Origin: Candidatus Rhodoblastus alkanivorans
GTDB lineage: Bacteria > Pseudomonadota > Alphaproteobacteria > Rhizobiales > Beijerinckiaceae
NCBI RefSeq assembly: GCF_022760755.1
Contig: NZ_JAIVFP010000001.1
Location: 2,026,001 to 2,090,000, forward strand
Direction: 5' to 3'
Length of the DNA stretch: 64,000 bases
In this document: in pieces, positions 1 through 64,000 of the stretch
How positions within the stretch are numbered: the stretch's first letter is position 1
Layout of the letters: every line of letters starts with the position of its first letter
Position numbers and translations under genes: made by a program
The notes under the pieces: generated by a model
The model's database searches: none
What the model was told of the DNA's origin: nothing
What the model saw: the letters and a program-made list of their open reading frames with translations, nothing else

Positions 1-9
1 GACAGCGGC

Positions 10-585
10 GTGTGGGCGCAAATCATCAGCGTTCTCGTGATGGACGCCCGCGAAGCGGAAAGCCGTGAGGCCGCGCCGACGGCTGTCGTCGTCGACAGCC
101 AATCTGTCAAGACGACGGAAGCCGGCGGCCCCCGTGGTTTCGATGCGGGCAAGAAGGTCAAGGGGCGCAAGCGCCATCTCGCCGTCGACACGATCGGTCT
201 GCCCATCGAATGCCAGATCACGACCGCCGACGTGCAGGACCGCGACGCTCTCGCGCCGTTGCTGAAGGCCGTGCATCGCAAGAGCCCGTGGGTGAAAATG
301 TCCTTCGTCGACGGGGGTTATCAGGGTGATGAAGCCAAGCGCGCAGCCTTCGAGGCGAGCCGCATTTCCATCACCGTCGTCAAGCGAACCGATAAAGAGG
401 TGAAAGGATTTACGGTGCTGCCGAAACGCTGGGTCGTCGAAAGGACGCTCGGTTGGATCAATCGCGCGCGCCGTCTGTCAAAAGACTTCGAGGCGACCAT
501 CGAATCCGCCCTCGCGTGGCTGCAATTGGCCCTGGCTTTCCTTCTCATGCGAAGGCTGGCGAGGGCAAAAGCCAGTCAGAATTGA
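10..585 (+). CDS. IS5-family transposase, C-terminal part (left end cut by window)
   Basis: This is the catalytic half of an IS5-type (IS427/IS1031-like) DDE transposase, the kind often encoded in two overlapping frames. The visible DDE signature is VVDSQSVKTTE near residue 29 (first Asp), FVDGGYQGDE near residue 99 (second Asp) and RWVVERTLGWINRARRLSKDFE near residue 143 (Glu). The usual N-terminal half would lie left of base 1, so this may be the second reading frame of an intact element or a fragment. The protein ends normally at a TGA. A copy of the MITE-like repeat begins about 30 bases downstream. Start codon is not certain. Confidence 0.85.
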   Translation: MWAQIISVLVMDAREAESREAAPTAVVVDSQSVKTTEAGGPRGFDAGKKVKGRKRHLAVDTIGLPIECQITTADVQDRDALAPLLKAVHRKSPWVKMSFVDGGYQGDEAKRAAFEASRISITVVKRTDKEVKGFTVLPKRWVVERTLGWINRARRLSKDFEATIESALAWLQLALAFLLMRRLARAKASQN

Positions 586-616
586 AATTCGAGTCGGGTT
601 CTGAGTTCTTTCTGGG

Positions 617-719
617 GTTACAGTGACATGATATGAATTGCACAATTAGCCTGAATGGAAATCATATCATGTGGCCGCAACCAAAGTAATTTAGAGTTTT
701 CATATCATCCCACCGTAAC
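617..719. repeat. MITE-like repeat, copy 1 (about 103 bp, terminal inverted repeats)
   Basis: The left end GTTACAGTGACATGATATGA is mirrored at the right end, where the reverse complement reads GTTACGGTGGGATGATATGA. The interior (GCACAATTAGCCTGAA ... GTGGCCGCAACCAAAGTAAT) recurs at 5469-5564 and, diverged, at 10503-10603 and 16989-17104. No protein is encoded. The size, TIRs and dispersed copies fit a non-autonomous miniature transposable element. The partner transposase is not identified. Confidence 0.8.
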
Positions 720-837
720 AGTAATGAGATTCTCCCCAGCCATCATGTTGAATCAAAACTCAACCAATTGAGGAATCCCCCGGTTCAACGGAAAAGCAGT
801 CCGCTCTATGGGCCTTTTTTGAACGCACGCTCGTCAT

Positions 838-2331
838 TCAGATCGCGACCGGCGGCAAGCCGTCCTGAAATCGCCGCCACATCGTGGCGAACAAGGTTTC
901 GATGGCCCGCGTATAGGCCTCCACGTCGAAGAGCGGCTCCTTGAGCCTGTTGTTCGCGAGCTTGGCTTTGCTGTGCGCCAGAGTGGCGGGCTCCTGAGCC
1001 AGACTCAAGGCGAGGGCGAAAAAATCGTCTTCGTCCCGGGCGATCAGTTCGGGCATGCCGACGGCGTGCAACAGGCTGCCGGCGACCCGCGAAGCGAAGG
1101 TCGCGCCCGGCAGCGTGACGATCGGAACGCCGGCCCATAACGCGTCGCTGGCCGTCGTGTGCGCGCCATAGGGGGCGGTGTCGAGCGCCAGATCGGCCTG
1201 TTGCAGGCGGGCGAGGTGATCGGCCTGAGAGACGTCCGGCGCGAAGATCAGGCGCGATCCGGCGACGCCATGGGCGAGCGCCATGTTCCGCAAATTGCCC
1301 TCGGCGGAAGGCGCGGCCAGAAGCCAGAGAACGCTGTCCGGAACGGCGGAGAGCAGTCGTCGCCAGAGATGAAAGACCGCCGGGGTGAATTTGTAAGCCT
1401 GATTGAAACAACAGAAGACGAAGCCCTGCTCCGGCAGCCCGAGTGCGCTGCGCGACGGCGCGGCGCCAAGGCCGCAACGCCGTCCGCGCGGCTGATAGGA
1501 ATGCGGCAGACAGGCGAAGCATTCGTCGAAATCCGGCGCGCTGGCGGCGGGTGTGCAAAAGGCGTCGGTGACGATGTAATCGCACAGGCCAGGCCCCAGC
1601 GTGCCGGGATAGCCAAGGAAGTTCACCTGGACCGGCGCCGGGCGCAGGGCCAGGATGGAGGTTCGCGACTCTCGCGTGAATCCCTTCAGATCGATGAGGA
1701 TGTCGATGCGGCCGTCGTGAATGGCCGTGGCCGCCTGGACGTCGGAAAGCGGACCGATGTCGGTGAAATGGTCGAACGCTTGAACCAATCGGCGACGCAT
1801 GGATTTGCCGTCGTCCGCGCCGTAGGAAAAAGCATGGGTTTCGAAATGCGCGCGGTCATGCGCCTCCAGCATTTCGATCAGGAGAAGCGCTGTCGCGTGG
1901 TCGTGAAAATCGTTGGACAGATAGCCCAGTCTGATCGGGCCGCCGCTCCTGCGCCGGTCCGGGAATTGGAAATCCAGCCTTTCCCGCTCAGGCCTCGCCG
2001 CGGCGATTCGCTGGCGCATCCATTGTTCGGATGAAATGCGCTGCTCGGCCGCGGTGACGCCGGGCTCGGCGAGAAGCAGGAAAGGGGAAAGGCGTTCGCC
2101 CTCGGGTTCCGCCAGACGCGCGCGGACATAGTCCTGACGCTGGTCGAAATCCTCCCAATCGCACATGTTACGGGAGCGGATGAACGCGCGCATGACGCCT
2201 TTCCGACGGCAATCCGTCGCGGCGCTGGCGCAAGGTCCGAGGAATGTCGGCTTTTGGCGACCGCCGAACCATTGCAAGCAAGGCTTGAGCCAAAAGCGCC
2301 ATCGGCCTCGCTTCCGACGAGCCGAAAGCAA
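838..2331 (-). CDS. OGT/SPINDLY-like GT41 glycosyltransferase, TPR region missing
   Basis: The protein matches the C-terminal catalytic region of family GT41 O-linked GlcNAc transferases, which move GlcNAc from UDP-GlcNAc to protein Ser/Thr. Recognisable blocks are MCDWEDF, GYLSNDFHDHATALLL, NFLGYPGTLG, FNQAYKFTPAVFHLW (with the conserved Lys), VLWLLAAPSAEGNLR and LDTAPYGAHTTASDALWAGVP followed by SRVAGSLL. The usual N-terminal TPR repeats are absent. The first 46 residues look like non-coding sequence, so translation may start at the ATG near 2193 (451 aa). It lies between an IS5 end and an IS66 remnant, so a 5' truncation by rearrangement is likely. Whether the catalytic domain alone is active is unknown. 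Confidence 0.8.
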   Translation of the reverse strand: MLSARRKRGRWRFWLKPCLQWFGGRQKPTFLGPCASAATDCRRKGVMRAFIRSRNMCDWEDFDQRQDYVRARLAEPEGERLSPFLLLAEPGVTAAEQRISSEQWMRQRIAAARPERERLDFQFPDRRRSGGPIRLGYLSNDFHDHATALLLIEMLEAHDRAHFETHAFSYGADDGKSMRRRLVQAFDHFTDIGPLSDVQAATAIHDGRIDILIDLKGFTRESRTSILALRPAPVQVNFLGYPGTLGPGLCDYIVTDAFCTPAASAPDFDECFACLPHSYQPRGRRCGLGAAPSRSALGLPEQGFVFCCFNQAYKFTPAVFHLWRRLLSAVPDSVLWLLAAPSAEGNLRNMALAHGVAGSRLIFAPDVSQADHLARLQQADLALDTAPYGAHTTASDALWAGVPIVTLPGATFASRVAGSLLHAVGMPELIARDEDDFFALALSLAQEPATLAHSKAKLANNRLKEPLFDVEAYTRAIETLFATMWRRFQDGLPPVAI

Positions 2332-2529
2332 GGCGAGAGGTTACGAAGATCGCCTCATGTTGATCCCACCCGACGCTGCTGACGCTCCCGGCCGCAAGTT
2401 CAGATTTGATGCTCGTCAAGGAAGAAGCTGACATTTTCTGGCATTGTGGCGATCAGGCTGGTGGCCTGCGATGCATATGCCAGCGACCAATCCGGCTCCC
2501 TAAGGGCGTCAGCAAGGGATGAAACACTC

Positions 2530-2754
2530 ATGCCGCTCTGGTTAGTTAAGGCGACGTGGATTGAAGATGAGACTGAAGCACATGAACAGTGGGAGGTAAA
2601 TGCCGCCACGGCTCACGATGCGGTACGCGAGGCGACTGCTCATATTCATTTTCCTCCTCATCACATCGAAGCGAGATTATGCATGCCGGCGGGCCTTGGA
2701 GCGGCTTCCAGCGATCTCCCGCCGGGTAACGCACGGCGCGTTCCACCACAATGA
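2530..2754 (+). CDS. Small hypothetical protein
   Basis: A 74-residue frame begins MPLWLVKATWIEDETEAHEQ and continues with a mixed alpha/beta composition up to IEARLCMPAG. After that it turns Gly/Pro-rich and looks like read-through into unrelated DNA. The first ~55 residues have the balanced charge of a real small protein, and I have an impression of similar short hypothetical proteins in Rhizobiales. I assign no function. The 3' part runs into the IS66 remnant, so the C-terminus may be altered by that insertion. The ATG at 2530 is chosen because earlier in-frame residues are not protein-like. Confidence 0.35.
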   Translation: MPLWLVKATWIEDETEAHEQWEVNAATAHDAVREATAHIHFPPHHIEARLCMPAGLGAASSDLPPGNARRVPPQ

Positions 2755-3157
2755 CCGCCTTGGCCTGCTGCCGGTTTCGCCGCCTCAACCCTGGCGAGGA
2801 AGAAACGGGAGTTGGAAAAAACAGCGCGAAGCCTTTCTGTCCGCGCCGACGGGGTGCGGTCTGGCGCGAGAACTGCAAGCCAAAATCGGCCGCGCGCGAA
2901 ACCAGCTTCTCACCTTTTGCGACTATCCCGGCGAGGTCGACGTCACCAACAACGCCTCGGAACGCAGGCTCCGTCCCTGCGTAATCAAGCGAAAAGTAAC
3001 GAACAGCTACCGCGCGATGCGGGCCGCCGAAGCCGAACCGGACGTCCCGACAACCGTCGATACCGCAGGGCTCAAAGGCCGCCAACTCCTTCGCCGTGAT
3101 CGTCGGCATCCTAGTTTGAATGCGGTCCGAACCGCGAGTGTCCGCGTCATGAAATAG
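2751..3157 (+). pseudogene. IS66-family transposase C-terminal remnant
   Basis: One frame reads ELQAKIGRARNQLLTFCDYP, then VDVTNNASERRLRPCVIKRK and VTNSYRAMRAAEAEPDVPTT, which is the highly conserved C-terminal end of IS66 TnpC transposases. The catalytic Glu lies in the NNASERRLRP block. Only about 90 residues of a usual ~500 are present. The upstream sequence of this frame is unrelated, and the normal C-terminus after VDTA is lost. It is therefore an inactive fragment. It shows that the area between the OGT-like gene and the ZIP gene has been reworked by mobile elements. Confidence 0.8.
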
Positions 3158-3216
3158 GGGGTGGGTTCATTCCGGTCAACAGCGCGAAGGCGCTCTGGGC
3201 GACAAGGTGAGCCGAT

Positions 3217-3948
3217 ATGGATCAGAATTTTTGGATAGCGTTCGCCGCCAGCCTGATCGCCGGCGGGGTAACGACGAGCGGAATCTTTGCCATTCGCCGC
3301 TTCGGAGGATGGGCTCGTCAGAACATCACATATTTCGTCTGCTTTGCGGCCGGCGTGCTGATTGCGGTGTCTTTTCTGCACATTATTCCGACGTCATTCG
3401 CGATGAGCCCGCAGGCGCCGTTCTACCTGTTTGCGGGCTATCTGTTCATGCTCGTCTTCAACCGGTTTCTGACCGCCTATGTCTGCGACAAGCCGGAGAC
3501 TGCCGAGTATGCTCTCGGGCTTGTTCCTCTCATCGGGATTGGCTTTCACTCCTTTCTCGACGGCGTCGTATACTCGATCAGCTTCAGCGTCAGCATGTTT
3601 ACGGGCGCGCTCGTGGCGGTCGGGATGGTATTGCATGAGTTCCCCGAAGGCATCGTCACCTATACTTTGCTCATTCGCAGCGGATTCTCCGAGCGGCGGT
3701 CTTTTCTCCTCGCCTTTCTTGCCGCAGCGCTGACGACGCCAGTCGGCACGCTCGCCTCCTACCCCTTCATAAGCCAGATCCATCCACCACTGCTTGGCCT
3801 GCTGCTCGCGTTTTCAGCCGGCGCCCTGATCTACGTGGGCGCGACTCATCTTCTGCCGCGGGCGGAACGCGAGCCGCGCAGATTTAGTCTTGTCGCGCTT
3901 GCAGCAGGGATTCTCGTGGCTGTTGGGATCATCCTCAGCAAGGGGTAA
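3217..3948 (+). CDS. ZIP-family divalent metal permease
   Basis: This 243-residue, very hydrophobic protein has about eight predicted membrane segments. Two family signatures are present: IGFHSFLDGVVY in the fourth segment and VLHEFPEGIV in the fifth. Their His, Asp/Glu residues form the metal path in ZIP transporters such as ZupT. ZIP proteins move Zn2+, Fe2+ or Mn2+ into the cytoplasm down their gradient. The metal here cannot be told from sequence. A good ribosome binding site (AAGGTGAG) precedes the ATG. The gene stands alone between an IS66 remnant and an IS110 element, suggesting accessory cargo. Length is typical. Confidence 0.9.
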   Translation: MDQNFWIAFAASLIAGGVTTSGIFAIRRFGGWARQNITYFVCFAAGVLIAVSFLHIIPTSFAMSPQAPFYLFAGYLFMLVFNRFLTAYVCDKPETAEYALGLVPLIGIGFHSFLDGVVYSISFSVSMFTGALVAVGMVLHEFPEGIVTYTLLIRSGFSERRSFLLAFLAAALTTPVGTLASYPFISQIHPPLLGLLLAFSAGALIYVGATHLLPRAEREPRRFSLVALAAGILVAVGIILSKG

Positions 3949-4067
3949 GGCAAAACGGGCCTACAGAGGCCCTTGGTGTTACGGTGATGGGGTGGACGGC
4001 GTCCCGGAGCGGGATCGATGCGCCATGATGGTGGTCGTTGCCGCAACCATTGAACGGGGAGCCGTCC

Positions 4068-5141
4068 ATGGTGAAGTCTAACGGGAAATCCGCCGCTGTC
4101 ACGCGGGTTGGCGTCGATCTGGCGAAGAACGTCTTTCAGGTTCACGCGATCGATGCGGGTGGCGAAATCATTGTGGCGCGCAAGATTCGGCGCGGCGCCT
4201 TGCTTGATTTCTTCGCGCGCCTGCCGCCGTGCGTCGTGGCCATGGAAACCTGTTCCTCGGCGCATCATTGGGGCCGGCTGCTGATCGCGCAGGGCCATGA
4301 GGTTCGGTTGATCCCGGCGGGGCATGTCAAGCCTTATGTGCGGCGGGGCAAGAACGACGCGGCCGACGCGGCGGCGATCTGCGAGGCCTCTCAGCGCCCC
4401 GGCCAGCGTTTCGTGGCGGTGCGCACGATTGAGAACCAAGCGGCGCTGATGCGCCATCGCGCGCGCGAGCGGCTTTCCGGCCAGCGCACGGCGCTGCTCA
4501 ACGCTCTGCGCGGCCATCTGGCCGAAATCGGCGTCATCCTCCCACAAGGCGCGCAGCGCGCCTATGAGCTTAAAGCGCTTCTCGACCGGCGCGCCGACGA
4601 GAACGGCGAAATCGTCGTTCCCGATTGCGTGCGCGCCGCGCTGTTGCCGCTGGCTGCGCAAATCGACGCGCTGGACGAAGCGATCGGCGCGATCGACGAC
4701 GAACTGGCGAGCGAGGCGAAGGCGCACGCGACGGCGCGGCGCTTGATGACCATTCCCGGCGTGGGGCCGGTGATCGCCTCGGCGCTTGTCGCGACGACGC
4801 CGGATACGAGCGCCTTCGCCAACGGGCGGGAGTTCGCCGCCTTTCTCGGCCTGACGCCGCGCCAGCATTCGACGGGCGGCAAGCAGCGGCTCGGGCGCAT
4901 CACCAAAATGGGCGACCGCTACTTGCGCAAGCTCCTTGTTGTCGGCGCGACCTCGGTGCTGCGCCACGCCCAAGGCCATGACGACGGGCTGCGCAGCTGG
5001 GCCAAGGCGTTGCTGGCGCGCCGGCCGGAGAAATACGGATACAAGCTGACGGCGGTCGCGATCGCCAACAAGCTTGCGCGCATCGTGTTCGCGCTGATGA
5101 GCCATGGCGGCGTTTACGAAGGCCGTCCGGCGGCGGCGTGA
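4068..5141 (+). CDS. IS110-family DEDD transposase/recombinase
   Basis: The 357-residue protein has the IS110 N-terminal RuvC-like domain: VGVDLAKNVFQVHAID (first Asp), VAMETCSSAHHWGR (Glu) and RRGKNDAADAAAI (last Asp pair). It also has the C-terminal Transposase_20 domain with LMTIPGVGPVIASALVATTP, then AAFLGLTPRQHSTGGKQRLG and ITKMGDRYLRKLLVVGA, which carries the conserved Ser-like recombinase region. The ATG at 4068 lies behind GGGGAGC and gives the canonical start. It is intact, so the element may be mobile. Its long 3' non-coding end places it in the IS1111 group, where the guiding bridge RNA is expected in the right end. Confidence 0.92.
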   Translation: MVKSNGKSAAVTRVGVDLAKNVFQVHAIDAGGEIIVARKIRRGALLDFFARLPPCVVAMETCSSAHHWGRLLIAQGHEVRLIPAGHVKPYVRRGKNDAADAAAICEASQRPGQRFVAVRTIENQAALMRHRARERLSGQRTALLNALRGHLAEIGVILPQGAQRAYELKALLDRRADENGEIVVPDCVRAALLPLAAQIDALDEAIGAIDDELASEAKAHATARRLMTIPGVGPVIASALVATTPDTSAFANGREFAAFLGLTPRQHSTGGKQRLGRITKMGDRYLRKLLVVGATSVLRHAQGHDDGLRSWAKALLARRPEKYGYKLTAVAIANKLARIVFALMSHGGVYEGRPAAA

Positions 5142-5468
5142 GGAGGCCAACGCCGCCGAAAGCCGCTCGCTCGCTTCGGCGCTATGTAGGGCGCGCTTCG
5201 CGAGCGGCTTTCTCGCGTTCGTCGCGTTGCGACGGGAAGGAATCGAGGGTGACCACGAGGTGATGTGAAATAACGGAAAAGGCTCGGAAGCCAGATATCG
5301 TGTCGGCGCCAAGACGAGCGCGCTACGGTGATTCCGGCAAAGAGCCTGGCGGACGATCCATCAGGGCCAGCGGGAAGACACCTGCGTCAACAGGCCGGAG
5401 ACATGACCGCACCCTATAACTTCACGCCGCTTCAAGCAAACCCTTGATCAAGGGGCGCCGTCCAGACC
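5142..5468 (+). ncRNA. Candidate bridge-RNA region in the IS110 right end
   Basis: About 325 bp after the transposase stop carry no gene but show structure. A 12-bp inverted repeat (AAAGCCGCTCGC at 5160-5171, GCGAGCGGCTTT at 5201-5212) is followed by further GC-rich stems. IS1111-group elements are known to encode their bridge RNA here. The octamer TACGGTGA at 5324-5331 equals the MITE terminus in which the element sits (TTACGGTGA), as expected of a target-binding loop. The RNA itself, its ends and its pairing are inferred. Confidence 0.35.
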
Positions 5469-5564
5469 TGACATGATACGAATTGCACAATTGGCCTGAA
5501 GAGAATTCCTAACATGTGGCCGCAATCAAAGTAATTTGGAGCTTTCGTATCATGCCACTGTAAC
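5469..5564. repeat. MITE-like repeat, copy 2, split by the IS110 element
   Basis: TGACATGATACGAATTGCAC through TTTCGTATCATGCCACTGTAAC matches copy 1 closely. Its first seven bases (GTTACGG) lie at 3978-3984 on the other side of the IS110 element, so the repeat is older than the insertion. Bases 5565-5741 beyond it hold no gene that I can recognise. Confidence 0.75.
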
Positions 5565-5741
5565 GCAATGACCTCGCCGCCGTATCCATCGCGGCGACTG
5601 TCGCCTACTGGTTATGAGTCCGGGCCGTAAAAGCCGCGGGCTGGCCCATTTCATCTGACGAGGGACAGCGGCTGTTCCGATTCGACCGTGATCGATCGCC
5701 TGTTGAGAGGACGGGTTCTTCAGGTTTTGAGGCCTGCGTAA

Positions 5742-6599
5742 TCACGAGCGGGACGCTGAAGCCAAATACCGGATCGGGGCAATGAAGACGAGCCGATCGT
5801 CAGAGAGGTCGCGCGGAGGCTTCGGGAACGGCTCGGCTCGTTTGAGCAAATCCAGGGTCGCCGCGTCGAGAGCGGCGCTGCCCGAGCTTTCCACGATTCT
5901 GCTGGTCAGCAGGCGGCCGTCGCGGTCGATGCGGAACATCACTTTGGCGACGCCGGATCGCCCGGATGCGTCATGAGGGTAGCGCTTGGCGCGCTCCAGG
6001 CGCACGGCGATCCGCCTCTCCCAGCGAAGCTCGGCCGCCGAGGGTTTTTGGGTCGCGCGGCCGACCGCCGGAGCCGCCGCATGGTCGGCGTGTTCCGTGG
6101 CCTCGGGCGGGGCCGTCGCCGCGCTTTCGTCTTGGGGCGCCTGTTGGGGCGCCTGTTGCTGCGTTTCGGCGGGCGCGGGTTTCGGCGGCGGTTGCGCCTG
6201 GTCTGGCCCGGGGGCGGGCGGGAGCGGCGGCGTGGGGTCCGGCTTTTGCCGGTCCCGGGCGTCGATCTGGTCGCGTTTTTCCGCTTCCGCCTGCGGCGGT
6301 CCCGGCTCGATGTCCTCGCGTTTCGAGTCGAGCGCGACGGCGACGGGGGCGAGTTCGATGAAGGCCGCCGGCGACCCGGCGTCGGGATCGGCCGGCGCCA
6401 TCTCCGGAAGCATGATGAAGGCGGCGCAGCCATGGGCGAAAACCGCGATGGCGACGGCGAGCGCCCATCGCAAGCCGGCTCGAGAGTCGATCGCGATTCC
6501 CTCAAATCGCGATCGACTCTCGAGTCCTCTGTTTTCGCGACGTTTTTGCGAAAAACCGGCGTCCACTTTTTCGCATGGCGCTCTGGGGCGGGGCGTCAT
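5742..6599 (-). CDS. tonB: TonB-family energy transducer
   Basis: TonB carries proton-motive energy from ExbB/ExbD to outer-membrane receptors. Residues about 45-63 (WALAVAIAVFAHGCAAFIM) form the single inner-membrane anchor. Residues 95-170 are the Pro/Ala/Gln-rich periplasmic spacer, and residues 190-285 are the C-terminal domain (YPHDASGRSGVAKVMFRIDR, then GRLLTSRIVESSGSAALD). The ATG overlaps the exbD stop as ATGA, which supports the start. Residues ~5-40 are encoded by an interspersed repeat and a 20-bp inverted repeat, so the cytoplasmic N-terminus is unusual. It is the last gene of the receptor-exbB-exbD-tonB operon. Confidence 0.88.
   Translation of the reverse strand: MTPRPRAPCEKVDAGFSQKRRENRGLESRSRFEGIAIDSRAGLRWALAVAIAVFAHGCAAFIMLPEMAPADPDAGSPAAFIELAPVAVALDSKREDIEPGPPQAEAEKRDQIDARDRQKPDPTPPLPPAPGPDQAQPPPKPAPAETQQQAPQQAPQDESAATAPPEATEHADHAAAPAVGRATQKPSAAELRWERRIAVRLERAKRYPHDASGRSGVAKVMFRIDRDGRLLTSRIVESSGSAALDAATLDLLKRAEPFPKPPRDLSDDRLVFIAPIRYLASASRS
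6479..6524. repeat. Perfect 20-bp inverted repeat inside tonB
   Basis: The arms are 6479-6498 (CTCGAGAGTCGATCGCGATT) and 6505-6524, its exact reverse complement, with a 6-base loop. The hairpin lies within the coding sequence for the TonB N-terminus, directly beside the dispersed repeat at 6523-6586. Confidence 0.9.
6523..6586. repeat. Dispersed 64-bp repeat, copy A (inside tonB 5' end)
   Basis: The segment containing GTTTTTGCGAAAAACCGG and TCCACTTTTTCGCA is found again at 43475-43538 with few differences. Similar elements built on the CCGG-N2-TCCACTTTT core are common between genes in Rhizobiales. Here it lies in the coding start of tonB. Confidence 0.8.
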
Positions 6600-7021
6600 G
6601 GCGGGCCGTCGGATTCGAGCCCGACCAGGGCCAGTTTGAGATAGCCGGCGGCGCGCAATTCGTTCATCAGGCGCATGACTTCGCCATAGGGAACGGATTT
6701 ATCGGCGCGCAGGTAGAGGCGCGGATCTTTGTCGCCTTCGGTCGCCCGCGCCACCGCCGCGGCGAGGTCGGTCCGCGCGACGGTCTGATTGCTGAGCGCG
6801 AGCGACAGGTCCGCCTTCAAGGTGAGCGTGACCGGCTTGTCGGCCTTGGGCTGCGGCTGCCCATTGGCCGAGGGAAGATTGACCGGAACGTCGACCGTCG
6901 ACAGCGGCGCGGCGATCATGAAGATGATCAGCAGCACGAGGATGACGTCGATGAAGGGCGTGACATTGATGTCGTGGATTTCGGTCAGATCGTCGCCGCC
7001 ATGATCGAGACGCGCGCTCAT
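6596..7021 (-). CDS. exbD: ExbD/TolR-family biopolymer transport protein
   Basis: The 141-residue protein has the ExbD pattern: a short cytoplasmic start, then INVTPFIDVILVLLIIFMIA (residues ~18-37) containing the membrane Asp that carries protons, then a periplasmic domain ending RLMNELRAAGYLKLALVGLE. Length and motif are typical. Its GTG/ATG start is three bases after the exbB stop, and its stop overlaps the tonB start, so the three are translationally coupled. It forms the inner-membrane motor with ExbB and TonB, powering the TonB-dependent receptor encoded at the head of the operon. Confidence 0.93.
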   Translation of the reverse strand: MSARLDHGGDDLTEIHDINVTPFIDVILVLLIIFMIAAPLSTVDVPVNLPSANGQPQPKADKPVTLTLKADLSLALSNQTVARTDLAAAVARATEGDKDPRLYLRADKSVPYGEVMRLMNELRAAGYLKLALVGLESDGPP

Positions 7022-7024
7022 GGC

Positions 7025-7873
<849 letters not shown>

Positions 7874-7878
7874 GGACG

Positions 7879-10179
7879 TCAGATCTTTTGCGAGATGCCG
7901 ATGAAGAAGCCGCGTCGCGGCCCGTATTGCGGCGCGAAAACGCCGATGCCGCTGCCGTCGCGGATCGCGTAGATCGTGTCGAACAGGTTGACGACGTCGA
8001 AGCGGATCGTCACCGGCTTCATGTCCGGCGCCCATTTGAATTGGTGCATGGCGCCGAGATTGAACTGCACATAGGGCGCGGAGGTCTGGGTGTTGGCGAA
8101 GCCGGCGCGCAGGCCGCTGCCATAGATCATGTCGGCGCTGAATCGCGTTCCCTGCCAGCGATAGGAGGCGCCGGCCGACGCCGTGAGCGTCTGGGAATGA
8201 TCGGTATAAATGTAATGGTTCGAGATGAAGGCGAGTTCATCCGGGTCGAACAGATATTGGTTCGAGACGACATTGGTCGCCATCTGTTTGGCGAGCGCGA
8301 GATTGGCATAGGCCCGGAAGTCGCCCTGTTCGTAATTCACCTTGAATTCGAGGCCCTGGTTGAAACCCTTGGCGTAATTGAATGCGGTGAGGACCAGAGC
8401 CTGGCCGAACTGGCCGTCGTCGAGCAGGTCCTGGGCCCATTTCAGATAGCCGTCGATTCCGATGGTCAGGCCGGGGAGGACCTTCTGCTCTATCCCGGCG
8501 TCGAGATAGGTCCCGTGTTCGGGCAGGACCGAACCGGACTGGCTGACCGCCGGCGCGGCGGTGGTATTGGCGAAATCGGCGAGATTGACGGGGGCGCTCA
8601 GCGCCTGCGACGGCGGCGTGAAATAGCGCGCGAAGCCGATGTGCATATTCGTGCTGTCGAACGGCGCATAGGTCAGGCTGAGGCGCGGACTGAACTGATT
8701 GGCGTCGACATATTGATACATCTGGTCGAAACGCAGCCCGGCGTTGAGCGTCAGTTGCCGGCTGATCTTCCATTCGTCCTGGAGATAGGCGCCGAGGAGC
8801 CAGCCGAATTTCGAGCTTTTATCGACCGGCGCCGGAAAGGGCGCGCCATAGGGATCGCCACCGGCGTCCGTGGCGAAGACGAAGGACGAATTGCGGACAT
8901 AAGTGTCTTCGCCGCTGGCGTAGAGGCCGCCGCGGATCGTGTGCGCGTCGTTGTAATGATATGCGGCGTCGACGCTGACGCCATTCAGGAAACTGTCACG
9001 CAGCACGTCGGAGGCGACGCCGTTGTAAAGCAGGTCGCCGTAGGTGTCCGGCATGAAGTGAAGCTCGCTGTAGCGCGAGAAATAGGCGAACTGGAAATCC
9101 AGCGCGCCGGCGGATTTCTGCCACGCCAGAACGTTGTAGAGGCTCGCCTCATACTGGTTTTCCGCGACGGCCGACGACGGAAAGGCCGCCGAGTTGGGCA
9201 GCAGCGCCGCGACGCCGGGAAAAGGCGTCTGCCAGGGGGTCGCCGGAATTTGGTAGGTTCCGACGGCGCTCCCGGTGAGGAAGCTCAGCCGCGAGCCGTC
9301 TTCGAGAATGGTCGAGACATAGCCGAAGAATTTGTTCAGCGCGTCGCGGTCGTGGATCGCATTATAGGCCGGCGTCGTGTTCTCGATGCCGAGATTGCTC
9401 TGGGAATATTGGCCGGTGAAGAAATATTGGGTCTGGCCCGACGACCCGCCATATTCGAAGCTTGGCGTGATCGTTCCATGGCTGCCGCCGTAAACCCCGA
9501 CGGCGCCGCCGCCGTCGAAGACGCCGTTCTTGCTGGTGACGTCGATGATTCCCGAGGTATGAAGGCCGAATTGCGCCGGCAGGGCGCCCGTCAGCAGCGA
9601 CATATTGCCGATGAACTGGGTGTCGAGCAGAGTGCCGAAGCCCGCCACACCTTCGGGCAGCAGCACGCCGTTGACGCGGTATTGGACATTGGCGTGCTCG
9701 TTGCGGATGTGCAGCGATCCGCTCGCGGCGGAATCCTGCGAGACGCCCGGCGCCTGGAGCAGGACCTTGTCGAGCGGCGCGTTGGCGCCCTGCGGCGCCT
9801 GTGCGATCGCCGCGCCGCTGATGTCATAGGGACTCACGCCGAGCGGCGGGAGGATGTTGGCGCGCGCTTTGTTCAGGCCCGTTGTGTTTTGAGCGAGAGC
9901 GCGCGCTTCGGCCGCTGCGGGCGTTTCAGCTTCGGGCGTTGGCTGTCGCGGGTGGGGCAGGGGCGCCGCCGCTCGATGGGCGATGCGCCGAATATTCGGA
10001 TGCGGCGCCGGCTTGCGCGCAACCGCGATCTTCCTCCTCGGCGCGGCCGGCTTTTGCTGGCGCACGGTGACTTCCGGAAGGTTGGTCTGGGCGCGCGCGG
10101 CACAATGCCAACTCAAGGCCGCCATCGAACCACCCAGCATCAACAATTGTCGCCATCCGGTCGCCCGCGTGTATTTCAT
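7879..10179 (-). CDS. TonB-dependent outer-membrane receptor (probable metal uptake)
   Basis: A 766-residue receptor. Residues 1-31 form a signal peptide (MKYTRATGWRQLLMLGGSMA ... AARAQ). LPEVTV just after it resembles a TonB box. The plug domain lies around residues 90-220 (LDKVLLQAPGVSQDSAASGS, RVNGVLLPEG), then a 22-strand barrel ending GFFIGISQKI with a C-terminal hydrophobic/charged pattern. It heads an operon with exbB, exbD and tonB. A Zur-like palindrome lies 25-45 bases upstream of the ATG, suggesting induction under zinc limitation and a zinc or zincophore substrate. The ligand is inferred only from that site. An upstream in-frame start at 10302 is less likely because it would precede the signal peptide. 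Confidence 0.9.
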   Translation of the reverse strand: MKYTRATGWRQLLMLGGSMAALSWHCAARAQTNLPEVTVRQQKPAAPRRKIAVARKPAPHPNIRRIAHRAAAPLPHPRQPTPEAETPAAAEARALAQNTTGLNKARANILPPLGVSPYDISGAAIAQAPQGANAPLDKVLLQAPGVSQDSAASGSLHIRNEHANVQYRVNGVLLPEGVAGFGTLLDTQFIGNMSLLTGALPAQFGLHTSGIIDVTSKNGVFDGGGAVGVYGGSHGTITPSFEYGGSSGQTQYFFTGQYSQSNLGIENTTPAYNAIHDRDALNKFFGYVSTILEDGSRLSFLTGSAVGTYQIPATPWQTPFPGVAALLPNSAAFPSSAVAENQYEASLYNVLAWQKSAGALDFQFAYFSRYSELHFMPDTYGDLLYNGVASDVLRDSFLNGVSVDAAYHYNDAHTIRGGLYASGEDTYVRNSSFVFATDAGGDPYGAPFPAPVDKSSKFGWLLGAYLQDEWKISRQLTLNAGLRFDQMYQYVDANQFSPRLSLTYAPFDSTNMHIGFARYFTPPSQALSAPVNLADFANTTAAPAVSQSGSVLPEHGTYLDAGIEQKVLPGLTIGIDGYLKWAQDLLDDGQFGQALVLTAFNYAKGFNQGLEFKVNYEQGDFRAYANLALAKQMATNVVSNQYLFDPDELAFISNHYIYTDHSQTLTASAGASYRWQGTRFSADMIYGSGLRAGFANTQTSAPYVQFNLGAMHQFKWAPDMKPVTIRFDVVNLFDTIYAIRDGSGIGVFAPQYGPRRGFFIGISQKI

Positions 10180-10202
10180 TGCCGTCCCAGTCCGTCGCCC
10201 GC

Positions 10203-10224
10203 ATGTTATTTTATAACATAACAT
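10203..10224 (-). promoter_or_regulatory. Zur-like operator upstream of the TonB-receptor operon
   Basis: ATGTTAT-TTT-ATAACAT (10203-10219) is a perfect 7-bp inverted repeat with a second ATAACAT copy overlapping at 10218-10224. It resembles the TGTTATA/TATAACA-type boxes bound by Zur in alphaproteobacteria. It lies 24 bases before the receptor start codon, a position suited to repression when zinc is plentiful. Identification is by eye. Confidence 0.5.
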
Positions 10225-10369
10225 ATCGAGACCACGGCCTGTCAACTCGTTCGGCGTCGGGCGGGAACACGAAACAGGGACTTGCGCCGGACGCCAATTC
10301 ATGGGCGGCGTCGACTTCGCTGCAAGCGCGGCAAAGCCCCTCTATCTCAGATACTTGCCGCTGCGGTCG

Positions 10370-10502
10370 AAACCCGGCCTTGATCGCTTCCTCCGCCAGA
10401 AGGGTGTCGATCTGCGGGCTTCGATCTCATCGCCGCGGCCGCATCGACCGCAGATCAGCAACAACCCGTGGGGGTGATGGCTGGCCTGCTGCCGGTTTCG
10501 GG
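10370..10502. repeat. Duplicated block next to MITE copy 3
   Basis: About 133 bp, including CCTTGATCGCTTCCTCCGCC and CGACCGCAGATCAGCAACAA, matches 16857-16988 with few changes. In both places the block abuts the left end of a MITE-like repeat. It ends with CCTGCTGCCGGTTTCG, 16 bases also present at 2762-2777. Nothing else is recognised between 10225 and 10657. Confidence 0.8.
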
Positions 10503-10603
10503 GTTACGGCGACGTGATGCGAATTGTAAAATTAGCCGAAGGGGATTCATTTCATGTGGCTTCAGCCAAAATAATTGTTGGATTTCGTATCATGTCCCCT
10601 TAA
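10503..10603. repeat. MITE-like repeat, copy 3
   Basis: It begins GTTACGGCGACGTGATGCGA and ends TTTCGTATCATGTCCCCTTA, so the terminal inverted repeats are recognisable. The interior is diverged from copies 1 and 2 but nearly the same as copy 4. It is followed by short TAATGCC-type repeats. Confidence 0.75.
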
Positions 10604-10649
10604 TGCCCTTGATGCCCGGTAATGCCCGCGGGCCCCGGGCAATGCCAAA

Positions 10650-11663
10650 TCAGGTCCTCAGTGACGGATCAGGGCTAGAAGAATGATGATCGGGATCGGA
10701 ACGCCGAGCATCCAGAGCAAGATGGAACGGCCCATGACTTTTCTCCGCGTTGGAGGCGTTTCGCCAGCGTGTCAGATGGCTGGCGTCAAAGTTTTCGTCA
10801 CGGTGGCGACCGCCCACGCTGGCTCCCCACCAGGCCGCCGCAGCGCCGAGGACCATCGAGGCGGCGGTCAGGAATGCGAGGAGGATCCCGGCTTTGCGCG
10901 CGGTTTCAGTCGCTGCCCGCTCTTTGTCGGCTGAAGTTTTGATCTGAGCGGAAATTGCATCGACGCGTTTTTCGGCGTCAGCCGGCTTGAGGCCGGCGCG
11001 CGCCGAGACAATACGCGCCAGATAGGCGCGATCATCGGCGTTCAGAGAACCATCGGCCGCGCCCTTCCTCAATATTCGCGCGACTTCCTGACGCGACGAG
11101 TCCGAGTTCCCGCTCCCGCCCATCGTCGCTCCATCGTTTCGCAGCAGGGCGTCGGCTTCGTAGCCCATGGGATCGACCCCAGGCGAGATGCTCGACGCAA
11201 TGGCCGATGACGCGGACTTTCCATGATCGGCGCCGCCTTTGATCGCGGACGACAAGGACATCGTGGTGACAGCGGATGAAAGTGAAAATGTCGCGAGCGA
11301 CGTGCCGATGACCACTGCAACTGCCCAGACGACAAGGCCATGCGCGCCATCCCTGACATGGACCTGATGGGGCGTCGCGCCATCGATGGGACGGCGCAAA
11401 CAGCCCGTGACATATCCACCCGCGACGAAGCTGGAGACCGTGATCCAGGTGAACCAAAGCGCCAGAGCGACGTAAAATATTGCTGGCGATGGGCCGTGAT
11501 AAGGGGAAACAAGCGAAAGGCCGATAGCGGAGCCGAAGGCAGTCATCAGCACGATGATCGCGGAAGCAAGAATCGCCCCCGCAAAGATTGCCGACCATTC
11601 GACGTAGGACGCCCCGGACGGACCGCGTGCAATTGGACTGGCTGGCGTTGATGTGTCGGTCAT
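10650..11663 (-). CDS. Hypothetical multi-pass membrane protein
   Basis: A 337-residue protein with predicted membrane helices at about residues 24-50 (WSAIFAGAILASAIIVLMTA), 60-85, 110-140 and 262-285 (AGILLAFLTAASMVLGAAAA). Between them lies a soluble region with coiled-coil-like DAEKRVDAISAQIKTSADKE. The architecture resembles Rhizobiales proteins of unknown function found near general stress genes. Here a CsbD-like gene and two membrane miniproteins are close by. The last ~35 residues are polar, low-complexity and overlap the 25-residue gene at 10658, so the true C-terminus may be poorly conserved. No enzymatic motif was seen. Confidence 0.75.
   Translation of the reverse strand: MTDTSTPASPIARGPSGASYVEWSAIFAGAILASAIIVLMTAFGSAIGLSLVSPYHGPSPAIFYVALALWFTWITVSSFVAGGYVTGCLRRPIDGATPHQVHVRDGAHGLVVWAVAVVIGTSLATFSLSSAVTTMSLSSAIKGGADHGKSASSAIASSISPGVDPMGYEADALLRNDGATMGGSGNSDSSRQEVARILRKGAADGSLNADDRAYLARIVSARAGLKPADAEKRVDAISAQIKTSADKERAATETARKAGILLAFLTAASMVLGAAAAWWGASVGGRHRDENFDASHLTRWRNASNAEKSHGPFHLALDARRSDPDHHSSSPDPSLRT
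10658..10735 (-). CDS. 25-residue membrane miniprotein
   Basis: The frame MGRSILLWMLGVPIPIIILL-ALIRH overlaps the 3' end of the larger membrane-protein gene in another frame. It is almost entirely one hydrophobic helix with the G-V-P-I-P-I-I break. I recall very similar tiny proteins (MGR-x-ILLWLLGVPIP...) annotated in many Rhizobiales genomes, which is the reason for calling it. Function unknown. Confidence 0.6.
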   Translation of the reverse strand: MGRSILLWMLGVPIPIIILLALIRH

Positions 11664-11688
11664 GGCCGCGTCTTTCTTCTTGTCTTGC

Positions 11689-11763
11689 TCAGCGCAAGCC
11701 GAGGAATGAAAGGATGAACATGACGACCACGATGAGGCCGACGATATAGATGATGCCGTTCAC
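11689..11763 (-). CDS. 24-residue membrane miniprotein
   Basis: GTG-started frame (M/V)NGIIYIVGLIVVVMFILSF-LGLR with AGAGGG upstream as ribosome binding site. It is a single hydrophobic helix. Very similar peptides ending ILSFLGLR are, to my recollection, frequent in Rhizobiales beside stress-response genes. It lies just upstream of the 337-residue membrane protein and likely shares its transcript. Function unknown. Confidence 0.6.
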   Translation of the reverse strand: MNGIIYIVGLIVVVMFILSFLGLR

Positions 11764-11949
11764 ACAGCCCTCTATGGAAGCGACGATCCGGATCAGGCGT
11801 CGCCTCGCCGATAACCTTGTCTCAAATGAAATTGGACAATCCTGAGATCGGGCGAAGGAGTCGGCGGGAGACGCATTCGCCCGAACGCGCTATCGTGAAA
11901 AAGCGGCGCGAATGAGCCGCCCTTTTTCACGACTGGCCTGAGGCCCCGA

Positions 11950-12141
11950 TCAAGCCTTGTCTACGATTTCCTTGATCGCGTCCTTGGTCTTGCCAACGGC
12001 CTCCTGCGTCTTGCCCTTGAGCTTCTGCGCGGCGCCTTCAACTTCAAGGTTCGGGTTGCCGACGGCATGGCCCGCGGCCTCCTTGACGGCGCCGGCGACC
12101 TGATTGGCTGCGCCCTTAACTTTGTCGCTCATACTGCCCAT
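11950..12141 (-). CDS. CsbD-family stress-response protein
   Basis: The 63-residue protein MGSMSDKVKGAANQVAGAVK continues EAAGHAVGNPNLEVEGAAQK and KLKGKTQEAVGKTKDAIKEI. This is the CsbD/YjbJ repeat pattern of small, hydrophilic, helix-rich proteins induced by general stress. The ATG at 12141 is preceded by GAGGAG at the right distance. An alternative ATG lies three codons in. The exact molecular role of the family is unknown. The neighbourhood of small membrane proteins suggests a stress/envelope gene cluster. Confidence 0.9.
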   Translation of the reverse strand: MGSMSDKVKGAANQVAGAVKEAAGHAVGNPNLEVEGAAQKLKGKTQEAVGKTKDAIKEIVDKA

Positions 12142-12331
12142 GATCAATCTCCTCGGGGATTGAGGCGAAGCGTTCCCGCGCATCGCCTCCTGGGTTGCTG
12201 TTCGCGGGTCCGACAATATGAGGCGTCGACGGATCGCGAACAGGCTCGGAAAATACCCATCCATGTCGGGCCAGCGCGGCGAGGGAAACGTGGGGCGCGG
12301 GCCTGTTCGAAATCGTGTTCGTGAACCGGGT

Positions 12332-12595
12332 TCAGTATCGGCCACGCCCATAACCATGCCCGTGACCATAGCGATAGCCATGGCCATAGCCATGCCCGCG
12401 CCCCCAGCCGTAATGGTGGCCACGGGACCAGCCGCCATGCCGGCCTTGGCGCCCGTAATATCCATGAACCTGCGTGATCATCGCCTCGGATTGGCCCGCA
12501 ACCACGCCCGATGAAGGCGCGAGAGGCATGGCTCCGGCAGGGAGGGCCAAAGTCAGACCAAGCGCGATCAGCGCGCCGCTCAACATCGTTTTCAT
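12332..12595 (-). CDS. Secreted Gly/His/Tyr-rich small protein
   Basis: The 87-residue protein has a signal peptide (MKTMLSGALIALGLTLALPA, cleavage after AGA) and a mature C-terminus rich in Gly, His, Tyr and Arg (YGRQGRHGGW ... HGYGRGRY). The composition could bind metals or surfaces, but that is speculation. AGGAGA upstream of the ATG supports the start. It belongs to a series of similar low-complexity exported proteins in this window. Function unknown. Confidence 0.7.
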   Translation of the reverse strand: MKTMLSGALIALGLTLALPAGAMPLAPSSGVVAGQSEAMITQVHGYYGRQGRHGGWSRGHHYGWGRGHGYGHGYRYGHGHGYGRGRY

Positions 12596-12657
12596 TCAGA
12601 TTCTCCTTCATTCGTGCATCGCGCCTGCGCGCACAATTTCCGTTGCGCGCGAAGCGC

Positions 12658-13087
12658 TCAGTCCAGGCCGCCTGTCGCCGGAGGAACGCCGGTTACCTCG
12701 CGCTCTTCGAAATCGCCGCAGGAGCCGTCGAAGGCCGAAAGCGCGTCCTCGATATAGTTCGGCAGCAGCGCCGTCCCGAGCAGATAGCCGGCTGTATTCG
12801 TCTCCCGGCTCCGTCCGGATTCCGAACCTCCGAGCGCCATTCGGGGGTAAAATCGCCCCGCCCGATCCAGGCGAACGCGACGAGGGCGTCCATCTCGTCG
12901 CGTCAAGGGCGTCGATGAATTCCCGCAATTCCTGCATGAAATGCCGGTCGGCGGCATCGGTCAGGGTGATGGTCGAGCAATCGTCTGACGGATTGGACGC
13001 ATCAGGTCTGACGCCTTCGTCCTCCGACAGGAGTTCGCGCGCCTTGACCACGATGAAACAGACTTTGTCCATATTGATTTCCGGCAT
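12658..13087 (-). pseudogene. DUF3775-family gene broken by two apparent frameshifts
   Basis: Three consecutive frames together give one DUF3775-like protein. The pieces are MPEINMDKVCFIVVKARELL ... FMQELREFIDALDAT (frame 1, to about 12,905), then MDALVAFAWIGRGDFTPEW (frame 2, to about 12,815), then TAGYLLGTALLPNYIEDALS ... FEEREVTG (frame 3, stop near 12,658). Each junction needs a single-base shift. It may be a true pseudogene or carry assembly errors. A DUF3775 protein normally has about 130-140 residues, matching the summed length. The family has no known function. Confidence 0.7.
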
Positions 13088-13170
13088 ATCCGCTTCATTG
13101 TCGCGCGCATTCGCGGCTCATCCTCTCGCGGTTCGGAGCCGGAGAAAGGCTCCGGCGCCTGCAGGTCCCA

Positions 13171-13800
13171 TCAGCGTTGGCCGCCGGGGCCTCCGCCCCC
13201 GCCGCCAGGGCCACCCCCGGCGCCGCCTGGGCCGGCGCCACCACCTGGACCGCCGACAGCGGGGCCGCCGCCTCGCATTGGACTGCCGCCTCCGTGACCG
13301 CCGCCTCCGGGCACGCGGCCATGGCCAGCGCCTGGCCCGATTCCTGCCGGCCCGATTCCTGGATGACCGCCTCTCGCGCCGCCGCCAGGGCCTGCTCCAG
13401 GCCCTGCTCCAGGCCCTGCTCCAGGGCCTGCTCCAGGCCCGGCGCCAAGGCCGCCTCTCGGAGCGCCAGGCGCCACAACCCCGCGTGCGGGGTTGTGGCG
13501 CGTATCGACGCCTTTCCGATGACCAGGAGAGATCCAGCCCTGCCAGCCATAGCCGCCGCCCCAACCCATGCCACGCCGCTTCGCATAGCCGCACCAATAC
13601 CAACCGGGTCCTTGCCACCCAAACGGGTACCAGCAGTAGCGATGGCCGCCGAAGCGATACTGGATGTTTTCGATGTTGCTCACGGGAACTGCGCCGCGCA
13701 GCCCATTGAACAAAGGCGCGGCTTCCGCAGATTTGGCGTAGAGATTGGCGCCACCCGTAAGCGAAATCGCGGACACCGCCGCAAGGATGAATGTTCGCAT
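13171..13800 (-). CDS. Secreted Gly/Pro-rich repeat protein
   Basis: A 209-residue protein with a signal peptide (MRTFILAAVSAISLTGGANL, cleavage near AEA). It has an aromatic segment with paired Cys (YCWYPFGWQGPGWYWCGYAK) and a long tail of GAGPGAGPGAGPG and GGGG repeats. The first ~95 residues resemble small exported proteins of Rhizobiales. The tail comes from a 12-bp tandem DNA repeat (13384-13440). A 15-bp perfect hairpin (13470-13501) joins the two parts and may mark an insertion. The reading frame stays open throughout. Function unknown. Confidence 0.65.
   Translation of the reverse strand: MRTFILAAVSAISLTGGANLYAKSAEAAPLFNGLRGAVPVSNIENIQYRFGGHRYCWYPFGWQGPGWYWCGYAKRRGMGWGGGYGWQGWISPGHRKGVDTRHNPARGVVAPGAPRGGLGAGPGAGPGAGPGAGPGAGPGGGARGGHPGIGPAGIGPGAGHGRVPGGGGHGGGSPMRGGGPAVGGPGGGAGPGGAGGGPGGGGGGPGGQR
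13470..13501. repeat. Perfect inverted repeat within the Gly-rich gene
   Basis: GCGCCACAACCCCGC (13470-13484) pairs exactly with GCGGGGTTGTGGCGC (13487-13501), leaving a 2-base loop. It is located exactly between the conserved part of the protein and its GAGPG repeat tail. Confidence 0.85.
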
Positions 13801-14024
13801 GAGTTTTCGCTCTTCCTCTTTAACGCCGCAGCGCCGATGTTGAGGCGGCGCGCTCGGTGCAATGAGGGGTTAGTTTTGCTCCAGCTCACGTTCGGCGGCA
13901 GAATCGGAAACTACTCATGCGGCCCGTAAAGGGCCGGTTGAGATCACTGAGGCGCCGGTGACATCGGGGATTTGCGCTTTGTTCTGCTGGTTGCCGCTCG
14001 GAAATAGCGGGGGCGGGCTGTTCC

Positions 14025-14047
14025 CGCCGTCCACCCCATCACCGTAA
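14025..14047 (-). repeat. Orphan copy of the IS110 left end
   Basis: Twenty-three bases are identical, in reverse orientation, to 3979-4001 at the left end of the IS110 element (core GGTGATGGGGTGGACGG). No transposase lies beside it. Bases 13801-14092 otherwise contain no recognisable gene, so this is probably a relic of a related IS copy. Confidence 0.6.
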
Positions 14048-14092
14048 TTCCCGTTCACCAACCGTGTCCAAGACGGTGAACATGTGCCAGCG

Positions 14093-15925
14093 TCAGATGT
14101 AGCCATCGGGCGTGTAGGGCTTGAAGGGCGCGCGGCCGCGGCGCATTTGCAGCCGCCGGTCGATGCGCGCCAGCGGTTCCGAACGCGGGTAAAGCGGATC
14201 GTCGGGCAGGACGAAACGGTCCTCGCGGCCGCTGGCGTAGCCGGCGAGCTTGTAAAGGCGCGCGCTTAATCCGGCGAAGGATGCGCCTTGCATAACGCCG
14301 TCGAGAACGGCTCGCATCGCGTTGCGACCGGTGTTGCGGAAGAAATTCACCGGCGAACTGGCGGCGATTTCCATGAGTTGGGACGCCGGAACATGCGCGA
14401 TCGCTAACTTGGCCTTCTCGACTCCCCAGCAGCTTCCGTCGAGATAGACGAGCGGATTTTTCGCCTCCCTGGATCGCCTTTCGAGCAGCATGGCGAAATT
14501 CGAATAGGGCAGGCGCCAAAGATGCGGCTTTTTTTTCAGGTTGAACAGGATGTCGATTCTCATCGTCCTTCCCTTCTCGACTTTCCGTCCCTCCAGATCG
14601 AACCCCGTTCGATAGAGGACCATGGCGTCGTCGTCGTCGCCGTCGGAATGGCCGTCGCGGACGAGAAAGTCGAGCTTTCCTTTCGCGATTTCGTTCTCGA
14701 CGAAGGCGGGCGCGACGGCGACGGCCATTCGCCTGGTGAACCTGAACCCGAGAGACCTGAAATAGGACGTATAGGCGGCGACGAGATCCCGCACGTCGTT
14801 GGGGGCGAGCGTCGCGTCGAGCGCAACCAGTCCGCGCCGCGTGTGTCCTGGGAAGGCGGACGGCGGGGTCTCGCCGTCGTTCATGACTGGGGTGACATTG
14901 ATGTCGGCGGCATAGTCCCGATCGCCCTGCCTCCAGCTCCAGTGAAATTTCTTCACGCTCCCTGCCGTGCGAACGTCGATCTCGCCGAGCGGCTTCGTAT
15001 AGAATCCGAACCTGTTTTCGGCGCCGCCCTGGATCGGCTGCGATCCTAGCAGTTTGAACGTCACCTTGCCGTCCCGTTGATACGAGGACACGTCAGTGAA
15101 ATTGATCGAATCCTTCTTATGGAACAACAGCGTCGCTGCGTTCCACGCGAACACCCACCCCTTATATGGCCCCATCGTGATCGCGGCCGGCCCATTCGAA
15201 ATGCGTTCCGCCGACCTGTATCCATAGATGTAAAGGTACGCCTCGATCTCCTTGCGCGACATGAAGGCCTTGAAGACGCGGCTGTACTCCACCCATCCGG
15301 CATAGTCGTCGAGACGTCCTGACGACAGCGCGTCCATCAGGAAATAGGCGACGAGAGGCTTGAGCTTCCGCTTCAATGGACGCGGCATGAGGGCGATCGG
15401 ACGCCCGCATAGGCTTCCGGCGAGAAGGGCGTCGCCGAATGACCGATAGACTTCGGAGTCCTTCGGGCCGACCTTGATGACGTAGTTGTTGGCGTAAAGC
15501 CGTGAGATCGAAATGCTGCGGCCGTTGGGCAAAGTCTTTCGCCACGCGGAGCCGGCGAGGCCCTCGATGGGCACGTCCTCCCCGGCGCGCGCCAGACTCG
15601 CGGGCGGACGGGCCTTCCGTCCGAACCGCCTTTCCGCTTCGCGCGAAAAGCGTTGCGGCTCCTTGGCCGAGGTCGGGCCGCCGCGGTCGAGATCGTAGCC
15701 GATGGTGACGCCGTCCCACGAAACGGCGAGACGCTCGCGGGCCTGATCGACGAACACATGTTCGTCGGCGTTCAGCTGGAAGGCCGGCCCCAGTTCGAGC
15801 GACGAATAGTCGCAGGCGGGTGCGGCCGGCCGAACAGGCGCCGCGGCGGCGGAACATTCGGGGAGGGACAAGGCGCAGAGAAGGAAGACGAGGCGCAGGA
15901 TCATTTCCGGAAAAAGGCGGATCAA
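14093..15925 (-). CDS. Secreted protein with a candidate caspase-like (clan CD) C-terminal domain
   Basis: A 610-residue protein with a signal peptide (LRLVFLLCALSLPECSAAAA, residues ~10-30). I do not recognise the first 350 residues. The C-terminal third has caspase/gingipain-type spacing. LDFLVRDGHSDGDDDDA is a strand followed by a candidate catalytic His (~427). NPLVYLDGSCWGVEKAK is a strand followed by a candidate catalytic Cys (~488). SSPVNFFRNTGRNAMRAVLD then GVMQGASFAGL resembles the segment after the catalytic Cys in CHAT/C25-like domains. The His is followed by Ser rather than the usual Gly. The ATG overlaps the stop of the upstream small gene (ATGA), so the two are coupled. Protease activity is an inference. 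Confidence 0.6.
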   Translation of the reverse strand: MIRLFPEMILRLVFLLCALSLPECSAAAAPVRPAAPACDYSSLELGPAFQLNADEHVFVDQARERLAVSWDGVTIGYDLDRGGPTSAKEPQRFSREAERRFGRKARPPASLARAGEDVPIEGLAGSAWRKTLPNGRSISISRLYANNYVIKVGPKDSEVYRSFGDALLAGSLCGRPIALMPRPLKRKLKPLVAYFLMDALSSGRLDDYAGWVEYSRVFKAFMSRKEIEAYLYIYGYRSAERISNGPAAITMGPYKGWVFAWNAATLLFHKKDSINFTDVSSYQRDGKVTFKLLGSQPIQGGAENRFGFYTKPLGEIDVRTAGSVKKFHWSWRQGDRDYAADINVTPVMNDGETPPSAFPGHTRRGLVALDATLAPNDVRDLVAAYTSYFRSLGFRFTRRMAVAVAPAFVENEIAKGKLDFLVRDGHSDGDDDDAMVLYRTGFDLEGRKVEKGRTMRIDILFNLKKKPHLWRLPYSNFAMLLERRSREAKNPLVYLDGSCWGVEKAKLAIAHVPASQLMEIAASSPVNFFRNTGRNAMRAVLDGVMQGASFAGLSARLYKLAGYASGREDRFVLPDDPLYPRSEPLARIDRRLQMRRGRAPFKPYTPDGYI

Positions 15926-16211
15926 GATCCTCTCCTCGCGCCGGCCTCGTTGCCGAGAGGCGGCGCTCTCGTAACGACGATGCGGGCTGCTGGTTCCGCC
16001 TGCGCCATGCCGGAATCGTCGAAATTGGTCAAACTCAGATGGCGCGTGGCGGCGAAGCGGTCGTCGACGATTTTGTCCCGGTCGATCCTGTCGTCGTACC
16101 CATGACGAGTGATATGGACCATGTCGTCGGTCACGGCGAACTTTTTTTCAACGCGTCGAAGGTATGTTGGAGCAATTGCGCACGGCCTTCGACTTCCACG
16201 GTCGTAGTCAT
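15922..16211 (-). CDS. Hypothetical protein interrupted by an A7 tract frameshift
   Basis: From the ATG at 16211, which has an AAGGA ribosome binding site, the frame reads MTTTVEVEGRAQLLQHTFDA-LKK and then stops just past a run of seven A. A -1 shift at that run continues as KFAVTDDMVHITRHGYDDRI to a stop at 15922 that overlaps the caspase-like gene start. The joined product would be about 96 residues. Either ribosomal slippage on the A7 run, a one-base deletion or a sequencing error explains it. No family is recognised. The coupling suggests a functional link to the downstream gene. Confidence 0.45.
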
Positions 16212-16421
16212 GCTTTCCTTGAGCTTTGTTCTATTTTCCGTGTGTCGCATGGTTTGTCCTCATCGATCAACAGACGGATCACGCGAACGCGCTTATTCAC
16301 GCTGTTCCACAGCCTTTTCTTTCCCGGCGACGCCTTTGGGAAGAATGCTTCGCGAGCGGCGATGCTACTCGCCAGGCTGCGCCACGATCTGGGATCAACA
16401 CCGTCGACACGGAGCTTGACG

Positions 16422-16571
16422 CTATTTATTTTCGATTGATACCCCTTTGGGGCCGACGTGAATCTGCACGCCCTGTGGCTGCTTTCGGTCCTGGTAAAGC
16501 TGATAGCCGAGCACGCTGACGATCACGACGAGGCCGCCGATGACCAGATAGAATATAGCGCCGCGATTCAT
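16422..16571 (-). CDS. 49-residue single-pass membrane protein
   Basis: The frame MNRGAIFYLVIGGLVVIVSV-LGYQLYQDRK continues with a polar tail ending GPKGVSIENK. It has one N-terminal membrane helix followed by a Tyr-Gln-Asp-Arg-Lys boundary and a short soluble end. I recall close relatives as short hypothetical proteins in Rhizobiales. No other gene is recognised in 16212-16421, although one minus-strand frame there is open without a good start codon. Function unknown. Confidence 0.6.
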   Translation of the reverse strand: MNRGAIFYLVIGGLVVIVSVLGYQLYQDRKQPQGVQIHVGPKGVSIENK

Positions 16572-16856
16572 GGCTTTGATCTCGGTAAGGGGGCTGTGTA
16601 CTGCGATATTCGCCCAATTGGCGAGGGTGTGACGTCTCGACTTTACGAAACTCTCATTTCAGACAGCACCCCCGGAAACTACCCAGGCTAAAAAGTCAGT
16701 TTTAGCGTTCTGCCGCCTTCGCCGCGTCTTTCGCCGCCTCGATCTTCGGCTATTTGGTCTCCCCTAAGAAGTCCGCACGCGCTTTGTTGTTCGCAGGGTA
16801 CAAAGTTGACCCCGCGTCCTCGCGGTTACGGGGACGGTGTGGACGGCACCCCGAAA

Positions 16857-16988
16857 TGCCGGCCTTGATCGCTTCCTCCTCCAGAAGGGCGTCGATCTGC
16901 GGGCTTTCGCTCTCATCCCAGCGGCCGCATCGACCGCAGATCAGCAACAACCCGTGGCGGTGATGGCTGGCCCGCTGCCGGTTTCGGG
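16857..16988. repeat. Duplicated block next to MITE copy 4
   Basis: This matches 10370-10502 and again abuts a MITE-like repeat. On the minus strand the block is open and would encode LLLICGRCGRWDESESPQID with a CxxC pair. The other copy is not open in the same way, so I do not call a gene. Just left of it, 16821-16851 carries a diverged IS110-end-like sequence. Confidence 0.75.
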
Positions 16989-17104
16989 GTTACGGCGACG
17001 TGGATTACCGTGACGTGATGCGAATTGTAAAATTAGCCGAAGGAGATTCATTTCATGTGGCTGCAGTCAAAATAATTTGGAGATTTCGTATCATGTCCCC
17101 GTAA
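16989..17104. repeat. MITE-like repeat, copy 4, with duplicated left tip
   Basis: It starts GTTACGGCGACGTG, then restarts after GATTACC with GTGACGTGATGCGAATTGTA and ends TTTCGTATCATGTCCCCGTA. The interior is nearly identical to copy 3. The doubled left tip suggests nested insertion or imperfect excision. Confidence 0.75.
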
Positions 17105-17160
17105 TGCCGTAATGCCGTAATGCAGGTAATGCCGTAATGCCGTAATGCCGGTAATGCCAG
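17101..17160. repeat. Short tandem array of TAATGCCG
   Basis: Seven copies of TAATGC spaced by 8 or 9 bases follow MITE copy 4. Copy 3 has a few degenerate units in the same place. From 16,572 to 17,899 there is no recognisable gene. The area holds only these repeats, a lone MITE tip (GTTACGGGGACGTGATACTA, 17275-17294), a terminator-like hairpin and a parS-like site. Confidence 0.8.
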
Positions 17161-17225
17161 GGTATTCCGACGAGGTGGAAAATGGCGGGGACCAGAAAGA
17201 CCGGCAGGCGCCGTAATGCAATTGA

Positions 17226-17249
17226 AACGAAAAAAGGCGGACCGGAGCC
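17226..17249 (-). terminator. Terminator-like hairpin (minus strand)
   Basis: Read on the minus strand, GGCGGGCTCCGGTCCGCC is followed by six T. This has the form of an intrinsic terminator. No gene is recognised immediately upstream of it on that strand. Confidence 0.4.
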
Positions 17250-17696
17250 CGCCTTCATCCGGAGTTACGGGAGTTACGGGGACGTGATACTAATTCACCA
17301 ATTACCGCAAGTGTAAGCTTTGGTGGCAGGCGAGGCTCGTTCCGGCGGCGTGGAGGGAGGCGGGGCAGTTGTCGTCGTCGCGGCGTCTGGGGTTCTTTGG
17401 TGCTGCGAAAAATTCAATCATTGGTTGTGAAACGGCGTGAAAATGCAGTGAAAAATCGCGCGATTTTTGCAGATTCCGGGCATTTTGTTGCAAAAAACCC
17501 CTCGATTTCCACCCCCTGCAACCGCGCGGTTGTGCGCGCATCGCCCGTGGCAAGCGAATTTTTGCGTACGGCGAAACAGGGGGCGCGCTTGTTTCCCATT
17601 CCCGCACGCCGACGAAAATTCTCGTCAGAATAATATGTTGCGACAACAAGTGGTCTTGATCGCCTCAGCCTTGCCGAGCCAGCGGTTCGTCGCGGA

Positions 17697-17712
17697 TGTT
17701 TCACATGAAACA
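17697..17712. promoter_or_regulatory. parS-like ParB binding site
   Basis: TGTTTCACATGAAACA differs from the consensus chromosomal parS (TGTTTCACGTGAAACA) at one central base. It lies in gene-free, AT-richer DNA upstream of the RMD1-family gene. parS sites usually cluster near the chromosome origin. No parA, parB, gidB or dnaA is in this window, so assignment rests on the 16-mer alone. Confidence 0.5.
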
Positions 17713-17899
17713 AAACAAGAACAAAACTTCGCAAGTCCGAGTGGGTTTTTCCTGTCGAATTGATTTCCACCCCCCGATTTAACGCCAATCCAGGGCTCCG
17801 AATCCGGGCCGTGAAGCGCCGTCAAGCCCGGGGACGTCAATCCGCGTTCAAGCTCCTTAAGCGAAGCGCGCAAATGTCGCGAAACTGCGGTAAAAGGAG

Positions 17900-18718
17900 G
17901 TGATGAGCGAATCTCAGCCTCCCGTCGCGCCCCTGCGCTTCACCGCCCGCGCCCTCCTTCTCGGCGACCGGATCGACCTCGGCGGGCTGGAGCGGACCGA
18001 CACGATCTCGACGTCGCCCTCGCCCCTGGCCTTTCACGTCGGGCAGAACGGCAAGGTGGCGCTTTACCGCTATGGCGTCGCCGTCATGGCCGGCCTGACC
18101 CCCCTGGAGGAGGAGGACGTGCTCGCCCGGCTCAAGGGCCGGGTGGTCGGCTCGCCCTTGCGGAAGGAGGACGAAATCGCGACCCTGCTGGTCGGGGAGG
18201 GAGAAGAGCGCATCACGCCGGGTGGGCAGATCGCGCTCAAGGACCTGTCCAACGAGCGTTTCCTCGTCTTTGCCGACGCCATCGCCAAAAGCGTCGCGCT
18301 TGCGCGCGACGAGCGCGAGGTCAATATCGTCTTTGACAAAGTCGAGCCTCTGGCCAATGTTCTGGGGCGGCTTGGCAGGCCCAACCGCAACCGCAAGGAA
18401 ATGCTCAAGCTGATCGGCCAGGCGCTCGGCGTGCAGCATCGCGTCTCGGGCCGCGTCGCGGTCGACGACAAGCCGGACGTTCTGTGGGACCGGCCGGACC
18501 TCGAACGCCTCTACGCCCGGCTGGAGGACGAATATGAGCTGAAAGAGCGCGGCGAGACCCTCCAGCGCAAATTGGACGTCATCGTCGAAACCGTCCGCGC
18601 CCTGACCGACATCATCGACGCCGACCGCTCGTCCTTCATGGAAATGGCGATCGTGCTGCTGATTCTCGCGGAAATCGCCATTTCCCTGTTCGAAATCATC
18701 TTCGTTCGCGGGCATTGA
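17900..18718 (+). CDS. RMD1/YagE (DUF155) family protein
   Basis: The 272-residue protein carries the DUF155 domain: FTARALLLGDRIDLGGLERT, then ALYRYGVAVMAGLTPLEEED, then a central helical region. It ends in a hydrophobic tail anchor (MEMAIVLLILAEIAISLFEI, residues ~248-268), typical of the family. Eukaryotic members act in mitochondria (RMD1, RMND1), and the bacterial role is unsettled. GGAGGTGATG precedes the start. It is directly followed by the ABC exporter gene, whose own promoter lies about 85 bp downstream. Confidence 0.88.
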   Translation: MMSESQPPVAPLRFTARALLLGDRIDLGGLERTDTISTSPSPLAFHVGQNGKVALYRYGVAVMAGLTPLEEEDVLARLKGRVVGSPLRKEDEIATLLVGEGEERITPGGQIALKDLSNERFLVFADAIAKSVALARDEREVNIVFDKVEPLANVLGRLGRPNRNRKEMLKLIGQALGVQHRVSGRVAVDDKPDVLWDRPDLERLYARLEDEYELKERGETLQRKLDVIVETVRALTDIIDADRSSFMEMAIVLLILAEIAISLFEIIFVRGH

Positions 18719-18802
18719 CGCCCCCGCTTGAGCGCGACCGGGCTCCGCGTGACATTTTTGCAATGGCGTCGCCGCCGCCGCGCCGCATGGGGGAACGCGG
18801 CA

Positions 18803-18831
18803 TTGACACAGCGGCCATTCCCTTTAACAGA
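18803..18831 (+). promoter_or_regulatory. Sigma70-type promoter for the ABC exporter
   Basis: TTGACA at 18803-18808 and TAACAG at 18826-18831 are 17 bases apart. Transcription would begin near 18838, giving a leader before the probable start codon at 18952. Confidence 0.5.
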
Positions 18832-18951
18832 GGGGTCTTGTCGCGTGGGCGCCCGACGGGGAGGCTGCCGGAGCGTCCGGGCGCGCGTTCCACAGGCGGC
18901 GGGAGACGCGGAAGCCCATTTGCAAGCCGCCGAGCGCCGAGAGGCCGGATT

Positions 18952-20766
18952 TTGTTCTCTGCCCTGAAGCAAAAGTTACGGAAGCGGTGGTTCACCACCG
19001 GACAAATGCACCTGATCGAGCGCCTGATGCGCGAGCAGGGCTCCAAGCATTTCTGGGGCTATGTCTTAGCCTTCGGGATGATGGGCGTTATCGCAACGAC
19101 CACGACCCTTTCCGCCTATATGATGAAATATATTGTCGATCGCATCTTTGTCGATCGCAATATCGAGGCGATGTGGGCGATCGGCGGCGCGATCACCGTG
19201 ATCTATATCGCCAAGGGCTTCGCCACTTATGGCCAGCAGGTGATTTTGTCGCGAATCGCCAACAATATCATCGCGGAAAGTCAGGCGAAGATCTTCGACA
19301 AGATGCTGGCGATGGACGTCAGCTTCTACAACGCCCGCCATTCGACCGAATTCCTCGCTCGCCAGGCGTTCATTTCGCAATCGGCGGGCAGCGCCCTCAA
19401 CACTCTGGTCACGGCCTTCGGCCGCGACGTGCTGACCACGCTCGGCCTGACCTTCGCGATGTTCCAGCAGGACGCCGTGCTGGCCTCGGTCGCGATCCTG
19501 ATCATGCCGCTCGCTATTGTCGGCGTCAGAAAGCTGGGCAATCGCGCCCGCCGCGTGATCATGACCGAGTTTTACGGTTTCGCCGCCATTCTCGAATCCC
19601 TGCAAGAGACCGCTCAGGGCATCCGCGTGGTGAAATCCTTTACCCTCGAGCCCTTTATGCGCGAGCGGCAAGTCGCCGCCATTCGGAGTTTCGAGACGGC
19701 GGCCAACAAACTGACGCGGGTGCAGTCGCGTTCGAGCCCCTTGATGGAGACGCTCGCGGGCGTCGCGGTGGCGATGGTCGTGGTCTATGGCGGCTATCGC
19801 GTGATCAATTCCGGCGCGCAGCCGGGCAATTTCTTTGCCTTCATCACCGCGATGCTGCTGGCGACCGAACCGGCCAAGCGCGTCGCGCGCCTGCATGTCG
19901 ACATCAGCACCTCGCTGCTCGGCGTCGAAATGCTCTATCAATTCCTCGATGAGAAGACCCCGGAAACCGAGCCGGACGACATGCCGGCGCTGCAGATCAC
20001 AGCGGGGCGGGTGGAGTTCGACAATGTCGAATTTTCCTATCGTCCGGGCGAAATGGTGCTGAACAAGCTCAGTCTCGTGGCCGCACCGGGCGAGACCACG
20101 GCGCTGGTCGGCCGCTCCGGCGGCGGCAAGACCACCGCCATGAGCATGATTCTGCGCTTCTATGAGCCGACCGCGGGCAGGATTCTCATCGACGGCCAGG
20201 AAATCGCGGCCTTTTCGCGGCGTTCCTTGCGCAGCCAGATCGCCTATGTCGGGCAGGACACCTTTTTGTTCAAAGGCTCGATCCGCCAAAATATCGCTTT
20301 CGGCAAGCCCGGCGCCTCGGACGAGGAAATCATCGCCGCGTCCAGGGCCGCCTTCGCCCATGATTTCATCATGTCCTTCGAGAACGGCTATAATTCGCCG
20401 GTCGGGGAACAGGGCATGCAGCTTTCGGGCGGGCAGCGCCAGCGTATTTCCATCGCCCGCGCCTTCCTCAAGGACGCCCCGCTGATCCTGCTCGACGAGG
20501 CGACCTCGGCGCTCGACACCGAATCCGAACGGGCGGTGCAGGAGGCGCTGAAAACCCTTTGCGCCGGACGCACCACCATTGTGATCGCCCACCGCCTCAG
20601 CACGATCGCGAACGCCGAACGCATCTGTGTGATCGAGGGCGGTCGCGTGGTGGAAACCGGCCGCCAGGACGAATTGCTTGCTCGCGAGGGCATTTACGCC
20701 TTGTTGCACAAGACCCAGTTCGACCGCGGCCTGATGCTCGCCTCGTCAGGAGCCGCGGCGGAGTAA
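18952..20766 (+). CDS. MsbA-like ABC exporter (fused permease-ATPase)
   Basis: The ~604-residue half-transporter has an N-terminal six-helix domain (residues ~25-300) and a C-terminal nucleotide-binding domain. The latter shows Walker A GRSGGGKTTA, Q-loop YVGQDTFLF, signature LSGGQRQRIS, Walker B LILLDEATSALD and the switch IAHRLST. Such exporters move lipids, lipid A or drugs outward, and the substrate here is unknown. The frame is open upstream to 18715, but that part is Arg/Gly/Pro-rich and precedes or overlaps the putative promoter. I therefore chose the TTG at 18952 before FSALKQKLRKRWFTTGQ, where similarity to relatives should begin. Confidence 0.88.
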   Translation: MFSALKQKLRKRWFTTGQMHLIERLMREQGSKHFWGYVLAFGMMGVIATTTTLSAYMMKYIVDRIFVDRNIEAMWAIGGAITVIYIAKGFATYGQQVILSRIANNIIAESQAKIFDKMLAMDVSFYNARHSTEFLARQAFISQSAGSALNTLVTAFGRDVLTTLGLTFAMFQQDAVLASVAILIMPLAIVGVRKLGNRARRVIMTEFYGFAAILESLQETAQGIRVVKSFTLEPFMRERQVAAIRSFETAANKLTRVQSRSSPLMETLAGVAVAMVVVYGGYRVINSGAQPGNFFAFITAMLLATEPAKRVARLHVDISTSLLGVEMLYQFLDEKTPETEPDDMPALQITAGRVEFDNVEFSYRPGEMVLNKLSLVAAPGETTALVGRSGGGKTTAMSMILRFYEPTAGRILIDGQEIAAFSRRSLRSQIAYVGQDTFLFKGSIRQNIAFGKPGASDEEIIAASRAAFAHDFIMSFENGYNSPVGEQGMQLSGGQRQRISIARAFLKDAPLILLDEATSALDTESERAVQEALKTLCAGRTTIVIAHRLSTIANAERICVIEGGRVVETGRQDELLAREGIYALLHKTQFDRGLMLASSGAAAE

Positions 20767-20995
20767 AACTACTCAAGATCAAACAATTAATTTCTATGCC
20801 TGCTGCAATGGATGAAGTTGGGCGCTGCTTTCAAGAATTATCGCTATCGCATTGAAACAGAAAGATGAATATGCGTTCTAGCCGATGTGCGCCTGGAGAG
20901 CGCGCGGCGCGGCTGGAAAAGCGCGACCTTTTGCGCAATCCTTGCCGCCCTCCGCCGAATGACGCTCTCCATCATTCCCATTCCGAGTCCGTTCC

Positions 20996-21457
20996 ATGCC
21001 GAAATCCGCTTTTTCTGAGCCGGTCCTGACCGTCGCCGAAATCGAAAAGCTTCTTGACGAGGTTTTCCCACAGCTTCACCACGGCGGCCGCACCATCATG
21101 GTCGAGCAGGTTGCGCCGATGACCGCGCGGCTACGGCTGATCGCTCATGAGCGCCATTTGCGTCCGGGCGGGACGGTTTCCGGCCCCGCCATGTTCACTC
21201 TCGCCGATGTCGGCATCTGGGTCGCGATCTTCTCCCATATGGGGCAGGAGGCCCTGGCGGCGGTGACCACCAATCTCAACATCAATTTCCTGCGTAAACC
21301 GCCCCATGGCGATGTGATCGTCGAATGCCGCCTGCTGAAATTGGGCAAGAGGCTCGCGGTCGGCGAGGCGACGCTCTTCGCCGACGGCGCGGACGCGCCG
21401 GTCGCCCATGCCGTGGGAACCTATTCCATCCCGGCGGCGAAGCATAAGGTATCCTGA
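20996..21457 (+). CDS. PaaI-type hotdog thioesterase
   Basis: The 153-residue protein has the hotdog-fold acyl-CoA thioesterase pattern: RPGGTVSGPAMFTLADVGIW (central helix with the catalytic Asp), then AAVTTNLNINFLRKPPHGDV (strand pair) and GEATLFADGADAPVAHAVGT. It probably hydrolyses an acyl- or aryl-CoA, but the substrate cannot be read from sequence. It stands just upstream of rplM without clear coupling. About 230 bp before it contain no recognisable gene. Confidence 0.88.
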   Translation: MPKSAFSEPVLTVAEIEKLLDEVFPQLHHGGRTIMVEQVAPMTARLRLIAHERHLRPGGTVSGPAMFTLADVGIWVAIFSHMGQEALAAVTTNLNINFLRKPPHGDVIVECRLLKLGKRLAVGEATLFADGADAPVAHAVGTYSIPAAKHKVS

Positions 21458-21510
21458 TACCTATACCATGACTCCATTGAGAATTCAGTAGAGATGGCGC
21501 GAAAGGGCGG

Positions 21511-21539
21511 TTGACAACGGGACTCTGCGCCCGTAAAAG
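21511..21539 (+). promoter_or_regulatory. Sigma70-type promoter of rplM-rpsI
   Basis: TTGACA (21511-21516) and TAAAAG (21534-21539) are separated by 17 bases and lie about 52 bases before the rplM start codon. The perfect -35 box suits a strong ribosomal-protein promoter. Confidence 0.6.
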
Positions 21540-21591
21540 CCCGCATCTTCCCGCCGGGCGCCAGCGTCCCGGTCAATCCGGAAAAGAGACA

Positions 21592-22062
21592 ATGTACGGC
21601 AAGACCTATTCGGCAAAGGCCGCCGAAATCGAGAAGAAATGGTTATTGATCGACGCCAAGGGGCTGGTCGTCGGCCGCCTTGCCTCGATCATCGCGCTGC
21701 GCCTGCGCGGCAAGCACAAGGCGACCTTCACGCCTCACATGGACGATGGCGACAACATCATCGTCATCAATGCGGACAAGGTGGTTTTCACCGGCCGCAA
21801 GCGCGACCAGAAGGTCTATCACCATCACACCGGCTTCCCGGGCGGCATCAAGGAGCGTTCGGCCAAGTTCATTCTCGACGGCCGGTTCCCTGAGCGCATC
21901 GTCGAGAAGGCGGTGCAGCGCATGCTGCCGCGCGGTCCGCTCGGCGCGAAGCAACTCGGCAATCTGCGCGTCTACAAGGGCGCCGAACATCCCCACGCGG
22001 CCCAGAACCCTGTCGTTCTCGACGTCGCCGCCATGAACTCCAAGAATTCGCGGAACGACTGA
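21592..22062 (+). CDS. rplM: 50S ribosomal protein L13
   Basis: The 156-residue protein matches bacterial uL13: [20 protein letters not shown] at the start, then [50 protein letters not shown] and [20 protein letters not shown]. It binds 23S rRNA early in large-subunit assembly. The ATG at 21592 is preceded by GAAAAGAG and gives the family's normal length; an earlier frame start would add unrelated residues. It is co-transcribed with rpsI, which follows after two bases. Confidence 0.97.
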
Positions 22063-22064
22063 CC

Positions 22065-22544
22065 ATGGCCGAAACCATTTCTTCCCTCCAGGACCTCAAA
22101 AGCGCGACTGCCGCCCCGGCGCCGGAAGCCCCCGTCCACGTCCAGAAGCTTGACAAGCTCGGTCGCGCCTATGCGACCGGCAAGCGCAAGAACGCCGTCG
22201 CTCGCGTCTGGATCAAGCCCGGCGCCGGCAAGGTTACGGTCAACGGCCGCGAACTCGACGTCTATTTCGCCCGTCCGGTGCTGCGCATGATCGTCCAGCA
22301 GCCGCTCGGCGTCGTCCAGCGCGAAGGCCAGTATGACATCATGGTCACAGTCGCCGGCGGCGGCCTGTCCGGACAGGCCGGCGCGGTGCGGCACGGCCTT
22401 TCCAAGGCCCTGACCTATTACGAGCCGGGCCTGCGCCCGGCGCTGAAGAAGGAAGGCTTCCTCACCCGCGACTCGCGCGTGGTGGAGCGCAAGAAATACG
22501 GCAAGCGCAAAGCCCGCCGCAGCTTCCAGTTCTCGAAGCGCTGA
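22065..22544 (+). CDS. rpsI: 30S ribosomal protein S9
   Basis: The 159-residue protein has the uS9 core: [20 protein letters not shown], then [40 protein letters not shown] and [20 protein letters not shown]. It ends in FQFSKR, the C-terminal tail that reaches the ribosomal P site. The N-terminal ~30 residues are the Ala/Pro-rich extension common in alphaproteobacteria. It follows rplM immediately, and a strong intrinsic terminator lies 20 bases after its stop. Confidence 0.97.
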
Positions 22545-22563
22545 TCGTTTCGATCCTTTCGCG

Positions 22564-22597
22564 AAACGGCGGGCCAAAAGCCCGCCGTTTTGTTTTG
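22564..22597 (+). terminator. Intrinsic terminator after rplM-rpsI
   Basis: AAACGGCGGGC, a CAAAA loop, then GCCCGCCGTTT followed by TGTTTTG. The 11-bp stem is perfect and ends the ribosomal-protein operon. Confidence 0.9.
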
Positions 22598-22647
22598 TCC
22601 GTCATTATGTTGAGTTAAAGCCGTCCATCCGCCCAGGGGATTCTGCC

Positions 22648-23571
22648 ATGACCGACGTGCCCAAAAAAATCTTCATCGACGGCGAGGCTGGCACCACCGG
22701 CTTGCAAATCCGGGAAAAACTCGCCCAGCGCGCGGATGTCGAGATCGTCTCGATCGATCCAGACAAGCGCAAGGATTCCGCCGCCAAGGCCGAAATTCTG
22801 CGCCAGGTCGATCTGACCATCCTCTGTCTGCCCGACGCTGCCGCAAGGGAAAGCGTCGCTTTGACCGATTCCCTCGGCGCCCAAGGTCCGCGCGTGCTTG
22901 ACGCCTCGACCGCCCATCGCGTCGCGCCGGGCTGGACCTATGGCTTTCCGGAACTCAGCCCCGGGCAGGCGCAGGAAATCGCCGCCGCGCGGCGCGTCGC
23001 CAACCCCGGCTGCTACGCCACGGGGGCCATCGCCATTTTGCATCCGCTGGTCGAGGCGGGGCTGATTGATCCCGGCCATTATCTGGCGATCAATGCTGTC
23101 TCGGGTTATTCCGGCGGCGGCAGGCCGATGATCGAGGCTTACGAGGCGGGCCGCGCTCCGGCCTTCGAGCTTTACGCGCTCGGCCTCGAACACAAGCATG
23201 TGCCGGAGATCATGGCCTATGGGGGGGTAAGGATGCGGCCGTTGTTCGTCCCCTCGGTCGGCAACTTCCGCCAGGGCATGCTGGTCAGCCTGCCGCTATC
23301 CCTGGACGATCTCCCGACCAAGCCGCATGCCGGCGATCTCGAAGCCGTTCTGGCCGACCATTACGCCGGCCGGACCCATGTCCGGGTGGTCGCGGCGGAA
23401 GAAGACGGCAAGCTGGAACCGGAGGCGCTGAACGGCACGAACGATCTGGAAATCCGCGTCTTCGCCAATGAAACGCGCCGGCATGTCGTGGTCGTGGCGC
23501 GTCTCGACAATCTCGGCAAGGGCGCCTCTGGCGCCGCCGTGCAGAACATGGACCTGATGCTCGGGTTGTGA
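22648..23571 (+). CDS. argC: N-acetyl-gamma-glutamyl-phosphate reductase (type 2)
   Basis: ArgC reduces N-acetylglutamyl phosphate with NADPH, the third step of arginine synthesis. The short (307 aa) form has the nucleotide-binding start KIFIDGEAGTTGLQIREKLA, the catalytic Cys in RRVANPGCYATGAIAI (about residue 124) and the later HKHVPEI and GNFRQGMLVSLPLSL blocks. The rplM-rpsI-argC order is typical of Rhizobiales. A GC-rich hairpin without a T run (23579-23599) sits between it and the convergent secreted-protein gene. Confidence 0.95.
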   Translation: MTDVPKKIFIDGEAGTTGLQIREKLAQRADVEIVSIDPDKRKDSAAKAEILRQVDLTILCLPDAAARESVALTDSLGAQGPRVLDASTAHRVAPGWTYGFPELSPGQAQEIAAARRVANPGCYATGAIAILHPLVEAGLIDPGHYLAINAVSGYSGGGRPMIEAYEAGRAPAFELYALGLEHKHVPEIMAYGGVRMRPLFVPSVGNFRQGMLVSLPLSLDDLPTKPHAGDLEAVLADHYAGRTHVRVVAAEEDGKLEPEALNGTNDLEIRVFANETRRHVVVVARLDNLGKGASGAAVQNMDLMLGL

Positions 23572-23604
23572 CGCGGACGCCCCCGGACTGGCCGGGGGCT
23601 GCTG

Positions 23605-24288
23605 TCATTCACACGAGACTTCGCCGCCCCGGATCACGGTCAGATGATGCCGGCCCTTGCAGCCATGCGCATGATGATGGCCGGACACATAGATGATCTT
23701 GGGCCCGAGACGTTCCGGCGTGAGGGGAAGGTTGTAGATCACGCCATTGCCCGTCGGGGTGTAGCTCGCGCCGTTATAGCCGACGGGATAGGGGGGATAA
23801 TCATCATAGACCGTGGTCATGGGCAGGACGATGGCCGCCCCGACTGCCGGCCAGGCGCCATACACCCCATTGTAATAGGTCCCGCCATAGCCGAGGCCGC
23901 CATAGCCGCCGCCATAATAGCCTCGGCGATAACCGGCGCCGTAATAGCGGGTGAAGGGATAGGCATAGCCGTTATAATAGCCGCGCTGCTGGCCATTGGC
24001 GCCGTAATATCCGCGGCGGTATCCATTAGCGACCGCGCGATTGCCGGCATAAAATCCGGGCCGATAGCCGGTCACGGCCGGCGCACGGACGCCGGGCGCC
24101 ATGTGGGGCCGATAGACGGCGTTGGGCCGGACTCCCGTTCCGACGGGCCTCGCCGGAACCATTCCGGCGCCGTAATGAACGCCCCCCATGTGGACGCCGC
24201 CGAAATGGCCGCCCGCGAGCGCAGGCGGCGTCGCGGCCAGAAGCGCGCCTGCAAAAGCGAGGGCGCCGATTTTGAAGAATTGACCCAT
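23605..24288 (-). CDS. Secreted Gly/Tyr/Arg-rich protein
   Basis: The 227-residue protein starts with a signal peptide (MGQFFKIGALAFAGALLAAT, cleavage after ALA). The body is full of GYRRGYYG and YYNGVYG repeats. The C-terminal part has a VSGHHHAHGCKGRHHLTVI-type His cluster with two Cys, which could bind metal. No catalytic motif is visible. Similar exported proteins of unknown function are common in Methylobacterium/Methylocystis-like genomes, to my recollection. The frame is open further upstream, but the signal peptide sets the start at 24288. Confidence 0.75.
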   Translation of the reverse strand: MGQFFKIGALAFAGALLAATPPALAGGHFGGVHMGGVHYGAGMVPARPVGTGVRPNAVYRPHMAPGVRAPAVTGYRPGFYAGNRAVANGYRRGYYGANGQQRGYYNGYAYPFTRYYGAGYRRGYYGGGYGGLGYGGTYYNGVYGAWPAVGAAIVLPMTTVYDDYPPYPVGYNGASYTPTGNGVIYNLPLTPERLGPKIIYVSGHHHAHGCKGRHHLTVIRGGEVSCE

Positions 24289-24448
24289 TTTCGCACTCCT
24301 GTCCCGAAACGAGACGGCCCCGGCGCTGACGCCCCCCAAAAAGGGAAATTTTTGGGCCGCGGCGGGGCGACCGGCAAAAGCCGGGCAAGAAGGGCGCCGC
24401 GCCGCGGTCAATCGCCAGATGGCATAACTTCGCGGCGCGCGGAAAAGT

Positions 24449-26503
24449 TCAAGATTTCACGCGGACATATTCGCCGGGGGCGTCGCCGAGGAGAGGAACC
24501 TTGCCGCCGCCCGGCTCGCGCGCGGGGATCTTTTCCGGGGCCTGGGCGGAGATCCATTGAAGCCAGTCCGGCCACCACGAGCCAGGATGCTCCTCGGCCT
24601 GGGCGACCCAGTTCTCGTAGGTTCCGGACGGACGCGGCCCGGTCCAGAATTGATATTTGGGCTTGGGCCCAGGCGGATTGATGACCCCCGCGATATGGCC
24701 GGAGCCCCCAAGCACATAGCGCATCTCGCCGCCGAACAGCTTGGCGCCGTTGAAGACCGAACGCGCCGGAGCGATATGGTCCTCTTTCGCCGCAAGATTG
24801 TAGACCGGGATATTGACCTTGCCGAGGTCCAGGGTGACGTCGCCCAGCACCATTTTCTTCTTGGGCAAGAGGTTATCGAGGTAGCACTTGCGCAAGTAAA
24901 AAGAATGATTGGCGCGCGGCATGCGGGTGGAATCGCCGTTCCACGCCAGCAGGTCGAAGGCCATGGGCTCGACGCCTTTCAGATAGTTGTTGACGACATA
25001 GGACCAGATCATGTCGTTCGGCCGCAGCATGTTGAAAGCGTTGGCCATGGAGCGGCTTTCGAGATAGCCGGCCATCTGCATTTCGGATTCGATATTCTTG
25101 ATCCGGTCCTCATCGGCGAAAATTTTCAGATCGCCGGGGTCGGAGAAGTCGACCTGGGTGGTGAAGAAGGTCGCCGCCGCAATGCGGTCGTCGCCCGTGG
25201 CGGCCATATAGGCCAAGGTAGCGGCAGTCAGCGTGCCGCCCACGCAATAGCCGATGGAGGAGACTTGGCGTTCGCCGGTGATCTTCTCGATCTGCTCCAG
25301 CGCCGCGAAAATGCCCTCCGTCATATAGGCATAGAAATCCTTGTCGGCGTGGCGCGCGGTCGGGTTGACCCAGGAGATGCAGAACACCGTGAGACCGTTG
25401 GACACCGCCCAGCGAATGAAGCTCTTCGCCGGGTTGAGGTCGAGAATATAGAATTTGTTGATCCAGGGCGGAACGATCAGCAAGGGCCGGCGATAGACTT
25501 CCTCGGTCGCCGGCGCATATTGCAGCAGTTCGATCAGATCGTTGCGAAAGACGACCTTGCCGGGCGTCGTGGCCATGTTCACGCCGAGGACGAATTGATC
25601 GACATTGGTCTGGCGGATTTTCAGATTGCCTTCGCCCGCTTCTATGTCTTCGGCCAGCATCTTCATGCCGCGGGCGAGATTTTCCGCTTCCGCCGTCCAG
25701 GTGGTGCGCAGCAGCTCGGGATTGGTGAGGAGGAAGTTCGACGGCGACGCCGCGCCCGAAAGCTGACGCAGGTAGAACGACGCCTTGTCATGGGTGCTTT
25801 TGTCGAGGTCCGCGCTCTCGACCATGTTGTTCGCCCATGCGTCGGCGATCAGATAGGCCTGGCGCAGGAAATCGAAATAGGGATTGTCCCGCCAGTCCGG
25901 CGAGGCGAATCTTTTGTCCTTCGGGTCGGAGGCGATATAGGGCTCTTTCGTGTCGCCGGCGAGGCGTAGCAGCGTGTTCGACCACAGGCCGAGCAGGTTG
26001 CTGGAAATGCTGGTCTGGGCTTCGAGCGTGCGCTTCGGATCGGCCAGCCAATATTCGGCGACGCGGCTGAAGGTTTTGACGGCGTCGGTGATATCCTCCG
26101 AGAAGGTCGGCTTCACCTTGCCTTCCTCGACGGGCCGGATCATCGCGGCGATGGCCTTGCCGCCATGCTCCATGGCGATCGCGAAATTGTCGGCCATGCG
26201 CTCGAAATTGGGCATTGGCGCGCCACTGCTGGCGGCCGCGGGCTTTTCGGCCGGCTTTTTCGCCTGCGCGGCTGCGGGCGGCGCGGCGATGGCCTCGACC
26301 GGCAAGGCGGGCGCGGCGGATTCCTGTGGCGCGATGGGCCTTTTCGGCGCGGCGGTCCTTTTTGCCGGCGTTTTCTTGAGCGGCGCCTCATTCTCGGACG
26401 CCGCCTTCGGGCGCGGCGCGGCACCCTTGACAACACCCTTGGCAACACCCTTGGCAACGCCCTTGGCGGCGCGCTGGCGCCGCGGTTCCTCACTGGCGGT
26501 CAT
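24449..26503 (-). CDS. phaC: Class I poly(3-hydroxyalkanoate) synthase
   Basis: PhaC polymerises (R)-3-hydroxyacyl-CoA into storage polyester at the granule surface. Residues ~120-300 are the PhaC N-terminal domain (DAWANNMVESADLDKSTHDK, RTTWTAEAENLARGMKMLAE). The alpha/beta-hydrolase part has the lipase-like box SIGYCVGGTLTAA with the catalytic Cys (~419), Asp in AKEDHIAPA (~574) and His in GSGHIAGVINPPG (~603). Spacing agrees with class I enzymes. The first ~100 residues are an Ala/Pro/Lys-rich extension with KGVA repeats, longer than usual. No phasin, phaA or phaB is next to it. Confidence 0.95.
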   Translation of the reverse strand: MTASEEPRRQRAAKGVAKGVAKGVVKGAAPRPKAASENEAPLKKTPAKRTAAPKRPIAPQESAAPALPVEAIAAPPAAAQAKKPAEKPAAASSGAPMPNFERMADNFAIAMEHGGKAIAAMIRPVEEGKVKPTFSEDITDAVKTFSRVAEYWLADPKRTLEAQTSISSNLLGLWSNTLLRLAGDTKEPYIASDPKDKRFASPDWRDNPYFDFLRQAYLIADAWANNMVESADLDKSTHDKASFYLRQLSGAASPSNFLLTNPELLRTTWTAEAENLARGMKMLAEDIEAGEGNLKIRQTNVDQFVLGVNMATTPGKVVFRNDLIELLQYAPATEEVYRRPLLIVPPWINKFYILDLNPAKSFIRWAVSNGLTVFCISWVNPTARHADKDFYAYMTEGIFAALEQIEKITGERQVSSIGYCVGGTLTAATLAYMAATGDDRIAAATFFTTQVDFSDPGDLKIFADEDRIKNIESEMQMAGYLESRSMANAFNMLRPNDMIWSYVVNNYLKGVEPMAFDLLAWNGDSTRMPRANHSFYLRKCYLDNLLPKKKMVLGDVTLDLGKVNIPVYNLAAKEDHIAPARSVFNGAKLFGGEMRYVLGGSGHIAGVINPPGPKPKYQFWTGPRPSGTYENWVAQAEEHPGSWWPDWLQWISAQAPEKIPAREPGGGKVPLLGDAPGEYVRVKS

Positions 26504-26670
26504 TTGCTTCCCCTTGGCGTTTCCTTTTATGTCAGGCGGGGTTCGCGTTTCAATGCGCTCCGTCGTCCCGTTTCCGACATAATAAGACTTTATGCGGCAG
26601 ATTGAGCAATGATCCGATGGTGGCGCCTCGTTGTGATGATGCGCGCCGCACTTGACGAAAGTCCGTGGAA

Positions 26671-27060
26671 ATGAAGGCCCTCACAGCTTCTGGCCGCCGC
26701 GCGGCGCGCGTGGCTACGGCATTGGCGCTCGCCTTTGCGGCGATCCTCTCGGCGAGCGGAGCGCGCGCGCAGCAGAACCCTTTGCGCGGCCTGACCAACG
26801 CGCTGGGCTGGACCGCGACGGCGGGCGACGGGCCGGATTTCGTCCGCGACTCCCGTCCGGATACCAAGACGATGGGCTTTTCCAATCTCACAGGCGTGGA
26901 CAAGAAGCGCGTTCCGGTGAAAACGCCGGATCAGCTCAAGGCCGATCAGGCGGCGCTCATCTCCGATCGCGAAAAGGCGGACGCCCAGCGCAAGAAGCTC
27001 GAAGCCGTCAAGGTCGATCCCGTCGCGCCCACCAAGGTCGCGCCCATCGAAGACGAATAA
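26671..27060 (+). CDS. Hypothetical exported protein
   Basis: A 129-residue protein with a signal peptide (ASGRRAARVATALALAFAAI, cleavage after ARA). The mature part is charged and contains NPLRGLTNALGW, DSRPDTKTMGFSNL and a Lys/Ala-rich helix with SDREKADAQRKKLEAVKVD. No domain is recognised. It could be a periplasmic protein or lie at the cell envelope. It is divergent from phaC and precedes the aminotransferase gene by 100 bases. The ATG at 26671 is preferred over a GTG two codons before. Confidence 0.65.
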   Translation: MKALTASGRRAARVATALALAFAAILSASGARAQQNPLRGLTNALGWTATAGDGPDFVRDSRPDTKTMGFSNLTGVDKKRVPVKTPDQLKADQAALISDREKADAQRKKLEAVKVDPVAPTKVAPIEDE

Positions 27061-27159
27061 TTTTGATCGCAAGGCCGCTGACACCAGCTTCGAACGCATG
27101 CTAATCACGGCGTTTCCATGGCGTGTCGCCGGTCGGATGACGAAGCAGGGACGAAACTG

Positions 27160-28377
27160 ATGAGCGATTTCTATCGCGTGCGGCGGCTGCCGCCCTATGT
27201 GTTCGAACAAGTCAATCGTCTGAAGGCCAAAGCCCGCGCCGCCGGCGCCGACATCATCGATCTCGGCATGGGCAATCCCGACTTGCCGACGCCACGCCAC
27301 ATCGTCGAAAAGCTGGTCGAGACCGCCGGCAAGCCGCGCACCGACCGCTATTCCGCCTCCAAGGGCATCGCCGGACTGCGCCGCGCCCAGGCGGCCTATT
27401 ACGAGCGCCGTTTCGGCGTGAAGCTCGATCCCGAGACCCAGGTCGTCGCGACTTTGGGCTCCAAGGAAGGCTTCGCCAACATGGCCCAGGCGATCACGGC
27501 GCCGGGCGACGTGATTCTGGCGCCCAATCCATCCTATCCGATCCACGCCTTTGGCTTCCTGATGGCGGGCGGCGTGATCCGTTCTGTGCCGATCGAGCCG
27601 AACGAGGAATTTTTCCGCGCCGCCGAGCGCGCCGTCCAGCACTCCATCCCGAAGCCGATCGCGATCGTGGTGTGTTATCCCTCGAATCCGACCGCCACGG
27701 TCGCCTCGCTGGATTTCTACCGCGACCTCGTGACCTTCGCGAAGAGGCACGACATCTATATTCTTTCCGATCTCGCTTATGCCGAGGTCTATTTCGACGA
27801 CAATCCGCCGCCGTCGGTGCTTCAGGTCCCCGGCGCGGTCGACGTTTGCGTCGAATTCACCTCGATGTCGAAGACCTTTTCGATGGCCGGTTGGCGTATC
27901 GGCTTCGCCGTGGGAAACGAGCGTCTGCTCGCGGCGCTGGCGCGGGTGAAGTCCTATCTCGACTACGGCGCCTTCACGCCAATTCAGGTCGCGGCGGCGA
28001 CCGCGCTCAACGGCCCCGACGATTGCATCAAGGAGATGCGCGCCATTTACAGGAAAAGGCGCGACGTGATGGTCGAGAGCTTCTCGCAGGCCGGCTGGAA
28101 GATCCCGGCGCCGGCCGCCTCGATGTTCGCCTGGGTGCCTGTTCCCGAGCGGTTCCGCCCGCTCGGCAGCCTGGAGTTTTCCAAGTTGCTGATCGAGAAG
28201 GCCGACGTCGCGGTGGCGCCGGGCGTCGGCTTCGGCGAGCATGGCGACGATTACGTCCGCCTCGCCTTGGTCGAGAACGAGCAGCGTATACGCCAGGCCG
28301 CGCGCGGAATTCGCCGCTTCTTCGACGGCGCCGAAGATACGCTGCATAATGTGATCGAGGCGCGGGCGCGCGCCTGA
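27160..28377 (+). CDS. AlaC-type fold-I PLP aminotransferase
   Basis: The 405-residue enzyme has the class I/II aminotransferase fold. Evidence includes [46 protein letters not shown] (cofactor contact), [13 protein letters not shown] and the PLP-binding Lys in [20 protein letters not shown]. It ends with [15 protein letters not shown] containing the substrate-carboxylate Arg. Relatives (AlaC/YfdZ-like) make alanine or transaminate glutamate with pyruvate; an LL-diaminopimelate or aspartate role is also possible. Start chosen at [15 protein letters not shown], which matches the family. In many alphaproteobacteria homoserine dehydrogenase follows; here a chemoreceptor does. Confidence 0.9.
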
Positions 28378-28484
28378 CGGCGCGGCGAAAGGCTCGGGCA
28401 AGTCTCACGTGTCCAGATCGTGACTGCGACCTTGGCGCTCCATGGCGCGGAGGCGCATGCGAACCGACCGCAGAGACGAAGCCC

Positions 28485-30161
28485 GTGCCGAAATTCGATT
28501 TTCATCTGACATTGAACCGTCGCGTCTGGGCGATGGCGGCGCTCGCCCTCGTCACCATGACGCTGGGCACGGGCGTGGCGCTTTTTCGATTCAACGGCGC
28601 CATGTTCGACCTGCGCCGCGCCGAACGGCGCGCCGAGGTCGAAATCGCCTCCAAATGGCTTGAGAGCGCGACGCACGGCAGGAAAGCCGACATCCGCGAC
28701 GCGCTGGAGGGCTTACGGCCTGTGCGTTTTGGCGAACACGGCTATTTCTTCGTTCTCTCCGACGACGGCGTGTCCATGCTCGCGCCGACGACGCCGAAGG
28801 CCGAGGGAAAGAGCCTGCTCGCCATCCACGACAGCGCCGGCGGCCGTCCGTTCGAGGCGATGATCGCGATGGCCCGCAAGAACGGAGCCGGCTTCATCAC
28901 CTATCCCTATCCAAAACCGGGATCGAACGAACCCGGCGAGAAGACCTCCTATGTGAAGGCTCTTCCCGAATTGGGCGTGATGGTCGGCTCCGGTCTATAT
29001 CGCGACGACAGCTTCCATGATCTGGTCGAGATCGCCCGCGCCATCTCTTTGGCGGTTTCACCGCTGCTGATCCTGTTCGTCGCCGTCGCTTTTCTGATCG
29101 GCCGCACGATCAGCCTCCGTCTCCAGGCCCTGACCAAAGGACTCGACGCCATGGCCCGGGGAGATTTCGACATCGCCTTGCCGGGGCTGGAGCTTCGCGA
29201 CGAACTGGGCGACATGGCGCGGGCCGTCGAAGCGATCAAGCAAGGCCTGCGCCGCGCGGCGCAGGAGCAGGACGCCGACGGCGCCGCGCGGCGCGAGGCC
29301 GCCGACCGCGCCCGCGGGGACGAGATGGGGGCGTTGGCGCAGAATTTCGAAACGGCGGTCGGAGGGGTCGTCGCGGGCGTCACCGCCGCCGCGCGCCTTC
29401 TGGAAAACCACGCCCGCGCGCTCGTTCAGGAGGCGCGCTATTCCGGCGATCAGGCCGACATTGGCGCGAAATCGTCCGAAATCGCCTCGCAGAACGTGCT
29501 TTCCGTCGCCTCGGCGGCCGAGGAGCTGAGCTTTTCGGTGGCCGAAATCGGCGCCAGCGCGGCCCGCTCGCGCAGCGTTTCGGAGGAAGCCGCGCGCGAG
29601 GCCGAAACCACCCGCGCCCGCATGGGCGAGCTGGTCGGCGCCATCGACCATATCGGCGGCATTGTCGCCATGATCGCCGGCATTGCCGAACAGACCAACA
29701 TGCTGGCGCTTAACGCGACGATCGAGGCGGCGCGCGCGGGCGAGCAGGGGCGGGGCTTCGCCGTCGTGGCCCAGGAGGTCAAATCGCTCGCCGAGCAGAC
29801 GGCTCGCGCCACTTCCGACGTGGCCGACCGGATCGCCCAGATTCAGCGCGCCTCGCAGGAGGCCAGCGCCTGCATCGGGAGCATGGCCGGGGCGACTCAC
29901 GAGGTCAGTTCGATCGCGTCGAACATTGCGAATTCGGTCGGCTCGCAGGGCGACGCGACCCGCGAGATTGCGCGCAATGTCCAGGACGCTTCGAATCGCA
30001 CCAAGGAACTCGCCCAGGTCATCGAAGAGGTGCGCTTGGCCTCGCGCCAGTCGGGCGATTCCGCCGAGCAGGTGCTGCAATCCGTCACCGATCTCACCCG
30101 CCAGACCGACGCCCTGCGCCGCGAATGCGACTCGTTCCTGGCGCGGGTTCGCGCGGCCTGA
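28485..30161 (+). CDS. Methyl-accepting chemotaxis protein with a Cache-type sensor
   Basis: A 558-residue chemoreceptor. A first membrane helix at ~13-35 is followed by a periplasmic single-Cache domain ([20 protein letters not shown] ... [18 protein letters not shown]). A second helix (~190-210) and HAMP (~212-262) lead to the signalling domain, with the conserved hairpin tip [20 protein letters not shown] and [20 protein letters not shown]. It feeds CheA/CheW through the tip. Cache-2 domains often sense small organic acids, but the ligand here is unknown. There is no C-terminal pentapeptide tether. The start is GTG at 28485. A terminator follows at 30182. Confidence 0.93.
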
Positions 30162-30181
30162 CGGAAGCAGCGGAAGCGGAA

Positions 30182-30210
30182 GCGCGACCAATTTCAGGTC
30201 GCGCGTTTTT
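30182..30210 (+). terminator. Intrinsic terminator after the chemoreceptor gene
   Basis: GCGCGACC, loop AATTTCA, GGTCGCGC, then GTTTTTGG. The 8-bp stem and T run lie about 20 bases after the stop codon. Confidence 0.75.
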
Positions 30211-30260
30211 GGTTTTTCGGCGACATTTGCGGTTGGAATTTCGCGCCGGAGGCGCCCGCG

Positions 30261-31043
30261 ATGCCTGCTCCGAAAAATCTCGCCAAGGTCGAGGGCCTGC
30301 TGCTCGATCTCGACGGCGTGGTCCATGTCCGCGACAAGCCCGTGCCCGGCTCGCTTGAGGCCATCGGCCGCCTGCGCGCCGCCAAAATCCCGTTCCGCTT
30401 CGTCACCAACACCACGCGCCGCCCGCGCCGCAAGATCGTCGAGGGCCTTTTCGCCCTCGGCCTCGTCGTGGCGGAAGACGAGCTTTTCACTCCGGCCAGC
30501 CTTACGCGCGACCTGCTTGGCAAGCGGGGCCGCGCGCCGCTTCTCGTCATCCATCCCGATCTGCGCGAAGATTTCGTCGGGGTCGCGGAGGGCGCCGACG
30601 CTGTGGTGATTGGCGACGCGGGCGAAAATTTCACCTATGACGCGCTCAACGGCGCATTTCGCGCGCTCAGTCACGGCGCGGAATTTTTCGCGCTCGCGCG
30701 CAACCGCAATTTCCTCGACGCCGACGGCGAATTGAGCCTCGACGTCGGCGGCTTCGTCGCTGCGCTGGAATACGCTTCCGCGCGCGAGGCGACGGTGATC
30801 GGCAAGCCGTCGCGGGAATTCTTTCACGCCGCCGTCGAGGCCCTGAACGTTCCGGAGCGGAATGTGTTGATGGTCGGGGACGACGCCGAGGCCGATGTCG
30901 GCGGCGCCATGGCGGCCGGCCTGCTCGGCGTCCTGGTGAAGACGGGAAAATACCGCGCCGGGCAGGAGAAAGGTCTCTTTACGCCGCCAACGCTCATCGC
31001 CGACGATCTCGCCGCGATCGTCGAGCTTCTGCTCGAGGAATAG
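30261..31043 (+). CDS. HAD-IIA (NagD-like) phosphatase
   Basis: The 260-residue HAD hydrolase has motif I LLLDLDGVVHVRDKPVPG (nucleophile Asp), motif II-like FRFVTNTTRRPRR, the Lys of motif III in TVIGKPSREFFHAAVEAL and motif IV MVGDDAEADVGGAMAAG. The cap insertion and length fit subclass IIA, close to LHPP/HDHD2-type proteins. Likely substrates are small phosphomonoesters or nucleotides, with specificity unknown. GGAGG upstream supports the start. It stands alone, convergent with hisI. Confidence 0.9.
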   Translation: MPAPKNLAKVEGLLLDLDGVVHVRDKPVPGSLEAIGRLRAAKIPFRFVTNTTRRPRRKIVEGLFALGLVVAEDELFTPASLTRDLLGKRGRAPLLVIHPDLREDFVGVAEGADAVVIGDAGENFTYDALNGAFRALSHGAEFFALARNRNFLDADGELSLDVGGFVAALEYASAREATVIGKPSREFFHAAVEALNVPERNVLMVGDDAEADVGGAMAAGLLGVLVKTGKYRAGQEKGLFTPPTLIADDLAAIVELLLEE

Positions 31044-31129
31044 CTCATGAGCATGGAGGGACCGACCATGGCGCCAGGGAAACCATGGATCGTTTCGGCG
31101 CCGCTGTTGCCGGCGGCGGCTTCAGAAAC

Positions 31130-31531
31130 CTAAATCGTCCGGAGGCTGACGCCTTCCGGCGTCGCCTCGATCTTGCGGTAGAAGCATGACTTGCGTCCGG
31201 TGTGGCAGGCCTTGCCGTCGCCGCCTGCCTCGACCCGCAAAAGCAGCGCGTCCTGGTCGCAATCGGCGCGGATTTCGACCACTTTCTGGACCTGCCCCGA
31301 GGTGTCGCCCTTGCGCCAGAGTTCATTGCGGGAACGCGACCAATAATGGGCGACCCCGGTCTCGAGCGTCTTTTCCAGCGCCAGCGCGTTCATATAGGCC
31401 AGCATAAGGATTTCGCCGGTCGCAGCCTCGACCGTCACGCAGACGATGAGTCCGTGAGCGTCGAATTTCGGCGTGAAGGCCGCGCCTTCTTCGAGGATTT
31501 TCTTGTCGGCGGAGGGTGGGGGGAAGGGCAT
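31130..31531 (-). CDS. hisI: Phosphoribosyl-AMP cyclohydrolase
   Basis: HisI opens the adenine ring of phosphoribosyl-AMP, the third step of histidine synthesis. The 133 residues show the family blocks [59 protein letters not shown] and [12 protein letters not shown]. The Cys and Asp residues in the last two form the zinc and magnesium sites. It is a stand-alone enzyme without the HisE pyrophosphohydrolase part, as usual in alphaproteobacteria. It lies downstream of folE on the same strand, separated by a GC-rich hairpin. Confidence 0.95.
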
Positions 31532-31558
31532 GGTTTTCGTTCGCGAAAGATGATTTTA

Positions 31559-31589
31559 CCCCCTCTCCCGCTTGCGGGGAGAGGGGGCA
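31559..31589. repeat. GC-rich hairpin between folE and hisI
   Basis: CCCCCTCTCCC and GGGGAGAGGGGG flank a GCTTGC loop. This inverted sequence is a frequent intergenic repeat in Rhizobiales and may act as a weak terminator or RNA-stability element after folE. Confidence 0.6.
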
Positions 31590-31599
31590 GGGCGGTGCT

Positions 31600-32298
31600 T
31601 CAACGGCCGCGCACGAGGCTCAGGAAGCGGGCCTGTTCGGCGGGGTCGGTCTTGAAGGGGCCCGAGAACTGCATGGTGACGGTGAGCGCGCCGGGCTTGC
31701 GCACGCCGCGCATCGACATGCACATATGCTCGGCCTCGACCAGCACCGCCGCGCCGCGCGAATGGAGGCGCGCATCGAGGGCCGCCAGAATCTGCGCGGT
31801 CATCGCCTCCTGGGTCTGGAGGCGGCGGGCATAGACGTCCACCAGCCGGCCGAGCTTGGACAGCCCGAACACGCCGCCGTCCGGGTAATAGGCGATATGG
31901 GCTTTGCCGAAGAAGGGCGCCATATGGTGCTCGCAATGCGAGAAGAACGGGATGTCCCGCACCAGCACCATTTCCCCATAGCCCTCGACCTCCTCGAATA
32001 CGGTGTCGAGAATGGGGCTGGGGTCCTGTTTGTAGCCGGCGAAAATTTCCTCATAGGCCTTGACGACGCGCGCAGGGGTGTCGCGCAGCCCTTCGCGGTC
32101 GGGATTGTCGCCGGCCCAGGCCAGCAGTGTTTTGACCGCGGCTTCCGCCTCTTCCCGGCTCGGACGCAGGAGCGTTTCTGCTTTGGGGGCCTTGGCCTTG
32201 ATTGTCTTTACGCCCTCTTCGGGAGCCCGGGAGCGCGACTTGGCGGCGGCGCGGCGGCGCGGCCGGGCCAAAGCGGAGTGCACCAGATCGTCCAACAA
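31600..32298 (-). CDS. folE: GTP cyclohydrolase I (type IA)
   Basis: FolE converts GTP to dihydroneopterin triphosphate, the first step of tetrahydrofolate synthesis. Zinc ligands are visible in [20 protein letters not shown] (Cys and His) and in [17 protein letters not shown] (second Cys). [20 protein letters not shown] is the family's N-terminal helix block. At 232 residues it has an Ala/Lys/Arg-rich extension of about 45 residues before the conserved part, so the TTG start at 32298 is uncertain. A start further downstream would still leave the enzyme intact. Confidence 0.95.
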
Positions 32299-32446
32299 AC
32301 ATCTCCCATGCGAGGGGACGGCAAGGCGAGCCTGCCGCGTCAGAAAAAACTCAGCGCGGCTTTCGGCGCCGCGGGCATCCGCGAGAGTCCGAAGATATGC
32401 GGCGCATTGAATAATATAGAACTTGGCCCGGCCATTTCCAGCGCTC

Positions 32447-34261
32447 TTATGAAATCCGCTTCGTGGCTTTTTTCAGCCAGGCGCGTTCGGCGGGATCGAG
32501 GAAAGGCGACAAGGCCGCGCGCACCCGTGCGTGATAGGCGTTGAGCCAGGCTTTTTCCTCGTTGGTCAGGAGCTTGGGCTCGACCAGGCGCAGGTCAATC
32601 GGGACGAGGGTCAGGGTTTCGAAACCGAGCATCTCGCGCTCGGCCCCGGCTATATTGCGCTTTTCGACCGCAACGAGATTTTCGATGCGGATGCCGAAGG
32701 CGCCTTCGCGATAATAGCCCGGCTCGTTGGAGAGGATCATGCCCGGCTCAAGCGCCGCGCCGCCGAGCTTGGAAATGCGCTGCGGCCCCTCATGCACCGA
32801 GAGATAGGAGCCGACGCCATGGCCCGTGCCGTGGTCGAAGTCGAGCCCGGCTTCCCATAGCGGACGGCGGGCGAAGGCGTCGATCTGCGCGCCGCTGGTC
32901 CCCTCGGGAAAGATTGCGCGGGCGATGGCGATATGGCCTTTGAGCACCAGTGTGTTGGCGCGCGACGCCGCTTTGCTGGCGCGCCCGACCGCAAGCGTCC
33001 GGGTGACGTCGGTGGTGCCGTCTGGATATTGCGCGCCGGAATCGACCAGATAGACGCCCTTGCCAATGCGGGCGTTGGATTTTTCGGTGACGCGGTAATG
33101 TGGCAACGCGGCATGGGAGCCGGCGGCGGAGATGGTGGGGAAGGAAATGTCGCGCAATTCCCCGCTTTCGCGCCGGAAAGTCTCCAGAGCCTGCGCCGCC
33201 GCGATTTCGGTCAGCCGGCCCCTCGGCGCCGTCTTGTCGAACCAGCATAAGAATCGCGCCATGGCGACCCCGTCGCGCAGATGGGCGGCCCGGGCGCCGG
33301 CGAGTTCCGCCGCGTTCTTGCGCGCCTTCATCAACGCGATGGGGTCGTTCCCGATTTCGGCCTGTCCGCCGGCTTCGGTGAAAAGACGGGCGAGGCGTTC
33401 CGGCGCGGTCCCGGCGTCGAACAGGACTTTCTGCTTTTTGGCCCCGAGTTCTTTCAGCGCGTCGGGCAAAAAGTCGGGTGGCGACAGATGCGCCAGCTTT
33501 CCGAGCGCATTGGCCGTTCGGCTGTTGAGCTTTTCTGGATCAAGAAAGAGGCGCGGCTTGCCCCGGCGCGGAATCAGCGCATAGCCGAGCGCGATGGGCG
33601 TATGGGCGACATCGCCGCCGCGCAGGTTGAACGCCCAGGCGAGCGCATGCGGGTCGCTGACGAGCAGCGCGTCGGCGCTCAGCATTTCGGCGACGCGCTT
33701 CAGCTTCTTCGCGGCGGCCTCGCCGGCGTGTTTTTGCGGATGGAGGACGACGCGGCCGCGCGGTGGCGTGGGGCGATCCTCCCACAACAAATCGAGCGGG
33801 TTTTCCTCAACCGCGACGAGCCTGGCCTCGGCCTTTTTCGCCGCCGTTTCGAAACGGGCGATCTGTCCATTGGTGTGAAGCCAGGGGTCGTAGCCGATCC
33901 GCGCGCCTTTCTTGGCGTTTTTCGCCAGCCATTCGCTCGGCGGTGTTTCGCCGAGCGGGACGAGCGCGAAAGCTTTCGCGTCCACCTGTTCGCGCGCCTG
34001 GATCGTATAGCGGCCATCGACGAACATAGCGGCCTTGTCGGCGAGAACGATGGCGAAGCCGGCGCTGCCGGTAAAGCCGGTCAGCCACGCCAGCCGCTCC
34101 TCGCAGGGCGCGACATATTCGTTCTGATGGGCGTCGGCGCGCGGGATGAGAAAGCCATCGAGCTTCATCGCCTTCAACCGCGCGCGCAACATCTTCAGGC
34201 GGGGCGCGCCGAGCGAGGGGTCGGCGGCTTCCTCGTAGGTCTGGAAATGGGAGTCGAACAT
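32447..34261 (-). CDS. pepP: Xaa-Pro aminopeptidase (M24B family)
   Basis: A 604-residue aminopeptidase P releases N-terminal residues next to proline. Two creatinase-like N-terminal domains ([37 protein letters not shown]) precede the pita-bread catalytic domain. Its metal ligands lie in [19 protein letters not shown] (two Asp), [19 protein letters not shown] (His), [13 protein letters not shown] (Glu) and IRIENLVAV (Glu). The length fits the large three-domain form. It is divergent from the transglutaminase gene, sharing a ~90-bp intergenic region. Confidence 0.95.
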
Positions 34262-34353
34262 TTTTTCAGCCTAACAAATTTCTGGCGAAAGGCGAATGAA
34301 AGCGGCAAAGCTGTCAATGCCGAACGGTTTGTCGATAAGCAAAGATTTGGCCA

Positions 34354-35181
34354 ATGCGCTTTCAGGTTCGTCACGAGACCCATTATTCCTATTCGACGCC
34401 GGTCGCCCTCGCACCCCATATTCTTCGACTCTCGCCGAGGCCGGAGGACGTCGCTGTTCGGAGGCAAGGGCTCCACATCGAGCCGGGCCCGGTCCAGCGT
34501 GACAATTTCCGTGATCCGTTCGGCAACCCGGTCACGCAGGTCGCCTTCGCGGGAACGACCCGTGATTTCATCATCGTCAGCGAATTCGAGGTCGAAACCT
34601 TCTCGGTCCCGGCGCCGGGCGCGCTGCTTTCGCCCTTGCCATGGGGGGCGGCGGAGGATGGTTTTCAGATCTATCGCGACGGCGGCGTCCATCCGAGCGT
34701 TCGCGCCTTCGCAGCGGAAATCTCCGCCCGGCAGGGCGGCTGGGCTCTCGGCTTTCTCGACGATCTCACGCAGACCCTCTTCGCCCGCACCGACCGGCGC
34801 ATCCGGATCGACGGCTATGCCCAGTCGCCGGAAGAAACGCTCCTGAAGGCCGAGGGCGCCTGCCGCGATCTTTCGCTGTTGTTCATCGCCGCCGCGCGCA
34901 GCCTCGGGTTGCCCGCGCGTTTCGTTAGCGGCTACCAGGCCGAGGCGGATACGCCCGATGGCCAGCGCCATCTCCACGCCTGGCCGGAAGTGTTTTTGCC
35001 GGGTGTGGGGTGGCGGGGCTACGATCCGACCCACGGCCTGCCGGTGAGCGACGGCCATGTCGCGCTCTGCGCCGCGCCGGATCAAATGGCGACCATGCCG
35101 GTCGAGGGCGGCTATTATTTCGATGGGACGGAAGTGACCTCGACCCTGACTTACAACGTGCGGATCGCGACTCAATCCTGA
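34354..35181 (+). CDS. Transglutaminase-like cysteine protease family protein
   Basis: The 275-residue protein has the bacterial transglutaminase N-terminal beta region (MRFQVRHETHYSYSTPVALA) and the catalytic core. The core triad is Cys in KAEGACRDLSLLFIAAARSL (~169), His in RHLHAWPEVFLPGVGWRGYD (~209) and Asp in the same GYDPTHG block (~224). Such proteins may act as peptidases or amidases rather than cross-linkers. The substrate is unknown, and there is no signal peptide. Its 3' end overlaps the convergent prmA gene by 10 bp. Confidence 0.9.
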   Translation: MRFQVRHETHYSYSTPVALAPHILRLSPRPEDVAVRRQGLHIEPGPVQRDNFRDPFGNPVTQVAFAGTTRDFIIVSEFEVETFSVPAPGALLSPLPWGAAEDGFQIYRDGGVHPSVRAFAAEISARQGGWALGFLDDLTQTLFARTDRRIRIDGYAQSPEETLLKAEGACRDLSLLFIAAARSLGLPARFVSGYQAEADTPDGQRHLHAWPEVFLPGVGWRGYDPTHGLPVSDGHVALCAAPDQMATMPVEGGYYFDGTEVTSTLTYNVRIATQS

Positions 35182-36116
35182 ACAGGTTTCGGCGCGGCGC
35201 CGGAACGGCGCAGCAACAGGGTCGCCCAGCCTTCGAGGTCGCGCCGCCGCCACAGGGAAAAGCCCTGCGCGCGATAAGCGGACAGCACGCCGGGCACGTC
35301 GCGCGCCAGCAAGCCGGACAGCACGATCTCGGCGTCGGGCGCGGCGATGCGGGCAAGCGACGGCGCGAGGCGGCGCAGGGGCCTGGCCAGAATATTGGCG
35401 AGGATCAGATCGTAATGCCCGGGCCGGTCGAGCGCGGGATGGTCCACGCCTTTGGCGACGACCGGGCGAACCCAGGGGCCGGCGCCGTTGAGCAAAGCGT
35501 TGCCGCGCGCCGCCGCGACCGCGCCGCCGTCGATGTCGCCCGCCGCCACTTTTTCGCGCAACGCTCGGGCCAGCGCCATGGCGAGGACGCCGGTGCCGCA
35601 GCCGACGTCGATCGCGGCGCCGGGACGCCGGCGCTTGAGAATGTCGTCGATGAACAGCAGGCAGCCGCGCGTCGTGCCGTGATGGCCGGTGCCAAACGCC
35701 AGCGCCGCCTCGATCTCCAGCCCGATGTCGTTGGCCCTGACGCGCGCCCGGTCATGGGAGCCATGGACCAGGAAGCGCCCGGCGCGCACGGCGGAAAGGC
35801 CTTCGAGCGAGGCCGCCACCCAATCCTTCTGCTCGACCCGGCCGAATTCGACCCGTTGCGCCAATTCTTCGCCGACGGCCGCCGCGACCAGAGCGCGGAC
35901 ATTTTCTTCGTCAGGCGCATGGCCGAAATAGACTTCGACCACCCACGGCGTAGCGGCCCAGCTCTCGGTCGAGGATTTTTCCTCGAAGGCGGCGGCGGCG
36001 GTTTCGGCGGGGTCGAAGGTTTCGACCACGAGATCGGCGACGGAGCGCGCCTGGTCCTCGCCGCAGCGCAGGCGCATGAGGAAAGCGGCGTTGTTGGGGG
36101 GCAAACCTTCGAGCAT
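35172..36116 (-). CDS. prmA: Ribosomal protein L11 methyltransferase
   Basis: PrmA trimethylates lysines and the N-terminus of L11. The 314-residue protein shows LEIEAALAFGTGHHGTTRGC (family signature), SAM-binding PGAAIDVGCGTGVLAMALAR, then AAGDIDGGAVAAARGNALLN and the catalytic-region motif YDLILANILARPLRRLAPSL. The N-terminal third is the less conserved L11-binding domain. The start at 36116 (MLEGLPPNNAAFLMRL) is chosen by likely domain start; the frame is open to 36173. It is last in a minus-strand gene run after fabI. Confidence 0.93.
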   Translation of the reverse strand: MLEGLPPNNAAFLMRLRCGEDQARSVADLVVETFDPAETAAAAFEEKSSTESWAATPWVVEVYFGHAPDEENVRALVAAAVGEELAQRVEFGRVEQKDWVAASLEGLSAVRAGRFLVHGSHDRARVRANDIGLEIEAALAFGTGHHGTTRGCLLFIDDILKRRRPGAAIDVGCGTGVLAMALARALREKVAAGDIDGGAVAAARGNALLNGAGPWVRPVVAKGVDHPALDRPGHYDLILANILARPLRRLAPSLARIAAPDAEIVLSGLLARDVPGVLSAYRAQGFSLWRRRDLEGWATLLLRRSGAAPKPVQD

Positions 36117-36206
36117 GGCGCTTGGGCAAGACGGGATCCGTCGGCGCGCCGACAGTTTCTCGCCTCCTATCATGCGGCGGAGGGGAAGTCGATGTGCGAG
36201 GCGCCG

Positions 36207-37034
36207 TCACGCCACGTTGTGCAGGCCGCCGTCCACATAGATCGTGTCGCCGGTGATGCCGGAGGCCGCGCCGCCGACCAGAAAGGCCACGACGCGGCCG
36301 ACCTCCGCGATATCGACCAGACGATGGGTGGGGCTGCGCTTCACCGCCATGTCGATCAGCTCGTCGAATTCGGCGATGCCGCTGGCCGCGCGGGTCTTCA
36401 AGGGACCGGGCGACACGGCGTAGACGCGGATGTTCTTGTCGCCGAGTTCGGCGGCAAGATAGCGGGTCGTCGCTTGCAGGGCGGCCTTGACCGGACCCAT
36501 GACATTGTAATGGTTCACGACTTTGTCGGCGCCGTAATAGCTCATGGTCATCAGGGCGCCGCCCCGGGTCATCAGCGGTTCGGCGAGGCGCGCCATTTCG
36601 ATGAAGGAATAGCACGACACCTGCATGGCCTGGGTGAAGCCGTCGATCGAGCAATCGATCACGCGGCCGTGGAGATCCTGGCGCGGGGCGAAGGCGATCG
36701 AATGGATGACGAAATCGAGCTGTCCCCATTGTCTGCCGATCTCCTCGAACAAAGCCGTCATCTCGCCGGGCTTCCGCACGTCGAGCGGGAGCAGCATGCT
36801 CGCCTCGATCTGCTCGGCCAGCGGCTGGACATAGGGTCTGGCCTGCTCGTTGAGATAGGTCAGCGCCAGTTCGGCGCCGAAGCCGCGCAATTTGGTGGCG
36901 CAGCCGTAGGCGATGGAGTTTTCGTTGCTGACGCCGACGACGAGGCCGCGTTTGCCCTTCAGCATTTCCCCGATTTTCAGTTCCGGGTCCCAGACCTTGG
37001 GCAGGGGAACGATCTTGAGGGCCTGTTCGTCCAT
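36207..37034 (-). CDS. fabI: Enoyl-ACP reductase (NADH), FabI
   Basis: FabI performs the last reduction in each fatty-acid elongation cycle. The 275-residue SDR protein has the FabI-type cofactor site KGKRGLVVGVSNENSIAYGC, then DFVIHSIAFAPRQDLHGRVI and the catalytic Tyr-x6-Lys in NHYNVMGPVKAALQATTRYL. SPGPLKTRAASGIAEFDELI follows, and the end is GDTIYVDGGLH. The ATG at 37034 follows GGAGGG. It is 32 bases after the 3-hydroxyacyl-CoA dehydrogenase gene. Alphaproteobacteria often carry two FabI copies, so whether this is the essential one is open. Confidence 0.94.
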   Translation of the reverse strand: MDEQALKIVPLPKVWDPELKIGEMLKGKRGLVVGVSNENSIAYGCATKLRGFGAELALTYLNEQARPYVQPLAEQIEASMLLPLDVRKPGEMTALFEEIGRQWGQLDFVIHSIAFAPRQDLHGRVIDCSIDGFTQAMQVSCYSFIEMARLAEPLMTRGGALMTMSYYGADKVVNHYNVMGPVKAALQATTRYLAAELGDKNIRVYAVSPGPLKTRAASGIAEFDELIDMAVKRSPTHRLVDIAEVGRVVAFLVGGAASGITGDTIYVDGGLHNVA

Positions 37035-37066
37035 TTTTCCCTCCGTTCCCGGCGCCGCCGAGGAAA

Positions 37067-37930
37067 TCATGCCGCGGAATAAGTGAAGAAGCCGCGTCCG
37101 GTCTTGCGGCCGAGATAGCCGGCGTCGCACATCTGCTTGAGCAGGGGGCTCGGGCGGAATTTGGGATCGTTGAAGCCGGCGTAGAGCGTCTCCATCACGT
37201 CGAGCACGATGTCGAGGCCGATCAGGTCGCCGAGCGACAGCGGACCCATGGGATGAGCGGCGCCGAGCTTCATCATCGCGTCCACGTCTTCCGCGCTGGC
37301 GATATTTTCATAGACGCAATTGATCGCCTCGTTGATCATCGGGATCAGCACGCGATTGACCACGAAGCCATAAGAGTCGCGGGCGACGCGCGCGTCCTTG
37401 CCGATCGCCCCGCACAATGCGGTGACGGCGGCCGCGACCTCGTCGCTGGTCTGCAAGGCGCGGATGATCTCGACGAGCGGCATCATCGGCACGGGATTGA
37501 AGAAATGCATGCCGATCACCCGCGGCGGGATTTTCGTCGCCGCCGCGATCTTGGTGAGCGAGATCGACGAGGTGTTGGAGGCGAGGATCGCGTCCTGGCG
37601 ACAGACGCGGTCGAGTTCGGCGAAGATCGCCTTTTTCACCTCGAATTTCTCGACGATCGCCTCGACGACGAGGTCGCAATCGGCGAAATCCTCGATTGCC
37701 AGCGTCATCCGGATGCGGGCGAGCGCCGCCTCGGCGGCGGCGGCTTCCAGCTTGTTCTTGGAAACGAGCCGGTCCAGGCTGCGACGCACCGCCGATTTGG
37801 CGTGGTCGAGCGCGCCTTGGGCGATATCGCGCACCACGACGTCGAAGCCGGAGACGGCGAAAGCCTGGGCGATCCCGGAGCCCATCGTGCCGGCGCCGAC
37901 GACGCCGATTTTCTGAATTTTCATGGTCAT
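37067..37930 (-). CDS. 3-hydroxybutyryl-CoA dehydrogenase
   Basis: The 287-residue NAD(P)-dependent enzyme oxidises or forms (S)-3-hydroxyacyl-CoA. GVVGAGTMGSGIAQAFAVSG is the Rossmann nucleotide site. FFNPVPMMPLVEIIRALQTS includes the region after the catalytic His (VIGMHFFNPVP). DSYGFVVNRVLIPMINEAIN and LGAAHPMGPLSLGDLIGLDI are the C-terminal domain signatures. Length and motifs match Hbd/PaaH. Next to CoA-transferase genes it probably serves short-chain acyl-CoA turnover, possibly linked to PHB or acetoacetate metabolism. Confidence 0.93.
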   Translation of the reverse strand: MTMKIQKIGVVGAGTMGSGIAQAFAVSGFDVVVRDIAQGALDHAKSAVRRSLDRLVSKNKLEAAAAEAALARIRMTLAIEDFADCDLVVEAIVEKFEVKKAIFAELDRVCRQDAILASNTSSISLTKIAAATKIPPRVIGMHFFNPVPMMPLVEIIRALQTSDEVAAAVTALCGAIGKDARVARDSYGFVVNRVLIPMINEAINCVYENIASAEDVDAMMKLGAAHPMGPLSLGDLIGLDIVLDVMETLYAGFNDPKFRPSPLLKQMCDAGYLGRKTGRGFFTYSAA

Positions 37931-38065
37931 GGCAGCCTCGCTTGTCAGCGCGCGGAAAGTCCCGCGCGTTCGCCCGTCCCGGGCGGCCGGAATCCTTGCC
38001 GGCGGGGTCGTTCTTACATCGGCTTTGGCGCGGACGACAGCTTGCGGACCGCGCGCCCGCGCGGT

Positions 38066-38722
38066 TCAGCCGGCGAAGGCCATTTCCGGCACATAGTCCG
38101 GAACGCCGAGCCTGGCGCTGGTCGCGGCGACGATTTGCCCCACCTCGACCCCCGGCGCGCGCTCCAGCAGGATCAGTCCCAGATCGGTCGGCTCGATCAC
38201 CGCCATATCGGTGACGATGAGGGTGACGCGCCGGGTCGAGGTCAGCGGCAGCTTGCATTCGGGCACGATTTTCGGGCGGCCCTTGGCGGTGTGCTGCATG
38301 GCGACGATCACCCGGCGCGCGCCGGAGACGAGGTCCATGGCGCCGCCCATGCCGGGAACCATCTTGCCCGGCACGACCCAGTTGGCGAGATGGCCGTGCT
38401 CGTCCACTTCGAGGCCTCCGAGCACGGTGGCGTCGAGATGGCCGCCGCGGATGAGGCCGAAGGAAAAGGTGCTGTCGACCGTCGCGGCGCCCGGCACGGC
38501 GGTGGTGAAAATGCCGCCGGCGTCGGTCAGTTCCTCGTCCTCCATGCCTTCCGGCGGGCGGGAGCCCATGCCGACGATGCCGTTTTCCGACTGGAACAGA
38601 ATTCCGGCGTTGGGATCGATATATTGCGCCACCCCGGTCGGCAGGCCGATGCCGAGATTGACGAGCGTCCCGGGATGGAGTTCGCGCGCCACCCGTCGCT
38701 GGATGATTTCATCGGGGGTCAT
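38066..38722 (-). CDS. 3-oxoacid CoA-transferase, subunit B
   Basis: The 218-residue subunit begins MTPDEIIQRRVARELHPGTL and carries the catalytic Glu in ILFQSENGIVGMGSRPPEGM. Later blocks are FGLIRGGHLDATVLGGLEVD and GMGGAMDLVSGARRVIVAMQ. It pairs with subunit A to move CoA between succinyl-CoA or acetyl-CoA and a 3-oxoacid such as acetoacetate. Its start overlaps the end of the subunit A gene by 14 bases, so the two are coupled. The exact acid is not determined by sequence. Confidence 0.93.
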   Translation of the reverse strand: MTPDEIIQRRVARELHPGTLVNLGIGLPTGVAQYIDPNAGILFQSENGIVGMGSRPPEGMEDEELTDAGGIFTTAVPGAATVDSTFSFGLIRGGHLDATVLGGLEVDEHGHLANWVVPGKMVPGMGGAMDLVSGARRVIVAMQHTAKGRPKIVPECKLPLTSTRRVTLIVTDMAVIEPTDLGLILLERAPGVEVGQIVAATSARLGVPDYVPEMAFAG

Positions 38723-39377
38723 GGGGCAGCTCCCTGCGAATGAGATAATCGACCAGCACGCCGGGGGTGTTGACGTTATCGGGCGAGATTATGCCGACCG
38801 GGACGATTTCACGCGATTCGCAGATCACGGTCTTCGCCGCCGTCGCCATGACCGGATTGAAATTGGTCGCGGTGAGCTGATAGACGAGATTGCCGTTGTA
38901 ATCGGCGCGATCGGCATGGAGCAAAGCGAAATCGGCGCGCAGTGGCGGGGCGTAGAGCCATTCCTCGCCGTCTATGTCGATCACTTTCTGGTCTTTCGCG
39001 GCGATGGTGCCGAGCGCGGTCTTGGTGAGCACGCCCCCGAGGCCGAAGCCCGCGGCGCGGATTCGTTCGGCGAGCGTGCCCTGCGGAACGAGTTCGACTT
39101 CGATCGAGCCGTCGAGCATGCCAGTCTGGACTTCGGGATTGAGACCGATATGGGAGGCGATGATCTTGCGCACGGCGCGCTCGTGGATCAGGCGGCCAAT
39201 GCCGTAATTGGCGCGGCCGGCGTCATTGCCGATGATCGTGAGGTCCTTGCGCCCCGCCTCCGCCAAGGCCTGGATGACGCGGTGAGGGCTGCCGACGCCC
39301 ATGAACCCGCCAATCATCAGACTGGCGCCGTCGGGGATCATTTCAGCGGCTTCGTGCGGCGACAAGGCCTTTTTCAT
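38709..39377 (-). CDS. 3-oxoacid CoA-transferase, subunit A
   Basis: The 222-residue subunit starts MKKALSPHEAAEMIPDGASL and has the CoA-transferase I motif MIGGFMGVGSPHRVIQALAE, then TIIGNDAGRANYGIGRLIHE and ATNFNPVMATAAKTVICESR. AGAAGGA upstream of the ATG supports this start over a longer frame. Together with subunit B it forms an alpha/beta transferase. It is the first gene of the run coaT-A, coaT-B, hbd, fabI, prmA on the minus strand and is divergent from the GGDEF-EAL gene across 277 bp. Confidence 0.93.
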   Translation of the reverse strand: MKKALSPHEAAEMIPDGASLMIGGFMGVGSPHRVIQALAEAGRKDLTIIGNDAGRANYGIGRLIHERAVRKIIASHIGLNPEVQTGMLDGSIEVELVPQGTLAERIRAAGFGLGGVLTKTALGTIAAKDQKVIDIDGEEWLYAPPLRADFALLHADRADYNGNLVYQLTATNFNPVMATAAKTVICESREIVPVGIISPDNVNTPGVLVDYLIRRELPHDPR

Positions 39378-39654
39378 CAGCCGTTCCTTCTCCGATGCGA
39401 CGCGCCCTCCTGGTCGGGCGGAAACGCGGCGCAATGAAAGCATAATTAAGCAGGCTTTTCGACAGCCCCATGACGACTCTTCCGGCCTGTTCGCCGCGCC
39501 CGGGGCGCGGCATTTGAGTGGGCGATACACGCATAAAGTGTTGTCATGCAATGAAACAACCGGTGATTGAAATGTTGTTTACCTCGCGCGGTTAATGTCC
39601 GCGAGCGTGCCGCCGTCGTGGTGCAAGGCGGTCCGTTCCGGTTGAGGTGCAGCG

Positions 39655-41976
39655 TTGACGTCAGTTTCAGCCCCATCGCGTTCCGCGAATATGGATCCGG
39701 CGTCGTCACCGCGCATTGGGAGAGGCTTCGCCGACGGAACGCTGCTTCTCGACGCCGCACCAGCCCTGATCCTGGGCGGCGCCATCTTGGGAAACGATTT
39801 CGGCGCCCTGGCCAGCGCGGCGGCCTGGACGCTGATGGCGACGGCGGCCGTGAAGATCGCGCTGCAGATCCTCCAGAACAGATCGGGCGACGAACCTGGA
39901 ACGGGCCGCCTTGCGCAGGGCTTCGCCGGCATCGCCATGGCTGCGGCGCTGGGCTTCGTGACTCTGGCGTCTTATCTCGCGGACGCGCCCCCTACCTTCC
40001 GCACGGCGGCGGTCATTTGCACTTTCGGCTATGTGGTTCTGACCGCCGAACGCGACGGCGCGCCGCCCCATTTCGTCGGTCTCCAGGCGGTCGGCGCCTT
40101 CGGCCTGTTCGCGGCGGGACTGGCGATCAAATGGGACCTTCATGCCCCGATCGCGCTTGCCGCGGCCCTCAGCGTCGGCTTTTCCCTCTTCATGGCGACG
40201 CGACGGCGCGCTCGCCACAACGCCAAGGCGCTGGAGGCGCAGCGCCGGTTCTCGGCGGCGCTGAATGGCATGAGCCAATGCGTCGGCATGTTCGATTCCT
40301 CCGGTCGCCTGATCGCCGGCAACAGCGAGTTCCTGCGCATGTTCCGCCTCGCCGGGCACAATGCGCGCGGGATGGAGGCCGAGGAGCTGCTCACCAAGAA
40401 GCTCGGCGTCCGGCCCAAGGCCGCGCAGAGCGTGAAAGCCCTGTGCGAGGCGGCGCAGGCCGTCGCGAAGCGTCATACGCGCCATGTCGAATCCGTCGAT
40501 CTCACCGACGACCGCTGCATGGAATTCACCTTCCAGCCCGCGCCCCAGGGATTTTCCCTGCTGATCGAGGATTGCACGGCGCGCCGGGCCTCCGAGTTGC
40601 GCATCGAGCGGATGGCGCGGCTCGATGACCTGACGGGCCTTTCCAACCGCACCCGTTTCCGCGAGGAGCTCGAAAGCGCGACCGCGGTCGTCGGCGAAGG
40701 AACTCCCCCTTTCGCTGTGATGCTGATCGATCTCGACCGCTTCAAGCACGTCAACGATTCCCTCGGCCATCCGGTCGGCGACAAGCTTTTGCAGCGGGTC
40801 GCGAAGCGGTTGCAGGAAATGGCGGAGGAGGGCGACGTCGTGGCGCGGCTCGGCGGCGACGAATTCGTCTTTCTGCGTCCTTGCTTGCGCGAGGAGGCGG
40901 CGCAATTCGCGGCGCATGCGGTCGAGACTCTGAGCGAGCCCTATCATGTCGATAGCGCCAAATTGATCATCGGCGCTTCGATCGGAATCGCCATGGCGCC
41001 GGACAGTGGCTCGAATGCGAGCGAACTGATGAAATCGGCCGACATGGCGCTCTACGCCGCCAAGGACGCGGGGCGCGGCGCCTTTCGCTTCTTCGACAAG
41101 AGCATGGCCGAGGACGCCCTCCGCAAGCAGGAAATCGAGCGCGACCTCCGCGTCGGCATCGGCCGCAACGAGCTCGAGGTCTTCTACCAGCCGATCGTCA
41201 GCCTTGGCAGAAGGCGCATTTCCGCCTGCGAGGCCCTCGTGCGCTGGCGCCATCCCGCGCTCGGCATGGTCTCGCCGGGCGAATTCATGGAAATCGCCGA
41301 GGATTCCGGCATTGTCGTGCAGCTTGGCGAATGGGTGCTGCGCCAGGCCTGCATCGACGCCAAGGCCTGGCCGCGCGACGTAAGGCTGGCCGTAAATTTT
41401 TCGGCAATCCAGTTCACCCGCGGCAATTTGGTCGAAATGGTGCGCCGCGTCCTCAAGGAGACCAAGTTTCCCGCCGCGCGGCTTGAATTGGAGATCACGG
41501 AATCGGTGCTGATGCACGACGCCGATTCCGTGCTCACGACCATCGACGAATTGCGCGGCATGGGCCTGCGCGTCGCGCTCGACGATTTCGGCACGGGCTA
41601 TTCGTCGCTCGCTTATCTCAGCCGCTTCCGCCCCGACAAGGTCAAGATCGACCAGAGTTTCGTCCGCGACATGGACAAGAATGGGACTTCGCTTGCGATC
41701 ATCAAGGCGGTGAAGGCCATTGTGGCGGAGCTTGGCATCGACATGCTGGTCGAAGGCGTCGAAACGATGGAGCAGTTCGAAATCCTGCGCGCCAACGGCG
41801 CCGACGAGGCCCAGGGTTATCTGTTCAGCAAGCCCCGCCCGGCGCAGGAAATCGCTCGCCTCGTCTCCGACCCGGCGCAACTGGTGCGCGGGCGCAATTT
41901 GATGACCGAGGAGTCCCCGCCCTGGGCGAAATCCTTCGAGCGAGTCAATCCCTCCGTCGCCCAAAGCTTGAACTGA
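39655..41976 (+). CDS. Membrane-bound PAS-GGDEF-EAL protein (cyclic-di-GMP turnover)
   Basis: A 773-residue protein. Residues ~30-185 contain about five membrane helices. A PAS-like segment follows (FSAALNGMSQCVGMFDSSGR, 200-310). Next are a GGDEF domain with an intact VARLGGDEFVFLR site (~400) and an EAL domain with SACEALVRWRHPALGM (~525), ELEITESVLM and LDDFGTGYSSLAYLSRFRPD. Both catalytic cores look complete, so it could make or degrade c-di-GMP depending on its sensor input. The start is TTG at 39655, or ATG at 39691. It probably controls motility or surface attachment. Confidence 0.92.
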   Translation: MTSVSAPSRSANMDPASSPRIGRGFADGTLLLDAAPALILGGAILGNDFGALASAAAWTLMATAAVKIALQILQNRSGDEPGTGRLAQGFAGIAMAAALGFVTLASYLADAPPTFRTAAVICTFGYVVLTAERDGAPPHFVGLQAVGAFGLFAAGLAIKWDLHAPIALAAALSVGFSLFMATRRRARHNAKALEAQRRFSAALNGMSQCVGMFDSSGRLIAGNSEFLRMFRLAGHNARGMEAEELLTKKLGVRPKAAQSVKALCEAAQAVAKRHTRHVESVDLTDDRCMEFTFQPAPQGFSLLIEDCTARRASELRIERMARLDDLTGLSNRTRFREELESATAVVGEGTPPFAVMLIDLDRFKHVNDSLGHPVGDKLLQRVAKRLQEMAEEGDVVARLGGDEFVFLRPCLREEAAQFAAHAVETLSEPYHVDSAKLIIGASIGIAMAPDSGSNASELMKSADMALYAAKDAGRGAFRFFDKSMAEDALRKQEIERDLRVGIGRNELEVFYQPIVSLGRRRISACEALVRWRHPALGMVSPGEFMEIAEDSGIVVQLGEWVLRQACIDAKAWPRDVRLAVNFSAIQFTRGNLVEMVRRVLKETKFPAARLELEITESVLMHDADSVLTTIDELRGMGLRVALDDFGTGYSSLAYLSRFRPDKVKIDQSFVRDMDKNGTSLAIIKAVKAIVAELGIDMLVEGVETMEQFEILRANGADEAQGYLFSKPRPAQEIARLVSDPAQLVRGRNLMTEESPPWAKSFERVNPSVAQSLN

Positions 41977-42011
41977 CGCCCATCATGGCCGATGGGCGTC
42001 AGACGGGCGCC

Positions 42012-42548
42012 TCAGGGAGTGGCGACGACCCGATAATAGACGCCGTTGGCGCCATAGGCCGGGCGCAGCCAACCCAACGGGCAATGATAATAGGCCATCC
42101 CGCCGACATAATCATAGACGCAGCCGGTGGGCAGATAGCCATAGGTCCCGCCGACAGGCCAGGCGCTGGCCGCCGCCGCCGTGGCGACCGCTGCGCCGGC
42201 GATCGCGCCCGCCGCCACCGCGCCCGCGCCCCAGCATCCGACGCAGCCGCCATAGCTGTGCACCACCACCGGCGAATGATAATAGGCGCCGCCGTGCCAA
42301 ACGCCGTCGTGCCAAGCGCCGCCATAAGCGCCGCCGTGCCAGGCGCCGCCACGGCCGACGGCCGTGCCATGCCAGAAGCCGCCGGCGTCGCTGACATGGG
42401 CGACGCCGCGCGGTCCGGCGACAGTGCCGTGCGCGAATCCGCCGCCCCAGCCGCCGTGGAATCCGCCGGCGCGAAAGAAGGCGTTGGCCGGCTGCAGCGT
42501 GAGCGCCAGACCCAGCGCGGTCGTGATGGCAAGGAATGATTTTTTCAT
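42012..42548 (-). CDS. Secreted Gly/His/Trp-rich protein
   Basis: The 178-residue protein has a clear signal peptide (MKKSFLAITTALGLALTLQP, cleavage after ANA). A body of WHGGAYGG/HGTAVGRGG repeats is followed by an Ala/Gly-rich hydrophobic stretch (WGAGAVAAGAIAGAAVATAA) flanked by CVGCW. It ends in a Tyr-rich segment with two Cys. It might insert in or coat the outer membrane, but there is no recognised domain. It resembles the other low-complexity exported proteins in this window. GGAGTTCTCGCG lies upstream of the ATG. Confidence 0.7.
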   Translation of the reverse strand: MKKSFLAITTALGLALTLQPANAFFRAGGFHGGWGGGFAHGTVAGPRGVAHVSDAGGFWHGTAVGRGGAWHGGAYGGAWHDGVWHGGAYYHSPVVVHSYGGCVGCWGAGAVAAGAIAGAAVATAAAASAWPVGGTYGYLPTGCVYDYVGGMAYYHCPLGWLRPAYGANGVYYRVVATP

Positions 42549-42578
42549 CGCGAGAACTCCTGCGCCTGATGGAGCGGG

Positions 42579-43408
42579 CTATTTCTTTTCGGTGGGTGGC
42601 GCCAGGGAGGGGAGCGGCGAGGGATCATCCGGCGTCGCGAACGGGATGTGCTTGGCCTTGGCGGCCTTTTCCGACGTGAACGCCGCCGGCTCGACCTTTT
42701 CCCCGAGTTTCCAATTGGAAAAATCGACCTGATACAGCGCATGCGCCGGCTCATGCGCATAAACGACCTTGATCATGCGCGGCAGATGATCCTCCGCGCC
42801 GAGCCAGATTTCGCCCGCGGCTTCGTCGCCGGCGATCGCGACCATGTCGGTCTTCACGCCGCCGACCGCGATCGACTGGCCGACATAGAACGCCGAATGG
42901 AGGTTCTGGGAAAGTTCAGCATAAGGGTCGGACGCGAGGACATCCGAGAAGGGGAAGTAGATCGCGGCCTTGTCCCAGACATCGTCAAGAAGCTGGTCCA
43001 CCGTCGGCGGGGCGTCGGCAATGGCGACGAGGTCGGCGGATGGGATATAGGCCATTATCGTCTTGCCGTCATAGTAGAATTCGTCCGGCGTGCGGTCGCC
43101 GATCGTGATTACGCGCAGCTTGTCGGGGCGCTGCATGGTGACGTCGCTGACGGTGCTGAAGAACAGCGGTTGGCCGTTGGCCGCCGCGTGCTCATAGGTC
43201 GTGACGGCGTGGAAGGACAGTGTCTGCGCGCTGGCAAGCGCCGCGCTCGCCGCCTTGAGCAAATCGACGGCCTTGGGCTCGATCGCGGGATGCGCGGGCG
43301 CGGCGGGCGCCGGCGCGGCCATCGGGGGCGGCGCGTTCTGGGCCAATGCCGCGGGCGCGGCGGCGACCATCAGGCCCAGACAAAGCCGATCGTCTGTTTC
43401 GTCGACAT
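42579..43408 (-). pseudogene. DUF2092-family exported protein with a frameshift in the signal peptide
   Basis: The mature part (PKAVDLLKAASAALASAQTL, DVTMQRPDKLRVITIGDRTP, YYDGKTIMAYIPSADLVAIA, SNWKLGEKVEPAAFTSEKAA) fits DUF2092 periplasmic proteins that resemble lipoprotein-carrier folds. The ATG at 43408, with AAGGGAG upstream, starts MSTKQTIGFVWA and then meets TGA at 43370-43372. The next frame continues LMVAAAPAALAQ. One inserted base would give a perfect signal peptide. It is therefore either disabled by a one-base deletion, or the sequence has an error. The in-frame upstream extension runs through a dispersed repeat and is not a credible start. Confidence 0.7.
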
Positions 43409-43474
43409 TTCTGCGTTGCTCCCTTGTTTCGGCTAGTGGGCAATCGCCGCGAAAACCGGGTGAATCAGGCGCTG

Positions 43475-43538
43475 GAGTCCTTTGTTTTCGCAGCGTTTTT
43501 GCGAAAAACCGGCATCCACTTTTTCGCACGCTGCTCCA
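43475..43538. repeat. Dispersed 64-bp repeat, copy B
   Basis: Nearly identical to 6523-6586, sharing GTTTTTGCGAAAAACCGG and TCCACTTTTTCGCA. It lies upstream of the DUF2092 gene, between it and the outer-membrane barrel gene. Confidence 0.8.
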
Positions 43539-43671
43539 GGAACGAACGTGAGCCTAACATTGCGGGACTGCGCGGAACAGAGAACCTACGCGCCCGCGCG
43601 CTATCTGAACGCCCGTTTGCGACAGAAAAATCTCATGCGGGCGGGTTTTGCCGAGGCAGGACGCCGTACTC

Positions 43672-44508
43672 TCAAAAGGCGTAGCTGATGGTCGCCTGTG
43701 GGCCCAGCAAGGTCTGCTGGAAGCGGAAGCTCCCGCCGTCGCCGTTCCACTTCCGGTAATCGACATAAAGCGCGCGAAAGCCGACGGTGGAGGAAATCCG
43801 GGGCGTCCAATTATAGCCGAGCGCGCCAAAGGCCTGCCAGGTCGCGCTGTTGCCGGTTCCGCCGATATCCGCCTCGGTGGTCAAAAACCATTTGTCGTTG
43901 AATGCGTAATTGGCCGTGAACCCGATGATCGGGTCCGTCCAGTTCTCGCTCTGCGCCCCCGAGAGGCCGATGCCGGGAATGAATGTGTTCAGGTCGATTG
44001 TGGTGTTCACATTGGAAAAACGGGCGCCGGCGATGCCATAAGCGGCGAGATTGGCTATTTGAATCGGGAGCCGCACGCCCGCGTAGCCCATCAGGAAGGT
44101 CTCGCTGAGACGCAGGCTGCCATTGAGGCCGCCATAGGGCCCGAGCGCCGTGTTGGACGCGCGAACATGCGCGCCTGCTGAAACGGCGGACCAGTAAAGA
44201 TCCAGGCCGAGGATGAAATTTTCGTTTTTCGCGGTGAAGGCCAGCGGAACCACGCCGTTGAGATGGCGCAAAAGCGTGAAAAAGCCGAGATTGCTGGAAA
44301 CGGTCGGCAAATGACCCACGCCGGCATTGGCGATCGAGCTTGGCGCCCAGCCGTTGATCGTCGCCTCGAAACGCCAGCCGCTGGGGATCGGCGCCGGAGC
44401 AGGGGCTGGCGCTTCCTTGAGCGTCGGAAGATCGGCCGCGAGGACCGGAGCCGGGACCGTGACGCTAAAGGCCAGGACTATTGCGCCGCGCCTCACGATT
44501 TTCCTCAT
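43672..44508 (-). CDS. Outer-membrane beta-barrel protein
   Basis: The 278-residue protein has a signal peptide (RRGAIVLAFSVTVPAPVLAA) and a short Pro/Ala linker. Alternating amphipathic strands follow: GWRFEATINGWAPSS, NFILGLDLYWSAVSAGAHVR, LMGYAGVRLPIQI, WTDPIIGFTANYAFNDKWFL. It ends in TLLGPQATISYAF, a C-terminal aromatic residue typical of barrels handled by BAM. It resembles small 8- to 12-strand porin/OmpA-like or Omp25-type proteins. The substrate, if any, is unknown. Confidence 0.8.
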   Translation of the reverse strand: MRKIVRRGAIVLAFSVTVPAPVLAADLPTLKEAPAPAPAPIPSGWRFEATINGWAPSSIANAGVGHLPTVSSNLGFFTLLRHLNGVVPLAFTAKNENFILGLDLYWSAVSAGAHVRASNTALGPYGGLNGSLRLSETFLMGYAGVRLPIQIANLAAYGIAGARFSNVNTTIDLNTFIPGIGLSGAQSENWTDPIIGFTANYAFNDKWFLTTEADIGGTGNSATWQAFGALGYNWTPRISSTVGFRALYVDYRKWNGDGGSFRFQQTLLGPQATISYAF

Positions 44509-44642
44509 GGCCGTCCTCCCAGATCACGCCGGTTGTTCATTCGTTACATTATTGCAAAACGCACGGCCGAATAAAACTTCTATATGAAGAACGTAATTCT
44601 CAATTCAAACCGTTGTTGCACAATTACGACAAACGCCCAAAA

Positions 44643-44709
44643 CTTGTTCAATATGCCGGTGTTGAACAAGTTTGCGCCCCTCCGGCAATCGCTGGATTGC
44701 GGGAGGGGC
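44643..44709 (-). terminator. Two inverted repeats after the DUF1254 gene
   Basis: CTTGTTCAA (44643-44651) pairs with TTGAACAAG (44662-44670). GCCCCTCCGGCAATC (44676-44690) pairs, with one mismatch, with GATTGCGGGAGGGGC (44695-44709). They lie directly 3' of the minus-strand DUF1254 gene. Without a T run they may block decay or pausing rather than act as a classic terminator. Confidence 0.55.
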
Positions 44710-44724
44710 GGCGGTGAAAACCTG

Positions 44725-46230
44725 TCAATGCTGGAGTTCGATTTCGCCCGGCCGCCAGCTCTTGTCGAAAAACGCCTTTTCCGGACCATAGAGGCGCAGC
44801 AATATGTTCCAGCTCCGGCCCGGAACCGTCTGCGCCCAGTTCGATTCGAGCCCGGCCGGCGGTTTGGGTCCGAAATAAACGTCGACAGAGCCGTCGTCAT
44901 TCACCTTCAGGCCCTTGGTCTGACTGCTGACGCTCGGGAACTGCTGGTCGGTCTGGGCCATCGAGCGGGTCTGGTTGTCATAGACGATGACCGACCAGAA
45001 ATTCTTGACCGGAATGTCCTTCGGCAGGTGCAATTTGTAGTTTTTGCCGCCGTCGAGGACGTTGCCCTTCGAGTCGACGAACATCAACATATATTGCGAG
45101 CCTTCGCCGACAATCTTCGAATCCATCGCCGGCGTCACGCCGGTGGCGTAGAAGAAGAAGCCGGAATAGGCGTCGAGCAGGCGGGCGCCGCCGTCCTCGA
45201 ATTTGTAGCCGCCGATGAAGCCGAGCCGCCAATGGCTCTTGGGGTCGTCGGGATACCAATAGCCGTCCGAGCCGCGCCAGCGATACATGATCGCGCGCGC
45301 CGTGGCGTCGCCCACCTCGGCCGCCTCGGTCATGATCTTCTTCATCCGCGCGTCGGGCGCGAAAGGCTTCCCCTTGGCGATGCCGAGGGCGTTCCAGAAA
45401 CCGAGTGTGGTCGCGTCCAGCGAGTCGGTCGGCTCATCCTGAACGACCTTGGCGAGCATTTCCCAGAAGCGGAAATCCGCCGGGGCGACCATGTTGAAGG
45501 GCTTGCCCGACATATCGACGAAGTTGAACTTCGGCGGGTCGTTCTCGCCAAGCTTGTAAATCTTCAGGTTTTTCTTGACCAAGTCCACGCCCGGCTTGGG
45601 GTCGCCGTCAACCAGGAAGCTGCGCCAGGCGATCCAGACCGAATTGGAATGTGGCCGGACGATGAAATAGCCTTGCGGAATCGCGCCCGCATATCCAGGC
45701 GGCAGGAAAAGATATTTGCCGCCCAGCCCCTTGTCCGGCCCGGTGACGCCGATGTCGCCGACCCAGTTGTACCAGATGTCGTCGGCGAGCCCGAGCACCT
45801 TGGGCGGCGCTTCGACGACGATGGGACCGTCGCGCAGATCGAGCCAGAACCAAGTATAGGGCGTGTTGTTGTTGGCGGTGAGTTCGGTCGTCTTCGCGTC
45901 GACCATTTTCTCCCAGATCGCCACGGTCACATTGGCCGGCCCGAGGGTGAGGATATTGTCGCGGTTCGCGGCCTGGCTCACCACGGGCAAAGCGAGCAGA
46001 TAGGCCTGCACCGCGCGCTGGAAATCGAGATTGTCGTAAAGCTTTTCGGTCGTCGCCGCGTCCGGGAAGCCGCCGAAAAAGCGCAAGGTCCCGAGTCGGG
46101 TTTTCAGCTGGTCTGGAATGGCGACGCCGGGAGGCGTCGGCGTCGAAAATTCATTGACTTGCTCCGCTCCCGCTGGGAAGGCCAGGGATGCGGCCCACAG
46201 GACGGCGAAAATAGACGCGCCAATTTTCAT
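44725..46230 (-). CDS. DUF1254/DUF1214 exported protein
   Basis: The 501-residue protein has a signal peptide (MKIGASIFAVLWAASLAFPA). An N-terminal DUF1254 region contains FQRAVQAYLLALPVVSQAAN, TPYTWFWLDLRDGPIVVEAP and IGVTGPDKGLGGKYLFLPPG. A C-terminal DUF1214 region contains NFWSVIVYDNQTRSM and NILLRLYGPEKAFFDKSWRP. These paired domains occur in many periplasmic proteins of unknown role. GAGGTGAAG before the ATG at 46230 supports the start. It is transcribed with the small peptide gene and the sulfatase on the same strand. Confidence 0.9.
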   Translation of the reverse strand: MKIGASIFAVLWAASLAFPAGAEQVNEFSTPTPPGVAIPDQLKTRLGTLRFFGGFPDAATTEKLYDNLDFQRAVQAYLLALPVVSQAANRDNILTLGPANVTVAIWEKMVDAKTTELTANNNTPYTWFWLDLRDGPIVVEAPPKVLGLADDIWYNWVGDIGVTGPDKGLGGKYLFLPPGYAGAIPQGYFIVRPHSNSVWIAWRSFLVDGDPKPGVDLVKKNLKIYKLGENDPPKFNFVDMSGKPFNMVAPADFRFWEMLAKVVQDEPTDSLDATTLGFWNALGIAKGKPFAPDARMKKIMTEAAEVGDATARAIMYRWRGSDGYWYPDDPKSHWRLGFIGGYKFEDGGARLLDAYSGFFFYATGVTPAMDSKIVGEGSQYMLMFVDSKGNVLDGGKNYKLHLPKDIPVKNFWSVIVYDNQTRSMAQTDQQFPSVSSQTKGLKVNDDGSVDVYFGPKPPAGLESNWAQTVPGRSWNILLRLYGPEKAFFDKSWRPGEIELQH

Positions 46231-46485
46231 CTTCACCTCGTTGTTTTCGCACGCGGGGAGTTCGGTTCCTCGCGGCGCGCCTCGGCGCTGGGCCGGGCCG
46301 CAAAGGGTTTCCTTCGTCAACGCCGACGGCTTGCGAGAGGTCGATCGGCTTGACCTCGCCGACGAAGACGACGGAATTCGGAAAGGCTCACTCATGCAGT
46401 GGGTCTGGGATAGCACTTCCACGCCGGGCTGGGAACATTCCGGCATGCGCCGCTCCATGTGGCCTTAATTCGTCCGCTGCCAGTC

Positions 46486-46677
46486 TCAATAGCCATGGCG
46501 GCGGTTGACGCGCCGCGAGGTGCGGCGCGTCGAGCGGTGCGCGACGCCGGCGCGGGTCGCCGTCTGGGTCGGCTGGATCCCGACGACGGCGTCCTGCGTC
46601 GACATCTGAATCGGCATCGCCACGACGGGTTCGGCGAGAAGCGCGATCGCGCCGAGAGCGAAAAGAAATTTCTTCAT
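46486..46677 (-). CDS. Small exported basic peptide
   Basis: The 63-residue protein has a signal peptide (MKKFLFALGAIALLAEPVVA). The mature end of about 43 residues contains MPIQMSTQDAVVGIQPTQT and a very basic tail (RSTRRTSRRVNRRHGY). GGAGGAAAG lies at the right distance from the ATG. It lies between the sulfatase and the DUF1254 gene on the same strand, so it may be part of that operon. Function unknown. Confidence 0.6.
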   Translation of the reverse strand: MKKFLFALGAIALLAEPVVAMPIQMSTQDAVVGIQPTQTATRAGVAHRSTRRTSRRVNRRHGY

Positions 46678-46797
46678 GCTTTCCTCCTCCAACAGGCCGC
46701 AGACGCGCGGCCGATTCCGGTTAATGAATTTGTCGTGGTTGCCCGTCGGGCGCTTTTTTCGCCCGACGGTTAGAAGGCGCTCAGGCTTTGGCGCGGT

Positions 46798-49350
46798 CTA
46801 GTTCGCGTCCTGCACCGCGTGCTCCGCCTCCAGCAGCTTCTTCTTGTCCGCGTCGGTCAGGACCGGCGGCGCGACCGCAATGGTCAGCTTGTCGATCTTG
46901 CCGGTGAAGGCGAAGGGAACCTGATAATCGCCGTCGTCGACCGGCGTGCCGGTGTCCGAGCCGATGTCGAAGGTTTCGTCCCAAGGCAAGGTCAGCGGCA
47001 CGGTGTGGTCGAGCTTCTCGGTCGCCACCACCTTGCCGTCCACGCTGAACGTTCCCGTGCCGCCACGGCCGAGGCCGCTGATATTGTTGAAGGCGAGCGT
47101 CGCGAAGCCCAGCCCGTCATATTTGAAGTCATAGACGAGCGTGTGCTTGCCCGGCGTGAGCGCCTCCGGCGCCTGCCATTTCACCCGCTTCAGGTCGAGC
47201 AGGTTCCAGGTGAAGACTGGCTTTCCCTTGAGCAGATAGAGGCCGTAGCCGCCGAAACGCCCGCCGCGGGTCACGATCATGCCATCGGCGCCGCCGTCGA
47301 GGACGTCGATGTCGGCAGTGATCGTATAGGACGTGTTGAGCAGGTCCGGGCCGGTCCCACGCGGCAGGCCGGCGATCGGCTCGCCGCTATAGGTGAATAC
47401 CTTGCGGTCGCCGTTCATGGACGGACGCGGGCTCACCATGCGCGTGGCCACCGCAGCGTCGAGCGGCAGCACCTGATATTGCGCGAATTGGGCGAACATC
47501 AGGTCGGTCATCTCCTTGACCTTCGCGGGGTTCTGCGCCGCGACGTCGGTATATTGCGTCCAGTCGTGGCGCACGTCGTAAAGCTCGAACTTATAAGCCG
47601 AGGCCGGATCCTCGATCGCCTTGCCGAGCAGCTCCCACGGCGGACGAACCGGGACGGCGCTGAGCATCCAGCCGTCGTTGTAGAGTCCTTGCACGCCCAT
47701 CATTTCGAAATACTGGATCTTGTGCGTCGAAGGCGCGGCGGCGTTGGCCTTGTCGAACGTATAGGCCATGCTCACGCCTTCGATCGGCTTCTGGGCGATC
47801 CCATCGACCATGACGGGGGCGGGGATGCCCGTGGCCTCGAGGATCGTCGGCACGATGTCGATCACATGATGGAACTGCCAGCGGATTCCGCCCTTGTCGG
47901 TGATGTGGCCCGGCCAGGAGATCGCCATGCCCTGACGCGTTCCGCCGAAGAAGGACGGAACCTGCTTGGTCCACTTGAAGGGCGTGTCGAAGGCCCACGC
48001 CCACGGCACCGCCATGTGGCTATAGGCGAACTGGCTGCCCCAGGCGTCGTAGAACTTCATCTGGTCCTTGACCGGCAGTTCGATGCCGTTGAACTGCAGC
48101 ACCTCGCTCGGGGTGCCATTGGGCGAGCCCTCGGCGGAGGCGCCGTTGTCGCCGCTGATATAGATGATCAGCGTATTGTCCAATTCACCGAGGTCCTGGA
48201 CCGCCTGGATCACCCGGCCGATCTCGTGGTCGGTGTAAGCCAGATAAGCCGCATAGACGTCGGCCTGGCGGATATAGAGCTTTCTCTCCTCGGGGGTCGT
48301 CTGGTCCCACGTTTTCAGGAGTTTTGCGGGCCAGGACGTCAGCTCGGCGTCCTGCGGGATCACGCCAAGCTTCTTCTGGTTAGCGAAGATCTGGTCGCGC
48401 AGGGCGTTCCAGCCCTTGTCGAACAGGTGCATGTCGCTGATCTTCTTGATCCATTCCGGCGTCGGCTGATGCGGAGAGTGCGTGCCGCCGGGAACATAAT
48501 AGACGAACCACGGCTGGGACGGATTGATGTCCTTGAGCTGGGTCAACCAATGGATGGCGTCGTCAGCCATCGCCGTGGTCAGGTTCCACTTCCCCTGCTT
48601 TCCGACATAGGGATAGATCGCGGTGGTGTTGCGGAAGAGGTTGGGCTCCCACTGGCTGGCGTCGCCGCCGACGAAACCGTAGAAATAGTCGAAGCCCATT
48701 CCGGTCGGCCATTGATCGAACGGCCCGGCCTGGCTCGTTTGCCAGGTCGGCGTGTTGTGGTCCTTGCCGAACCACGACGTGCGGTAGCCGTTCTCCTGCA
48801 GGATTCGGCCGATGGTGGCGTTGTCCTTGCCGATGATGCTGTCATAGCCCGGAAATCCCGTCGCCGCCTCGGAGACGACGCCGAAGCCGACCGAATGATG
48901 GTTGCGGCCGGTGATGAGCGCGGCGCGGGTCGGCGAGCACAAAGAGGTGGAATGGAAATTGGTATAGCGCAGGCCGTCGGCGGCGATGCGGTCAAGCGCC
49001 GGCGTCGGGATGACGCCGCCGAAGGTGGAGGGGGCGGCGAAGCCGACGTCGTCGGTCATGATGAGAAGGATGTTGGGGGCGCCCTTCGGCGGCACGACGC
49101 GGGCCGGCCAGCCAGGCTTCGACTGCGCGGCGTTGAGCTCGATCTGGCCATGGAACGGCTGTGGCGGCGGCGGCAGATAGCGGCCGTCGATGGTCGTCGT
49201 GGCGTCGGGTGCGCCGGGCGTCCCGTTGATCTGCTGGGCGCGGGCGTCGCTTCCGGCGATTCCCAGGGTGAGGACCAGCGCGAATCCGGCGAGCTTCATT
49301 GCGCTTGGTCGCCTCAGGCTTCCGGCGAAATCATTCAGGAACGCATTCAT
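46798..49350 (-). CDS. Periplasmic type I sulfatase (arylsulfatase family)
   Basis: An 850-residue sulfatase with a signal peptide starting about residue 18 (MKLAGFALVLTLGIAG, cleavage near ARA). Metal-binding Asp residues are at 100-101 (NILLIMTDDVGF). The formylglycine site is CSPTR, with Cys138 expected to be converted to formylglycine. GRNHHSVGFG and YISGDNGASAEGSPNG give the other active-site residues. The last ~190 residues form a beta-rich extra domain (AFTGKIDKLTIAV). The enzyme hydrolyses sulfate or possibly phosphonate/phosphate esters. It neighbours DUF1254 proteins and a divergent AraC regulator, suggesting a regulated scavenging locus. Confidence 0.93.
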   Translation of the reverse strand: MNAFLNDFAGSLRRPSAMKLAGFALVLTLGIAGSDARAQQINGTPGAPDATTTIDGRYLPPPPQPFHGQIELNAAQSKPGWPARVVPPKGAPNILLIMTDDVGFAAPSTFGGVIPTPALDRIAADGLRYTNFHSTSLCSPTRAALITGRNHHSVGFGVVSEAATGFPGYDSIIGKDNATIGRILQENGYRTSWFGKDHNTPTWQTSQAGPFDQWPTGMGFDYFYGFVGGDASQWEPNLFRNTTAIYPYVGKQGKWNLTTAMADDAIHWLTQLKDINPSQPWFVYYVPGGTHSPHQPTPEWIKKISDMHLFDKGWNALRDQIFANQKKLGVIPQDAELTSWPAKLLKTWDQTTPEERKLYIRQADVYAAYLAYTDHEIGRVIQAVQDLGELDNTLIIYISGDNGASAEGSPNGTPSEVLQFNGIELPVKDQMKFYDAWGSQFAYSHMAVPWAWAFDTPFKWTKQVPSFFGGTRQGMAISWPGHITDKGGIRWQFHHVIDIVPTILEATGIPAPVMVDGIAQKPIEGVSMAYTFDKANAAAPSTHKIQYFEMMGVQGLYNDGWMLSAVPVRPPWELLGKAIEDPASAYKFELYDVRHDWTQYTDVAAQNPAKVKEMTDLMFAQFAQYQVLPLDAAVATRMVSPRPSMNGDRKVFTYSGEPIAGLPRGTGPDLLNTSYTITADIDVLDGGADGMIVTRGGRFGGYGLYLLKGKPVFTWNLLDLKRVKWQAPEALTPGKHTLVYDFKYDGLGFATLAFNNISGLGRGGTGTFSVDGKVVATEKLDHTVPLTLPWDETFDIGSDTGTPVDDGDYQVPFAFTGKIDKLTIAVAPPVLTDADKKKLLEAEHAVQDAN

Positions 49351-49564
49351 TAGCGTCCTCCCTCAAAATTTTGAATTGGCAAAAACAACTGGTACGGCCG
49401 AACCGCGTCTACCTGCCGTCCGGGCCGGAATATTCAACAGGCGGCCAATGGCTGTCATTAGCATTGTCGTGGTAGAATTGACTATTCAGCGCTTCGCCGC
49501 GACGGGGCGGACTTGCGTCAATCGCCGGAAACCCCCTTGTTTCCAGCGCCGAAGGCGAGGACAG

Positions 49565-50581
49565 ATGGTAGCGACGATCAAGGTTCGTAATTTCTTCGCG
49601 GTGAAGGACGTCCTCGAATTTTTCGGCGTCGAACCGGCGGCGGCGCTGAAAAACGTCGGACTTGATCCGAACCTTTTCGCGAATCGCGAAACCGTGGTGC
49701 TCTATTCGGACGCCGGACGCCTGCTGGCGGAATGCGCGCGTTTGACCGACCGTGACGACTTCGGCTTTCGCGCCGGCCAGCGGGAGGACGCCACGGCGAT
49801 GGGGCTGACAGGGCTCCTCTCGCTTCACGCCATGAAGGTTGGCGAGGCCCTTGGCTATATTGCCGTGGGCCTTCGCGCCAGCGACACCGGCGGCGTATTC
49901 TCTTTCGAGGCGCGCGGCGGCGTGGCCTCTCTCAGCTATGCGGTGATCGAGACCGGCGTGGAGCGCCCCGAGCAGATCGTGGACGCCGCCATGGCGATCG
50001 CCTGCAACACCTTGCGCCAGTTCTGCGGGCCGGGCTGGAGCCCGGAACGGGTGTTCCTGCCGCGCGGGACGCCGCGCGATTTCAGGTGCTACCGACAGTT
50101 TTTCGGCGCGCCGGTCGAATTCGAGGCGCCCGCCGCGCGGATGGTTTGCGACGCCTCCGTTCTCGATCGACAGATCGTCACGCACAATCCGCATTATATC
50201 GACATTCTCACGCCCTTGTTCGACGCGGCGCTGGCCGGGGCGCGGGGCGATCTGATCCTGACCGTCAAGGCGGTGCTCAAGGCGCAGGTCGGAGGTGGAC
50301 GGCTGACCCGCGCGCGCGTCGCCCAGGCGATGGGAATGAGCGAGCATGTGCTGGTCGCGCGACTGGCCGAGGCGGACGCGACGTTCAGCGATCTCGCCGA
50401 GGAGGTCAAATTCGAGCTTGCCCGCCAGATGCTGGCGTCCGGCCGGGAACAGCGCGCGATCGCCGGTGAGCTCGGCTTCGCCGACGCCAGCGCCTTCAAC
50501 CGGGCCTTCGTCAAATGGTCCGGTCAGACGCCGGGCCGTTGGCGCGCGGGCAGAATGCGCAGCGAGGAAACGCAGGGCTGA
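49565..50581 (+). CDS. AraC-family transcriptional regulator
   Basis: The 338-residue protein has an N-terminal Arabinose_bd-type sensing domain (residues ~1-190, with VLEFFGVEPAAALKNVGLDP and ATAMGLTGLLSLHAMKVGEA). The C-terminal AraC helix-turn-helix pair is RLTRARVAQAMGMSEHVLVA and QRAIAGELGFADASAFNRAF, followed by VKWSGQTPGRWR. It is divergent from the sulfatase across about 215 bp, so it probably controls the sulfatase-DUF1254 operon. The ATG at 49565 is chosen because upstream in-frame sequence runs into the sulfatase promoter. The effector is unknown. Confidence 0.9.
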   Translation: MVATIKVRNFFAVKDVLEFFGVEPAAALKNVGLDPNLFANRETVVLYSDAGRLLAECARLTDRDDFGFRAGQREDATAMGLTGLLSLHAMKVGEALGYIAVGLRASDTGGVFSFEARGGVASLSYAVIETGVERPEQIVDAAMAIACNTLRQFCGPGWSPERVFLPRGTPRDFRCYRQFFGAPVEFEAPAARMVCDASVLDRQIVTHNPHYIDILTPLFDAALAGARGDLILTVKAVLKAQVGGGRLTRARVAQAMGMSEHVLVARLAEADATFSDLAEEVKFELARQMLASGREQRAIAGELGFADASAFNRAFVKWSGQTPGRWRAGRMRSEETQG

Positions 50582-50676
50582 CCGCGCCGGATCGCTCGTA
50601 GCCGCGGTAAGAATTGTCAGGTTTTGGCCGCAACCCTTCACTCGCGTCGCGGGAGCGACGGAGGGCGGCGACCGTA

Positions 50677-50703
50677 CGATATATATAATTACATTATATA
50701 ATG
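50677..50703. promoter_or_regulatory. AT-rich palindromic site before the Mo/W-like operon (ModE-like)
   Basis: CGATATATA (50677-50685) and TATATAATG (50695-50703) resemble ModE/Mop half-sites (CG-N-TATATA and TATATAACG), but with 9 instead of about 6 bases between. CATTATATAATG (50692-50703) is also a perfect 12-bp palindrome. It is the only strong AT-rich feature in this intergenic region. The proposal depends on the operon's suggested function. Confidence 0.35.
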
Positions 50704-50785
50704 AGTTGATGTAAAAATCCGGCGCTCTGATGTCGTGGCCTATGTATTGCATTGACATAGCTAGCAGCGTCGCTTGGGGTCGCCG

Positions 50786-51655
50786 ATGTCCAATGCAAGC
50801 CAAAACCTACTTGCCTTTCAGAGCCGGCGTCTCGCCGTGGTGATGGGAACGAACGAAATCGCGTCGGCGATCGCCGTCGCCCTCAACCGCGCCGGTTATC
50901 CGACCGTTCTGAGCCACGATTCCTATCCGCCGGTGATCCGCCGCGGCATGGCCTTCCACGACGCTCTCTACGACGATTTTGTCGAACTCGGCGGCGTTGT
51001 CGGGCGCCGCGCCGAAAGCCTGCTGGAAATCGCCTCGGTCACCGCGCGCAGGAAAAGCGTGGCGGTGACCCCGCTCTCGCTCACCGATCTGCTGGCGCTG
51101 CGCAGGACCGACGTGCTGGTGGACGCGCGGATGCAGAAGAGCCGGATCACGCCCGATTTTCGCGGCCTCGCGCGGGTTACCGTCGGCCTCGGGCCGAAAT
51201 TCGTCGTCGGCGAAAATTGCGACATTGCGGTCGAAACCCGCCCCGACCGTGTTGGCGGCCTGATTCGCAAAGGGGCGACGGAGGAGGCGGACGGCGTTTC
51301 CCGCCTGCTTGGCGGCGTTGGCCGCGAACGCTTCGTCTATTCCGGGCGCTCGGGCGTGTGGCGCACGCCGGTCGATATCGGCATGTGGGTTCCAAAGGGC
51401 TTTCTCATCGGTCGCCATGAGGATGTCGCCGTCTTCGCGCCGATGGACGGCTTTCTGCGCGGGGTCGCGCGCGATTCGACCTTCGCGCCGGAGGGCGTGA
51501 AACTGGTCGAGATCGACCCGCGCACCCGCGCCGAGGGGTTCAAGGACGCCGACGAGCGCTGCCGGGTCATCGCCTCGGCGACCATGAAGGCGGTGAAGAT
51601 CGAGACGGCCCGGCGCGAAGCCTTGGCCGAGACGGCGGTGGGAGAGCGACGATGA
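50786..51655 (+). CDS. YqeB/EF2563-like molybdenum-associated protein
   Basis: The 289-residue protein follows the EF2563/YqeB family order. LAVVMGTNEIASAIAVALNR is a Rossmann-like start, followed by LSHDSYPPVIRRGMAFHDAL, then DVLVDARMQKSRITPDFRGL, RVTVGLGPKFVVGENCDIAV and GFLRGVARDSTFAPEGVKLV near the end. Family members occur with molybdenum hydroxylases and their cofactor-maturation genes; the biochemical step is unknown. Its stop overlaps the DUF2478 gene start (ATGA). It is first in the five-gene operon. The ATG at 50786 is preferred over an in-frame TTG four codons earlier. Confidence 0.75.
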   Translation: MSNASQNLLAFQSRRLAVVMGTNEIASAIAVALNRAGYPTVLSHDSYPPVIRRGMAFHDALYDDFVELGGVVGRRAESLLEIASVTARRKSVAVTPLSLTDLLALRRTDVLVDARMQKSRITPDFRGLARVTVGLGPKFVVGENCDIAVETRPDRVGGLIRKGATEEADGVSRLLGGVGRERFVYSGRSGVWRTPVDIGMWVPKGFLIGRHEDVAVFAPMDGFLRGVARDSTFAPEGVKLVEIDPRTRAEGFKDADERCRVIASATMKAVKIETARREALAETAVGERR

Positions 51656-52197
51656 GCGCGCCGGGCCTGCCGCGCGCCGCCCGCATCGGCGTCGTCGTCG
51701 GAGAGGACGGCGCTGGAAAGCAGACGCTGCTGCTGCAATTCGTCGCGCGCCGCCGCCTGGAAGGTCTGCGCGTCGCCGGCGTGGCAGAGGTTCCGGCGCC
51801 CGCCGGAACCTGCGCCTGCGGCGCCCATGACGCGCTGGACCTCGCGACCGGCGCGCGCTTCGCGCTTTCGCAGGATCTCGGTCCCGGCTCGACCGCCTGC
51901 AATCTCGATCCCGGCGGCGTCGCGCTCGCCTGCGCCGCGGCCCAGCGCGCGATCGAATCCGGCGCCGACCTCGTGGTGTTGAGCAAGTTCGGCAAGCTGG
52001 AGGCGGGACATGGCGGGTTGTGCGACGCCTTCGGGGCCGCCGTGGCGGCTGAAACGCCCGTCCTGACAACGCTCAAGCCGTTGATGCGGCCGGACTGGGC
52101 GCTTTTCGCGGGGTCTCTTTCCGACGAACTGCCGCCGAGCCTCGACGCCCTCGAAATCTGGTGGCGGGGGCTGGCCACGACCGTCGCCTCCGCCTGA
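51652..52197 (+). CDS. DUF2478 family protein
   Basis: The 181-residue protein has a nucleotide-site-like start (IGVVVGEDGAGKQTLLLQFV) and the DUF2478 blocks FALSQDLGPGSTACNLDPGG, ADLVVLSKFGKLEAGHGGLC and TPVLTTLKPLMRPDWALFAG. The family is known mainly from gene neighbourhoods of molybdate transport and molybdenum regulation in alphaproteobacteria, and its activity has not been settled. A CAC/CGC pair of Cys (CACGAHDAL) is present. It is coupled to the upstream gene and 21 bases before the binding-protein gene. Confidence 0.82.
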   Translation: MSAPGLPRAARIGVVVGEDGAGKQTLLLQFVARRRLEGLRVAGVAEVPAPAGTCACGAHDALDLATGARFALSQDLGPGSTACNLDPGGVALACAAAQRAIESGADLVVLSKFGKLEAGHGGLCDAFGAAVAAETPVLTTLKPLMRPDWALFAGSLSDELPPSLDALEIWWRGLATTVASA

Positions 52198-52218
52198 CGC
52201 TCTTGTTCGGAGAATATC

Positions 52219-53244
52219 ATGATCGCGCGCTGCTTCGCCGTCGCCCTCACGCTGGTTGCAGTCTTTGGCGTGTCTTCCAGCGAGGCCCGCGAGATTGTCG
52301 ATATGGCGGGACGCAGGATCGATGTTCCCGACAAGATCACGCGGGTTTATTCGGCCTCCTATCCGCTCACGGTCCTGCTCTATGTGCTGGCGCCCGATCT
52401 GCTTGTCGCGGTCAATGTCCCGCCCAATGGGCGGCAGTTGAAATTCCTGCCGCCCGTGATCGGCAAATTGCCGGCTTCCGGCGGCAGGCCGATGCGCGGG
52501 CCGGCCGCCAATCCCGAAGAAGTCATGGCGCTGAAGCCCGATCTGATCGTCGCCTGGCTGGAGCCGATGCACGATCGCGGCGTGACCGACCGCAATTTCG
52601 GGCGCACCGGACTGCGCATCGCCTATATCCAGCTCGATTCAATCACGGATTACCCTCCCGCGCTGAAATTTCTGGGCGAATTGCTCGACCGGCGCGAGCG
52701 CGCGACGGAACTCGCCGATTATATTTCGAAGGCGATCGCCAGGGTCGAAAAGGCGGTCGCCTCGGCGCCGGATGACAAGAAGGTCCGCTATTATTATGCG
52801 GAGGGGCCGGACGGCCTCGCGACCGAATGTTCCAACTCCTTCCATGTCGAGGCGATGCGTCTCGCCGGCGGCTATAATATCGACCAATGCCGGCAATCGA
52901 ACCATATCGGCATGGAGCGGATAAGTCTTGAGCAGGTCATGGTCGGACAGCCGAACTTGATCATCGCGTTGACGCCGGGTTTCAGGCAAAAGGCAAAGGA
53001 CTCGGCGCGCTGGCGCAATGTCGAAGCCGTGGCCAGGGATCGGATCGCGACGGTTCCCCGGATGCCTTTCAACTGGCTGGACCGGCCGCCGGGCTTCATG
53101 CGGGCGCTCGGTGCGCAATGGCTGGCCCATTTGTTCTATCCCGAATTGTATCCGGTCGACATGACGGCGGAGACGAAGAAATTCTATAAATTGTTCTTCC
53201 ATGTCGATCTGAGCGATGCCGATGTCGAACGCATCATGCGCTGA
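52219..53244 (+). CDS. Periplasmic metal/oxoanion-binding protein (BtuF/MolA-like)
   Basis: The 341-residue exported binding protein has a signal peptide (MIARCFAVALTLVAVFGVSS) and the class III solute-binding fold: EIVDMAGRRIDVPDKITRVY, ALKPDLIVAWLEPM, a long connecting helix, then LEQVMVGQPNLIIALTPGF. It belongs to the FecB/BtuF/MolA-type group that delivers metal chelates, cobalamin or, in the MolA branch, molybdate/tungstate to a BtuCD-like importer. Tyr, Asn and Cys residues (GLATECSNSFHVEAMRLAGG) are unusual. The neighbouring DUF2478 and YqeB-like genes favour a molybdenum or tungsten substrate. Confidence 0.82.
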   Translation: MIARCFAVALTLVAVFGVSSSEAREIVDMAGRRIDVPDKITRVYSASYPLTVLLYVLAPDLLVAVNVPPNGRQLKFLPPVIGKLPASGGRPMRGPAANPEEVMALKPDLIVAWLEPMHDRGVTDRNFGRTGLRIAYIQLDSITDYPPALKFLGELLDRRERATELADYISKAIARVEKAVASAPDDKKVRYYYAEGPDGLATECSNSFHVEAMRLAGGYNIDQCRQSNHIGMERISLEQVMVGQPNLIIALTPGFRQKAKDSARWRNVEAVARDRIATVPRMPFNWLDRPPGFMRALGAQWLAHLFYPELYPVDMTAETKKFYKLFFHVDLSDADVERIMR

Positions 53245-54274
53245 AGCGACCGTGGCGCGACGGCGCTCGACCCCCGGAGTCCTGTCGCTGCTGTCCGCGC
53301 TGCTGGTTTTCGCCGTGCTCGGGGCGCTGACGCTTGGGCGCTATCCGGTTTCGCTGCGTGATATATTCGAATTTCTTGGCGTCCGGCTTCATCTCGCGAC
53401 GCTCGCGCCTCATCGGGACGACCTGCTGCGCAATGTGATCCTGGAGGTTCGGGCGCCGCGGGTGCTTTCGGCGGCGCTCATCGGCGCCGCGATGAGCGTC
53501 GCGGGGGCGTCCTACCAATCGGTCTTTCGCAATCCGCTGGCGTCGCCCGCCATGCTCGGCGCGCTGGGCGGCGCGAGTTTCGGCGCCGCGCTCGGCCTTC
53601 TTCTCGGCGTCGGCTGGGCGGCGGTTCAGGGGATTTCCTTCGTGTTCGGCGTGGCCGCGGTGACGCTTGGGGTGGGCGTCGCCAATGCCTTCGGCGCCGC
53701 CTCCACCATCACGCTCATTCTCGGCGGCATGATTTCCGGCGCCTTTTTCACCGCCCTGCTGTCGATCCTGAAATATCTCGCGGATCCCTACGATCAATTG
53801 CCGAGCATCGTCTATTGGCTCATGGGCAGCCTTTCGGGCGTCACCCTGTCGCAGGCCATGATCGCCGCGCCGGCCATATTGGCGGGCATTCTCGTCCTGG
53901 TCGCGCTGGCGCGGCCGATGGACGCGCTCGCCATGGGCGAGGACGAGGCGCGCTCGCTCGGCGTGCCCGTCGGGGCGGTCCGCTACGGGGCGATCGCCGC
54001 CGCGACGCTGATCACCGCGCTCGGGGTGTCGCTCGCCGGCATGATTGGCTGGATCGGCCTTTTCGCGCCCCATCTCGCCCGCATTCTGGTCGGGCCGCAC
54101 AACAGCGTCCTGGTTCCGGCGGCGGCGCTGATCGGCGCCATTTTCCTCATCGGCGCCGACAGCCTCGCCCGGTCGATGGGCCGGGCCGAAATTCCCGTCG
54201 GCATCGTCACTGAACTGATCGGCATTCCCGCCTTCCTGCTGGTGTTGCGGCGTAGCCGGAGGGGCTGGACATGA
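53222..54274 (+). CDS. FecCD/BtuC/MolB-type ABC importer permease
   Basis: The 350-residue inner-membrane protein has about ten helices. Family motifs are RAPRVLSAALIGAAMSVAGA and YQSVFRNPLASPAMLGALGG (FecCD signature), GMISGAFFTALLSILKYLAD, SIVYWLMGSLSG and GWIGLFAPHLARILVGPHNS, the cytoplasmic loop that contacts the ATPase. It forms a homodimer pore. The gene overlaps the binding-protein gene by 23 bases and the ATPase gene by four, so the transporter is made from one message. Confidence 0.93.
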   Translation: MSNASCAEATVARRRSTPGVLSLLSALLVFAVLGALTLGRYPVSLRDIFEFLGVRLHLATLAPHRDDLLRNVILEVRAPRVLSAALIGAAMSVAGASYQSVFRNPLASPAMLGALGGASFGAALGLLLGVGWAAVQGISFVFGVAAVTLGVGVANAFGAASTITLILGGMISGAFFTALLSILKYLADPYDQLPSIVYWLMGSLSGVTLSQAMIAAPAILAGILVLVALARPMDALAMGEDEARSLGVPVGAVRYGAIAAATLITALGVSLAGMIGWIGLFAPHLARILVGPHNSVLVPAAALIGAIFLIGADSLARSMGRAEIPVGIVTELIGIPAFLLVLRRSRRGWT

Positions 54275-55059
54275 GCGCCGCCTCGCTCGTCGGCATGGAC
54301 ATCGCCTATCGGCGCGGCGCGCGCGACGCGCTCGCCGGCGCGTCGCTCGCGATCTGGTCGGGCGAAATTGTCGCGCTGCTCGGCGCCAACGGCTCCGGCA
54401 AGACCACTTTGCTGCGAATCCTGATGGGATTTCTGGCGCCGGCGGGCGGGCGCGTCCTGCTCGACGGCGCGCCGATCGAAAAGCTCGGCCGGCGGGCGAT
54501 CGCGCGGAAAATCGCCTATGTCGCGCAGAACCATGCCGCGCCCTTTCCCTATCTCGTGCGCGACGTCGTGGCGCTCGGGCGCCTGCCGCACAGCGGCTGG
54601 CGTCCCGGCGCGAGCGCGCATGAGGAGCCTCATGTGGACGAGGCCCTGCGCCGCCTCAGGATTTCCCACCTCGCCGACCGTCCCTATACCGAAATTTCCG
54701 GGGGCGAGCGGCAACTCGCGATGCTCGGCCGCGCGCTCGCGCAGGGGGCGGAAATACTGGTGCTGGACGAGCCGATGACTGGCCTCGACTATGGCGCGCA
54801 ATTGCGCCTGATCGCGCTGCTGCGCGGTCTGGCGGCAGAGGCCAGGGGAATCGTCATGACCACCCACCATCCCGAACACGCCCATTGGGCCAGCGACCGC
54901 GTGGCCTTTCTGGAGAAAGGCCGGATCGCCGAACAGGGCCCGCCGGACGAAGTGCTTACGGCGGCCGCGATCGAGCGGCTTTATGGCGTGAAGGTCGACA
55001 CGCTGGAAACGGATACGGGCCGAAGGCTTTTCGGGCCGCGCGAGCACGGCTCCTGGTGA
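54271..55059 (+). CDS. FecE/BtuD/MolC-type ABC importer ATPase
   Basis: The 262-residue ATP-binding subunit has Walker A LLGANGSGKTTLLRILMG, Q-loop KIAYVAQNHAAPFPYLVRDV, signature YTEISGGERQLAMLGRALAQ, Walker B EILVLDEPMTGLDYGAQL and the switch His in VMTTHHPEHAHW. It powers the BtuCD-like permease encoded just before. It closes the operon YqeB-like, DUF2478, binding protein, permease, ATPase. The next gene is on the opposite strand and ends one base later. Confidence 0.94.
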   Translation: MSAASLVGMDIAYRRGARDALAGASLAIWSGEIVALLGANGSGKTTLLRILMGFLAPAGGRVLLDGAPIEKLGRRAIARKIAYVAQNHAAPFPYLVRDVVALGRLPHSGWRPGASAHEEPHVDEALRRLRISHLADRPYTEISGGERQLAMLGRALAQGAEILVLDEPMTGLDYGAQLRLIALLRGLAAEARGIVMTTHHPEHAHWASDRVAFLEKGRIAEQGPPDEVLTAAAIERLYGVKVDTLETDTGRRLFGPREHGSW

Positions 55060-55060
55060 T

Positions 55061-58000
55061 TCAATATTCCCACTGGGTCGCCACGCCCAATGAGGCGCTG
55101 CCGTCGGCGTCGGCGGTGCCCTGGACGCGCAGGCGCTTGGTGATGTCCACGCCGAGGGTCACGGCATTGTCGGCGGGCTTGGCGCCGGTGCGCACGCCGA
55201 CATTGACGTTTTTCGAAATATAGCGGCTGGCGCCGACCTGCGGGCTGCCGTCGGGTCCGACTCCGACATTGAGCGTATCGACGCCGAGGGCGCGCCGCAT
55301 CTTGTTCATCACGCCCGGTCCGCGCTGGCCGGAAAATTCCGCGATGGTCTGGGCCAGTTGCAGCGCCTGGATCGTGGTGAGCCCGCCCGAGGCGGAATTG
55401 AACAGCAGGCGCGAAATCACCTCGTCCTGCGGCAGCGAGGGGATTGACGAGAAGGCGAAGGCGGGTTCGTCGGCGGGGCCGGTGACCGCGATCCGGGCGG
55501 TGATGTCGCCCGCCGCGACCTCGGTCAGGAAATCGAGTTGCGGGATGGGGCCGCCGGTGAAGACGATATTGCCGCGGGTGAAGTCGAAGGTCTTGCCGCC
55601 CAGCGACATGGCGCCGCCCCGCAGGTCGAACGAGCCGTGGCTGGACGGCGCGGTGAGGTCGCCGGCGATGTTGAGATGGCCGCCGAGTTCGGCGTTGATG
55701 CCGTGGCCGCGCACGAAAATGCGCGAGGGCGCGCTGACCGCGACATTGAGATCGGCGTTGAAGGCGGGCTGGCTTTTCTTCCGTTTCGCCTGTTGCGCCT
55801 TGCGTTTGGCGGCCAGCGCCATCCGGGCGCGCGCGGCGGCCGTCGGATCGACCTGGCGGATGTTGGCGAGCGGCTGGCTCGAAACAGGAATGCTGTCCGG
55901 AACGCGCACGTCGATGCTGTCGAAATCGACCTTGCCGCTGATGCGCGGACGCCGCGCCAGCGGGCCGCTGAGATCGAGGGCGAGATTGGCGATCGCGGTG
56001 ACGTAATCGTTGGAGACGAGTTCGGCCTTCTGGCCCGTGATGCGCAGGGAGGCGGGGAAGCCGGCGTCCGGCGCGACGCGCACGTCGCCGGTCATCGCGA
56101 TCGTGCCGCTGTTGCGGGTCGCGGCGGTGAAGCGCTCGATCGCGATTCTGTCGCCGCGCGCCCGCAGCATGGCGTTGACATGGTCGAACCGCACGCCCGC
56201 GAGCGGGTCGTCGAAGGAGCCGTTGGCGAGGCTGGCGGAGCCGGCGAGTTGCGGCTTGTTTGCCGGCCCCTGCGCCTTGGCGTCGATTGACAGCTTGCCG
56301 GAGACGCTCTGGCCGCCAGCCGCGAGCATGGTGTTGGCGAGGCTGGCGTCGATCGCGGCGCGGATCGTCAGGTCGAGCGCGCCGGCGGGATCGAGTGGGG
56401 CGAATCCGGTGATTTGAGCCGTTCCGCCGCGCGGCAGGCCGATCGTGGCGTCAAGGCTGGTCCGCTTTCCCTGCAGCCGGCCGGAGGCGCGCGCGCCGAT
56501 CGCCGGCAGGCTGGCGGAGCGGGTCTGCGGCGTGGAGAGCCGCGCCAGCTCCAGCCGCCAGTCGCCCGTGGGCGCCGAAGGCTTGCCGGCGATTTTGGCC
56601 GCAACGTCGAGCGTTCCCTCCAGAGCGAGATCGGGCGAGGCCAGTCTGGCGAGGGCGAGCGGGAGCGATTTGGCCGAAACACGCAGGTCCAGTTTGTCGC
56701 CCGCCGTCCCGTCGACATTCAGCCGCCCGGCGCCGGAGGCGAGCGACAGGCCGCGGATTTCCACCCCGCCGGGCGGGTAGGCGAAACGCGCCGGACCCGC
56801 GAGGGATATTCTCTGGCCCGCGCCCTTCGCCTCGAAGGCGGAGAGTTCGAGCTTGATCGGCTTCTGGGCGAACAGCCGGCCCTTGCTTTCGACCGTGTTT
56901 CCGCGCGCTTCGGTGGAGAGGGTCAAATCGCTGGCGCCGGCGCCGGATTTGGCGACGAGGCGCAGGCGCGGGATGGATTCGCCAGCGATGCGGGCGCGGT
57001 CGATCGAGGCCGTTCCGTCGAGCGTCGGCGCCCCGAACAGGTCCGAGCCGCGCAGATCGACATCCAGTTTTTCGACGCTTGCCTGCGCCGCCTTCAGGCC
57101 GGTGGCCGTGACCCGGGCGGCGCCCGACTGGCGGCCGTCCGCGGCGCTGAAGGTGAGATCGGCGTCGAGCTTGCCGGCGAGTTTCTGCAGGGCGAGGGGC
57201 GAGACGTCGTCGAGGTTATCCGCGCGGAGTTTTAAAGTTCCGTCCAGCAAATTCTTGGGCGACAGCGCGCCAGAGCCGGACAGGAACACCGAGCCGATGC
57301 TCAGCTTGTCGGCGGCGAAGCGCCAAACCTGGGCGGCGTCGCGCGAAATGTCCAGCGCGCCCTTGGCGGGTTTGGAGCCGATCTGGCCGTCGAGCGCGAT
57401 CCGCGCTTGCGGCGCTGCGATCAGGTCCTTGCCCGATATGTCGAAAGTCAGGCGCGGAATCGAGCGGCCCATCGAACGGACATTGGTCAGCGCCAGCGTC
57501 AGGGTCGCGTCGGGATGTTCGAGCGAGCCGGTCAGTTTGCCTTTCGCTTCCGCCTTGCCGGCAAAATCCTTGGCGATCCGGGCGAGGTCGCCTGCCGTGG
57601 CGGTGAAATCGACGTCGGCGGCTTCACGGGTCGCGCGGCCGTCGATCCGCGCTGTAAGGCCGGGGGTCGTCAGGGTCAGACCATCGAAATGGAAGCCGTC
57701 TTTGCTCTTGCCCAAGGCGCCGGCAATGTCCGCCTTGCCGCCGATCAGACCATCGGCGGCGGCGATTCCCGTCGCCAGCTTCTCAGCCTTGATCGCAAGT
57801 TTGGCGTCGATCCGCCCCTTGGCCGGGGCGCCGGACAGATCGACGCCGCCCTTGACCGAACCGGCCAGCGCCATCTGCGCCAAAGCGGCGAAGCGGCGCA
57901 GATCCGGCGCGCCGAAATCGACATGGCCGTTGAGCCGGTGGAGGCCGAAGGCGCCGGTCGCGGCGACCTCGCCGGCTGCGGTGCTCAGTTTCGCCGTCGA

Positions 58001-59422
58001 CACGTCGGCGTCGCCGCTCGGCGCGGCGCGGGCGCGCAGCGTCAAGGTGAAGCTTGCGCCAATAGCGTCGTTCAGGCTTTTGTCGCGGAAGGACAGGCCC
58101 TCGCCCGAAGCGTCGGCGGCGACATCGACCCTTGTCTTGGCGTCGGTCGCGGGGCCGTCGGGCCGCGCGGTCACCTTGGCGTCGAGCCGGCCGATCTTTC
58201 CGGCGGGCGCGGCGGCGTCGGCGACGTGGAGATTGAGATCCATATCGGGCGCCAGCATCGGCCCCTGGGCGTCGAGCCGGAATTCGAGCGCGCCGATGCG
58301 GACGTCGCCGGCGCGGACGGCGCCGCTCTCGTCGGCCAGCGCGGCGAGCTTCACATGGGCGTCCACATTCCGGTCGGCGGAGAACTTTCCGCTGGCGTCG
58401 AGTTGCGCCTCGCTGGCGGCAATGCGGAAGGCGTCGAGGCCGTAGAAGCCGTCGTCGCCGAACAGGATCGCGCCGGAAACCTTGGTGTCGCCCTGGAAGA
58501 CCGGGCCGAGCCACGGCGGCAGCAGTTTTTCGACCGCGCCATTGAGATTGAGCGTCAAGGCGCGGGCGGCGGCGGCGCGGTTCAGGCGCGCGTCGCCGCT
58601 CACCGTCGCCAGTGGGCCGGCGACGAATTTCAACTGCGCCTGGAAGCCGTCGAGCGGCCCCTCGCCATGGAGGTCGAGATCGATCGGGGGCAGGCCGTCG
58701 AGCTTGGCGGCATGGGCGATCAGGCCGCCCGCCGGCTCGTGGACGGAAGCCCCAAGCTTGAGCATGGTCGACGTTGGCTTGTAGGCGAGATTCAAGGCCA
58801 GCGCGCCGGGCGCGTCCTGTCTTTTCAGGTCGAAGACGAGATCGAGCCCGTCGGAGGCGCGACCGAGGCTGGCGTGGCCCTGGGCTTCGAGACGGGCGGC
58901 GACGCCGATCACGGGCTGGCCGAGATCGAGCTGGGCGAGGGAAAAGGCGCCGACCACAACCTTGATCGGCAGATTCGGCGCGGAGGGCGCCCCGGCGGGC
59001 GCTTCGGATCCCGATTCCGCCGGCTTGGCCTGGGAGGGAATGGGCCTGCGCAGGATTTCGAGATGGCCGATCTCGAGGTTGTTGACGAGCAGTTTGCCGA
59101 AAAGAAGCGCCGATTGGGTCCACACGATCCTGGCGCGATCGAGCTTGAGCCAGGGGCCCTTGGCGTCGGAAATCTCAACGTCGCGGATAGTCGCGTCCGA
59201 GGACAACGCCCCGTCCACCGCGCCGATCGAGATTTTCATGTCGGGCGTGGACAGCGCCTTTTCAATCACCGAGGCGAGAAGGCCTTTCTGGTCGCCCGGG
59301 GGCGCGCCGGCGGCGGTGGGCCCGGTCGGCCCCGCATAATAGACGAGCCCCGCGTAAATCCCGCCGCCGATCAGGGCGAGGAGCACGGCGGCGAGGCCGA
59401 GATATCGCAACGCGCGCGCCAT
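55061..59422 (-). CDS. tamB: TamB, translocation and assembly module inner-membrane component (DUF490)
   Basis: A 1453-residue protein with an N-terminal membrane anchor (residues ~5-27, LRYLGLAAVLLALIGGGIYA). A very long series of beta-strand repeats fills the periplasm (LDGTASIDRARIAGESIPRL-like units). The C-terminal DUF490/TamB domain has GGAMSLGGKTFDFTRGNIVF, FLTEVAAGDITARIAVTGPA and SSIPSLPQDEVISRLLFNSA. With TamA it helps outer-membrane protein insertion or lipid transport between membranes. Its ATG overlaps the tamA stop (TGATG), so the two are coupled. Confidence 0.95.
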   Translation of the reverse strand: MARALRYLGLAAVLLALIGGGIYAGLVYYAGPTGPTAAGAPPGDQKGLLASVIEKALSTPDMKISIGAVDGALSSDATIRDVEISDAKGPWLKLDRARIVWTQSALLFGKLLVNNLEIGHLEILRRPIPSQAKPAESGSEAPAGAPSAPNLPIKVVVGAFSLAQLDLGQPVIGVAARLEAQGHASLGRASDGLDLVFDLKRQDAPGALALNLAYKPTSTMLKLGASVHEPAGGLIAHAAKLDGLPPIDLDLHGEGPLDGFQAQLKFVAGPLATVSGDARLNRAAAARALTLNLNGAVEKLLPPWLGPVFQGDTKVSGAILFGDDGFYGLDAFRIAASEAQLDASGKFSADRNVDAHVKLAALADESGAVRAGDVRIGALEFRLDAQGPMLAPDMDLNLHVADAAAPAGKIGRLDAKVTARPDGPATDAKTRVDVAADASGEGLSFRDKSLNDAIGASFTLTLRARAAPSGDADVSTAKLSTAAGEVAATGAFGLHRLNGHVDFGAPDLRRFAALAQMALAGSVKGGVDLSGAPAKGRIDAKLAIKAEKLATGIAAADGLIGGKADIAGALGKSKDGFHFDGLTLTTPGLTARIDGRATREAADVDFTATAGDLARIAKDFAGKAEAKGKLTGSLEHPDATLTLALTNVRSMGRSIPRLTFDISGKDLIAAPQARIALDGQIGSKPAKGALDISRDAAQVWRFAADKLSIGSVFLSGSGALSPKNLLDGTLKLRADNLDDVSPLALQKLAGKLDADLTFSAADGRQSGAARVTATGLKAAQASVEKLDVDLRGSDLFGAPTLDGTASIDRARIAGESIPRLRLVAKSGAGASDLTLSTEARGNTVESKGRLFAQKPIKLELSAFEAKGAGQRISLAGPARFAYPPGGVEIRGLSLASGAGRLNVDGTAGDKLDLRVSAKSLPLALARLASPDLALEGTLDVAAKIAGKPSAPTGDWRLELARLSTPQTRSASLPAIGARASGRLQGKRTSLDATIGLPRGGTAQITGFAPLDPAGALDLTIRAAIDASLANTMLAAGGQSVSGKLSIDAKAQGPANKPQLAGSASLANGSFDDPLAGVRFDHVNAMLRARGDRIAIERFTAATRNSGTIAMTGDVRVAPDAGFPASLRITGQKAELVSNDYVTAIANLALDLSGPLARRPRISGKVDFDSIDVRVPDSIPVSSQPLANIRQVDPTAAARARMALAAKRKAQQAKRKKSQPAFNADLNVAVSAPSRIFVRGHGINAELGGHLNIAGDLTAPSSHGSFDLRGGAMSLGGKTFDFTRGNIVFTGGPIPQLDFLTEVAAGDITARIAVTGPADEPAFAFSSIPSLPQDEVISRLLFNSASGGLTTIQALQLAQTIAEFSGQRGPGVMNKMRRALGVDTLNVGVGPDGSPQVGASRYISKNVNVGVRTGAKPADNAVTLGVDITKRLRVQGTADADGSASLGVATQWEY

Positions 59423-61374
59423 CAGAAGGCCTGCCCTACGCCGAAATAAACAGCCACGGACGGATCTCCCGACTGGCGCTCGAGCGGGAAGGCGACGTCG
59501 ACGCGGAACGGTCCGAAGCCGGTATAGTAGCGCAGGCCGAGGCCGACGGAATAGCAGATATATTGCTCGAAATTGGGGAAGGAGGTCGCATAGGCCTGGC
59601 CCGCGTCCACGAAGGGAACGATTCCGATCGTGTCGGTGATCTTGATGCGCGCCTCGGCCGAGGCCTCGAACAGGCTCTGGCCGCCCATCGGCTCGCCATT
59701 GGCGCCGAGCGGGCTCAGCGAGCGCCAGGGATAGCCGCGCACCGAACCGCCGCCGCCCGCGAAAAAGCGGCGGTTGTCGGGAATGTCGAGGATATAGGCG
59801 CCGCCGCCGGCGCCGAGCGCGACCCGTCCGGCGAGTACATAGCGGCCGTCGTCGTCGATCGAATAATAGGTCGAGGCCTGGGCCTTGCCCTGGTAGAAAT
59901 TCATCGACGAGCCGAAGAATTTCGGATCGGCGCTGCCGGTCGCGATCACGCGCACGCCGCGATGGGGGTCGAGTTCGTTGTCGGTGGTGTCGTAACGCAG
60001 GGCGACGGAGACGCCGGACAGGAAATAATTGGTCTTGCCGAAGGAATCCTGGGACTGGCCGCGCTCGATCTCCCAGCCGGCCTGGAACCAGAATTCTTCG
60101 CTGAAGCGGTGGCGGATATATTGGCTGACGTTGAAATATTGCGCCTGATAGGAGTTCGTGACCTCGCGGGCCAAAGTGACGTCGGCGAGATAGTCGTTGC
60201 GCGAGCCGCCGAGCGCCGGTTTGATGAAATTGGCGTTGAGCCGCCCCAGCATGCGGTTGGGATCGAACCAGCTTTTGTTCCGGACCGTGTCGTAGGTGGT
60301 GTTCTGCGAATAGCCAACCACGCCCGAGAGCCGCAGCCTTTCGCCGCCGCCGAACAGGTTGCGCGCGGTCCAGTCCGCCCGCGCCGAAGGCCCGTCCACG
60401 GTGGAATATTGCGCGGCCGCGCTCACCGCATATTTCTTGCGCTCGTCAACCTGCACGGTGATGGGCAGATTGCCGTCGGGGTCGAGATGGTCGGATTCAA
60501 GGATGCGGGTCGAGCCGATGGCCTCGATCTGCCCCATCGATTTGCGCATGGCGGCGATCTTGTCGGGCGAATATGGGTCGCCGGGCTCGACATAGATGAA
60601 GGAGCGGACGACGCGCGGGTCGAGGTCGCGCGTTCCGGTGATCGTCACCTTGCCGAAGCCGGCCTTGGGTCCGGAATCGACCGTGACCAGCAGATCGACC
60701 CGCTTTTCGGGATGAATCACCGTGGCCTGAGCGAGATCGACCTTGGCGAGCGGAAAAGACTTGCGGCGGACGGCTTGCGCGAGACGCGCCTGCATCGCGC
60801 GAATGCTGCCGGCCGTGGCCGGATCGCCGCTCGCGAGCTTGAGGACGCGCGGCTGGGTCAGGTCGGGATCGACCGGCGCGCCGGTCCTGGCGTCGATGAC
60901 GCGGATTGCGCCGATGTGATAGAGCTGGCCGGACGAGACGATGAGGCGCGCACGGACGACGCGGCGGCCGATATCGGCGTTGGCCTCCTGGGCAGCGGCG
61001 TCGAGTCCGGTCCCGTCCATCGTGATGGCGTGGCCGTCGAGGGTGGCGCGGACAGAAGCGTCATAATAGCCCTCGGCCCATAGCGTATCGACGAGACGCG
61101 GCAGATCGGCCTGGGCGCGGCGGGCGAGGCCCTCGCCATTGTCGGGCGGCTGATGGCGGAGCCGGTAGAGATTGGACGAGGCCTGCAGCGTATCCTTGAG
61201 GGAAGCCTTCGGCGTGACGATCTCGATTTGATAGGCGGCGACGCCCGGCTTGGGCGCGGGCGCAGGGTCGGAATCGCCGAACAGGCCGAAGAACCAATCC
61301 GCGCGCGCAGGTTGCGAGACCAGAGCCGCGCCCGTCAGGAGGCCAAGTAAGAGGGCTTCGGGCAAACGGTTCAT
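59422..61374 (-). CDS. tamA: TamA-like outer-membrane assembly protein (Omp85 family)
   Basis: The 650-residue protein has a signal peptide (RLPEALLLGLLTGAALVSQP). POTRA domains follow (residues ~50-270: VDTLWAEGYYDASVRATLDG, VTITGTRDLDPRVVRSFIYV). The 16-strand Omp85 barrel has the loop-6 motif AGGGGSVRGYPWRSLSPLGA, and the protein ends YFGVGQAF with a C-terminal Phe. The partner tamB follows immediately. The start at 61374 is set by the signal peptide. About 480 bp between it and the divergent cold-shock gene hold no gene that I recognise. Confidence 0.93.
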   Translation of the reverse strand: MNRLPEALLLGLLTGAALVSQPARADWFFGLFGDSDPAPAPKPGVAAYQIEIVTPKASLKDTLQASSNLYRLRHQPPDNGEGLARRAQADLPRLVDTLWAEGYYDASVRATLDGHAITMDGTGLDAAAQEANADIGRRVVRARLIVSSGQLYHIGAIRVIDARTGAPVDPDLTQPRVLKLASGDPATAGSIRAMQARLAQAVRRKSFPLAKVDLAQATVIHPEKRVDLLVTVDSGPKAGFGKVTITGTRDLDPRVVRSFIYVEPGDPYSPDKIAAMRKSMGQIEAIGSTRILESDHLDPDGNLPITVQVDERKKYAVSAAAQYSTVDGPSARADWTARNLFGGGERLRLSGVVGYSQNTTYDTVRNKSWFDPNRMLGRLNANFIKPALGGSRNDYLADVTLAREVTNSYQAQYFNVSQYIRHRFSEEFWFQAGWEIERGQSQDSFGKTNYFLSGVSVALRYDTTDNELDPHRGVRVIATGSADPKFFGSSMNFYQGKAQASTYYSIDDDGRYVLAGRVALGAGGGAYILDIPDNRRFFAGGGGSVRGYPWRSLSPLGANGEPMGGQSLFEASAEARIKITDTIGIVPFVDAGQAYATSFPNFEQYICYSVGLGLRYYTGFGPFRVDVAFPLERQSGDPSVAVYFGVGQAF

Positions 61375-61855
61375 TGACCTGCGATAGAACGAAACGCCAA
61401 ATCCACACACCATAAGGAGAAATTTATCCGACTATAATGAAACGTTTCTTTCGCCGAAAGCGCGCGGCCTTGTTTTTCCCCGGGCCGGCCGCGGGGAGGG
61501 AAAGGACGACGGCGGCGCGAATCATTTGCCGATCCGCTTGATGTCTGCGCGATCCAGACTTCACGAAATTGTGATCCCAAGGAAATATTTGCCGTCAAAC
61601 AAAGCGCAATCGGCAAAACCCGCCGGAAAGCCGGGATTTTGATCGATAATGATGCGAATTGCGGCTGAATGAATCTAGCCAGATGGGGGGCTTTGCTGCT
61701 AAAAGGCTATTGCGCGGGCTCTGGACTAGGAAAACACACCATCGGCTGGCGTTTCCGGGCGGTCAATTTCGGCTGCCGCGGGGGCAGGGCGTTGTGCGGC
61801 TTCACTCTGGGGCTGCATGACCGGATTGAAATGAGGCGGAGAATTAAAGGCGCAC

Positions 61856-62533
61856 ATGAGCAAAGGTAGAGATTTCCGAGGACCCCGTAAGCGCGGTTTT
61901 GATGACGACGGGCCCTCTCCTTACGACAGTCCGCGCCAGTTTCGCCAGCCTCGCTCCTTCGACCGTCAGCCCATGGGCGGCGGATTCGGGGGCGAATTCG
62001 CGCCTTCTCCGGTTCAGGGCGCCAGCGCCGCAAATTCCGTCGACGCGGTCGTGAAATGGTTTAAGGGCGACAAAGGCTTCGGCTTTGTCGAACTGTCGAA
62101 CGGCAGCGGCGACGCCTTCCTGCATATTGGCGCCTTGCAATCGGCGGGCTACGAGTCCGTTCCTCCGGGCGCGAAATTGAAGGTCCTGGTCGCCAATGGC
62201 GTCAAGGGCCAGCAGGTGACGCGGGTGCTGGAGGTCGATACGGCCGGCGCCGCCGAGCGCGCGCCGCAGCGCAGTTTCGATTCGTCGCGACCGCCGCCGC
62301 GCCGCCAGCCCGACCTCGCCAATGCGGTGGAAGTTCAGGGCGCGGTGAAGTGGTTCGACGGCGCCAAGGGTTTCGGCTTCGTCCAGGCCAGCGACGGAGG
62401 AAAGGACGTTTTCGTCCATATCTCCATCCTCGGCCAGGCCGGCATCTCCCAGCTTCCCGAGGGGCAGCCGGTGACGATGAAGGTCGTGGACACCCAGAAG
62501 GGCCGCGAGGCGGTCGCCATTTCGCTCGACTGA
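61856..62533 (+). CDS. Double cold-shock-domain protein (CspA-like)
   Basis: The 225-residue protein has a disordered Arg/Pro/Gly-rich N-terminus (~60 residues) and then two cold-shock domains. CSD1 (~62-125) has VVKWFKGDKGFGFVELSNGS and DAFLHIGAL. CSD2 (~160-225) has GAVKWFDGAKGFGFVQASDG and DVFVHISIL. RNP1-type KGFGFV and RNP2-type FLHI/FVHI nucleic-acid contacts are present in both. Two-domain forms are characteristic of alphaproteobacteria and act as RNA chaperones. The transcript ends at the hairpin at 62561. Confidence 0.93.
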   Translation: MSKGRDFRGPRKRGFDDDGPSPYDSPRQFRQPRSFDRQPMGGGFGGEFAPSPVQGASAANSVDAVVKWFKGDKGFGFVELSNGSGDAFLHIGALQSAGYESVPPGAKLKVLVANGVKGQQVTRVLEVDTAGAAERAPQRSFDSSRPPPRRQPDLANAVEVQGAVKWFDGAKGFGFVQASDGGKDVFVHISILGQAGISQLPEGQPVTMKVVDTQKGREAVAISLD

Positions 62534-62560
62534 GCCGTGGCGCGAATCTGAAGTCATCCA

Positions 62561-62586
62561 GAGCAGGGCTTGAGCCCTGCTCTTTT
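62561..62586 (+). terminator. Intrinsic terminator after the cold-shock gene
   Basis: GAGCAGGGCT, loop TG, AGCCCTGCTC, then TTTTCG. The stem of 10 bp is perfect. It is the first of three related hairpins in the gap before mazG. Confidence 0.75.
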
Positions 62587-62600
62587 CGTTTGGGACAATA

Positions 62601-62665
62601 GAGCAGGGCTTGCCCTGCTCGTCTCAAACAGGAATGGGAACGGCAGAGCAGGGCTTGCCCTGCTC
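62601..62665. repeat. Two further copies of the GAGCAGGGC hairpin
   Basis: GAGCAGGGCTTGCCCTGCTC occurs at 62601-62620 and 62646-62665, both followed by GTCT-AAAC-type sequence. They repeat the terminator stem at 62561-62582 in shorter form, so the element has been duplicated in tandem within about 100 bp. Confidence 0.85.
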
Positions 62666-62684
62666 GTCTTAAACGGGAAAAGTC

Positions 62685-63515
62685 ATGCAGCCATCGCGCG
62701 ACATCGAGCGCCTTCTTGAAATCATGGCCGCGCTGCGCACGCCGAAAACCGGCTGCTCCTGGGATCTCGCGCAGGATTTCAAAACCATTGCGCCCTATGC
62801 GATCGAGGAAGCCTGCGAGGTCGTCGACGCCATCGAGCGCGAGGATTTCGTCGATCTGCGTGACGAGCTCGGCGACCTGCTGCTGCAGGTGGTCTTTCAC
62901 GCGCAGATGGCGGGCGAGCGCGATCTGTTCGATTTCGGCGGCGTGGTCGAGGCGGTCACGACCAAGATGATCCGCCGTCATCCGCATGTGTTCGGCGAGC
63001 CGGCGCAGCGCACGCCGGAGGCTGTGGAGGGCGTCTGGGCCGAGATCAAGGCGCAGGAAAAGGCGGAAAAGGCGGCGGCGCGGCGCGCGGCCGGTCTGCC
63101 GGAACAGGCGCGGCAAGGCCATCTCTCCGACGTTCCGGCGGTGCTGCCGGCGCTGACCCGCGCGATCAAATTGCAGGAAAAGGCGTCCAAGGTCGGCTTC
63201 GATTGGAACGACGCGCGGCTGGTGTTGGCGAAAATCCGCGAGGAATGCGACGAGGTCGAGGAGGCGCTCGATCGCGGCGACATGGCCCATGTCGCAGAGG
63301 AAATCGGCGACGTTTTGTTCGCGGTGGCCAATCTCGCCCGTCACGCCCGCACCGACCCCGAGGCCGCGCTGCGCGCCTGCAACGCCAAATTCGAACGCCG
63401 CTTCCATTTCATCGAAAAAGAACTGGAGCGCCAAGGCAAGAAACTGGGCGAAGCTACGCTCTCCGAAATGGACGCCTTGTGGGATGTGGCCAAGGCGAGG
63501 GAAGGCGCGGCTTGA
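62685..63515 (+). CDS. mazG: Nucleoside triphosphate pyrophosphohydrolase MazG
   Basis: The 276-residue protein has two MazG domains. The N-terminal one has LRTPKTGCSWDLAQDFKTIA, EEACEVVDAIEREDFVDLRD and ELGDLLLQVVFHAQMA. The C-terminal one has KVGFDWNDARLVLAKIREEC, DEVEEALDRGDMAHVAEEIG and DVLFAVANLARHA. The EExxE and ExxD metal sites are present in both. MazG hydrolyses NTPs/dNTPs to monophosphates and limits misincorporation or stress nucleotides. Length is normal. The ATG follows GGGAAAAGTC. Confidence 0.95.
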   Translation: MQPSRDIERLLEIMAALRTPKTGCSWDLAQDFKTIAPYAIEEACEVVDAIEREDFVDLRDELGDLLLQVVFHAQMAGERDLFDFGGVVEAVTTKMIRRHPHVFGEPAQRTPEAVEGVWAEIKAQEKAEKAAARRAAGLPEQARQGHLSDVPAVLPALTRAIKLQEKASKVGFDWNDARLVLAKIREECDEVEEALDRGDMAHVAEEIGDVLFAVANLARHARTDPEAALRACNAKFERRFHFIEKELERQGKKLGEATLSEMDALWDVAKAREGAA

Positions 63516-63619
63516 AGTCTTGCGCCGGGCGCGGTCAAAAATTCGCCTGCAATTTGCGCGACGGCCTTGCGCGGGATTGAGAAAACGTCGACAACCGGCG
63601 CCCAGCAACGGAAACAGAC

Positions 63620-64000
63620 ATGAGCGAATACATGAGCGACTCCGCGCCGCCCGCCGCCAAGAAATCCGAGGGCGGGCTCGGCGAAACGATCATTGTGATC
63701 CTGCAGGCGCTGGCGATTGCGCTCGTCGTTCGCACCTTCCTGTTCCAGCCCTTCAATATTCCCTCGGGCTCGATGATCCCGACGCTGGACATTGGCGACT
63801 ATCTCTTCGTCTCGAAATATAGCTACGGCTATTCGCGCTATTCCTTCCCCTTCGGCATTCCCCCCTTCAAGGGCCGCGTCTTCGCCTCGCCGCCGCGGCG
63901 CGGCGACGTGGTGGTGTTCAAGCTGCCGCGCGACAACGAGACCGATTACATCAAGCGGGTGATCGGCCTGCCCGGCGACAAGATCGAGATGAAGAAGGGC
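63620..64000 (+). CDS. lepB: Signal peptidase I, N-terminal part (cut by window end)
   Basis: The first 127 residues are present. A membrane helix (IIVILQALAIALVVRTFLFQ) is followed by the catalytic Ser in PFNIPSGSMIPTLDIGDYLF (~50). The catalytic Lys lies in TDYIKRVIGLPGDKIEMKKG (~113), just before the right edge. It cleaves signal peptides on the periplasmic side. A second ATG lies four codons into the frame. The rest of the gene continues beyond base 64000. Confidence 0.94.
   Translation, partial: MSEYMSDSAPPAAKKSEGGLGETIIVILQALAIALVVRTFLFQPFNIPSGSMIPTLDIGDYLFVSKYSYGYSRYSFPFGIPPFKGRVFASPPRRGDVVVFKLPRDNETDYIKRVIGLPGDKIEMKKG

Follow-up and report, generated by a model that had tools for sequence, protein, structure and literature searches.

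According to the available parts of PMC1525189, the copies of four IS110-family elements, ISPa11, ISPpu9, ISPpu10, and ISRm19, are confined to REP elements (6/6, 7/7, 7/7, and 4/4, respectively). The accessible portion of PMC5896051 places the Coxiella IS1111 in QMITE2, a MITE with a GTAG REP, and a further report, by its title, describes IS1111-type elements in the terminal repeats of Tn21. The excerpted text of PMC11187229 contains experiments on other IS1111 elements in which the RNA selects the target, and gives the guide order of these RNAs, with the complement of the top strand lying 5' of the match to the bottom strand; potential donor-binding nucleotides in IS1111 RNAs are reported in the accessible text of PMC11208160. 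In TIRtrons and TIRYT, a Y1 transposase gene lies between inverted repeats that also occur scattered on their own, and only some of these terminal inverted repeats (TIRs) have the motif GGGGWSAS (PMC3733652, in the parts available).

The window analyzed here, a stretch of 64,000 nucleotides at positions 2026001 to 2090000 of contig C1 in a 4.35-Mb genome, contains an intact IS1111-type insertion sequence of 1,484 bp at 3985-5468 (+), delimited by comparing its junctions with intact repeats and sister copies. The element interrupts a dispersed repeat, about 101 bp long, at its tip, GTTACGG|TGACATGATACG. The left part of the tip, GTTACGG, lies at 3978-3984 (+), as seen from its sequence and the sister copies, and the remainder of the repeat occupies 5469-5564 (+; 86% identity to the intact copy). 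Joining 3978-3984 to TGACATGATACG from 5469 onward rebuilds the tip found intact at 617-719, as the sequence-only reading had proposed. The target tip reads GTTACGGTGACATGATACG, with the insertion point at GG|TGA. When the joined flanks of two copies were compared with intact repeats, zero bases had been added at the joint, and the element thus lacks a target duplication, as expected of IS1111 elements. An empty orthologous site was not found among 11 genomes, of which 2 matched the neighboring gene (the own genome and one weak match). Elsewhere in the window, profile matches mark an IS5-family transposase (10-585), a Glyco_transf_41 protein (838-2331), and a ZIP-type metal transporter (3217-3948).

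The organization of the element follows that of the IS1111 group. An uninterrupted open reading frame (ORF) of 357 amino acids at 4068-5141 (+) encodes a DEDD transposase, related over its length by matches to Pfam DEDD_Tnp_IS110 and Transposase_20 (run on 4074-5138) and to NCBIfam NF033542, the model of IS110-family RNA-guided transposases (321.7 bits). Subterminal inverted repeats TGGACGGCGTCCC (3993-4005, +) and GGGGCGCCGTCCA (5452-5464, +) are 13 bp long with 1 mismatch, within the 11 to 13 bp of IS1111 elements; 12 bp had been noticed before. The left terminal extension TGATGGG (7 bp; 3985-3991, +) agrees with the 7-bp rule given in the available text of PMC11187229 provided that mismatched base 3992 is counted into the inverted repeat, such that the extensions are 7 bp left and 3 bp right with the mismatched terminal base placed in the repeat, and 8 and 4 bp otherwise. 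Downstream of the gene, as in other IS1111 elements, lies a noncoding right end that matches an RNA model (see below) and measures 327 bp (5142-5468). The earlier estimate of about 325 bp therefore held for its length, but 63 bp of it (5152-5214, unstranded) are a REP-like palindrome without a counterpart in the two sister copies. Sequence similar to this palindrome also occurs elsewhere in the same genome (L007), and further genomes within the genus and the family have it too.

The intact copy of the target repeat at 617-719 (+) extends from GTTACAGTGACATGATA to CATCCCACCGTAAC, and diverged copies lie at 10503-10604 (+) and 17003-17105 (+), with 77% and 80% identity, respectively, over the matched part. 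Across the genome, TTACRGTGA occurs at 31 sites, compared to 7 for the reversed control pattern. When these sites were classed by eye, 14 were dispersed-repeat tips, 7 were junctions, belonging to the insertion sequence, to a mini-element, or to left-end stubs, and the other 10 appeared to be single copy. The sequence-only reading had envisaged a MITE-like target that offers many landing sites; several such sites do exist, but with 14 of 31 being repeat tips by eye their number is modest, and although the target is indeed a dispersed repeat, one of the three copies of the element sits in a different one, and a link to Y1 transposases describes these repeats better than the term MITE. Located 3 kb upstream of the window, L118 contains a Y1 transposase gene (scoring above the cutoff of Y1_Tnp and, with NF047646, 72 bits against a cutoff of 80) whose flanking ends, TTACGGTGATGATACGAAT and ATTCGTATCATGTCACCGG, are nearly the same as those of the target repeat; the second tip of this unit is CCGGTGACATGATACGAAT, with CCGG rather than TACGG, and it has CCGGTGACA in place of TTACGGTGACA. 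Another end of this kind comes after an ORF (L099) that has zero library matches and that we take to be the C terminus of a RAYT. Because the L118 unit and L099 both carry such ends, the target repeats are, from sequence, best described as RAYT/TIRYT-linked. They are not GTAG REPs, as this tetranucleotide was absent between -5 and +25 in 30/30 TTACRGTGA sites checked, single-copy sites included; the tips in this genome, GGTGACAT, fit 6/8 positions of the TIRYT motif GGGGWSAS.

An origin of the target repeats as MITEs of a DDE transposon, with no link to a Y1 enzyme, is unlikely. A candidate parent would be the IS5-type element at window 10-585, as an IS5-family transposase directly precedes the intact repeat at 617 (the only repeat whose neighbor was checked); the Y1 unit at L118, however, is bounded by TTACGGTGATGATACGAAT and ATTCGTATCATGTCACCGG, nearly identical to the ends of these repeats, though its second tip is CCGGTGACATGATACGAAT.

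A genome search, in which 40 of 229 first-look candidates were scored and short fragments may be missed, recovered three full-length copies, all at TTACGG|TGACA[T/C]; the left junction [AG]TTACGG and right junction TGACA[T/C] were present in 3/3, and each copy lies in a repeat tip. Two of the copies are in one repeat family, and the third (L003) is in a different repeat, TGACACTTTACCAAATCCCC, with the same tip. The two sister copies (L003 and L112) are 84% identical to the window element over the gene, differ from each other at 7/1413 positions, and have in common a premature stop after codon 89. Their flanks differ and mark two different targets, and the donor segment of the RNA is altered in both. 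Because the stop is common to both copies and yet their flanks differ, they were probably moved in trans, on protein from elsewhere. That the copies spread instead by duplication of a repeat-plus-element segment, with the common tip tracing to a single insertion, would fit the 7/1413 differences and the common stop of the sister copies, but has very little probability given that the outer left flanks differ in all three copies and that one copy occupies the different repeat TGACACTTTACCAAATCCCC.

The left-end pattern, searched in the same genome with up to 1 mismatch, occurs at 5 sites, namely, the three copies, a mini-element, and a stub. The mini-element (L112:2916-3019; G000:C1:3464315-3464418) spans 104 bp and pairs the left end of the insertion sequence with an inverted, left-end-like sequence on the opposite side, both of its ends being tipped TTACRGTGA; it is possibly a Y1-type repeat derived from the left end. 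Two stubs, at window 14025-14047 (-) and L107:662 (-), consist of a repeat tip and about 14 bp of the left end followed by unrelated DNA. A right-end-like match at G000:C1:3821828 was set aside, as its appearance is unlike that of an insertion sequence end.

Across 11 genomes of the genus, the left-end pattern was found at 20 sites, comprising 5 in the own genome, 6 in G006, 1 in G003, 2 in G007, and 6 judged unrelated by eye. The right-end pattern with up to 2 mismatches gave many listed matches in 11/11 genomes, and only exact ones, in G006 and G007, were used. TTACGGT precedes the left end in G002, in G003, and at one G007 site, while another G007 left flank reads TTGCGGT; one G007 right end is followed by GGACATGATACGAAATCCCC. 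The last 650 bases of L202, also from G007, show a copy of the insertion sequence in a TTACGGT tip, with its gene cut off by another TTACGGTGACATGATACGATTCCCC repeat. In the sister species G006, CCGGT (5) or CTGGT (1) stands before each of six left ends GATGGGGTGGACGGCG, and GGACAGGAWCG follows five right ends; the interior of the element was not found in G006, where it is known from its ends alone. The sequence GGGGACAGGAACG..TTGCG is dispersed in G006 (22 sites with ≤2 mismatches, versus 0 for the control), the sequence before GGGG varies among these sites, and most of the listed repeats, GGGGACAG, fit GGGGWSAS. Because the G006 flanks belong to this dispersed repeat, the related elements there, judged by sequence, occupy the corresponding site, GG|GGACAGG, in a different repeat.

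These flanks also bear on the placement of the left boundary. Were TTACGG the left end of the element itself rather than target, the element would have no tip preference, and the recurrence of TTACGGTGATGGGGTGGACGG as a unit in the 104-bp mini-element and the two left-end stubs would be explained. Dispersed repeats have TTACGG without any insertion sequence, however, the six G006 left ends carry the same GATGGGGTGGACGGCG behind CCGGT (5) or CTGGT (1), and the flanks of the related element L019 differ, all of which makes this boundary highly improbable.

A noncoding RNA is predicted within the right end at 5275-5424 (+) by a covariance model, R2, built from the right ends of 27 relatives with the window left out (59.7 bits; E value of 8.1e-12 in 247 kb). 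Relatives had been fetched with the transposase, and 80 of 502 confirmed were kept; R2 found matches in 38/40 sources searched, the exceptions being L058 and L080. RNAalifold on a first alignment (A1), in which the window group was misaligned, returned 5 pairs only; a second alignment (A2), of 27 right ends and built without that group, is the basis of the structure counts. In A2, 86.4% of cells were paired, compared to at most 41% when partners were slid, and double-change cells numbered 87 versus 28.4 in shuffles (0/500 as high); the count of further pair types was no higher than in shuffles (188/500). Double changes support helices 1 and 2, the two target-loop stems, and helix 6, the hairpin at the tip of the donor domain. 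Helix 3, inside the target loop, is weaker (61% of cells paired), helix 4, which closes the donor loop, is 79% paired with zero double changes, and helix 5, the GGCC helix, is nearly invariant. In the window RNA, the outer stem of the target loop is predicted by the fold at 5281-5285 (+), with its partner at 5342-5346, and the homologous helix covaries in relatives. Folded alone, the window region was no more stable than shuffles (z = -0.69), with the two guides partly paired to each other, and an Rfam search gave zero matches at E values up to 1.

The target loop contains two guides, in the IS1111 order with the complement of the top strand 5' of the match to the bottom strand. Target guide 1, ATATCGTGTCG (5295-5305, +), complements TGACAYGATA, with two G.U pairs to TGACATGATA; target guide 2, CTACGGTGAT (5323-5332, +), corresponds to the TACGG of the left target together with the core, as judged by sequence and the covariation test below. 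The octamer TACGGTGA at 5324-5331, which the sequence-only reading had picked out as matching the target, is weak evidence when taken alone within 327 bp; it becomes convincing because the guides covary with the flanks over relatives. In 35 representatives, selected solely on the final 6 letters of guide 2 and having 35 distinct guide-2 sequences, guide 1 scored 7.93 with its own flanks versus 4.51 with those of others, and guide 2 scored 5.59 versus 2.65; in each case, 0/20,000 permutations, which ignore relatedness, were as good. Both guides also fit their own flanks better than others' flanks over all 55 usable elements. This sample was reached from the 80 relatives by removal of 19 with ends not found or at contig ends (61), addition of the three own copies (64), removal of 4 without the scaffold motif (60), and removal of 5 (L054, L056, L062, L074, and L082) whose ends were judged by eye to be miscalled, so that 52 relatives and the 3 own copies remained. 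The anchored test replaced an unanchored search without a structural anchor, in which the own target was best in only 9/64 elements, since picking the best of many local matches brings noise. In L003, the copy located in the other repeat, pairing by guide 1 spans only about 6 bases (s1 = 5.5).

L018 and L019, whose transposases are 69% and 68% identical, display natural reprogramming by eye; the L018 target is GGACGCAATG. Guide 2 of the window was matched in 17 of 385 genomes of the class, including its own, and of the 16 matches in other genomes, 0/16 loci matched R2 at an E value of 0.01, hence by this model they are not guide RNAs. Among the 80 kept of the 502 confirmed relatives, a similar guide 2 was seen only in L018 and L082. 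The latter, from Caulobacterales, has a transposase 53% identical and a 5' end off the contig; its guide 2, GATACGGTGAT, and right flank, TGACACTTTACTTAA, therefore point to use of the same kind of tip in another group. Outside the guide test, the guides of L120 (genome G072) fit the flanks by eye, with right flank TGACTATGTTG and RNA CAACATAGTCG.

The second loop matches the joined ends of the element, on the right side by covariation and on the left by inspection. The left-end donor guide, CCATCA (5358-5363, +), complements the left end TGATGG (3985-3990) by inspection alone. The right-end donor guide, AGACATGA (5399-5406, +), matches the right end plus core, and across 25 distinct RNAs the letters after GGCCG match and covary with the element's own right end (7.08 versus 4.69; 0/20,000 permutations). 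In the window, AGACATGA matches its own end, AGACC|TGA, at all but one position and is an exact fit to AGACA|TGA, the end sequence in both defective sister copies, whose own RNAs read AGACAGTA at the donor segment. That the transposase protein alone recognizes the tip, with the octamer a coincidence or a decayed target copy, can be set aside as a most improbable account: a match of 8 bases within 327 bp carries little weight by itself and the single-sequence fold is unremarkable, but guides and flanks change together over 35 representatives, double changes conserve the target-loop stems, and in other IS1111 elements the RNA is described as selecting the target (PMC11187229, available text).

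Together, these comparisons document the junctions, the repeat context, the conserved RNA fold, and the covariation of guides with targets and donor ends at the level of sequence, and RNA-guided targeting, proposed earlier for this element, is strongly supported on that basis. It is very probably an IS1111-type element with a bridge RNA that guides insertion at the GG|TGACAY tips of repeats. The right end would encode this bridge (seek) RNA, which has one loop for the target and a second, donor loop that holds guides for the element's own joined ends, and the DEDD transposase would use the RNA to recombine a circular form of the element with the GG|TGACAY tip of dispersed repeats, inserting in one orientation and without target duplication. 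We infer the circular intermediate, the processing of the RNA, and the recombination chemistry from relatives described in the literature. Because the tip is common to Y1-linked repeats, one guide could reach otherwise different repeats, with a wobble position that takes T and C.

More tentatively, the lineage may track the GG|KGACA end motif of Y1/TIRYT-type repeats, with one wobble-tolerant guide serving several repeats, relatives in the sister species using another family at the same motif position, the tip being disabled by insertion, and the intact copy carrying its defective sisters via the exact donor guide; this is a possibility that we would not yet favor. The elements compared here form a natural series of joint changes in the target guides, the donor guide, and the flanks, so that targets may be readable from sequence, and such a series could be useful in choosing new programmable recombinases. 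It also suggests that the ends of a different class of mobile element can serve a guide-directed element as a renewable target.

IS110/IS1111 elements are already known to insert into REPs, into a MITE, and into Tn21 TIRs, and the RNA mechanism is likewise known; the present element and its tip are a new example. Targeting of a TTACGG|TGACA tip by an IS1111 element was not among the literature matches listed, a search for which subscription journals and preprints were mostly outside the scope. Like ISPa11, ISPpu9, ISPpu10, and ISRm19, as far as the available parts of PMC1525189 describe them, the element has its copies in a dispersed repeat, palindromic in those cases; the hosts differ, the tips here lack GTAG, and different repeats have one tip. 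As with the Coxiella IS1111, an IS1111-type element occupies a MITE-like repeat, but the target and repeat type differ, and, going by the accessible portion of PMC5896051, guide analysis was done only here. The elements in Tn21 terminal repeats, judging by the title of that report, likewise aim at the tip of another mobile element, there the terminal repeat of a transposon and here small Y1-linked repeats. TIRtrons and TIRYT resemble the present repeats in having a Y1 gene flanked by repeats that are also dispersed alone, and the G006 repeat GGGGACAG fits GGGGWSAS, whereas the tips of the window genome, GGTGACAT, match 6/8 positions, and kinship with TIRYT is putative (PMC3733652, in the parts available). 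Finally, the locus shares with the seekRNA and bridge RNA systems, as set out in the accessible texts of PMC11187229 and PMC11208160, a noncoding region downstream of the gene, the guide order, and natural reprogramming; it differs from them in clade and target, and here the donor guide covaries with the element's end over 25 distinct RNAs.
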